From positions 1 to 33,596 of the forward strand of contig JAJZPZ010000018.1 of NCBI GenBank assembly GCA_021847795.1: a DNA stretch of 33,596 bases, given 5' to 3'. Below the pieces are notes generated by a model. The model worked only from the letters and a program-made list of their open reading frames with translations. It had not been told where the DNA came from and did not search any database. Origin of the DNA: Nitrospirota bacterium (lineage in GTDB: Bacteria; Nitrospirota; Thermodesulfovibrionia; Thermodesulfovibrionales; Dissulfurispiraceae). Position numbers and translations under genes: made by a program. Positions 1 through 33,596 of this stretch are shown piece by piece. Position 1 is the stretch's first letter. Each line of letters starts with the position of its first letter.

Positions 1-1
1 C

Positions 2-3000
2 AGCATTCTCCTGGACCTCATACTGATTGACGGGAAAATGAACCGTTGGGAGCAGTCCCTGGTGGCCACGAGTTCGGCAGCTCTGGATACTGAAAAATTC
101 AGGAGGAACGAGGTCTCTTCCGGCGATGAAGCGGACGATGTCCTTGTGTTCGACTTGCCTGAAAACGTGAAAGATTACTTTGTACTCCTTCCGGGCGGAG
201 CAAAAATATCGCCCCTTGCCTACGTGGTCCCTTCTGTCCCCCCGGGAAAGGGGGATGAAGCCAAGGCCAAGGTGAAAGAGGAGGGGCGTGCAGCTGATAC
301 AGGCGCCGGGAAGAGGACGGCAACGGTTACCGAGAATGCGGCGCATATGCGGGCAAAGCCTTCACTGGAATCCGATCCTGTAACGTGGTCCAAAAAAGGC
401 ACGGTGTTTGAAGTGACCGGTGACTACAAAGAAGGCAATGGCAGGAAGTGGTACAGGGTAAAGGCGGCAAACGGCCGTGAGTACTGGATCGTGGGCAAGG
501 TGGTAAAGATCAGCGGCGATCAGAAAAAGGCTGAGGAAGGCAAGCCGCCGAAAGAGGAAGAAAAGACAGAGCCTAAACCGGCAGCAAAGGAGCAGGTCGA
601 AGCAAAAGCCGCCCCGGCAGTCGTGTTGCCTCCGCCTCCGCCTGTAAAGCCGGAAAGTCCCGCAGCAGGAGAGAAAGAAAAGGGAAAAACTGTTGAAAGG
701 GCAAAAGATGAGCCTAAAAATAAAATAAAAGAGCAGGTGAAAGGAGAGGATAAGGGCAAGAGCAAGAAGACAGCCACAGTTATTGAAAATGCGGCGTATC
801 TGCGGACAAAGCCGTCTATGGATGCGAATCCTGCTACGTGGTCTGTTAAGGGCACGGTGTTTGAAGTGACCGGTGACTACAAGGAGGGCAATGGCAGGAA
901 GTGGTACAGGGTAAAGGCGGCAAGCGGCCGTGAGTACTGGATCGTGGGCAAGGTGGTAAAGATCAGGGATGAGGGGGAAGGCAAGCCGCCGAAAGGAGCG
1001 GAGAAAAGGGCTTTAAAGAAGCAGGAGGGCATGAAATCCGGGCCTGCACAGTCCGAAAGCTCAAAATCCGCCGCTGGGAAGGCTGAACCGGCAAAAGAGG
1101 AGATGAAGGGGCAGGCTGCTGCAACCGAAGATAAGCGCTTGCCCGATGCGGAGGCGAAGAATACCGGTAGAAATACCGCAACGGTGATTGCCAATTCAGC
1201 AATTCTGCGGGCGCGGCCGGCATTTGATTCTGAAAAGACAGGCAAGGCGGTAAAGGGCGCTGTGCTGGATGTAACCGATGAGTATAGAGCAGATACCGGC
1301 AAGGCATGGTATAAGGTAAAAGCGCCGAAAGGCAAAGAAAGCTGGATATCGGGCAGCGTGGTCAATATATCTCCCTTCAGCCTTATTGAAGATAAGTTTA
1401 TAGAAAAAGGCCTGGCTGTTGTCGAGCCTGCGACGCCCGGGGTTCATGAGCAATCGAAGAAGAGTGCAAGGGCCGGGGGAAAAACGGGCGGGTCCTCATC
1501 TGCCGGGGCGGTTACAGTTATCTCGGAATTCGCTGTTTTAAAATCAGAGCCCTTGAAGGGATCGAAGGTAATCACCTGGGCGCCCAAAGGAACCGTCTTC
1601 GATATCATGGCGGAAAGCGCGGATTCTGCCGGGAAGAAATGGTATAAGGTGAAATGCCCCAATGATGCGGATTGCTGGATATCAGGTGACCTGGTGGACA
1701 AGCCGGCAGCAAGGCCGGAGGATACAGGGGGTAAGGATAAAAAGAACCCGGGGAAGGGCAAAAAACCCGCCCACCCGAAGGGGCAGACAAGCGCCGCGCC
1801 ACTCCAGGAATTACTGGACAGAGCGAGTATTTTTTACAAAGAGGGGAATTGCAAAGAGTTTGTCAAAATTTATGAGGAGGCGATCAGTATAGCTGCAGGC
1901 CGGCATGATGCCGCAATGGAGGGGACCCTCCGCTACTCCGTGGCCGAATGTTATGCCCTCCTGGGTAAGCACGAAGAGGCAATAAAACACCTGGACAGCG
2001 CTATCGCGATTGCGAAAAAAAACAATAACCAGGAACTCTCAATCCTTTCATTCATAGGCAAAAGCCGGGTGCTGATTGTTTCGGGAGACAAGAAGAATGC
2101 TGCGGAAATACTTAAGGCAGTCTCCGAGGAGGCTGATAAGGAGGTTTTCCTCAATACTGAGGCAAGCGACTATTTAAAGGCCCTGGTCTCATTTCAAATG
2201 GCATACATCCTGATGGACATGGGAGACGAAGGCCGGTCAAGGGAGAAACTGGACTATGCTTTCATGCTCAATCAGAATTTTAAAATGGAAGATGATATGA
2301 TCAGCTTGCTGAAAACAGTGAACAGCGAGGTGTACGAGAGCATATCCGACACGGATAAAATGCTTGATCAGGCCTGGTCGTCCTATGAGAAGGGAGATTA
2401 TGCAGGGATGGAAAAGAGTGCCCTGCAGGCCCTTGACAGCGCGAAAAAGCTGGGGTACAAGAGAGGAATGTTCAACGGGACCTACTATCTTGCCATGGCG
2501 CGGTCGGCCCATGGCGATACGGGGGGCGCGATTAATTTTGTACAAATCTCCCGGGACCTGGCGGAAAAGGGCAATGATGAGATGAGTCTCGGCATGGCCT
2601 ACAACCTGATGGGAAACATTTATAAACAGGAAAATGAATACGAAAAGGCAATGTATTATTGCAATAAGCAGCTGGAGATTGTGAGGAGAACAGGCAACCG
2701 CGAGGGCGAGGCGATTGCGCTCAACAACATCGGCAATTTAATGATGGACAAGGGTGATTTTAAGCAGGCCCTGAAGTACTATGAGGATTCCCTGAAGATG
2801 ATTCTCGAGACAGGAACGGCAAAGCAACTAATGGCCCAGGGATATTTGAGTCTTGGGCGTGCCTTTAAAAAAATCGGCGATTACAACGACGCGCAGGAAA
2901 GTATTATGCTGGCAAAAAATATTTTCAGAGAGCTGGGCAATGAGGGAGGAGAGCTTACCGGGCTATGGGAAATGGCAAGCAATTACGGATTGCAGGGCGA

Positions 3001-3154
3001 ATACAATCTGGCTATTAAACTGCTTGAGGAGAATCTCCCCCGCACAAAGGGATCAGGGTTGAAACAGAATTTTATTAACGATCTCATCAATTATTCTGAA
3101 AAATCCAGGGATGCAGAGAGATTGGCGAAGTACAGCAGGATGAAGGGCAATTGA
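2..3154 (+). CDS. SH3-repeat and TPR protein, 5' end cut by window
   Basis: The product is probably a cell-envelope or scaffolding protein; its exact function is unknown. The frame is open to the left edge. The first in-frame ATG is at 38, but sense codons continue upstream, so the true start is probably outside. Counting from that ATG (1038 residues), four bacterial SH3-like modules lie near residues 94-159, 244-310, 379-444 and 490-555, each ending in a KWYKVK/YWIVG-like core. They are separated by Lys/Glu/Pro/Ala-rich linkers. From about residue 588 to the end there are TPR helices. The clearest are near 860-1000, with the A-x(2)-x-G-x-Y pattern. SH3 modules of this type often bind peptidoglycan or peptides and TPRs bind proteins, so a periplasmic assembly role is an inference. 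No signal peptide is visible in the part present. Modules 1 and 2 are almost identical in DNA. Confidence 0.8.
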   Translation, partial: SILLDLILIDGKMNRWEQSLVATSSAALDTEKFRRNEVSSGDEADDVLVFDLPENVKDYFVLLPGGAKISPLAYVVPSVPPGKGDEAKAKVKEEGRAADTGAGKRTATVTENAAHMRAKPSLESDPVTWSKKGTVFEVTGDYKEGNGRKWYRVKAANGREYWIVGKVVKISGDQKKAEEGKPPKEEEKTEPKPAAKEQVEAKAAPAVVLPPPPPVKPESPAAGEKEKGKTVERAKDEPKNKIKEQVKGEDKGKSKKTATVIENAAYLRTKPSMDANPATWSVKGTVFEVTGDYKEGNGRKWYRVKAASGREYWIVGKVVKIRDEGEGKPPKGAEKRALKKQEGMKSGPAQSESSKSAAGKAEPAKEEMKGQAAATEDKRLPDAEAKNTGRNTATVIANSAILRARPAFDSEKTGKAVKGAVLDVTDEYRADTGKAWYKVKAPKGKESWISGSVVNISPFSLIEDKFIEKGLAVVEPATPGVHEQSKKSARAGGKTGGSSSAGAVTVISEFAVLKSEPLKGSKVITWAPKGTVFDIMAESADSAGKKWYKVKCPNDADCWISGDLVDKPAARPEDTGGKDKKNPGKGKKPAHPKGQTSAAPLQELLDRASIFYKEGNCKEFVKIYEEAISIAAGRHDAAMEGTLRYSVAECYALLGKHEEAIKHLDSAIAIAKKNNNQELSILSFIGKSRVLIVSGDKKNAAEILKAVSEEADKEVFLNTEASDYLKALVSFQMAYILMDMGDEGRSREKLDYAFMLNQNFKMEDDMISLLKTVNSEVYESISDTDKMLDQAWSSYEKGDYAGMEKSALQALDSAKKLGYKRGMFNGTYYLAMARSAHGDTGGAINFVQISRDLAEKGNDEMSLGMAYNLMGNIYKQENEYEKAMYYCNKQLEIVRRTGNREGEAIALNNIGNLMMDKGDFKQALKYYEDSLKMILETGTAKQLMAQGYLSLGRAFKKIGDYNDAQESIMLAKNIFRELGNEGGELTGLWEMASNYGLQGEYNLAIKLLEENLPRTKGSGLKQNFINDLINYSEKSRDAERLAKYSRMKGN
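398..513 (+). repeat. SH3 module repeat, copy 1
   Basis: This 116-bp stretch is nearly identical to 851-966, with only a few substitutions and no gaps. It encodes the second half of the first SH3 module. The adjoining linkers are not conserved, so the match looks like a recent internal duplication or gene conversion. Confidence 0.85.
851..966 (+). repeat. SH3 module repeat, copy 2
   Basis: Second copy of the 116-bp repeat at 398-513. It is in the same reading frame and encodes the end of SH3 module 2. Modules 3 and 4 are much more diverged, so only modules 1 and 2 have been recently duplicated or homogenised. Confidence 0.85.
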
Positions 3155-3176
3155 TCCGGCTGCGGAGGCTAAGGAC

Positions 3177-3938
3177 ATGCAGGACAGCGTAAGGCTTGTG
3201 CTTGAGTTCTATAAAGAACTCGGCTTTGAAAGATTACCTCTTAAAGGCAGTGATGAGTTATGCGTGATGAGTGATGAGTTGAAGGATAAAGACCCGTTAC
3301 ATCTCACGTCTCACGTTTCACGGTCTTTCTACTCATCACCCATTACCCATCACTCATCACTGCCTTCGGATAAAGAGGCTGCGCTTACGGCCCTGAATAA
3401 AGACATCGGTGATTGTCGGAGATGCAAACTTTCGAACGGCAGGACGCAGGTTGTCTTCGGCGAAGGTGATGCCCGCGCAAAGATCATGTTCATCGGTGAG
3501 GCCCCTGGCCGGGAAGAGGACCTGCAGGGCAGGCCCTTTGTCGGGGATGCGGGGCAGCTTTTGACAAAGCTCATTGAAAAGATGGGGCTGAAGAGAGCTG
3601 ACGTATATATCGCGAACATTGTAAAATGCAGGCCCCCTATGAACCGGGACCCCGAGGCTGACGAGATGGCTGCATGCTCACCCTTCCTTGACCGGCAGAT
3701 TGAGATCATATCCCCCCGGGTTATTGTCTCGTTGGGTAAAATATCCGCATATACCCTTTTAGGCATTAAAGGCCCTATCAGCAAGTTTTCGATTACCAGG
3801 ACCAGGGGTAAATTCAACGAGTACAGGGGAATTCCCCTTATGCCCACATTCCACCCCGCCTATCTGCTCAGAAACCCGAAGGACAAATGGCTTACCTGGG
3901 ACGATGCGCAGGCGGTGCTGCAGAAATTGAAGCAATGA
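3177..3938 (+). CDS. udg: Uracil-DNA glycosylase, family 4 (Fe-S type)
   Basis: Removes uracil from DNA as the first step of base-excision repair. The 253-residue product has the family 4 signatures. Motif A is GEAPG at residues 107-111, motif B is HPAYLLRNP at 226-234, and four cysteines (C80, C83, C151, C167) are spaced to hold the 4Fe-4S cluster. The ATG follows a GGAGG at 3164-3168 with 8 bases of spacing. Residues about 24-64 are not family sequence: they are encoded by an inverted repeat at 3244-3366 that lies in frame between the first helix and the first cluster cysteines. Without it the protein would be about 212 residues, close to family size. The family assignment is secure; whether the insert is tolerated is an inference from the intact frame. 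Confidence 0.95.
3244..3366 (+). repeat. Palindromic element (family A) inside udg
   Basis: A perfect 15-bp inverted repeat bounds this element: the arm at 3244-3258 begins AAGGCAGTGATGAGT and its complement is at 3352-3366. Inside are further imperfect units of the type GTGATGAGT and ACTCATCAC. The 123 bp are a multiple of three and contain no stop in the udg frame. Related units occur at 9885-10012, 11126-11183, 13939-13987 and 20069-20211. Confidence 0.85.
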
Positions 3939-4009
3939 AAGATATAGTGATAAACTCTGAATTCCAAGCTCCGAGGGCCGAACAAGCACGAAATCCTAAA
4001 CATGAGTAC

Positions 4010-4066
4010 ATGAAACACTCTGTTCCGGACCTCCGCATTCCGAGTTTTGAATTTGTTTGAGATTTA
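4010..4066 (+). repeat. Dispersed repeat (family B), copy 1
   Basis: This 57-bp stretch between udg and gmhA aligns without gaps to 7122-7178 at roughly 80 percent identity. Shared blocks include ATGAAACAC, CTGTT and GAGTTTTGAATTT. The flanking sequence from about 3950 has similar GAATT-rich character. No gene is present between 3939 and 4183. Confidence 0.6.
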
Positions 4067-4107
4067 TTAACCGGGCGATTAAACGGGGTACATTGGTGAA
4101 GGGGGAT

Positions 4108-4137
4108 TGTCATTTCTATTTTGCTATGACAACCCGG
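4108..4137 (+). repeat. Shared 27-bp element with inverted repeat, upstream of gmhA
   Basis: Positions 4111-4137 match 16395-16421 at 22 of 27 bases, including CATTTCTA and TGACAACC. Within it TTGTCAT (4108-4114) and ATGACAA (4126-4132) form a perfect 7-bp inverted repeat. It ends 10 bases before the gmhA -35 box. It could be an operator or a decayed insertion-sequence end. Confidence 0.5.
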
Positions 4138-4147
4138 GTTTTAATCC

Positions 4148-4177
4148 TTGACTCTGATAAATTATCTCCGGTAAACT
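4148..4177 (+). promoter_or_regulatory. gmhA promoter, apparently leaderless
   Basis: TTGACT at 4148-4153 and TAAACT at 4172-4177 are 18 bases apart, a good sigma70-type match. The gmhA ATG is at 4184, so transcription should begin at or next to the start codon. No Shine-Dalgarno sequence is present. Confidence 0.6.
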
Positions 4178-4183
4178 ACTGCG

Positions 4184-4768
4184 ATGGAAAAAAAGATTCT
4201 AAAGGCTTTTGAAGACAGTATACGCATTAAAGAGAAGTTTGTAAAAGAGAACATCCCTCTTATCATAGAAGTATCAAAGCTGATAGCCGACGCCTTTAAT
4301 GAAGGGAAAAAGCTGATTATTTTCGGAAACGGCGGCAGCGCCTGCGATGCTTCCCATATTGTGGCGGAGTTTGTAAACCGCTTTAAAAAAGACAGGCCCG
4401 GTCTGCCCGCAATCGCATTGAACACCGATACCGCAGTGCTGACCTCTATTGCCAATGATTATGACTACTCCGAGATATTTGCAAGGCAGGTCAAGACCCT
4501 GGCTGACGCCGGCGATGTTTCCATTGCAATCAGCACGAGCGGAAACTCGAAAAATATTCTTAAGGCAGTGGATGTAGCCAAGAAGAAAGGCGTGAAAACC
4601 ATCGCCTTTACCGGAATGAAAGGCGAGAAGTTCGCCTCTAAAAATGATTATGCCTTTGTTGTTCCCTCCGATGACACCCCCCGTATACAGGAATCGCACA
4701 TCACCCTCGGACATGTCTTGTGCCAGATGGTGGAAGAAATACTTTTCGAAGTTCCCAGAAAAAGATAG
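4184..4768 (+). CDS. gmhA: Phosphoheptose isomerase
   Basis: Converts sedoheptulose 7-phosphate to D-glycero-D-manno-heptose 7-phosphate, the first step toward the heptose of the LPS inner core; cytosolic. The 194 residues are full family length with a SIS (sugar isomerase) fold. The phosphate loop GNGGSACDASH covers 48-58 and a second sugar-phosphate site (STSGNS) is at 117-122. Zinc and catalytic ligands match the E. coli set: H58, E62, Q169 and H177. Other heptose-pathway genes are absent from the window. The gene lies between udg and ruvC and has its own promoter only 6 bases from the ATG. SIS proteins such as DiaA are alternatives, but the full zinc set favours GmhA. Confidence 0.93.
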   Translation: MEKKILKAFEDSIRIKEKFVKENIPLIIEVSKLIADAFNEGKKLIIFGNGGSACDASHIVAEFVNRFKKDRPGLPAIALNTDTAVLTSIANDYDYSEIFARQVKTLADAGDVSIAISTSGNSKNILKAVDVAKKKGVKTIAFTGMKGEKFASKNDYAFVVPSDDTPRIQESHITLGHVLCQMVEEILFEVPRKR

Positions 4769-4858
4769 GATGTGTTTGTCGAGGGACAGCGCAGGGCGGT
4801 ATGGGGTTTATTCCATAAACGCAATGAACGCCGTGACGCAACAAACGCTATAACGCAT

Positions 4859-5383
4859 ATGAAGATACTCGGAATTGATCCCGGAAGCCTTTTTTGCGGA
4901 TACGGGTTTATTCAAACCGACTCCGGGAGGAAGAGCAGGCGCAGAGTTACCGGCCTGGGGTGCGGCGATTCAAAGTACCTGTCGTCGGGAAGGATTGTGC
5001 TGCCTGCCGGAAAACCGCTGTACATAAGGCTGAATGACCTTTACGTGTCTCTCGGTGAAGTAATTGCGGAATACCGCCCGGACGAGATAGCCGTTGAGAG
5101 GATCTTTTTTGCGAAAGGAATAAAAGCCGCCCTGAGCCTTGGACATGCAAGGGGGGTTGTGCTCCTTGCTGCTTCGATGTCGGGACTGCCTCTATACGAG
5201 TACAGCGCCCTGGAAGTCAAAAAGGCCGTAGTGGGTTATGGCAGGGCGGAAAAAAGCCAGGTCCAGAAAATGGTAACAGAGATACTGGGAATAAACCGCT
5301 CACTTTCCCCTGACAGCGCGGACGCCCTGGCCCTGGCCCTTTGCCATGCCAACAGCAAGGACCTGAACAACAGCTTAAAGTAG
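4859..5383 (+). CDS. ruvC: Holliday junction resolvase RuvC
   Basis: Cuts Holliday junctions symmetrically during recombinational repair, working with RuvAB. I chose the ATG at 4859 because it starts the family N-terminus MKILGIDPG; an in-frame GTG at 4772 would add 29 unrelated residues. The four acidic catalytic residues are visible: D7, E80 (in the VERIFFAKG block), D152 and D155 (SPDSADALALALCH). The E is about 14 positions later than in E. coli RuvC because of a Lys/Arg/Gly-rich insertion at about 21-36, which gives 174 residues. Start context is weak, with no clear Shine-Dalgarno. It precedes ruvA and ruvB, the common order, but yebC, a frequent neighbour, is not seen. Confidence 0.95.
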   Translation: MKILGIDPGSLFCGYGFIQTDSGRKSRRRVTGLGCGDSKYLSSGRIVLPAGKPLYIRLNDLYVSLGEVIAEYRPDEIAVERIFFAKGIKAALSLGHARGVVLLAASMSGLPLYEYSALEVKKAVVGYGRAEKSQVQKMVTEILGINRSLSPDSADALALALCHANSKDLNNSLK

Positions 5384-5427
5384 GCATCTGCGCGGTGCGC
5401 TGCCTGACTGCTCTGTTTAAACTGCAA

Positions 5428-5452
5428 TTTACCATGTGTGTCGTGGTAAACT
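5428..5452 (+). promoter_or_regulatory. ruvA upstream palindrome and possible -10 box
   Basis: TTTACCA (5428-5434) and TGGTAAA (5444-5450) form a perfect inverted repeat with a 9-base spacer. The right arm overlaps a -10-like TAAACT at 5447-5452, 11 bases before the ruvA ATG. The -35 is weak. ruvAB is often under SOS control, so this could be a repressor site, but it matches no LexA box I can name. Confidence 0.35.
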
Positions 5453-5463
5453 AAGAGTAGATT

Positions 5464-6039
5464 ATGATCGCGTCTTTAAGAGGTAAACTCATATCAAAAA
5501 GGCCTGAGTGCCTGATCGTTGACGTACACGGTGTCGGGTATAGTGTCCAGGTGCCGCTGACGCTTCTGTCTGATCTTCCTGAGGAGCAGAGCGAGATATT
5601 CCTTTATATACATACTCATGTGAGGGAGGACGCCCTGCTGTTATATGGTTTCCAGGCAGAGGACGAAAAGCGGATATTCACCACCCTGATCAACATATCG
5701 GGCATTGGTCCGAAGACGGCATTAAACCTGCTTTCAACTATCCCGCCCGACAAGTTCTACCACGCCATCAATTCGGAAGATGTCGATGTGCTCTGCAAGG
5801 CGCCGGGCCTTGGAAAGAAGACGGCCCAGCGGCTGATCCTGGAACTGAGAGAGAAACTCCCGTCAATCAAGGAAAAGAAAAACAGCGTGTATGATGACAC
5901 CCTCTCGGCCCTGGTAAATCTCGGCTATAAGAAAAACATAGCCCAGGATGCCCTGGAAAAGGTCCATAACAGCGGTATCAGCGACATTGAAACATTGCTG
6001 AGGGAGTCGTTAAAATATCTTACCAGGGAGAGCAAGTGA
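5464..6039 (+). CDS. ruvA: Holliday junction DNA helicase subunit RuvA
   Basis: Binds the four-way junction and loads the RuvB motor for branch migration. The 191 residues show the N-terminal OB domain (about 1-62, starting MIASLRGKL). Two helix-hairpin-helix elements follow: LINISGIGPKTALNLLS near 76-92 and LCKAPGLGKKTAQRLILEL near 110-128. The C-terminal RuvB-binding domain ends the protein. It sits 80 bp after ruvC and 34 bp before ruvB and has its own palindromic upstream region. No strong Shine-Dalgarno precedes the ATG. Confidence 0.96.
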   Translation: MIASLRGKLISKRPECLIVDVHGVGYSVQVPLTLLSDLPEEQSEIFLYIHTHVREDALLLYGFQAEDEKRIFTTLINISGIGPKTALNLLSTIPPDKFYHAINSEDVDVLCKAPGLGKKTAQRLILELREKLPSIKEKKNSVYDDTLSALVNLGYKKNIAQDALEKVHNSGISDIETLLRESLKYLTRESK

Positions 6040-6073
6040 GAGGCGAAAAACCGGTGGGCAGTGATAGGTTGTT

Positions 6074-7096
6074 ATGAGAATAGAGGATAAGGATATCGGC
6101 CCTTTGTCTCCTGAGGCGGACGATGAGGAACTCGTATATGAAATAAACCTGCGGCCCCGCTCCCTGAACGAGTTTATCGGGCAGCAGAAGATCAAGGAAA
6201 ACCTGAAGGTCTTTATAGCTGCTGCGGGGCTCAGGAAAGAACCTTTGGACCATGCGCTTTTTTTCGGCCCGCCGGGGCTTGGAAAGACCACCCTTGCCAC
6301 GATCATATCCAACGAGCTGGCAGTCAATATCAAGACCACATCAGGTCCTGTGCTCGAAAGGCCGGGCGACCTTGCCGCCATACTTACCAACCTCTCGGAC
6401 AGGGATATTCTCTTTATCGATGAAATCCACAGGCTGCCCAGGATTGTAGAGGAAGTGCTCTATCCTGCCATGGAGGACTACAATCTCGATATTATCATCG
6501 GACAGGGGCCGAACGCCCGCACCCTGAAACTCAACCTGCCCAGGTTCACCCTCATAGGGGCCACCACGCGTACAGGCCTCCTGACCTCGCCGCTCAGGGA
6601 CAGGTTCGGTGTTATCTGCAGGCTTGAGTTTTACAATCCGGAAGAGCTGAAAGAGATTGTAACCCGTTCTGCCCACCTCCTTGAAATAGAGATCAAGGGA
6701 GATGCCGGGATTGAAATCGCAAAGAGGTCCCGGGGCACTCCCAGGATTGCCAACAGGCTCCTGAAGAGAATACGTGACTTCGCACAGGTCAGGGGGAATG
6801 GGACCATCGACATGGAGATTACCAGGGAGGCACTGGCTGCGCTTGATGTGGATAATCTCGGCCTTGATGAGATAGACAGAAAGCTGCTCCGCACCTTGAT
6901 AGAGAAGTTCGGCGGGGGGCCTGCCGGGGTCGAGGCCATTGCCGCTTCGATGAGGGAGGACAGGGAAACGATAGAGGATGTGTACGAGCCCTATCTCCTT
7001 CAGGAGGGGCTCCTGGAAAGGACTTCCCGCGGAAGGCTTGCGACAAGGCTGGCCTATGAGCACCTGGGAAAGAATACCCCGCAGGGCCTGTTTTAG
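6074..7096 (+). CDS. ruvB: Holliday junction branch-migration ATPase RuvB
   Basis: AAA+ hexameric motor that drives branch migration with RuvA. The 340 residues have all expected motifs: Walker A GPPGLGKT at 65-72, Walker B DEIH at 116-119, sensor 1 ATTR at 163-166 and the arginine-finger segment LRDRFG at 174-179. The C-terminal winged helix has the family pattern ([17 protein letters not shown]). The length is typical. An AGG lies 5 bases before the ATG. It directly follows ruvA. Open frames on the opposite strand of this gene are by-products of its codon bias. Confidence 0.97.
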
Positions 7097-7121
7097 GAAC
7101 TCTCGATCCTCAACAGAGGAT

Positions 7122-7178
7122 ATGAAACACCCTGTTTGGAAGCCCTGCATTTTGAGTTTTGAATTTTTTTGGGATTCG
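7122..7178 (+). repeat. Dispersed repeat (family B), copy 2
   Basis: Second copy of the 57-bp repeat at 4010-4066, located between ruvB and queH. Its AT-rich end lies 25 bases before the queH ATG. A TTGAAT (7158-7163) and a TATTGT spaced 16 bases later could make a weak promoter for queH, so the repeat may have supplied it. Confidence 0.6.
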
Positions 7179-7203
7179 GATATTGTTATTTAGGATTTGA
7201 CCA

Positions 7204-7764
7204 ATGAAACTATTGATGCATATATGCTGCGCCAATTGCGCGCTTTACCCGGTACGCACCATGAGCAGCAGGGGCATGGAGATAACAGGTTACTGGTTTA
7301 ACCCCAATATCCATCCCTATACGGAGTACGGCAGCAGGCTCGATGCGCTCAAAAAGCTTCAGGCCGCTTGGGGCCTCCTGGTAGAGTATGAGGATTTCTA
7401 CGGGCTGAAGGAGTACGTGAGGAATGTTGCCGGCAATGAGGACAACAGGTGTGTATACTGTTATACGGTGCGGCTGGAGAAAACTGCGCAGAAGGCGAAA
7501 GATATGGCTGCAGACGCATTTACGACCTCCCTCCTGGTAAGCCCTTACCAGAAGTTTGAGATGATCGCGGAGATCGGCAGGAAGATGCAGGAAAAGTATT
7601 CCGTCGAATTCTATCGGGAGGACTTCAGGGCCGGCTTTAACGAGGGGAGAAGGATGTCGAAAGAGATGGGGCTTTACCGCCAGAAATACTGCGGCTGCAT
7701 ATATTCGGAAATGGAGAGATACTGTGAAAAGAAAAAACTCCAGATTACAAATGACAAACCCTAA
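7204..7764 (+). CDS. queH: Epoxyqueuosine reductase QueH
   Basis: Carries out the last step of queuosine synthesis, reducing epoxyqueuosine in tRNA to queuosine. It is the non-B12 alternative to QueG and is frequent in anaerobes. The 186-residue protein has the HICCANC start (H6, C8, C9, C12), a CVYC pair (C83, C86) followed by Y and R, and the C-terminal YCGC pair (C163, C165). Together these form the Fe-S and metal site described for the family. An AGGA precedes the ATG by about 8 bases. queA, which makes the substrate, lies 1.3 kb downstream on the same strand. The last residues run into GAATT-type repeat sequence. Confidence 0.93.
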   Translation: MKLLMHICCANCALYPVRTMSSRGMEITGYWFNPNIHPYTEYGSRLDALKKLQAAWGLLVEYEDFYGLKEYVRNVAGNEDNRCVYCYTVRLEKTAQKAKDMAADAFTTSLLVSPYQKFEMIAEIGRKMQEKYSVEFYREDFRAGFNEGRRMSKEMGLYRQKYCGCIYSEMERYCEKKKLQITNDKP

Positions 7765-7817
7765 ACAAGGTATTTCATTTGGGATTTGGCGCCTGGAATT
7801 TCGGGTTTGCCTTTAAT

Positions 7818-8042
7818 ATGGACGGGTTGCCGCAGATAGGGAAAGCGCTTGTCATTATCGGCGTGCTCCTGGCGCTCGTTGGGGGATTAATAATGCTTTC
7901 GGGGAATATCCCCTGGCTCGGCAAGCTTCCGGGGGACATCATCATACGGAAAAAGAATTTTACTTTCTATTTTCCCCTGGCAACCAGTATCCTGATCAGT
8001 ATTCTTTTGACATTGATTTTTTGGCTCTTCGGGAGGAAATAA
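7818..8042 (+). CDS. DUF2905 small membrane protein
   Basis: A 74-residue protein of unknown function with two predicted transmembrane helices: the IGKALVIIGVLLALVG segment near residues 5-24 and the LATSILISILLTLIFW segment near 50-70. Between them is the conserved LPGDI motif of DUF2905. I start it at the ATG at 7818, which fits the usual 65-75-residue size. The frame is open further upstream to 7779, but that part is repeat-like sequence downstream of queH. The stop codon abuts the next ATG, so it is translated with the SpoIID-like gene. Confidence 0.85.
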   Translation: MDGLPQIGKALVIIGVLLALVGGLIMLSGNIPWLGKLPGDIIIRKKNFTFYFPLATSILISILLTLIFWLFGRK

Positions 8043-9086
8043 ATGCAAAGTGAAAAGCGGGAAATGAGAAATGGAAAGTATGCAGTAAAGATGGTCCCCC
8101 TGTTTTTTCTGTTTCTCACTTCTTATTACCTTCTCCCCACTGCTTTCGCCTTTGCCGAAACTACCATACGGGTGCTGCTGGTGGACGGCAAGAACTCGAA
8201 GGTCCCGCAGAAAGATGAAAAGGTTGAAAAGCTCGGGAATGCCAAGGGAGAGGTCATATTGAGCGGATTCAAATATCCCGGCGCCCTGGATGTGTGGAAA
8301 GGCGAGAACGGCCTGTACATCGTGAACGAGGTCCCTTTGGAGGATTACGTCAAGGGTGTTGTTGCCGCTGAAGTCGGAAGCAAATGGGACGCGGAGGCGC
8401 TCAAGGCCCAGGCCGTTGCCTCGCGGACCTATGCCATATACCAGAAGCTTAACAACAGCGCAAACAAAATCTCCTACAATCTTACTTCCTCGGTCCTCCA
8501 TCAGGTATACAAGGGGAGCGATATCCCTGAATCCATAGCTAAAGCCGTAGACGACACGAAAGGAGAAATACTTACCTACGAGGGCAGTCCGATAGCGGCC
8601 TTCTACCACTCAACAAGCGGCGGGATAACCGAAGATCCTGTCGAAGTTTTCGGGAAGAGTTATCCCTACCTGAAATCCGTTGAGACGAATTGCGAGATTT
8701 CCCCTTACTACATGTGGGAAAAGAGGATACCGGTATCAGAGCTGGAAAAGGCCCTGAGCACAAGCGGGCTGAAGGATATCTTCATAGATTCCTATACGGA
8801 TTCCAACCGTGTGAAAAATTTTAAAATTATTACTGAAACAGATGAATTTACCATCCCCGGGAACGATCTGAGAAAAAACCTCGGATGGGAGAGATTGCCG
8901 AGCATTCTGATAACGAGTCTTACCAGGAGCGGCAATATTTATATATTTGAAGGAAAGGGGTACGGCCACGGCGTCGGGATGTGCCAGTGGAGTGCCCTGG
9001 AGATGGCAAAGGAAGGGAAAAACTACAAAGAGATCCTTTCCAAGTTTTATCCGGGTACCACCCTTGAACATTATGAGAACCGCTGA
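8043..9086 (+). CDS. SpoIID/LytB-family peptidoglycan hydrolase
   Basis: Probable exported lytic transglycosylase acting on peptidoglycan. The 347-residue protein has an N-terminal signal peptide (hydrophobic residues 18-37, predicted cut after AFA at 38). The SpoIID/LytB domain includes VPLEDYVKGVVAAE with the likely catalytic E110, AQAVASRTYA, the HSTSGG block around H189, and the C-terminal GYGHGVGMCQWSA motif. The ATG follows GGAGG and touches the upstream stop codon. The DNA for residues 1-36 looks like a dispersed inverted repeat (see 8045-8140). In non-spore-formers this family is linked to cell division and wall remodelling; no sporulation is implied. It overlaps queA by 14 bases. Confidence 0.9.
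   Translation: MQSEKREMRNGKYAVKMVPLFFLFLTSYYLLPTAFAFAETTIRVLLVDGKNSKVPQKDEKVEKLGNAKGEVILSGFKYPGALDVWKGENGLYIVNEVPLEDYVKGVVAAEVGSKWDAEALKAQAVASRTYAIYQKLNNSANKISYNLTSSVLHQVYKGSDIPESIAKAVDDTKGEILTYEGSPIAAFYHSTSGGITEDPVEVFGKSYPYLKSVETNCEISPYYMWEKRIPVSELEKALSTSGLKDIFIDSYTDSNRVKNFKIITETDEFTIPGNDLRKNLGWERLPSILITSLTRSGNIYIFEGKGYGHGVGMCQWSALEMAKEGKNYKEILSKFYPGTTLEHYENR
8045..8140 (+). repeat. Signal-peptide repeat (family C), copy 1
   Basis: A low-complexity imperfect inverted repeat. GTGAAAAGCGGGAAATGAGAAA-type sequence on the left is answered by TTTCTCACTTCTTATTACC on the right. The right half encodes the hydrophobic core of the SpoIID-like signal peptide. A comparable arrangement occurs at 28012-28130 on the other strand. 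Confidence 0.5.
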
Positions 9087-10215
9087 CTTCAACTTCAGCT
9101 TTTCCAGAGAGCTCATTGCAGCACGACCTTCCGGCAAAAGAGACCATTCCAGGCTTCTTGTCCTCGATCGGGACGGCAGCGTAGAGCATAAAAGGTTTGC
9201 CGACATTGCTGAGTACCTGGACAAAGGGGACATGCTCCTGTTGAACAACACGAAGGTGTTTCCCGCCCGTATCACAGGCACAAAGCCTTCCGGGGGAAAG
9301 TTGGAGGTCCTGCTCATGAAGGAAACTGCAGGTAACGGGACCTGGGAAGTCCTCTGCAAAGGCAGGTTCAACGGGCAGCTCCTTTTCTTCGGCAGCCTGA
9401 GAGCCGAGATATGGACTGAGGAGGATGCCGGGGGAGGGCGCCCTAAGAGGTGCTTGAGGTTTACGGATGCAGATCCGTCGCGTATTGCGGACCTGCTCTG
9501 GCAGTACGGCTCTATGCCGCTGCCGCCTTATATACGGCGTATGCCGGATGAGGCGGACAAGGAAAGGTACCAGACAGTGTATGCGCAGAAACAGGGCTCA
9601 ATCGCCGCTCCCACTGCGGGGTTGCACTTTACGAAGGAACTCCTTGAGGCAATAAGAAAGAAGGGGGTGGCTGTAAGGACCCTGACCCTGCATGTGGGCA
9701 TCGGCACGTTCAAACCGATAAAAGCTGAATTGCTCAGGGAACATACGATGGATTCCGAGTATTTCGAGTTCGGCGCGGCCCTGATTGATGAGATCCGGGA
9801 AGTAAAGAGTGCCGGCAACCGGCTCGTAACAGTAGGGACAACAGCAACAAGGGCTGTTGAGGGATTCATGAGCGGACGGTATAAAGACAGTAACGAGTTA
9901 ATAGTAACAAGTAACGAGTTAAAGACTAACGACAAAGACTTGTCACTGTCTTCAGATCCTTTACTTGTTACTCGTTACTCGTCACTGCCTTCAGACTCAT
10001 CACTCATAAAGGGATACACGGATATCTTCATTTATCCGGGCTACGAATTCAAGGTGGTGGACAGCCTGATTACCAACTTCCACCTCCCTTGTTCAACACC
10101 CCTGATGCTTGCTGCTGCGTTTTCAGGTTTTGAAAATATATCAAGGGCTTACGATGAGGCTATTGCCATGAATTATAGATTTTTTTCCTATGGTGATGCT
10201 ATGCTAATTTTATGA
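9073..10215 (+). CDS. queA: S-adenosylmethionine:tRNA ribosyltransferase-isomerase QueA
   Basis: Transfers and rearranges the ribose of SAM onto preQ1-tRNA to make epoxyqueuosine, the substrate of QueH. I use the ATG at 9073, which begins the family N-terminus. The frame is open further upstream inside the SpoIID-like gene. Family blocks are LLLNNTKVFPARI, GSIAAPTAGLHFT, LHVGIGTFKPI, TVGTTATRAVE and YPGYEFKVVDSLITNFHLP. The product is 380 residues, about 30-40 more than usual. Residues about 272-313 are encoded by a palindromic repeat (9885-10012), where other QueA proteins have a short loop before the TDIFIYPGY block. It is translationally coupled at both ends: a 14-base overlap upstream and an ATGA overlap with the SPOR gene. 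Confidence 0.96.
   Translation: MRTADFNFSFSRELIAARPSGKRDHSRLLVLDRDGSVEHKRFADIAEYLDKGDMLLLNNTKVFPARITGTKPSGGKLEVLLMKETAGNGTWEVLCKGRFNGQLLFFGSLRAEIWTEEDAGGGRPKRCLRFTDADPSRIADLLWQYGSMPLPPYIRRMPDEADKERYQTVYAQKQGSIAAPTAGLHFTKELLEAIRKKGVAVRTLTLHVGIGTFKPIKAELLREHTMDSEYFEFGAALIDEIREVKSAGNRLVTVGTTATRAVEGFMSGRYKDSNELIVTSNELKTNDKDLSLSSDPLLVTRYSSLPSDSSLIKGYTDIFIYPGYEFKVVDSLITNFHLPCSTPLMLAAAFSGFENISRAYDEAIAMNYRFFSYGDAMLIL
9885..10012 (+). repeat. Palindromic element (family A) inside queA
   Basis: Units such as GTAACAAGTAACGAGT (about 9904-9919) are mirrored by ACTTGTTACTCGTTAC around 9963-9978, and related CACTGCC and ACTCATCACTC units follow. The element keeps the queA frame open and encodes a Ser/Asp/Leu-rich peptide absent from the enzyme family. 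Confidence 0.8.
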
Positions 10216-11123
10216 GGGGCAGAGTTACAGAAAGGTCCTCGATTCTCCTCCTGGGCAGGAACACCGTGGTAATCGGGGCAGTTGTCGTTACTGCTGTCAG
10301 TTTTGGCCTCGGCTATTTTTTCGGATATAAGGGAACCGATGTTGCTGAAACGGAAAAGCAGGTCAGGGAAAGCCCCCAGGAAACCAGGGAGAGCGTTAAG
10401 GAAGTAAAGGAAAATCCCAAAGCAAGCGAGGATGCCCCTGCCGGGGACAAAAACGTTTTAGAGGCTGGTCCTGAAAAACAGGCGGCAGATGCAGCGCAAA
10501 GCGCTCCCCCTGTCACAAAGCCGGTTCAGGCTGCAGCGCAACCGGCAGCGCAACCGATAGTTCCCCCTGCTCCTGCCGGGACTGATACGATAAAGCCGCC
10601 TGCCCCCATCCCTGAGATTGCTCCTTCCAACATGCCGGGTGCGCCGGCAAAGGAAGAGGAAAGAAGAGTGGGGGCCGGGAGGCAGGCAACCACTGATTCC
10701 ATAGACAAAGCGCAGGCGCGGGAAAACGGCGGTCCGGCGGCAAGAGGGGGCATAAAGGGAAGGAAAACGATCCGGAAAAAGACTTCAGGACGCGTTCATC
10801 CCGTAAAAAAAGGAAGTTCGAAGGCAAAAGCGCGCAAGCCTGCCCCTGCCGGAGAAAGCATAACGAAGGACGTCCAGCCGGCTGGGAACGGAAGAAGGCT
10901 TTATACTGTTCAAATGGGTGCTTTCCCCACCAAAGAGGGAGCTGAACAGCTGCAGCAGGCATTGAAAGCCAAGGGGTATAAGCCGTATGTTGTTGATGCC
11001 GGAAGCGGAGGTGCTTATTTCAGAGTTCGGGTCGGCTCGTTCAACACTAAAAAGAATGCGGAGCACAGCGCCGCTGCCCTTTCAAAACAGACAGGATTAC
11101 AAAATTTCGTCACAATAAAATAA
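10212..11123 (+). CDS. SPOR-domain membrane protein
   Basis: Probable single-pass inner-membrane protein that binds denuded septal peptidoglycan, FtsN/DedD-like in layout; the specific role is unknown. The 303 residues comprise a short cytoplasmic start, a transmembrane helix near residues 15-35, and a long Pro/Ala/Lys-rich periplasmic linker. A C-terminal SPOR domain follows, about 228-303, with two YTVQMGAF / YFRVRVGSF half-repeats. The start codon overlaps the queA stop as ATGA. Its position behind a SpoIID-like hydrolase, whose relatives act at septa, fits a cell-division role. Confidence 0.85.
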   Translation: MRGRVTERSSILLLGRNTVVIGAVVVTAVSFGLGYFFGYKGTDVAETEKQVRESPQETRESVKEVKENPKASEDAPAGDKNVLEAGPEKQAADAAQSAPPVTKPVQAAAQPAAQPIVPPAPAGTDTIKPPAPIPEIAPSNMPGAPAKEEERRVGAGRQATTDSIDKAQARENGGPAARGGIKGRKTIRKKTSGRVHPVKKGSSKAKARKPAPAGESITKDVQPAGNGRRLYTVQMGAFPTKEGAEQLQQALKAKGYKPYVVDAGSGGAYFRVRVGSFNTKKNAEHSAAALSKQTGLQNFVTIK

Positions 11124-11125
11124 AT

Positions 11126-11183
11126 GCAGTAACGAGTTGCGAGTAACAAGTTGTCAGCCTTTAACTTGTTACTCGTTACTTTT
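11126..11183 (+). repeat. Palindromic element (family A) before phoH
   Basis: A perfect 13-bp inverted repeat, CGAGTAACAAGTT at 11140-11152 and its complement at 11163-11175, with an extra GCAGTAACGAGT unit on the left. It fills the whole SPOR-phoH gap and could form a hairpin in the transcript just ahead of phoH. Confidence 0.85.
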
Positions 11184-11187
11184 AGTT

Positions 11188-12153
11188 ATGGAGGTATTTA
11201 CGAAGACTATTGAACTTGAGCTTGATGAAGATAAAGAGTATCCTTTTCTTCACGGCGGGATTGACAAGACGTTTAAGGTAATAGAGGAGTCCTTTGGAGT
11301 TGCCATCAGTGTGAGAGGCAACAAGCTTATTATCCAGGGGGAAAACGGGAACATCGGGAAAGCGGAACGGCTGATCCAGGAGATCCGGACAGTCAACAAA
11401 AACGGCTATACCCTGAAACCGGAAGACATCAGCTATGCAGTCAAATCAGTATCAGAGGGCCAGGACCTTTCCATCAGCGACCTTTTCTCGAACAACATCC
11501 CCGTATTTTCAAAAAGAAGATTTATCATCCCCAAGACGGAAACCCAGAGGCGTTACATAGATGCGATACGCAGATTTGATATCGTCTTCGGTATCGGTCC
11601 GGCAGGCACGGGCAAGACCTATCTCGCAATGGCTATGGCCATAAACGCCTTTTTGACGAAGCAGGTCTCAAGGATTGTGCTGGTCAGACCGGCTGTTGAA
11701 GCAGGAGAGAAGCTCGGCTTTCTGCCGGGCGATATTGCGGAGAAAGTAAGCCCTTACCTGAGGCCCCTGCATGACGCGCTGTTCGATATGATGGAGATTG
11801 AGAAAGCCTCGAAGCTTATCGAACGGGGCATTATCGAGATAGCGCCGCTTGCCTTCATGAGGGGAAGGACCCTTAACGACTCTTTCGTGATACTTGACGA
11901 GGCGCAAAACACGACGCCGGAGCAGATGAAGATGTATCTTACAAGGCTCGGCTTCGGCTCAAAGACGGTAATCACCGGGGATATCACCCAGATAGACCTT
12001 CCTGCCGACAAGGTGTCAGGGCTTGTCGAAGCCATACGCATCCTCAAGGACGTGGAAGAAATAAAGATCGTGCATTTTACCGAAAAAGATGTCGTAAGGC
12101 ACAGGCTTGTCCAGGCGATCGTCAAGGCGTATGAAAGACATGAAAAACGGTAA
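11188..12153 (+). CDS. phoH: PhoH-like ATPase
   Basis: Cytosolic P-loop ATPase often linked with YbeY and RNA metabolism; its precise activity is unsettled. The 321-residue protein has an N-terminal KH-like segment (about 1-75). The P-loop ATPase follows: Walker A GPAGTGKT at 137-144, the VRPAVEAGEKLGFLPGD block, and the Walker B FVILDEAQN near 233-241. The ATG at 11188 is chosen because the 17 codons before it lie in the palindromic element. No Shine-Dalgarno precedes it, so initiation is unclear. It overlaps the HD phosphodiesterase gene by 23 bases. phoH, the HD protein, ybeY and dgkA form a widely conserved order. Confidence 0.93.
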   Translation: MEVFTKTIELELDEDKEYPFLHGGIDKTFKVIEESFGVAISVRGNKLIIQGENGNIGKAERLIQEIRTVNKNGYTLKPEDISYAVKSVSEGQDLSISDLFSNNIPVFSKRRFIIPKTETQRRYIDAIRRFDIVFGIGPAGTGKTYLAMAMAINAFLTKQVSRIVLVRPAVEAGEKLGFLPGDIAEKVSPYLRPLHDALFDMMEIEKASKLIERGIIEIAPLAFMRGRTLNDSFVILDEAQNTTPEQMKMYLTRLGFGSKTVITGDITQIDLPADKVSGLVEAIRILKDVEEIKIVHFTEKDVVRHRLVQAIVKAYERHEKR

Positions 12154-13807
12154 CCCCTCGAAGAATAATCCAGGCCCGAAGCCGAAAGGTATCCAGGAAG
12201 CGTTCAGGGAATACCGGCAGAGGCATAAGGACGATACCTCCAGGGTGGGCGTCCTCCTGGTCCTGAGCCTCATATCCGCCCTGATCATCCAGCAGAGGGT
12301 CGGCGTTGAATATTTCTTCGGAAGCTTCCTGATCACTGCGGTGATCCTTTTCATCTTCTACAAGGATATAAGGCGGTACCGGCCGTCTTACTTTGAAGAT
12401 TACAAGATGCTGCTCCTTCTGGGCCTCCTTGTGGCCGGCACCCTCTTGTCAGGCAGGATATTCGAATATCTGCTTTCAGGGCTTTATAAGGGGCTCAACC
12501 TCCCTGAGGGCAGGTCTTTTATATTCGGCATCCCGATCCCGATGGGGGCGATGCTCGTGACCCTGATATTCGACTTCCATACGGCCATAATCTTTTCCTT
12601 CGTGATCAGCCTGCTCACTGGAATATGGCTTCATGATCCGTACTATCCCCTTTACGCCTTCATCGGCAGCCTGACTGCCGCCTTCTGCGTCATCCGCTGC
12701 AAGAGGCGCTCCGCGCTGATACGGGGCGGCATATACGTGAGCGCCATCAACGTTGTGACTACGGGGATTGTCCTGCTGCTCGGCGGGACCCTGTTTAGTT
12801 CCACCTCGCCTTCCGCTTTTATGTTCGCAGCCATATCAGGAGTGATGGTCGCTGCAGTGGTTTCCTTTATCCTGCCCGTCATTGAATACATTTTCGGGAT
12901 CACCACGGACATAAGCCTGATAGAGTTGCTTGATCTGGAGCAGCCGCTGATGCGCAATCTTATGATAGCCGCTCCCGGAACATACTATCACAGCGTCATC
13001 GTCGGGAGTCTTGCCGAGGCGGCAGCGGAAGCAGTAGGCGCCAATCCCCTGCTTTCGAAGGTCACCGCCTATTACCATGACATCGGCAAAATGAAGATGC
13101 CCGACTATTTTGTGGAAAACCAGAAGAGCACGGTCAGCAAGCATGACAAACTCACTCCCCATATGAGCAGCATGATAATCATTTCCCATGTGAAGGAAGG
13201 CATTGAGCTTGCAAAGCAGCACAAGCTGCCTAAGTCCGTTATTGATATCATCCAGCAGCACCACGGCACCAGTCTCATCGCGTTCTTCTACCAGAGGGCG
13301 CTGGAGCAGCAGACATCCGACGGGATTCCTTCACAGGCGAATTACCGCTATCCCGGCCCGAAGCCGCAGACGAGAGTTGCGGCCCTGGTCATGATGGCGG
13401 ATGCGGTTGAGGCCGCCTCCCATGCCCTTACCGACCCGACGCCGGCGCGGATCGTGGCCCTTGTGGAAAAGATAATAAACAATATCTTTCTCGATGGACA
13501 GATTGACGAGTGCGAACTGACCCTGAAAGACATATCGGAGATCAAAAAAAGGTTCACCTATATCCTTACCAGTATTTTTCACAGGAGAATAGCCTATCCT
13601 GAACTCGGTGCAAAAGGCACGTCGCAGAAGGCTGACAGAGCAGCGAGTGAATCAGGTCTTAAAAACCCCGTTGACAGGAACCTGTCTACAACGCCGTCCG
13701 TGCAGGGCAATGGAAATAGTAATAAGGAACAACCAGAGACTGCTCAGGATAAACCTGAGAAAAGTAGGGAAGGCACTCAGGAAGACCCTCGGCCACTTAG
13801 CTTGTAA
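12131..13807 (+). CDS. Membrane HD-domain phosphodiesterase, PgpH/YqfF-like, short form
   Basis: Probable membrane phosphodiesterase. The closest known relatives (PgpH) degrade cyclic di-AMP. The 558-residue protein has a hydrophilic start, about seven transmembrane helices between residues 38 and 255, then a cytosolic HD domain. The HD metal ligands are visible: H287 (YYHS), H316-D317 (HDIG) and H377-H378. The large extracellular HDED domain that normally follows the first helix is missing: helix 1 (about 38-57) runs straight into helix 2. The tail after about residue 490 is polar, and its last 32 codons overlap ybeY. I start at the ATG at 12131; 12140 is an alternative. The substrate is inferred from the family only. 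Confidence 0.85.
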   Translation: MKDMKNGNPSKNNPGPKPKGIQEAFREYRQRHKDDTSRVGVLLVLSLISALIIQQRVGVEYFFGSFLITAVILFIFYKDIRRYRPSYFEDYKMLLLLGLLVAGTLLSGRIFEYLLSGLYKGLNLPEGRSFIFGIPIPMGAMLVTLIFDFHTAIIFSFVISLLTGIWLHDPYYPLYAFIGSLTAAFCVIRCKRRSALIRGGIYVSAINVVTTGIVLLLGGTLFSSTSPSAFMFAAISGVMVAAVVSFILPVIEYIFGITTDISLIELLDLEQPLMRNLMIAAPGTYYHSVIVGSLAEAAAEAVGANPLLSKVTAYYHDIGKMKMPDYFVENQKSTVSKHDKLTPHMSSMIIISHVKEGIELAKQHKLPKSVIDIIQQHHGTSLIAFFYQRALEQQTSDGIPSQANYRYPGPKPQTRVAALVMMADAVEAASHALTDPTPARIVALVEKIINNIFLDGQIDECELTLKDISEIKKRFTYILTSIFHRRIAYPELGAKGTSQKADRAASESGLKNPVDRNLSTTPSVQGNGNSNKEQPETAQDKPEKSREGTQEDPRPLSL

Positions 13808-14195
13808 CGGTTATCTGAAGGGGCATGAGAGCGTAGAGGTCAGTGTCTCTTTTGTGAACGACAGGAAGATGAGAAGCCTGAACCGTGAGTACCGGGGAAT
13901 CGACAGGACGACCGACGTGCTTTCATTCCCCCAGTACGACAGTAATGAGTTGAAAGAGAAAAGAGAGTCCGTAGACTCGTTACTGCTTCTAGGCGATATC
14001 GTCATCAGCCCTGCCCGGGCAAAGAGTCAGGCCCGGGAGTATGGACTTGTTTTTTACGGAGAAATCAACCGGCTGCTGATCCACGGGCTTCTTCACCTGC
14101 TGGGATATGATCACGAGACAAACCGGTACCAGGCATGGAAGATGAGAAAGATGGAAGAGGAACTGTTGCACCATATAGAACAGACCAATGCGTAA
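13710..14195 (+). CDS. ybeY: Endoribonuclease YbeY
   Basis: Zinc-dependent endoribonuclease acting in 16S rRNA 3'-end maturation and ribosome quality control. The 161 residues carry the metal-binding motif H125-GLL-H129-LLGYD-H135 and the upstream TDVLSFPQ and LLGDIVIS blocks. I choose the ATG at 13710, which gives a family-like start (MEIVIRNNQ). It then overlaps the HD-protein gene by 98 bases. Between the two blocks the loop is about 16 residues and is encoded by palindromic family A sequence at 13939-13987. The gene follows phoH and the HD protein as in many bacteria. Confidence 0.93.
   Translation: MEIVIRNNQRLLRINLRKVGKALRKTLGHLACNGYLKGHESVEVSVSFVNDRKMRSLNREYRGIDRTTDVLSFPQYDSNELKEKRESVDSLLLLGDIVISPARAKSQAREYGLVFYGEINRLLIHGLLHLLGYDHETNRYQAWKMRKMEEELLHHIEQTNA
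13939..13987 (+). repeat. Palindromic element (family A) inside ybeY
   Basis: ACAGTAATGAGT at 13939-13950 and ACTCGTTACTGC at 13976-13987 form an imperfect inverted repeat with the same unit as the phoH and queA elements. It is shorter than the others and stays in frame. Confidence 0.6.
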
Positions 14196-14261
14196 AATAA
14201 AATGCACAGGTAAAGAAGCCGGGGGTTCGCTTCTTGCAGTTGCGCATCCTTATTTCAGCCT

Positions 14262-14960
14262 ATGCCGTTAAGGAAATGGATACGCAGCGCAAATAACGCC
14301 ATAGAGGGCATCCTTTATGCTGCGCGGACACAGAGGCATGTCAGATATCACCTGTATTCCGCATCCGCAACCCTGATCCTCAGTTATGTCCTCGGGGTCG
14401 AGCGGACTGACTTCCTGATCATCGCGGTTGCCGTCGTCCTTGTTTTGCTCGCCGAGATGGTGAACACCGCAATCGAATACCTGGTCGACATGATTTCCCC
14501 GGAATACAGTGAAGGGGCGCGGACAGCAAAGGATGTGGCTGCAGGGGCTGTCCTCATTACCGCCTTCGGAGCTGCCGTTATCGGGTATATCATACTTTTC
14601 CCTTATTTCAGCAGCGTGTTTGAAAGGGGCATCCATGTAGCAAAACATTCGGAACAGGAAATCACGCTCATATCAATCATTCTTGTCCTGATCGTCGTGG
14701 TGGTGCTGAAGGCCTATTTCGGCAAGGGCCATCCGCTGCGCGGAGGGATGCCCAGCGGGCATTCTGCCCTGGCATTTTCTTTCTGGATCGCAATTACCTA
14801 CAGCACCGAACACTTCATGGCCTCGCTCCTCTCCTTTGTATCGGCTGTCATCATTGCCCATAGCAGGGTATCTACAAAGGCCCATAATGCCCCGGAAGTC
14901 ATAGCCGGCGCCCTCCTGGGCTCCGGGATCACCTTCCTTTTGTTCAGGGTTTTCTCCTGA
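14262..14960 (+). CDS. Fusion of diacylglycerol/undecaprenol kinase (DgkA) and PAP2 phosphatase
   Basis: Predicted two-enzyme membrane protein of 232 residues. Residues 1-115 are a DgkA-type lipid kinase with the conserved E65, N68, E72 (AEMVNTAIE) and D91, equivalent to E. coli E69, N72, E76 and D95. Residues about 135-232 are a PAP2-type lipid phosphatase with PSGH at 164-167 and S201-R202...H208 followed by E212. The kinase half phosphorylates diacylglycerol or undecaprenol; the phosphatase half removes phosphate from lipid phosphates. A role in undecaprenyl-phosphate recycling is an inference. A perfect 7-bp hairpin (14213-14235) lies in the gap after ybeY. Confidence 0.9.
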   Translation: MPLRKWIRSANNAIEGILYAARTQRHVRYHLYSASATLILSYVLGVERTDFLIIAVAVVLVLLAEMVNTAIEYLVDMISPEYSEGARTAKDVAAGAVLITAFGAAVIGYIILFPYFSSVFERGIHVAKHSEQEITLISIILVLIVVVVLKAYFGKGHPLRGGMPSGHSALAFSFWIAITYSTEHFMASLLSFVSAVIIAHSRVSTKAHNAPEVIAGALLGSGITFLLFRVFS

Positions 14961-14967
14961 TCAGGAT

Positions 14968-15231
14968 ATGATGGTCATAAGAAATGAGGACATAAAAGAA
15001 TTGGCGCTGGAAGTGCCGGAAGGGCACAAACACCTGCGTGCCGTGCTTGTGCTTGAGGACGGCGAAGAGATCGTGCTCCAGGAAGCTGCTATTGCAAACC
15101 TTGTGAGGGCGTATATTACAGTCAAGACCCATCCCACGACATTCAGAGTGGTTTTGAAGGGGAAACGAGTCGACGGGAGAAAAGAGGGCTATGCGGAGTG
15201 GCAGTTGATGGAGAGTGAGGAGCAACCGTGA
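14968..15231 (+). CDS. Hypothetical protein, 87 residues
   Basis: I do not recognise this family. The product is a small soluble acidic/basic mixed protein without signal peptide, membrane segment or cysteines. Its alternating pattern (RAVLVLEDGEEIVLQ, TTFRVVLKGKRV) suggests a small beta-rich fold. There are two adjacent ATGs at 14968 and 14971. An AGGA at 14963-14966 is close to both, so the second may be used. It follows dgkA-PAP2 by 7 bases and its stop overlaps the next candidate start as GTGA. Confidence 0.7.
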   Translation: MMVIRNEDIKELALEVPEGHKHLRAVLVLEDGEEIVLQEAAIANLVRAYITVKTHPTTFRVVLKGKRVDGRKEGYAEWQLMESEEQP

Positions 15232-15398
15232 ACCTTTGGCACTGTCGCTTACAAATAAAGTTCTTTCAAAACCATAATCCCGCAGAACTTAAACGCAAGA
15301 TAGAAAGCCTTCAATCCCATATGGCATCAGGGCTGATGCCCAGAATGATTCCTGTGCCGCCTAGAGCGGACTTGAGGGGGCAGGGGGCGATTCGGTAA
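15228..15398 (+). CDS. Possible small protein, 56 residues
   Basis: A GTG at 15228 overlaps the stop of the preceding gene (GTGA). It has GAGGAG at 15217-15222, 5 bases upstream, a strong Shine-Dalgarno position. The frame runs to a TAA at 15396-15398 and overlaps the 3' end of mtgA on the other strand by 38 bases. The product starts MNLWHCRLQIKFFQ and has no recognised domain. The coupling signal supports translation; the lack of any family match keeps confidence low. Confidence 0.4.
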   Translation: MNLWHCRLQIKFFQNHNPAELKRKIESLQSHMASGLMPRMIPVPPRADLRGQGAIR

Positions 15399-16272
15399 GG
15401 CTTCTCTCTGCATTGTCGCCGTCCTTTTGAGGCGCTTCCGGCTGCTGCCCCCCCGGCGTCTCCTGCGTTCCCTGTGTTTCCTGCTGCGGGCTCTCCATGA
15501 CCTCCTCGTACTCAGGGATTACAATGCCCCTTCTCACCATGATGTTGTAAATGATCCGGGAACGGTTGAGGACATATCCTGAACTGCCGAGGGGATTGTA
15601 TTTCCTCGGGTTGGGGAGCACGGAAGCGAGATGTGCAGCCTCCTCAGGACCCAATGCCGATGCCGGCTTGCCGTAGTAATGGCGTGCAGCGGCCTCGATC
15701 CCGAATATTCCTTCGCCCCATTCCGCAACATTGAGATAGAGCTCGAGTATCCTTCTCTTGGTAAGCTTTTTCTCGATCCTCCATGTGAGGATCGCTTCTT
15801 TAAGTTTCCGGAGGGGATTTTTTGAAGGGGTCAGAAACAGGTTTTTTGCAAGCTGCTGGCTGATAGTGCTTGCGCCGAACTTCATTTTCTTTGCTTTTAT
15901 ATCTTTTTCGACCGCTTTCTCTATTGCCTCGAAGTCAAAGCCCTCATGCTTCCAGAACTTGTCATCTTCCGATATCAGAACTGCCTTGACAAGATAGGGT
16001 GATATCCGTGAAAGCGGGACCCAGGCCTGCCTGATCCTGATTTTTTTCCCTTTCCTGTGCCATTCCTTTTCACGGTATTCCATGAAAGAGGTTTTCTTGA
16101 TATTTTCCTTTTTCAGAGGAGAAACATTGGGGAAGATAAAATAGGAGCCAATACTCAGGAGTACTGCCGAAACGAGCACGACGAGCAGTGTTTTGGGCCA
16201 ACTCCTTATGAATTTATTGCCCGGCATAGCTGAAATATCCCTGTTATACGTGCCTTGCTGATTTCTGGTCAT
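15361..16272 (-). CDS. mtgA: Monofunctional peptidoglycan glycosyltransferase MtgA
   Basis: Polymerises lipid II into glycan strands at the inner membrane. The 303-residue protein has a transmembrane anchor near residues 27-47 and a GT51 domain. Motifs are EDDKFWKHEGFD with catalytic E102, GASTISQQLAKNLFL near 133-147, RKLKEAILTWRIEKKLTK, and ELYLNVAEWGEGIFGIEAAA near 177-196. The C-terminal 50 residues are Gln/Pro/Glu-rich and unlike the family. Start is the ATG at 16272, with AGGA 8 bases upstream. A later in-frame Met at residue 16 is possible. There is no transpeptidase domain. It converges on the small candidate gene to its left. Confidence 0.93.
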   Translation of the reverse strand: MTRNQQGTYNRDISAMPGNKFIRSWPKTLLVVLVSAVLLSIGSYFIFPNVSPLKKENIKKTSFMEYREKEWHRKGKKIRIRQAWVPLSRISPYLVKAVLISEDDKFWKHEGFDFEAIEKAVEKDIKAKKMKFGASTISQQLAKNLFLTPSKNPLRKLKEAILTWRIEKKLTKRRILELYLNVAEWGEGIFGIEAAARHYYGKPASALGPEEAAHLASVLPNPRKYNPLGSSGYVLNRSRIIYNIMVRRGIVIPEYEEVMESPQQETQGTQETPGGQQPEAPQKDGDNAERSLTESPPAPSSPL

Positions 16273-16289
16273 TTAATTGTCCTGAAAAT

Positions 16290-16317
16290 TTTATAGCATG
16301 CACTGCCCTTAAAGCAA
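16290..16317 (-). promoter_or_regulatory. mtgA promoter
   Basis: On the reverse strand TTGCTT (16312-16317) and TATAAA (16290-16295) are 16 bases apart. The -10 box lies 17 bases upstream of the mtgA ATG, leaving room for a short leader with AGGA. Confidence 0.5.
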
Positions 16318-16366
16318 ATCCGAACTCCGGTCCCGGTCTGTCAGGGCATTCCCCAGCGTAAAAACC

Positions 16367-16421
16367 GGACATTTCTATTTTGGTAAAAATAGGACATTTC
16401 TAAATTGGTTTGACAACCTGG
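16367..16421 (+). repeat. Direct repeat and shared 27-bp element
   Basis: GGACATTTCTATTTTGG at 16367-16383 recurs as GGACATTTCTAAATTGG at 16392-16408 (15 of 17 bases, 25-base period). The segment 16395-16421 matches 4111-4137 upstream of gmhA at 22 of 27 bases. The motif resembles terminal sequences of insertion elements as I remember them, so it may be a decayed element end. Confidence 0.6.
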
Positions 16422-16431
16422 TAAATAATGC

Positions 16432-16479
16432 TTGACAAAAACGGCGGTATTCTATAAATTACAGAAAAAATACGCCGTT
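16432..16479 (+). promoter_or_regulatory. Promoter with operator-like inverted repeat
   Basis: TTGACA (16432-16437) is followed after 17 bases by TAAATT (16455-16460), overlapping TATAAA at 16453. An inverted repeat, AACGGCGGTATT at 16440-16451 and AATACGCCGTT at 16469-16479 (one extra G), brackets the -10 box. Such a layout suits a repressor or a spacer-binding activator controlling the gene at 16604. Confidence 0.6.
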
Positions 16480-16603
16480 AACCTCCAATTATTTTGTATT
16501 AGTTTACGAAAACAGAAGTATGCTGCAAACAGGTGGCCGCTTTAAAAATAATATAGGAATCAAAGAGCTGTAATCCTATTGCTGTCAAGGAGGGTTAGTC
16601 ATC

Positions 16604-16936
16604 ATGTCTGCTATGTGTCCGTTTTTCAAGGCTAAGCATTACGGAATTTGTGTGGCTCAGGGGACTTACATCCCCAGCATGGTCGAGAAGGAAAGCTATT
16701 GCCTGACCGAGGACTTCAGCGCATGTGCTTTGCACGATGCCAAGGGAATGCATAATATCCGGGTAATGTACCATAACGGCTCGATAGATACTGTTGAGGA
16801 TTTTGTGCTTGATGAGCTGATCGAGACAGCGGAGATCAAAAAGTTCTGCCGCCTCGACGGCTGGGTCAATGTAGGGTGCGACCCTATCAGGGTTGGAAAG
16901 GGCCGCTATAACGGCCCGGATAAGCGGAAGCTCTGA
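16604..16936 (+). CDS. Cysteine-rich protein with GSU3473-like C-terminal domain
   Basis: Function unknown. The 110-residue product has two parts. Residues 1-45 carry four cysteines (C5, C16, C33, C41) in a C-P-x(9)-G-x-C ... YC-x(7)-C pattern that could hold zinc or an Fe-S cluster. Residues 50-98 (IRVMYHNG ... VLDELIETAEIKKFCRLDGWVNVGCDPIR) resemble the small GSU3473-type proteins of anaerobes such as Geobacter, with two more cysteines (C82, C92). The start has a strong AAGGAGGG Shine-Dalgarno. It stands alone, with its own promoter, an operator-like repeat, a long leader and a terminator, which suggests individual regulation. Domain assignment is from memory of the pattern. Confidence 0.8.
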   Translation: MSAMCPFFKAKHYGICVAQGTYIPSMVEKESYCLTEDFSACALHDAKGMHNIRVMYHNGSIDTVEDFVLDELIETAEIKKFCRLDGWVNVGCDPIRVGKGRYNGPDKRKL

Positions 16937-16945
16937 TCAAGTCAA

Positions 16946-16973
16946 GGAGACAGCCGGGGCCTGTCTCCTCTTT
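16946..16973. terminator. Terminator between the Cys-rich gene and typA
   Basis: GGAGACAG (16946-16953) and CTGTCTCC (16961-16968) form a perfect 8-bp stem with a 7-base loop, followed by TCTTT. It sits between convergent genes and may serve either strand. The U-tract is modest. Confidence 0.65.
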
Positions 16974-16980
16974 CAAACAA

Positions 16981-18789
16981 TTATTCCTTCTGCGGCTTCG
17001 GACGTTTGTTGTATTCCAGTACTCTTTTCCGCAACCTTACTGACTGAGGAGTTATTTCCACCAGTTCATCTTCCTTGATGAATTCTATCGCCTGCTCCAG
17101 GCTGAGCACTTTTGGCGGTATGAGCTGCAATGCCTCATCAGCTCCCGAGGAGCGCATGTTGGAAAGCTTTTTCTCCTTTGTGACATTGACGTCCAGATCG
17201 TTGTCCCTGGAGTTTTCCCCGATGATCATGCCCTCGTAGACAGCGGTGTTTTCATTGATGAAGAGCACTCCCCTCGGCTGCAGGTGGAACAGGGCATAGG
17301 TGTTTGATTTCCCTGTCCGGTCAGCCACCAATGCCCCTGTCTGCCGTTTCGACATGAACCCGTGCCAGGGCTCGTAACCCTCGAACATATGGTTCAAAAG
17401 ACCCGTGCCTTTTGTATCCGTCAGGAACTGCGACCTGAATCCGATCAGCCCCCGTGAAGGTATCCTGAACTCGAGCCGTACCCTGCCGTGGCCGTTGTTC
17501 TGCATTTTCTGCATTTTGCCTTTTCTCATACCCGCCTTCTGGGTGACAACGCCTACGAATTCCTCGGGCACGTCGATGACAAGCAACTCCATAGGTTCAT
17601 GGAGGGTCCCGTTAATCGTCTTTGTGATGGTTTCAGGCATGGAGACCGAAAGTTCGTAACCCTCTCTCCGCATCATCTCGATGAGGATCGCCAGCTGCAA
17701 CTCTCCGCGTCCCATCACCTTGAACGAGTCCGTGTTTTCGAAATCTACCTTTATGGCAACATTGTAAAGCAGCTCCTTTTCAAGCCGCTCCCTCAGGTTC
17801 CGCGATGTCACATATTTTCCCTCCCTGCCTGCAAAAGGGGAGGTGTTCACGGAAAACACCATGGATATGGTAGGGGCGTCCACTTTAATCCTGGGCAGGG
17901 GTTTAGGCGTCTCGATGTCCGTGATGGTGTCGCCTATGTTTATCCCCTCTATCCCGGCGAGCGCGACAATGTCTCCGACAGAGGATTCCTTGGCGTCAAT
18001 TCTCTCCAGCCCCTGATAGGTGTATATCGTGGTGATCTTTGTCCTGATCGCCTCTCCGTCTCCGTTTATCATTGCTACGGGATCCCCGATCTTTACGGTC
18101 CCGGAAAAGATCTTTCCTATGGCGAGCCTGCCCACATAGTCGCTGTAATCAATATTGGTCACCAGGAGCTGAAGGATGTCGTCAGCACTCCCTTCAGGCG
18201 CAGGAATTGTGTTGAGAATGAGATCGAAGAGGGGTTTCAGGTTCTCCCCGCTGTCTTCAATTTTTAACGAAGCAGTGCCTTTCTTGGCATTCGTATACAC
18301 TATCGGAAACTCGAGCTGGTCTTCTGTTGCATCGAGGTCGATAAAGAGATCATAGACTTCGTTCAGGACCTCCTGGATCCTCGCATCAGGCCTGTCGATC
18401 TTGTTGACGACGATAATAGGCGGCAGTTGCAATTCAAGGGCCTTCTTCAGTACAAAGCGCGTCTGCGGCAGCGGACCTTCAGATGCATCGACCAGAAGCA
18501 GTACGCCATCCACCATTTTCAGGGTCCTTTCCACCTCACCGCCGAAATCCGCATGGCCGGGGGTGTCGACAATATTTATCTTTACGCCGTCATACTCGAC
18601 AGCGGTATTCTTTGCCATAATGGTAATGCCCCGCTCCCTTTCAAGGTCGATGTTGTCCATGACCCTTTCCTGTATCCTCTCGTTGGTGCGGAAGATCCCT
18701 GCCTGCCTCAGCATTCCATCGACAAGGGTTGTCTTGCCGTGGTCTACATGGGCGATAATCGCAATGTTCCTTAAATTCTCACGTTTCAT
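16981..18789 (-). CDS. typA: Ribosome-associated GTPase TypA/BipA
   Basis: Translational GTPase of the EF-G-like group that binds ribosomes and helps 50S assembly and stress adaptation. The 602-residue product is full length. The G domain shows G1 AHVDHGKT at 13-20, G3 DTPGH at 75-79 and G4 NKID at 129-132, followed by beta-barrel, EF-G-like and the BipA-specific C-terminal domain. The start has GAGG 6 bases upstream on the reverse strand. It is the downstream gene behind pilD with a 157-bp gap, so probably has its own promoter, but I could not identify a convincing one. Confidence 0.96.
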
Positions 18790-18897
18790 AAAATCCTCGC
18801 TGTCTCCTGATCGAAATCCGTACTGAGGGAAATCTCCTGAAGTAAAATATCTTTCGGGTTTTTTTCAAAGTCTTTCGGAAGGAAAACTTCGAATTAT

Positions 18898-18921
18898 CCA
18901 TAGCAACCTGATGCGCTATGG
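18898..18921. promoter_or_regulatory. Inverted repeat between pilD and typA
   Basis: CCATAGC (18898-18904) and GCTATGG (18915-18921) make a perfect 7-bp inverted repeat around a 10-base spacer. There is no U-tract, so an operator or a weak hairpin in the pilD-typA gap is as likely as a terminator. Confidence 0.35.
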
Positions 18922-18946
18922 TGCTAAACTCAATATTTTAACTTAT

Positions 18947-19741
18947 TTAGAGATGAAAATACCATCTTAATATGCGCCCGCCGAAGAAGAGGGTGATTAT
19001 CGCGCCTAATGCCAGGAAGGGACCGAAAGGTATTTTAGTTTTCCTGCTCTTTCCTTTCAGGACCATCAGGAATATTCCCACAACCGAGCCGGTGAGGCTC
19101 CCCACGAAGGTGGTAAGGAGGACGGCCTTCCACCCCATGAAGGCGCCGACCATGGCCATCATCTTAATGTCCCCGCCTCCCATGCCGCCCCTGCTTAAAA
19201 CAGCGATGAGATAAAACAGCCCGCCCCCCAGCGCCAGCCCGACCAGGGAATTTATCAACCCTACCAGGGGCAGGGGAGATGAGGCGCCTGCGGCAAAGAG
19301 GGAAAAGGGATCAGGAAGGAAGAGAGACGCTCCCAGCACTCCGACCAGAGCCCCCGGCAGGGTGATTACATCGGGGATTATCTGGAAGTCCAGATCAATG
19401 AATGTTATGACTACCATTGAGGAGAGGAAAGCACAGAGAAACAGCAGGCGCCATCCCGGGCCGAAGTATCTCATTGCCCAGAGATAAAAGAGACCGTTAA
19501 GCAGTTCAACCAGGGGGTAGCGGAGCGATATCAGTTCACCGCAGCCCCTGCATTTGCCTCTCAAGAGCACATAGCTCAGCAGCGGGATATTTTCCCAGGG
19601 TCGTATGGAAGTCTTGCAGACGGGGCAAGCTGAAGGAGGCCTGACTATGGAGATGCCGCGGGGAACCCTGTAGATGCACACATTGAGAAAAGACCCGATG
19701 ACAAGCCCGAAGATGAATGCTATGGGTTCAACATAGTTCAT
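18947..19741 (-). CDS. pilD: Prepilin peptidase (type IV pilus / type II secretion)
   Basis: Inner-membrane aspartic protease that cleaves and N-methylates type IV prepilins and pseudopilins. The 264 residues include the N-terminal methyltransferase-linked region with two CxxC zinc pairs (C39, C42, C64, C67). The catalytic aspartates lie in the FIDLDFQIIPD segment (D116/D118, D124) and in GGGD (D191). About seven to eight hydrophobic helices are visible. Its ATG overlaps the stop of the preceding small gene as ATGA. No pilin or secretion genes are in the window, so this one is separated from the machinery it serves. Confidence 0.95.
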   Translation of the reverse strand: MNYVEPIAFIFGLVIGSFLNVCIYRVPRGISIVRPPSACPVCKTSIRPWENIPLLSYVLLRGKCRGCGELISLRYPLVELLNGLFYLWAMRYFGPGWRLLFLCAFLSSMVVITFIDLDFQIIPDVITLPGALVGVLGASLFLPDPFSLFAAGASSPLPLVGLINSLVGLALGGGLFYLIAVLSRGGMGGGDIKMMAMVGAFMGWKAVLLTTFVGSLTGSVVGIFLMVLKGKSRKTKIPFGPFLALGAIITLFFGGRILRWYFHL

Positions 19742-20049
19742 GATACCAGTCTGCTTATTTCAGAGGCCTTTTCGACCGTCTCTTTGAGTTCAGGTTCAAG
19801 GGTTTCCAATTTCTTTATGGCATACACCACTTCCTTGTCGGCATAGACATTCTTGTCCTTACCCCTCATTTCGTATACCTCTTCCCCAATCTGCATCAGC
19901 AGTTTGTCCTTTTGCTTTTTCAGTTCTTCCGATCTGTAGAGCAGTTTGAATATTGTAATCTCGATCCTGATCCGCTCGGAGAGCAGAGAAGAAAACCACT
20001 TCAGTTTTTCCATGCCGCTCTCAAAATCTCTTTTGACTCTGCCGAACAT
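19738..20049 (-). CDS. Small coiled-coil protein, unknown function
   Basis: A 103-residue charged protein without signal peptide. Its helical heptad-like character (LYRSEELKKQKDKLLMQIG and KKLETLEPELKETVEKA) predicts a coiled coil. I start it at the ATG at 20049, which has an excellent AGGAGG at 20054-20059 on the reverse strand. A longer frame to 20127 runs into palindromic repeat DNA. Its stop overlaps the pilD start (ATGA), so the two are co-translated; a link to pili is only suggested by that. Confidence 0.8.
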   Translation of the reverse strand: MFGRVKRDFESGMEKLKWFSSLLSERIRIEITIFKLLYRSEELKKQKDKLLMQIGEEVYEMRGKDKNVYADKEVVYAIKKLETLEPELKETVEKASEISRLVS

Positions 20050-20068
20050 AGGGCCTCCTTTAAACGAC

Positions 20069-20211
20069 GGTAATGCGTAAAGTGTGATGCGTAATGAGTT
20101 AACGGCAAAAAAGCACAGAGGTTGCATGCAAACACAAATTCCTGTCAGGTTTGAGTCTCATTCTGTTTTCATCCTTTACGCATCACGCATTACGCATCAC
20201 GCGTTACGGTC
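20069..20211. repeat. Palindromic element (family A) between recG and the coiled-coil gene
   Basis: The left side (20069-20101) has GTAATGCGTAA and GTGATGCGTAATG units; the right side (20172-20209) has the complements CATCACGCATTACGCATCAC and CGTTACGG. The central 70 bp are unrelated. It fills the gap between recG and the coiled-coil gene, and its right end abuts the recG stop codon. Confidence 0.8.
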
Positions 20212-20213
20212 TT

Positions 20214-22337
20214 TCACGCTGTTTTGAACAACTCAAGCTTTTTCCCCCAGAAATCCTCGAGGGACTTCCTGAGCTGGGGATGCTGTGCAAGCGACGGGTC
20301 CTTCTGAATCAATGCAAACGCCTCCTTGCGCGCCGCCTCGAGCAGTTTTACGTCCCTGACTAGATTCGCCACTTTCAGGTCGGGCAGCCCTGACTGCTTT
20401 GTCCCGAAGAATTCTCCCGGGCCGCGAATGTTCAGGTCCTCTTCTGCAATGATGAAGCCGTCGTTTGTTTTGACCATAACATCAAGCCTTTTTTTCGAGT
20501 CTTCTGTTATGCCGTAGCTCAGGAGGACGCAATAAGATCGGCCGCCGCCCCTGCCGACCCTCCCGCGCAACTGGTGCAACTGGGCAAGGCCGAACCTTTC
20601 TGCATGTATTATAATCATTAATGTAGCATTTGGCACGTCAACTCCCACTTCGATAACGGTGGTGGACACAAGGAGATGGATCGTGCCCCCTTTGAACTCC
20701 CTCATTACTTCCTCCCTTTCCGCCGGTTTCATTTTCCCGTGGATCAGGCCCACCCTGAGGTGTGGAAATTTCACCTGGAATGCTTCCATCCCTGTTATCG
20801 CAGCCTTGAGGGTCGTTTTATCAGTTTCCTCAATAACGGGATAGACTACATAAATCTGCCTTCCCTTCTGCGCTTCGTCCTCTATGAGCTGGTAAACGGA
20901 GCCCTTCTGCTTCTCGTTTATATGCCTGGTGAGAACAGGCGTCCTGTTCGGGGGGAGTTCGTCGATAACGGAATAGTCGAGGTCCCCGTAAAGGGTAAGG
21001 GCGAGTGTCCTGGGTATGGGGGTGGCGGTCATGACAAGCGTGTCGGGATTGGCCCCCTTTTTCTTCAGGGTTGCCCGCTGCATCACCCCGAACCTGTGCT
21101 GCTCATCTATGACAATGATCCCGAGTTTTTTGAAGGACACCCCCTCCTGGATCAGGGCATGGGTCCCGATGACGATATCCGCATCTCCCGAAGAGATGGT
21201 GTCGAGATTCCTGTTTTTACGGCTTCCTGTAAGGAGATGGATGCTCAGCCCGAGGTCTTCCACAAGCTTATGGATATTGATGTAGTGCTGCTCGGCGAGG
21301 ATTTCCGTCGGGGCCATGAGCGCCGCCTGGTACCCGGATTCGACTGCTGCAAGCATGGCCATGAGCGCCACTATTGTTTTGCCTGATCCGACATCCCCCT
21401 GTATGAGCCTGTTCATGGGAGCAGGTGACCGCATGTCCCTCAGGATGTCTTCAAACACCCTTTCCTGGGCGCCTGTAAGCTTGAAGGGCAGGGTGTCCAG
21501 GAGCTTGTTGAGGTATCTGCCGTCGGGAGTGAAGGGGATCCCCTTTTCCTTTACCTCCTCCCTCTTGAGCGCCCCAAGGCCCAACTGGAGCGTGAAGAGC
21601 TCATCAAAGGCCAACCGCTGGTGGTAGGGGCTCGTCCCCCTGTTCAGGGCCTCAACGGACACGGCAGGGGCAGGGAAGTGCACATTCATGATGCTTTCCT
21701 GCAGGCCGGGCAGGTTGTATGCCCTGATGATTTCAGCAGGCATTGTGTCCTGGATAAAGAAGGCGGAGCTGTTCAGTACGGAGTAGAGAATGTTCCGCAT
21801 CTGTTTCTGGCTGATGCCTTCAGTCAGCCTGTATATGGGAACGATCCTGCCGGTGTGGATATGCGCCGCCGCGGGTTGGCCGGCATTCTCCTGGGGAGGG
21901 CCGTTGTCCGGCTCGTCCAGTATTTCATATTCAGGATTGATGATCTCGAATCCGGCGCCCCAGTAGTTCCGTTTTACCATCCCGTAGAGGACGACTTCCT
22001 GGCCTGGTTTGAAGAGCCGCTTCAGGAATGTCTGGTTGAACCATTTTGCCTTGAGCAGACCGCTTCCATCGGTTATGACAACCTCGAATATCTTCAGTTT
22101 CGGCCTTCTCGGATTGGGAGTAACGGTGTCGGCGCTTACAACCTTCCCGGTGATGGTGTGGAACTCATCATAGACGAGCTGGACGATCTTTTTTGCGGAA
22201 CTCCTGTCCTCGTATCTGTCGGGGAGGCAGAAGAGGGCATCCTTGACGGTAGATATACCGAGGCGGGACAGCAAACGGGCCCTCTGGGGCCCGATGCCTT
22301 TTACATACTGTACAGGAGAGGACAGATCATAATTCAT
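20214..22337 (-). CDS. recG: ATP-dependent DNA helicase RecG
   Basis: Branched-DNA helicase that remodels stalled forks and R-loops. The 707-residue protein has an N-terminal wedge/OB region (about 1-230, YVKGIGPQRARLL start). The helicase core follows: GDVGSGKT at 314-321, DEQH at 411-414, TATPIPRTLALT, and the RecG-type QLRGRVGRG motif. The C-terminal block with GEFFGTKQSGLPDLK is present. The ATG overlaps the nusA 3' end by 11 bases, so it belongs to the rimP-nusA-recG operon. Length and motifs are normal. Confidence 0.96.
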   Translation of the reverse strand: MNYDLSSPVQYVKGIGPQRARLLSRLGISTVKDALFCLPDRYEDRSSAKKIVQLVYDEFHTITGKVVSADTVTPNPRRPKLKIFEVVITDGSGLLKAKWFNQTFLKRLFKPGQEVVLYGMVKRNYWGAGFEIINPEYEILDEPDNGPPQENAGQPAAAHIHTGRIVPIYRLTEGISQKQMRNILYSVLNSSAFFIQDTMPAEIIRAYNLPGLQESIMNVHFPAPAVSVEALNRGTSPYHQRLAFDELFTLQLGLGALKREEVKEKGIPFTPDGRYLNKLLDTLPFKLTGAQERVFEDILRDMRSPAPMNRLIQGDVGSGKTIVALMAMLAAVESGYQAALMAPTEILAEQHYINIHKLVEDLGLSIHLLTGSRKNRNLDTISSGDADIVIGTHALIQEGVSFKKLGIIVIDEQHRFGVMQRATLKKKGANPDTLVMTATPIPRTLALTLYGDLDYSVIDELPPNRTPVLTRHINEKQKGSVYQLIEDEAQKGRQIYVVYPVIEETDKTTLKAAITGMEAFQVKFPHLRVGLIHGKMKPAEREEVMREFKGGTIHLLVSTTVIEVGVDVPNATLMIIIHAERFGLAQLHQLRGRVGRGGGRSYCVLLSYGITEDSKKRLDVMVKTNDGFIIAEEDLNIRGPGEFFGTKQSGLPDLKVANLVRDVKLLEAARKEAFALIQKDPSLAQHPQLRKSLEDFWGKKLELFKTA

Positions 22338-23439
22338 TACTCTTAGACTGTTTTGTCTCCATGAGTGCTTTGTCGAGAGATTTATCGGTCTCTTCCATCT
22401 TTATCTTGGAATATTCCGTTTCGCTGAGTATCTCTATTTCCCAGCCTGTCAGCTTGGTTGCCAGTTTGATGTTCTGTCCGCGCTTGCCTATGGCAAGGGA
22501 GAGCTGCTGGTCGTCAGCTATGACCATTGCGGTCTTTTCATCCTCATTCACCCCGACCCTGTCTACTGTCGCGGGTGTAAGTGCCCGTGCAATGAATATG
22601 CGGGGATCTTCGCTCCAGGGAATGATATCGATCCTCTCGCCCCTCAATTCCCTGACAATGGACTGCACCCGTGTCCCTTTCATCCCGACACAGGCGCCTA
22701 CTGCATCAACTGACGTGTCTTTTGATGACACCGCTATTTTGGTACGCTCCCCGGGTTCCCTTGCAATCCCCCTGATAAGCACGACTCCATCGCTTATCTC
22801 GGGTACTTCCATCTTAAAAAGGCCGACGATAAAATGCGGGTCTGTTCTTGAAAGTATTATGGCAGGCCCTTTGGGGGTTTGCCTTACCTCGGAAAGATAT
22901 GCCTTTACAATGTCCCCTCTCTTCAGGGTTTCATTCGGCAGGGTGTCCCGCTGGGACAGGAGGGCCTCTGTCTTTCCGATGCTGATATAGTATAAATTCT
23001 TCTCTTTCCTCAGGACGGTGCCGCTTACTATCTGCCCCACTTTATCCTTGAATTCATCATAGATAATGTCCCGTTCGGCCTCTCTTACCCTCTGAAAGAT
23101 CACCTGTTTTGCCGTCTGTGCCGCTATTCTCCCGAGGTCCTGAAGCGGGATCGGCACTTCGACGATATCCCCTAAAACCTTATCGGGTGATATCTTTGCA
23201 GCCTCTTTACGGCCAATCTCCTCGTCCTTGTTCTGGACTGATTCCACGATTGTCTTTGTCTCGAAGGCCTCTATGCTGCAGGTCTTGGGATCTATCCGTA
23301 AGTCGATGTTGGTCCTTCCGCCGTATTTTTTGCGGGTAGCGGAGAGGAGTGCCGACTCCAGTACCTTCAGTAAGGCATCGCGTGAGATGCCCTTTTCCCT
23401 GCTGATCTGATCTATTACAAGACATAGTTCTTTTGTCAT
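22327..23439 (-). CDS. nusA: Transcription termination/antitermination protein NusA
   Basis: RNA polymerase-binding factor controlling pausing, termination and antitermination. The 370-residue product has the N-terminal polymerase-binding domain (about 1-125), an S1 domain (about 130-200), and two KH domains. These include VGACVGMKGTRVQSI and AIGKRGQNIKLA. It has no C-terminal acidic repeats, as in most non-gammaproteobacteria. It starts 5 bases after rimP. infB, normally downstream, is absent and recG follows instead. Confidence 0.97.
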   Translation of the reverse strand: MTKELCLVIDQISREKGISRDALLKVLESALLSATRKKYGGRTNIDLRIDPKTCSIEAFETKTIVESVQNKDEEIGRKEAAKISPDKVLGDIVEVPIPLQDLGRIAAQTAKQVIFQRVREAERDIIYDEFKDKVGQIVSGTVLRKEKNLYYISIGKTEALLSQRDTLPNETLKRGDIVKAYLSEVRQTPKGPAIILSRTDPHFIVGLFKMEVPEISDGVVLIRGIAREPGERTKIAVSSKDTSVDAVGACVGMKGTRVQSIVRELRGERIDIIPWSEDPRIFIARALTPATVDRVGVNEDEKTAMVIADDQQLSLAIGKRGQNIKLATKLTGWEIEILSETEYSKIKMEETDKSLDKALMETKQSKSNEL

Positions 23440-23444
23440 TGCCG

Positions 23445-23927
23445 TTACCCCTTTTTGATTTCTATTTCCAGCCTTGCCTTTGATACTTTGTCAAGAGGAA
23501 CAAATACATCCTTGTCTTTCCCTTTGCTCCCGACCGTCAATCTCACCCAGCCTTCCCCTGCATCGGTAATCCTCCCAATGATGAAGGACTGATTGTCGAT
23601 TTTCTCGGTCATCACAATTCTGACAAGTTTTCCTATGTTCTTTTCAAAGTCTTTCTGCTGTGTAAGCGGCCTGTCAATTCCAGGTGACGAGACTTCAAGG
23701 ACATAGGAACTCCTGATGGGGTCCTCCACGTCCAAAAGGGCCTCAAGGCTCCTGCTCATCCTTTCGCAATCGCCAATTGTCACCCCCCCGTCCTTATCAA
23801 CCGTGATGCGCAGCAAAAGCCTTCTGCCCCGGCCGAGAATCTCTGCGCTGACAAGCTCCAGGCCCTCGTCTTCGGCTGCCTGAGAGGCAAGTTCGTGAAT
23901 TTTCTTTTTTGTATTGATTATATCCAT
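23445..23927 (-). CDS. rimP: Ribosome maturation factor RimP
   Basis: Assists 30S subunit assembly. The 160 residues show the two-domain RimP fold with LRITVDKDGGVTIGDCERMSR, the LEVSSPGIDRPL signature, and the C-terminal SH3-like domain ending KARLEIEIKKG. I use the ATG at 23927 (MDIINTKKK), which has AGGA upstream; a longer frame to 23978 would pass through the leader hairpin. It heads an operon with nusA and recG. Its leader contains a perfect terminator-like hairpin. Confidence 0.93.
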   Translation of the reverse strand: MDIINTKKKIHELASQAAEDEGLELVSAEILGRGRRLLLRITVDKDGGVTIGDCERMSRSLEALLDVEDPIRSSYVLEVSSPGIDRPLTQQKDFEKNIGKLVRIVMTEKIDNQSFIIGRITDAGEGWVRLTVGSKGKDKDVFVPLDKVSKARLEIEIKKG

Positions 23928-23933
23928 ATTTCC

Positions 23934-23964
23934 TAAAACAAAAGAGTGGGACGTCCCACTCTTT
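23934..23964 (-). terminator. Terminator-like hairpin in the rimP leader
   Basis: A perfect 24-bp palindrome at 23941-23964 (reverse strand AAAGAGTGGGAC then GTCCCACTCTTT) is followed by TGTTTT, an intrinsic-terminator layout. It lies just 14 bases before the rimP ATG and downstream of a possible promoter at 23997-24005. Attenuation of rimP-nusA-recG is possible. Confidence 0.6.
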
Positions 23965-23979
23965 AAAGGTTTTGCCACT

Positions 23980-24005
23980 TAAACGAATATGTTTAAAATA
24001 TAACA
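23980..24005 (-). promoter_or_regulatory. Possible rimP promoter and adjacent inverted repeat
   Basis: The reverse strand has TGTTATATT (23997-24005), an extended -10 form, with no clear -35. Next to it TTAAAC and GTTTAA arms around 23980-23995 form a 6-bp inverted repeat that could be an operator. Confidence 0.3.
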
Positions 24006-24012
24006 GTTTTTG

Positions 24013-24059
24013 CCGGAAAAAAGCAACACCATGAGGGCTTTTGAGGTCCCCCATGGTGT
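24013..24059 (-). terminator. Terminator of the Pro/Ala-rich lipoprotein gene
   Basis: On the reverse strand ACACCATGGGGG pairs with CCCTCATGGTGT (arms about 24048-24059 and 24026-24037), followed by TGCTTTTTT. This is a strong intrinsic terminator 13 bases after the lipoprotein stop codon. Confidence 0.8.
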
Positions 24060-24071
24060 CTTTTATAAATA

Positions 24072-24287
24072 CTACTTATGAGGAGCTTCTGCTGGTGCAG
24101 GTGCTGGTGCAGGAGCTGGTGCTGGCGCCTCACCAGGCTTCTGCTCAGGAGCCGGCGCCGGCTCAGGAGCCGGTGCAGGTGCTGGTGCCTCTGCAGGCTT
24201 CTGCTCTTCAGCCTTTTTGCAGCCGACTGCAAACGTAAATGCTACGACGAGCAATAAAGAAAGTATTAAAGCTATAACCTTTTTCAC
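24072..24287 (-). CDS. Small Pro/Ala-rich lipoprotein
   Basis: A 71-residue predicted lipoprotein. The signal peptide (about residues 2-22) ends in a lipobox FAVGC with the lipidated Cys at 23. The mature part is almost entirely Ala-Pro with Glu/Lys (APAPAPEPAPAPEQKPGEAP-like), so probably extended and disordered. Start is a GTG with an ideal AAGGAGGTGA at 24295-24304. Promoter and strong terminator flank it, making it a single-gene unit. No function is known; a spacer or envelope-surface role is speculative. Confidence 0.8.
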   Translation of the reverse strand: MKKVIALILSLLLVVAFTFAVGCKKAEEQKPAEAPAPAPAPEPAPAPEQKPGEAPAPAPAPAPAPAEAPHK

Positions 24288-24351
24288 TATTTAGTCACCT
24301 CCTTCCAAATATATATACGATAGATTGAGGTAAAAAATTATACCATCTCAA

Positions 24352-24380
24352 TTAATAACATATATGGTAATTCTTGTCAA
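24352..24380 (-). promoter_or_regulatory. Promoter of the Pro/Ala-rich lipoprotein gene
   Basis: Reverse strand TTGACA (24375-24380), 17-base spacer, TATTAA (24352-24357). A perfect TATAAT at 24337-24342 is also present but has no -35 at the right distance. Confidence 0.5.
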
Positions 24381-24655
24381 GAATAAACTGCTTTTTCGAG
24401 ATTTTTTACGAGCCCCTCAACGAGGAACATTACTGATTCCACATCAAGAAACTTGTCCGCTGTTGCATCGAAGAGAATCTTTGCCTTTGAAGCGAATTCT
24501 TCCTCCCCGGGCCAATAGAGGATAATGACAGGCATCCTGGGGAGGAGATGTAAATGCCATGCCCGGGGTGCAGGAAAATCTTCACGGTTTGTTGCCCCGA
24601 TCTCACATAACGCATCCGACATCTTATCCGCGTCCTTATCGAGCAATTCCCTCAC
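24377..24655 (-). CDS. DUF3786 protein, N-terminally short
   Basis: The 92 residues contain the C-terminal half of DUF3786 (MPVIILYWPGEEEFASKAKILFDATADKFLDVESV), a family of unknown function found in anaerobes. Full members are near 170-200 residues, so the N-terminal half is missing. The GTG start overlaps the ABC permease stop as GTGA, with AAGGAA just before it. There is no upstream room because the permease gene occupies that DNA. It may be a truncated but still translated gene, or a decayed one. Confidence 0.6.
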   Translation of the reverse strand: MRELLDKDADKMSDALCEIGATNREDFPAPRAWHLHLLPRMPVIILYWPGEEEFASKAKILFDATADKFLDVESVMFLVEGLVKNLEKAVYS

Positions 24656-25422
24656 TTCCTTCTTTCGAAAACATTAGCCGCAATAGTGACGAAGACGATT
24701 GAAGTCACGACGATAACCGTAATGTCCAGGCTTAGGGGAAAATCCTGGCTCAGCGCTCCCTTTTCCGGAAGCACCATATATTTCAGCGCATCTATCCCGT
24801 ATGTAAGGGGATTGACCCGTGTAAAAAGACCGAGCGCGTGGGGGAGGCGCTTTACGGGATACATTGCGCCTGAGAGAAAGAACATGGGCATGACGATGAA
24901 ATTCATGATCACGCTGAAACTTTCGAAATTTTCGTAGAAGGTGGCGATGAGTATGCCGAGAGTGGAAAGGCAGAAGGAAAGGATAACAGCAATGCAGAGG
25001 ATGAGCAGCACCTGGACAATGCCGAGTTTCAGCCCGATGACCGGGAAGAGCAGCAGGATGATCAGCGCCTGTATCGTTGAAACAGCAGTGCCGCTCAGCG
25101 CTTTGCCTACTACTATCGAGAGTCTCGACACAGGGGCTACGAGCATTTCCTTCATGAACCCGAACTCCTTGTCCCATATGATCGATATGGAAGAGAAGAT
25201 GGAACTGAAGAGGATTGTCATCCCTATAATGCCGGGGAATATGAATTGTATATAGGGGACTCCCATGTCAGGCGATACCATCCGCGACATGCCGCCCCCA
25301 ACGAGGAAAAGCCAGATAAGCGGCCGCGCAAGGGTGGATATAAGCCTCCCCCTCTCGCGGGTGAATTTGATGAATTCCCGCGCTACAATGACGTATATGG
25401 CATTGAGGTCGGACCTGATCAT
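24652..25422 (-). CDS. ABC-2 type exporter permease
   Basis: Inner-membrane permease of a DrrB/NodJ-type exporter. The 256 residues have about six transmembrane helices and the ABC-2 signature region (FLSGAMYPVKRLPHALGLFTRVNPLTYGIDALKYM near 188-222). Together with the upstream ATPase (ATGA overlap at 25419-25422) it forms a complete exporter of unknown substrate. Related systems export drugs, lipids or polysaccharides; nothing here decides between them. Confidence 0.92.
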   Translation of the reverse strand: MIRSDLNAIYVIVAREFIKFTRERGRLISTLARPLIWLFLVGGGMSRMVSPDMGVPYIQFIFPGIIGMTILFSSIFSSISIIWDKEFGFMKEMLVAPVSRLSIVVGKALSGTAVSTIQALIILLLFPVIGLKLGIVQVLLILCIAVILSFCLSTLGILIATFYENFESFSVIMNFIVMPMFFLSGAMYPVKRLPHALGLFTRVNPLTYGIDALKYMVLPEKGALSQDFPLSLDITVIVVTSIVFVTIAANVFERRK

Positions 25423-26405
25423 TTGTCGAACTTCCTTCTGTATGACCGTATGGCGTCTTTCATCTCACCGCCTCCTGAAACTGTTTCAGGGCGCATGGCC
25501 TTGCCGGTAAGTTTCAGGAACACGTCGTTCAGGGTCGGCCTCTGGAGGCGTACGGAAACCACCATATCGGCAAGGCTCTGTATCAGCACCGGGATGCAGG
25601 CCTCCCCCTTCGACACCGATGCTATGAATATCTCCCCGTCCCGCTCCTCGGCATCAAGACCGAGGCTTTTCTTTATCTCTGCAATTGCCTGTTTGTTGTC
25701 CTTTGTCCTGAGATAAACGACATCTCCTCCGACCATTTTTTTCAGGTCTTCAGGAGAGCCCTGGGCAATGATCTTTCCTTTGTCGATGACGGCTATTTTG
25801 TTGCATATCTCGGCCTCTTCCATGTAATGGGTGGTCATGAATATCGTGACATCATGTTTTGCAGGGAGCTTTGCTATGAACTCCCACAGGTTCGTCCTGC
25901 TCTGGGGGTCGAGCCCGAGGGTAGGCTCATCGAGAAAGAGCACTTTCGGCTGGTGGACAATGCTTCGCGCCACTTCCAGCCGCCTCTTCATCCCTCCGGA
26001 GAAGCGTTTGACAGGCTCGCTCTTCCGCTCGTAGAGACCGACAAAGTTCAGCGCGTCTTTAATCCTCTCTCCGCGTTCCCCTTTGGGGATACTGTACAGA
26101 TAGGAATGAAACAGCAGGTTCTCGTATGCGGTCAGTTCTTTGTCCAGGGTATTGTCCTGAAAGACGATGCCTAATTGTTTCCTGACCTCCGAAGATTCAC
26201 GCATGCAGTCATGGCCGTCTATCAATGCCATACCGGAGGTGGGGGATAGTAGTGTGCAGAGGATGCTGATGGTTGTTGTCTTCCCGGCGCCGTTGGGCCC
26301 GAGGAACCCGAATATCGAGCCCTGTTCGACCTCGAAGGATATGCCGTCAACCGCTGTGACGGCGCCGAATTTTTTCGTCAGGTTCTCGACGGAGATTATG
26401 GACAT
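25419..26405 (-). CDS. ABC-2 type exporter ATPase
   Basis: Cytosolic ATPase of the DrrA-like group that powers the downstream permease. The 328-residue product has Walker A GPNGAGKT at 36-43, the signature FSGGMKRRLEVARS near 135-148, and Walker B VLFLDEPTLGLD near 155-166. The C-terminal regulatory extension is typical of DrrA (TLNDVFLKLTGK). The start ATG at 26405 lacks a clear Shine-Dalgarno. A perfect 15-bp palindrome lies 4 bases upstream of it. Confidence 0.92.
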   Translation of the reverse strand: MSIISVENLTKKFGAVTAVDGISFEVEQGSIFGFLGPNGAGKTTTISILCTLLSPTSGMALIDGHDCMRESSEVRKQLGIVFQDNTLDKELTAYENLLFHSYLYSIPKGERGERIKDALNFVGLYERKSEPVKRFSGGMKRRLEVARSIVHQPKVLFLDEPTLGLDPQSRTNLWEFIAKLPAKHDVTIFMTTHYMEEAEICNKIAVIDKGKIIAQGSPEDLKKMVGGDVVYLRTKDNKQAIAEIKKSLGLDAEERDGEIFIASVSKGEACIPVLIQSLADMVVSVRLQRPTLNDVFLKLTGKAMRPETVSGGGEMKDAIRSYRRKFDK

Positions 26406-26409
26406 AATG

Positions 26410-26424
26410 TTAAGTTTAACTTAA
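26410..26424. promoter_or_regulatory. Perfect 15-bp palindrome ahead of the ABC exporter
   Basis: TTAAGTT and AACTTAA flank one central base. The palindrome ends 4 bases from the ATPase ATG and 54 bases after the peptide-binding gene. Its symmetry and place suit a repressor operator covering the start region. Confidence 0.4.
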
Positions 26425-26478
26425 ATCATTGGAAAATGGCAGGGCAGGGGAATGGTGCAGGGCTGACGCTGTCCCGGG

Positions 26479-28092
26479 CTATCGGTACCACTCCGCCTTG
26501 TCTTTCGGCACATACCAGTGAATGAAGTCGTACATGATGCCGAGGGGGGCTTTTTCCACCCCTTTGAACCGCTTGTGGAGCACAGGAAGGGCATCGGGAA
26601 CGTAAAGGAAGGCGTAGGGCTGGTCATCGGCGAGGATCTCGTGGATCCTGTGGTAAATCTTCTTCCTCTTCTCGATGTCGAAGGTCTGCCTGCCTTCGAT
26701 CAGCAGTTTGTCGACCTCCGCATTCTTGTAGGAAATGAAATTGAACTCTCCCTCTTTTGTTTTTGACGAGTGCCAAATATCGTAGTTGTCGGGATCTCTT
26801 CCTAAGCCCCATCCCATGATTATCGCCTCGAATTTCTTTTTGTCGATAAACTCATGGAGCATTGCCTGCCACTCAAGTACCTTTATGTTCAGGTCAATCC
26901 CGACTCTCCTGAGCTGCTCCTTGATTATCTGTGCGGTCTTGAGCCTTGCCTCATTCCCCTGAGTAACGAGAACAGTGAACGAGAAGGTCCTTCCGTTCTT
27001 TTCGAGAAATCCCGAGGCATTCATTTTCCAGCCTGCCTCCGAAAGCAGCTTTATCGCCTTGTCCGGGCTGTATTCAAAATCTCCGACGTTTTTATTGTAG
27101 GCCCATGACTCGGGGGGGAAGGGCCCGGTGGTGGGCGTACCGTAGCCGAGGAGCACCCCGGCAATGATTTCCTTCTTATTAAGGGCATGGGCTATTGCCT
27201 GCCTCACCCGCTTGTCTGCAAACAGGGGATCAAGAAGATTATATCCCATATAGGTATAACCGAAAGACGGATACCTGAACTTCTGGAAAAATTTATTGAA
27301 GAACTCAGTATTCACCTGGAGCTTGTACTGCGGCGGGGTGACCCCCATGAAATCAATGCCGCCGAACTTTAATTCCAGGAACATGGTGGCAGGGTCCGGG
27401 ATTATGCGGAAAACTATCCGGTCGATATTAGGCCTGCCTTCAAAGTAATTATCAAAGGCCTCAAGCACTACCCTTTGCCCGGTAATCCATTCCTTCATCT
27501 TGTAGGGCCCGGTCCCTACGGGATGGCGGTTGATTTCCGGAGACGCCGGGTCCTTCCCTTCCAGCAGGTGCTTGGGGATGATTCCCATGCTCCATGATTC
27601 AAGCGCAGGTGCAAAAGGTTCCTTATAGGTGACTTTCACCGTATATTTGTCCGGCGCTTCGACCTTCTCGACGGGCCCGTATATGCTGCTGTATGGTGTC
27701 GGGACCTTCGGGTTGGTTACTTCCCGGTAGGTAAAGAGGACATCGTCTGAGGTGAATTCCGCACCATCATGCCACCTGACCCCTTTCCTCAGGTGAAAGG
27801 TAATGACAAGCCCGTTCGGGCTTACATCCCAGGATTCGGCAAGGTCGCCGGTCAAGCGGATGTTTTTATCGTACTTAACCAGCCCGTTGAATATGTAGCC
27901 GCTGATATCCCCTGATGCGCTGTCCGATGCCAGAAAGGGGATAAGCCTCTTGGCATCTGCCGGAGTGCCGAAGGTGATTGTATTCGGGTATTTGATGCCG
28001 GGTTCGCGGTTACAACCTGAAAGCAGAAAATAAGAAGCGAGAACCAAAAGGTAAAAGAGAAAAATAAAAAATCCGGATATGTTTCTTCTCAC
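26479..28092 (-). CDS. Peptide/nickel-type ABC substrate-binding lipoprotein (SBP family 5)
   Basis: Extracytoplasmic solute-binding protein of the DppA/OppA family, 537 residues. A lipoprotein signal peptide ends in LLSGC with Cys 27. Family 5 blocks include FNGLVKYDKN, LAESWDVSPNGLVITFHLRKGVRWHDGAEFTSDDV, HPVGTGPYKM and the DKRVRQAIAHALNKKEI segment. The GTG start lies inside a low-complexity repeat that also encodes the signal peptide. No dpp/opp permease or ATPase is adjacent; the neighbouring ABC-2 exporter is of a different type. So its transport partners must be elsewhere, or it works differently. Confidence 0.93.
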   Translation of the reverse strand: MRRNISGFFIFLFYLLVLASYFLLSGCNREPGIKYPNTITFGTPADAKRLIPFLASDSASGDISGYIFNGLVKYDKNIRLTGDLAESWDVSPNGLVITFHLRKGVRWHDGAEFTSDDVLFTYREVTNPKVPTPYSSIYGPVEKVEAPDKYTVKVTYKEPFAPALESWSMGIIPKHLLEGKDPASPEINRHPVGTGPYKMKEWITGQRVVLEAFDNYFEGRPNIDRIVFRIIPDPATMFLELKFGGIDFMGVTPPQYKLQVNTEFFNKFFQKFRYPSFGYTYMGYNLLDPLFADKRVRQAIAHALNKKEIIAGVLLGYGTPTTGPFPPESWAYNKNVGDFEYSPDKAIKLLSEAGWKMNASGFLEKNGRTFSFTVLVTQGNEARLKTAQIIKEQLRRVGIDLNIKVLEWQAMLHEFIDKKKFEAIIMGWGLGRDPDNYDIWHSSKTKEGEFNFISYKNAEVDKLLIEGRQTFDIEKRKKIYHRIHEILADDQPYAFLYVPDALPVLHKRFKGVEKAPLGIMYDFIHWYVPKDKAEWYR

Positions 28093-28130
28093 TGCTGCCC
28101 ACTTCTCAACTCTTACTTCTTACTGGGTTG
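28012..28130 (-). repeat. Signal-peptide repeat (family C), copy 2
   Basis: On the reverse strand, GTAAGAAGTAAGAGTTGAGAAG-type sequence across the secG stop and the SBP start is answered by TTTTACCTTTTGGTTCTCGC and CTTCTTATTTTC inside the SBP signal peptide. The right half resembles the signal-peptide segment at 8110-8140 (CTTCTTATT-core). Confidence 0.5.
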
Positions 28131-28472
28131 CGGCTGCGGCGCTGCAGGCCGCTGAGGTACTGCAGGCTGCTGCTGTAACGGCACTTGCTGCCGGGGGATC
28201 GCCTTCTGCTGTCCTGCAGGCGCGGTTTGTTTTATGACCGAGCTTCCTTTTGAGGTGACCATGGTAAGCGTCAGGGATGTGAGCATGAAAATCACAGCGG
28301 ATGCGGTTGTGAGTTTGTTCAGGAATGTTGCTGCGCCCCTGCTGCCGAAAAGGGTCTGGCTCGACCCGCCGAAGGCCGCGCCTATTTCAGCGCCCTTGCC
28401 GCTCTGCAGCAGGACGATGGATATCAAAAAGAGAGATGCCAGCACATGTATGATGATTAATAAAGTAACCAC
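28113..28472 (-). CDS. secG: Preprotein translocase subunit SecG
   Basis: Small accessory subunit of the SecYEG export channel. The 119 residues have two transmembrane helices (about 2-22 and 52-72) around the conserved LLQSGKGAEIGAAFGGSSQTLFGSRG loop. The C-terminal 40 residues are Gln/Pro-rich. Start is a GTG with GGAGG 7 bases upstream. It follows tpiA at 32 bases, a common pairing. Confidence 0.93.
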   Translation of the reverse strand: MVTLLIIIHVLASLFLISIVLLQSGKGAEIGAAFGGSSQTLFGSRGAATFLNKLTTASAVIFMLTSLTLTMVTSKGSSVIKQTAPAGQQKAIPRQQVPLQQQPAVPQRPAAPQPQPSKK

Positions 28473-28504
28473 GGTACTACCTCCAAACAGGGATTAATGA
28501 TCTG

Positions 28505-29248
28505 TTATCTTTTGAATTTTACGAGCTTTGAAAAACTGTCGGCTTTCAGGCTGGCCCCTCCGACCAGGGCGCCGTCTACGTCTTCGCACGCCATGAGCGC
28601 ATCAATATTCTCGGGGGTCACGCTCCCGCCGTAAAGAATCCTGATATTCGCGGCCGCGCCACCGTATATGGCAGCGAGCCTTTCACGAATGTACTTATGC
28701 GCTTCCTGCGCCTGCTCTGTGGTGGCTGTTTTCCCGGTGCCGATGGCCCAGATGGGCTCGTAAGCCACCACAATATGATCAGAAGGGATATCTTTCAGCC
28801 CCTCTTCGACTTCCCTTTTCAGCACATCGAACATCTTTCCGGCCTCCCGTTCCTCCAGGGATTCCCCGATACAGAATATGACGTTCAGGTTGTGCTTGAG
28901 TGCGGCCTTTACCTTTTTATTGATTATCTCGTCGGTTTCCTTAAAGTACTGCCGCCTTTCCGAATGGCCGATGATCACATGCGTACATCCGGCATCGGTG
29001 AGCATGCCGGGGGCGACTTCGCCGGTGTATGCTCCTTTGTCCTCGTAGAAAATATCCTGTGATGAAAGCGACACATTGCTGCCCTTCATGAGCGCAGCAG
29101 CCGCAGGAAGGGAGGTAAAAGGCGGCGCAATCACAATATCCGCATCCTTTACATCGCGCACAAGGGGCAGAAACTCATTGAGAAAGGCCTGGGTCTCGCC
29201 GATTGTCTTATTCATTTTCCAGTTTGCTGATATAAAGGGCCTGCGCAT
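28505..29248 (-). CDS. tpiA: Triosephosphate isomerase
   Basis: Interconverts dihydroxyacetone phosphate and glyceraldehyde 3-phosphate in glycolysis and gluconeogenesis. The 247-residue TIM barrel has the catalytic set K11 (NWKMN), H95 (IIGHSERR) and E164 (AYEPIWAIGTGKTAT with loop 6). The length is normal. Its promoter lies 6 bases upstream of the ATG, predicting a leaderless message. An AAGGAG directly touching the ATG is too close to work as a normal Shine-Dalgarno. secG follows. Confidence 0.97.
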   Translation of the reverse strand: MRRPFISANWKMNKTIGETQAFLNEFLPLVRDVKDADIVIAPPFTSLPAAAALMKGSNVSLSSQDIFYEDKGAYTGEVAPGMLTDAGCTHVIIGHSERRQYFKETDEIINKKVKAALKHNLNVIFCIGESLEEREAGKMFDVLKREVEEGLKDIPSDHIVVAYEPIWAIGTGKTATTEQAQEAHKYIRERLAAIYGGAAANIRILYGGSVTPENIDALMACEDVDGALVGGASLKADSFSKLVKFKR

Positions 29249-29254
29249 CTCCTT

Positions 29255-29283
29255 AATTTAGCTTATTCGGGCTTCCCTGTCAA
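29255..29283 (-). promoter_or_regulatory. tpiA promoter, apparently leaderless
   Basis: Reverse strand TTGACA (29278-29283), 17-base spacer, TAAATT (29255-29260). Only 6 bases separate the -10 box from the tpiA ATG, so transcription should start at about the A of the start codon. Confidence 0.7.
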
Positions 29284-29344
29284 GCAGTTTCCATAATTTT
29301 GTCCATAATTTTGCGATTAGTAACCGTAAGCGGACATTGTGCAG

Positions 29345-29514
29345 AGGGGAGACAGGCAAGCCGAAAAGATGTTCATAGCGATACCGAATGCAGAACCCTC
29401 CCCCCATTTAAAGGCAATTACAGCTGCCACCTGCCCCTTCAGCAGAAGAAACAGGCACTCTCATATTTCTTTCATCGCATTATGAACGTCTTTTCGGCTT
29501 GCCTGTCTCCCCCA
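29345..29514. mobile_element. Inverted-repeat element (MITE-like)
   Basis: The arm at about 29345-29375 (GGGGAGACAGGCAAGCCGAA and on to GTTCATA) is complemented at about 29480-29512. There are few mismatches over roughly 30 bases. The 105-bp middle has no coding potential. No transposase is nearby. The structure fits a non-autonomous element or a long hairpin. Confidence 0.6.
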
Positions 29515-29555
29515 TACAACCTCAGTAATATGAGTTGCGGCCTTTTTCGTCATCG

Positions 29556-29585
29556 TTGACTTGGCCGGTTTCGGGCAAGTATAAT
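29556..29585 (+). promoter_or_regulatory. lysS promoter, apparently leaderless
   Basis: TTGACT (29556-29561), 18-base spacer, perfect TATAAT (29580-29585). The -10 ends 8 bases before the ATG at 29594 and only 2 bases before the ATG at 29588, which argues for 29594 as the start. Confidence 0.7.
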
Positions 29586-29593
29586 CAATGGTT

Positions 29594-31069
29594 ATGGATG
29601 AGACCAACGAACTTATAGAACAACGTTTTAAAAAGCTTGATGATTTACACGGCCTCGGCATCAATCCCTACGAAGGGCGTTTTCAGCCTGAAACGAATGC
29701 CGAAACCCTGAAAGCACAATACCAATCCACTGCAAAAGAAACCCTTGAGGCTGAAGTGGTCCCTGCCTCGGTTGCAGGCAGGATCGTAGCAATGCGCGAC
29801 TTCGGCAAGGCCTCTTTCGCCCATATACAGGATGCTACGGGAAAGATCCAGATATACCTCAAAAAAGATGTGCTTGGTGAAAAGTATGCCCTGGTCAAAA
29901 AACTCGATATCGGCGACATCGTCGGTGTTTCAGGAAGGCTCTTCAGGACAAGGACAGAGGAGCTTACCGTTGAGGTCAGGGACATTGTCCTGCTGAGCAA
30001 AGCCCTGAGGCCGCTCCCGGAAAAATGGCACGGGCTTAAGGACATCGAGATCAGGTACAGACAGAGATACGTTGACCTTATTGTCAATCCCGAGGTCAAG
30101 GGCATCTTCGCGAAGAGGAGCGCGATCATCAAATCCATCAGGGATTTCCTCGAATCGAAAGGTTTCATAGAAGTTGAAACCCCCATGATGCACCAGATAC
30201 CCGGCGGCGCCGCGGCGCGGCCCTTCAAGACGCATCACAATGCCCTGGATCTCGATCTCTACCTGAGGATTGCCCCTGAGCTTTACCTCAAGAGATTGCT
30301 TGTAGGCGGTTACGAAAGGGTCTTTGAGCTGAACAAGAACTTCAGGAACGAGGGCATATCGACCAAGCACAACCCCGAATTCACGATGCTCGAGTTCTAT
30401 ATGGCATATAAAGATTACAATTTCCTGATGTCCTTTACCGAAGAGATATTCGCCTTTGTCGCAAACAAGGTGCTGGGCACGCTGAAGGTGCCGTACGGGG
30501 ACGCAGTCATCGACCTCACTCCTCCCTGGCCGAGAATCCCGATGCTTGATGCGCTGAAACAGAAAGGCGTGCCTGAAGATATCATGACTGATCCCGAAAA
30601 AGCTGCTGCCTGGGCGAGATCGAAAAAGCTGGACATCCCGACCGGCGCTTCACATGCAAAGGTCCTGGATGAGATCTTCAAGGAATTTGTTGAATCAGAA
30701 CTCGTGCAGCCGGCCTTCATCACGGATTATCCCGTAGAGCTGTCGCCCCTCGCAAAGCGGAAGACGGACAACCCCGAGCTTGTGGAAAGATTTGAGCTCT
30801 TTATTGCGGCGAGGGAGATAGCCAACGCTTTTTCGGAGCTGAATGATCCCGTAGACCAGAAGGGGAGATTCCTGAAACAGGTTGAGGCAAAGCAAATGGG
30901 GGATGAAGAGGCCCATTGGATGGACGAGGACTTTGTGAGGGCCCTGGAATACGGCATGCCCCCTGCCGCAGGGGAGGGCATAGGCATAGACAGACTGGTC
31001 ATGCTCCTTACCGATTCCCAGTCCATACGCGACATCATCCTGTTCCCCCAGTTGAAACCGGAGCAATAG
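29594..31069 (+). CDS. lysS: Lysyl-tRNA synthetase, class II
   Basis: Charges tRNA-Lys. The product is about 491 residues. It has an N-terminal OB-fold anticodon-binding domain (about 55-150) and the class II catalytic core. Motif 1 is FIEVETPMMHQIPGGAAARPF, motif 2 is FELNKNFRNEGIS...HNPEFTMLEFY, and motif 3 is GEGIGIDRLVMLLTDSQSIRD. I start at the ATG at 29594 because the promoter leaves no room for the ATG at 29588. No Shine-Dalgarno is seen. The Lol genes follow, an order known from other anaerobes. Confidence 0.96.
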   Translation: MDETNELIEQRFKKLDDLHGLGINPYEGRFQPETNAETLKAQYQSTAKETLEAEVVPASVAGRIVAMRDFGKASFAHIQDATGKIQIYLKKDVLGEKYALVKKLDIGDIVGVSGRLFRTRTEELTVEVRDIVLLSKALRPLPEKWHGLKDIEIRYRQRYVDLIVNPEVKGIFAKRSAIIKSIRDFLESKGFIEVETPMMHQIPGGAAARPFKTHHNALDLDLYLRIAPELYLKRLLVGGYERVFELNKNFRNEGISTKHNPEFTMLEFYMAYKDYNFLMSFTEEIFAFVANKVLGTLKVPYGDAVIDLTPPWPRIPMLDALKQKGVPEDIMTDPEKAAAWARSKKLDIPTGASHAKVLDEIFKEFVESELVQPAFITDYPVELSPLAKRKTDNPELVERFELFIAAREIANAFSELNDPVDQKGRFLKQVEAKQMGDEEAHWMDEDFVRALEYGMPPAAGEGIGIDRLVMLLTDSQSIRDIILFPQLKPEQ

Positions 31070-31071
31070 AA

Positions 31072-31167
31072 TGGGGTCAGGCCTTGACATTTGACATTTG
31101 CTCCACACCTATATTGCCGGGCAATTTAACGTTTGCCGTAAATGTCAAATATCAAGACCTGACCCCA
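31072..31167. repeat. GGGGTCAGG-type inverted repeat (REP-like)
   Basis: The 27-base arms at 31072-31098 (TGGGGTCAGGCCTTGACATT...) and 31141-31167 are complementary with 2 mismatches, around a 42-base spacer. I recall such GGGGTCAGG...GACATT repeats as dispersed REP-like elements, often mobilised by Y1-type (RAYT) transposases. None is present here. It fills the lysS-lolC gap. Confidence 0.75.
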
Positions 31168-31175
31168 ATAGTCCC

Positions 31176-32408
31176 ATGAATCTACCTTACCCGTTTTTTA
31201 TCGCAGCGCGATACCTCAAATCAAAAAGGCGGAACAGGGGGGTCTCCTTCAATACGGTGGTGTCCATCGTGGGCGTTGCCGTGGGGGTGATGGCGCTCCT
31301 TGTGGTCCTTTCGGTCATGAGCGGATTTCAGGAGGACCTCCAGAGGAAGATCCTGGGCGCCAATGCGCATGCAATAGTGCAGAGCTACAAGGGGACCATT
31401 GAGGATTACCGGGCCGTAGAGGCAAAACTGAAGGGAATACCCCATGTCACCTCTGCAGCCCCTTTTATCATGGGGCAGGTCATGGTTTCTTCAGGGAAAA
31501 GGGCGCATGGCGTTATCATAAGGGGCATAGATCCTGCCCTGGAGTTCAGGACAACCGACATCCTGAAACACATAAAATACGGCAATCTGAACGACCTCAG
31601 GCAAAGGGACGATATCCCCTGGATCGTTATCGGCAGCGAGCTGTCGTCCATGCTGGGGGTTTTCCCGGATGATGTGATAAACGTGATCTCACCTGTAGGC
31701 GAAGTCGGCCCCCTGGGAATGCTGCCCAAGATAAAGCAGTTCAGGGTTGCAGCGGTCTTTGAGATGGGTATGTTCGAATACGACACGAGTCTTGTACTTA
31801 CGGACATCAGGGCCGCGCAGGCCTTTTTCGGATACGGCGGCAGCACTGTTTCGGGGATTGAATTGCGCCTTGACGATATCTACAAGGCCCCCGAAGTCCG
31901 TGCATCCGTCACGCAGAGGCTTGGCTTCCCCTACTACGCGAGGGACTGGATGCAGATGAACAAAAACCTGTTTTCCGCGCTGAAGCTCGAGAAGTTCGCC
32001 ATGTTCGTTATCCTGATACTGATAGTGCTGGTTGCCTCATTCAATATCGTCAGCACGCTGATGATGAATGTGATGGACAAGCAGCGGGAGATAGCCATAT
32101 TAAAATCCATGGGCGCAACGAACCGGGGCATAATGCTGGTCTTCATGTCACAGGGGCTTATGATCGGGCTTATCGGGACATTCCTGGGCGTTTCCGGCGG
32201 GTATATTCTCGGCAAGCTGCTGAACAACTACGAGATCATCAAGCTCCCGGCAGATGTGTATTACCTGAGCAAGCTGCCCGTGAAAATGCAGCTTTCCGAT
32301 TTCATTTCGGTCTCGGTCTCCGCAATTACCATCAGCTTTCTTTCCACGTTGTATCCGTCATACCATGCAGCCAGGCTCAACCCCGTTGAACCGTTGAGGT
32401 ACGAGTAG
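31176..32408 (+). CDS. lolC: Lipoprotein-releasing ABC transporter permease LolC/LolE
   Basis: Inner-membrane subunit that extracts outer-membrane lipoproteins toward LolA. The 410 residues have the family start (FIAARYLKSKRRNRGVSFNTVVSIVGVAVGVMALLVVLSVMSGF), a large periplasmic domain (about 55-275), then three helices near 275-300, 325-345 and 378-398. They contain MDKQREIAILKSMGA and the end YPSYHAARLNPVEPLRYE. I use the ATG at 31176; upstream codons to 31098 lie in the repeat pair. No clear Shine-Dalgarno precedes it. There is only one permease gene here, as in bacteria with a LolF-like single subunit. Confidence 0.92.
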   Translation: MNLPYPFFIAARYLKSKRRNRGVSFNTVVSIVGVAVGVMALLVVLSVMSGFQEDLQRKILGANAHAIVQSYKGTIEDYRAVEAKLKGIPHVTSAAPFIMGQVMVSSGKRAHGVIIRGIDPALEFRTTDILKHIKYGNLNDLRQRDDIPWIVIGSELSSMLGVFPDDVINVISPVGEVGPLGMLPKIKQFRVAAVFEMGMFEYDTSLVLTDIRAAQAFFGYGGSTVSGIELRLDDIYKAPEVRASVTQRLGFPYYARDWMQMNKNLFSALKLEKFAMFVILILIVLVASFNIVSTLMMNVMDKQREIAILKSMGATNRGIMLVFMSQGLMIGLIGTFLGVSGGYILGKLLNNYEIIKLPADVYYLSKLPVKMQLSDFISVSVSAITISFLSTLYPSYHAARLNPVEPLRYE

Positions 32409-32704
32409 TGTTCAAGTGCGTCAGAAACATTATCTGCCTTTTTGTCCTCTCCTGGCTCGGCTTTATATTGCTTTCGGCATGGAGCGGTGGAGAAAAAATC
32501 AGGGAGGCCGGCGATAAGGCGGAGGGAATACTGCAAAAGGGCGCCTATGCGCTTGCGGATAAGGCCGACGGTATAAAACAAACAGTAGACGGCATAACGG
32601 ACAAGGTGAAGAAATGGTCCGGTAAGGGCGGGGACCCGGACGGCAGTGTCCCTGAAAATGGGTCCGGATCAAAGAAAAAGAACCGGCGTAAGACAGATGA
32701 ATGA
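32408..32704 (+). CDS. Small membrane-anchored protein between lolC and lolD
   Basis: Unrecognised 98-residue protein. A hydrophobic helix or signal anchor spans about residues 7-25. After it come amphipathic, Lys/Asp/Gly-rich repeats (DKAEGILQKGAYALADKADGIKQTVDGITDKVKK) and a basic tail. The GTG start shares one base with the lolC stop (TAGTG), and it overlaps lolD by 8 bases, so it is co-translated with both. That suggests a part in, or a passenger of, the Lol operon. No family match is recalled. Confidence 0.7.
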   Translation: MFKCVRNIICLFVLSWLGFILLSAWSGGEKIREAGDKAEGILQKGAYALADKADGIKQTVDGITDKVKKWSGKGGDPDGSVPENGSGSKKKNRRKTDE

Positions 32705-33431
32705 GTTGATCAGGGCGGAAGGGCTTACAAAGACATTCTGGATGCCTGCCGGGGAACTGCAGGTGCTGAAAGGCATAGACGCGACTTTCAGTAAAGGTGA
32801 GATGGTGAGCATTGTCGGCGCATCCGGAGCAGGGAAGAGCACGTTCCTGCATATCCTGGGGACCCTTGACAAACCCACTGCAGGAAAGGTCACTTATGCC
32901 GTGTCGCCTTCAGGGGAAGAGACCGACCCTTTTTCCTTGCCGGACAGCGGGCTTGCTGCGTTCAGGAACAGGGTCATAGGATTTATCTTCCAGTTCCATC
33001 ACCTCCTGCCGGAATTCAATGCCCTTGAGAATGTATTGATGCCCGGCCTTATTTCAATGAGGCAGAGGACAGCCGGGGAAGGCTTGTCCCGGGGTCTTTC
33101 AACGCGTGGAGAACTGCAGGAAAAAGCGGAAAGGCTGTTTGACGAACTCGGGATTTATCAAAGGAGACACCATAAGCCGGGGGAGCTCTCCGGGGGAGAG
33201 CAGCAGAGGGTCGCCGTTGCCCGTGCATTGCTCCTCGAACCGCTGGTTGTCTTTGCAGATGAACCCACGGGCAATCTCGACACGGCAACCGGCGAAGACC
33301 TCTTCAGGCTCCTGATGGAGATCAATGCAAAATACGGGATAACGTTTATCATAGTGACCCACAACGAATCATTATCCAGGAAATGCCACCGGACCCTGGA
33401 AATGGCCGACGGCAGGATGGCAGGACAATAA
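32697..33431 (+). CDS. lolD: Lipoprotein-releasing ABC transporter ATPase LolD
   Basis: ATPase that powers lipoprotein release by the LolC-type permease. The 244 residues have Walker A GASGAGKST at 41-49, Q99 in the Q-loop (FIFQFHHLLPEFNALEN), signature LSGGEQQRVAVARAL near 164-178, and Walker B VVFADEPTGNLD near 184-195. It has two extra loops (about 65-85 and 122-140) compared with short LolD proteins. Start is the ATG at 32697 (MNELIRAEGL); the preceding gene's stop overlaps it. Confidence 0.95.
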   Translation: MNELIRAEGLTKTFWMPAGELQVLKGIDATFSKGEMVSIVGASGAGKSTFLHILGTLDKPTAGKVTYAVSPSGEETDPFSLPDSGLAAFRNRVIGFIFQFHHLLPEFNALENVLMPGLISMRQRTAGEGLSRGLSTRGELQEKAERLFDELGIYQRRHHKPGELSGGEQQRVAVARALLLEPLVVFADEPTGNLDTATGEDLFRLLMEINAKYGITFIIVTHNESLSRKCHRTLEMADGRMAGQ

Positions 33432-33449
33432 AGGCCGCATGGTATTACT

Positions 33450-33596
33450 CTCACTCCTCCTGAGCCCGGAGGGACATCTCTGTTTTGAGCAGTGCCCGGC
33501 AAACCTGATAATCTCATCTTTGAGGATATTCCTGTTTTTGGGAACCACTCTCTGCTCTGCTTCCTTTTCTTTCCTCTGAATCTTATTTTGGACAAG
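33450..33596 (-). pseudogene. Probable IS4-type transposase remnant
   Basis: Reading the reverse strand from the window edge, the frame gives a peptide with VVPKNRNILKDEIIRFAGHC followed by PSGLRR. As I remember it, this matches the NRNIL-x-DE-x-I...LRR segment of IS4-family DDE transposases. After LRRSE the similarity ends and the frame runs uselessly into lolD antisense. So this looks like a fragment that continues beyond the window. No inverted terminal repeat is visible. Confidence 0.45.

Follow-up and report, generated by a model that had tools for sequence, protein, structure and literature searches.

Introduction

In-frame coding palindromes are known from the Rickettsia palindromic elements (RPEs) and the Wolbachia palindromes. 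In the accessible portions of the two sources, they are described as interspersed elements of ~100-150 bp, many of which lie in frame in unrelated conserved genes and encode a recurring peptide (PMC10969869, PMC2229807), and a wider occurrence of such protein evolution is treated, in the same portions of the 2024 review, as merely conceivable (PMC10969869). The REPs, multi-copy bacterial palindromes of 20-40 bp, some of them within ORFs, carry a GTAG or CGTC end tag, and a CGTC tetranucleotide is given for one end of the R. conorii RPEs in the sections available of that paper (PMC3733652). Short repeated words characterise the paired hepta- and octanucleotide elements of Geobacter metallireducens (classes 1-3 and Gmet_H4), with words such as MTYCTGA and GGACCGG in the part of the source at hand (PMC2700814), and the heptanucleotide long simple repeats of Beggiatoaceae, for example TAACTGA, which the excerpted source describes as direct and chiefly intergenic (PMC4679880).

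Here we describe an element found in a window of 33,596 nucleotides (the whole stretch of DNA analysed) from a Nitrospirota genome, G000. Like the RPEs, it is a palindrome of ~100-150 bp with complementary ends, present in many copies, in frame in unrelated conserved genes and encoding a recurring peptide. Unlike them, it belongs to another phylum, its arms are arrays of 7-bp words in several dialects, the wording of the element held by a given linker changes from genus to genus, and its in-frame copies are more numerous per genome than the counts cited in the accessible portions of the RPE papers, with up to four per protein (PMC10969869, PMC2229807). The CGTC end is absent, the ends being AAGGCAG and CTGCCTT, and the nearest named loci of the host gene are not from Rickettsiales. 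Since neither the CGTC end nor the taxon agreed, we liken the element to RPEs by description and do not file it among them.

The paired 7/8-mer elements of G. metallireducens are closest in build. Each pairs tandem arrays of 7- or 8-bp words across the two strands, with variable spacing, but the words differ (GATGAGT/AACAAGT in Nitrospirota), and the Geobacter elements are interpreted as regulatory, in-frame coding not being described in the portion of the source available (PMC2700814). With the REP/RAYT palindromes, as far as the sections cited above describe them, the element shares its multiple copies, some of them inside ORFs; unlike these, it ends in AAGGCAG...CTGCCTT without a GTAG-type tag, and did not adjoin the RAYT-like genes examined (8 of 13). 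It has a 7-bp unit in common with the Beggiatoaceae repeats but, in contrast to those direct, chiefly intergenic repeats as excerpted, forms palindromic coding inserts.

A literature search that mostly covered papers outside subscription yielded no earlier report of in-frame coding palindromes in Nitrospirota. The kind of element is known (RPE-like) and, as far as our searches reach, new to the phylum. A lineage far from Rickettsia and Wolbachia thus carries many coding palindromes, with enough related genomes to watch sites persist and text change. This makes an old question testable, namely whether such elements are freshly inserted or have their text replaced where they stand, and by what route old proteins gain new peptides.

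A Coding Palindrome in the Uracil-DNA Glycosylase Gene

The palindrome lies near the 5' end of the uracil-DNA glycosylase (UDG) gene (Table 1). Its arms, 43 nt each and 86% complementary, are spaced by 37 nt, and its ends, AAGGCAG...CTGCCTT, are exact complements over the outermost 15 bases. Folded as RNA it reached -60.8 kcal/mol versus -25.8 +/- 3.3 for 200 shuffles (z -10.65), and folded as DNA a z of -8.64; no shuffle out of 200 matched it in either case. The insert of 123 bp, or 41 codons, is stop-free in the frame of ORF 3177-3938. These results bear out the preliminary description, which had reported a palindrome with perfect ends, a multiple of three in length and without stops.

Table 1. 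Coordinates and supporting evidence of the host gene, the palindromic element, its further copies in the window and the nested second element
Feature	Position	Strand	Evidence or remark
Host gene, uracil-DNA glycosylase, family-4-type	3177..3938	+	PF03167 E 4.4e-40; best solved relative 1ui0
Palindromic element, D dialect (GATGAGT words)	3244..3366	+	inverted repeat, model match, fold
5' arm of UDG element	3244..3286	+	inverted-repeat search
Loop of UDG element, with more CACGTCT-type 7-bp units	3287..3323	+	unit number varies among copies
3' arm of UDG element	3324..3366	+	inverted-repeat search
Second in-frame copy, in queA (gene 9082-10215), N dialect AACAAGT/AACGAGT	9884..9991	+	R1 E 1.3e-12; PF02547 both sides; sister comparison
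Short N-dialect palindrome just 5' of phoH-like gene; also in sister species	11128..11180	+	
Longer, looser copy at 5' end of small ORF 19738-20127 (minus strand)	20064..20213	-	R1 E 4.1e-11; sister copy worded differently
Hosts of nested second element	L269 (G001 CarA); G001 QueA (joined L200-L202); L193 (G000 CobB/CobQ-like)		

Among solved structures, 1ui0 aligned with the UDG (E 1.2e-53) only from residue 73 on, and the alignments of a few other relatives started between residues 55 and 70. In the AlphaFold2 model, built with 36 sequences, a helix occupies residues 2-14, residues 24-48 are disordered (pLDDT < 50) and the core reaches ~97. The insert is therefore predicted to lengthen a flexible, disordered linker that joins the N-terminal helix to a catalytic core left intact. 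It had been placed between helix 1 and the Fe-S cysteines: it does precede the invariant Cys80 and Cys83 and lies outside the catalytic core, but a further modelled helix (65-77) also separates it from these cysteines. The addition of about 41 residues, likewise proposed, holds relative to orthologues with linkers of 3-6 residues but not relative to the sister species G001, whose linker is already 37 residues long.

Genome-Wide Copies and Word Structure of the Arms

The 123 bases of the UDG element gave 72 match rows within G000, the closest other copy being 94% identical. An insertion specific to UDG was thus ruled out, the element being multi-copy. A model of the element (R1), made from 12 copies, matched 128 rows in this genome, corresponding after merging of strands to at least 79 distinct places, a lower bound because 150 of 1666 candidates were scored. 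The UDG copy had the third-highest model score of the 79 places and is among the best preserved, in agreement with the earlier suggestion that it is well suited to define the element.

The element measures ~85-150 bp, has terminal inverted repeats (a MITE feature), and its arms are strings of 7-bp words with their complements on the opposite strand. Self-match was 0.52 at lag 7, 0.43 at lag 14 and 0.36 at lag 21, versus ~0.255 in shuffles (0.256 +/- 0.005 at lag 7). Two dialects were recognised in G000, D (GATGAGT, GATGCGT) and N (AACAAGT, AACGAGT), and the loop carries further 7-bp units, variable in number between copies. The two arms varied in concert: paired changes filled 173 two-sided cells, versus 108 +/- 22 in shuffled and 27-53 in slid controls. 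The shuffle control is lenient and its significance overstated because every place entered the alignment on both strands, and related copies were aligned together.

Within the window, ORF 19738-20127 (minus strand) as listed begins inside an element copy (20064-20127), and its true start is therefore probably further in. A weak model match at 8051-8146 (E 0.007) overlaps ORF 8043-9086 at its N-terminus, and the element may have supplied part of the signal-like peptide there.

In-Frame Copies in Conserved Enzymes

We read the sequence context of 70 of the 79 places. Nineteen of the 70 lie inside open frames that extend for 30 aa or more to either side, and their hosts are 17 conserved enzymes, for which we assigned short names from Pfam domains: UDG, QueA, MnmA, ComEC, the DHODB Fe-S subunit, LplA, PrmC, a XerC/D-type recombinase, CarA, a BcrAD/DUF2229 activator (with four inserts), a CbiG/precorrin methylase fusion, Alr, a CBS/PolyA-polymerase protein, QueC, GlyS, a CobB/CobQ-type amidotransferase and a P-type ATPase. 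All 19 inserts are open in their host frame. The element's common frame is open in 18 of them (the remaining copy is read from the opposite strand) versus 6 of the 51 other places, a comparison that is partly circular because the in-gene class requires an open frame. Free of this circularity is the single phase shared by all 19 in-gene copies, 18 of which also lie on one strand. They encode a recurring peptide of the ...ITHHSSLP type. A separate tally of peptide matches, which overlaps the in-gene set and in which flanks were not checked individually, assigned 46 of 69 places to open frames that span 200 aa or more, whereas 15 had stops and 8 were open over a shorter length.

Inserts were found between domains in Alr (residues 247-315, with domains at 31-246 and 323-450), CarA, ComEC and PrmC, and within a Pfam domain match in QueC and QueA. 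In our reading, the element has one potentially open reading frame and is tolerated in proteins only where the host frame joins it; it would then be translated as a flexible, soluble linker peptide that leaves the enzyme whole. We infer that the peptide is translated and harmless, and the element is probably neutral to its host.

The Alr insert of G000 (L179) comprises about four tandem rounds of a DASRITHHASRSF unit, and that of G001 (L254) a single differently worded element. In some hosts (Table 1), a second element type, GGGGACTG...TGTCCCC, is nested in the loop of a coding palindrome; it keeps the frame and encodes a peptide near GLSLFTNSRWFTTDE...RMGTVPG.

The Same Sites in the Sister Species and Related Genera

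Synteny links the window to contig C14 of G001, which has related sequence at each of the four element places (3244, 9884, 11128 and 20064). The UDG linker of G001 is palindrome-derived and starts at the same codon as the G000 insert, but is differently worded. All nine comparable in-gene sites, which had been picked for their occupancy in G000, were occupied in G001: the dialect differed at five (UDG, QueA, BcrAD-1, BcrAD-3, Alr), was mixed at one (BcrAD-2) and was the same at three (BcrAD-4, MnmA, CarA). A tenth candidate, PrmC, had no match in G001. The direction of change varied, UDG being D in G000 and N in G001 and QueA the reverse, and the 5' starts of the elements were often alike whatever the dialect (AAAGACAGT).

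UDG was present in 37 of 40 relatives, 29 of which were aligned with our own copy. Four of these 30 linkers were too short for the word test; among the remaining 26, tandem words reached significance in 10 (families f1, f2 and f5), invariably with a period of 7 or 8, and in none of the other 16. Four of the 30 folded at z < -5. At the UDG codon of the insert, elements of different wording also occur in several further genera, with the 5' boundary at that codon. The linkers of BcrAD (19 sequences), MnmA, Alr and CarA likewise differ in their words from genus to genus, and their counterparts in more distant genera are short. One genome, G003, has a dialect of its own, not found in G000, G001 or G013; of its 44 rows, 20 lie in open frames that span 200 aa or more. 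In a protein search of G013, the UDG peptide of that genome matched only itself, which counts against generality, and a DNA match to the element was absent from 24 of the 40 relatives.

The nearest named UDG loci belong to Nitrospirae/Thermodesulfovibrionales MAGs, and the window probably falls in that order or close to it. Among 80 distant UDG loci, the 37 that were read had ordinary linkers and no such palindrome; the counterexample named in the preliminary description, the same peptide in distant taxa, was thus not encountered in them, and a conserved UDG peptide was ruled out. Short inverted repeats (arms <= 17 nt) occurred in 6 of these 37 loci.

The proposal of a recent insertion survives in part. 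The UDG insert is a repeated element whose text may be young, but its simple recent entry into an uninserted gene is not supported: since G001 and several genera hold differently worded elements at the same codon, the site is probably old.

Proposed Persistence of Sites and Rewriting of Text

We consider it quite probable that the palindrome is an RPE-like, non-autonomous coding element whose sites persist while their text is rewritten within each genome. Element sites would be old and inherited, and each genome would overwrite them with the words it currently uses. Copies would exchange this text through ectopic gene conversion or hairpin template switching, and slippage of the polymerase on 7-bp units would alter element length. 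The constancy of sites and ends, the exchange of words in both arms and the variable number of units are easier to reconcile with conversion or template switching, combined with slippage, than with new transposition, and we would give this particular mechanism about an even chance. The portion available of one study puts forward a 7-nt contact of the polymerase as a factor that promotes slippage in repeats of this kind (PMC4679880). More tentatively, and with somewhat less conviction than the mechanism itself, dozens of linkers in Thermodesulfovibrionales could be permanent slots for coding palindromes that outlast genera, their 7-8-bp text being repeatedly overwritten, in frame and on either arm, with the word set current in each genome. 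Such a system would amount to concerted evolution inside essential proteins by hairpin-templated copying, not driven by a transposase.

The main rival to rewriting is repeated insertion into the few tolerant linkers. A resident Y1/RAYT transposase would mobilise a MITE- or REPIN-like element, the shared linkers being survivable in-frame targets hit independently in each genus. G000 has 13 Y1_Tnp genes, its copies are dispersed, with a 94% identical relative of the UDG copy elsewhere in the genome, and many inserts sit between Pfam domains, all of which would agree with such mobility. However, the palindrome flanked none of the eight Y1_Tnp loci examined (out of 13 genes), and the five loci with readable ends had terminal repeats of the GGGGTCAG or GGGACAAC type. 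Moreover, the 5' boundary falls at the same codon across several genera, and no clear target-site duplication was seen by eye in the flanks. We identified neither a transposase nor another enzyme for the element, and RAYT mobilisation was set aside as the leading idea on the evidence of the Y1_Tnp loci; we regard it as possible but rather unlikely. An inverted repeat at 31072-31167 of the window ends in GGGGTCAGGCCTTGA / TCAAGACCTGACCCC, the end type of the terminal repeats around Y1_Tnp genes, and is probably a different miniature element of RAYT type.

Selection for a functional DNA or RNA element (a nucleoid- or regulator-binding site, or an mRNA hairpin) would account for the maintained complementarity of the arms, and Geobacter elements of like architecture are read as IHF/HU-type sites in the part of the source available (PMC2700814). 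This explanation seems improbable to us: the words differ between related genera, the placement in unrelated enzymes follows no regulatory logic, and Rfam returned nothing over cut-off for the element.

An intron, intein or IStron excised after transcription or translation would suit the sharply complementary ends and the preserved host frame, but deserves hardly any credence, as the insert is open in frame in 19 of 19 in-gene copies, its 41 residues are far below intein size, and its Rfam search gave sub-threshold matches only; intron and other RNA-family identities (including group I/II) were thus ruled out, and splicing-like removal is unsupported. An artefact of metagenome assembly or binning, suggested by several copies at contig ends (e.g. 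L013, L015, L160, L195, L196), is similarly unlikely because independent genomes show the same phenomenon, including the single-contig G005, and the UDG copy is interior to its 33.6-kb contig, syntenic with G001.

Elsewhere in the window, a further pair of 32-nt arms, 97% complementary and 103 nt apart (29346-29512), lies just beyond ORF 28505-29248, which we take to be triosephosphate-isomerase-like.
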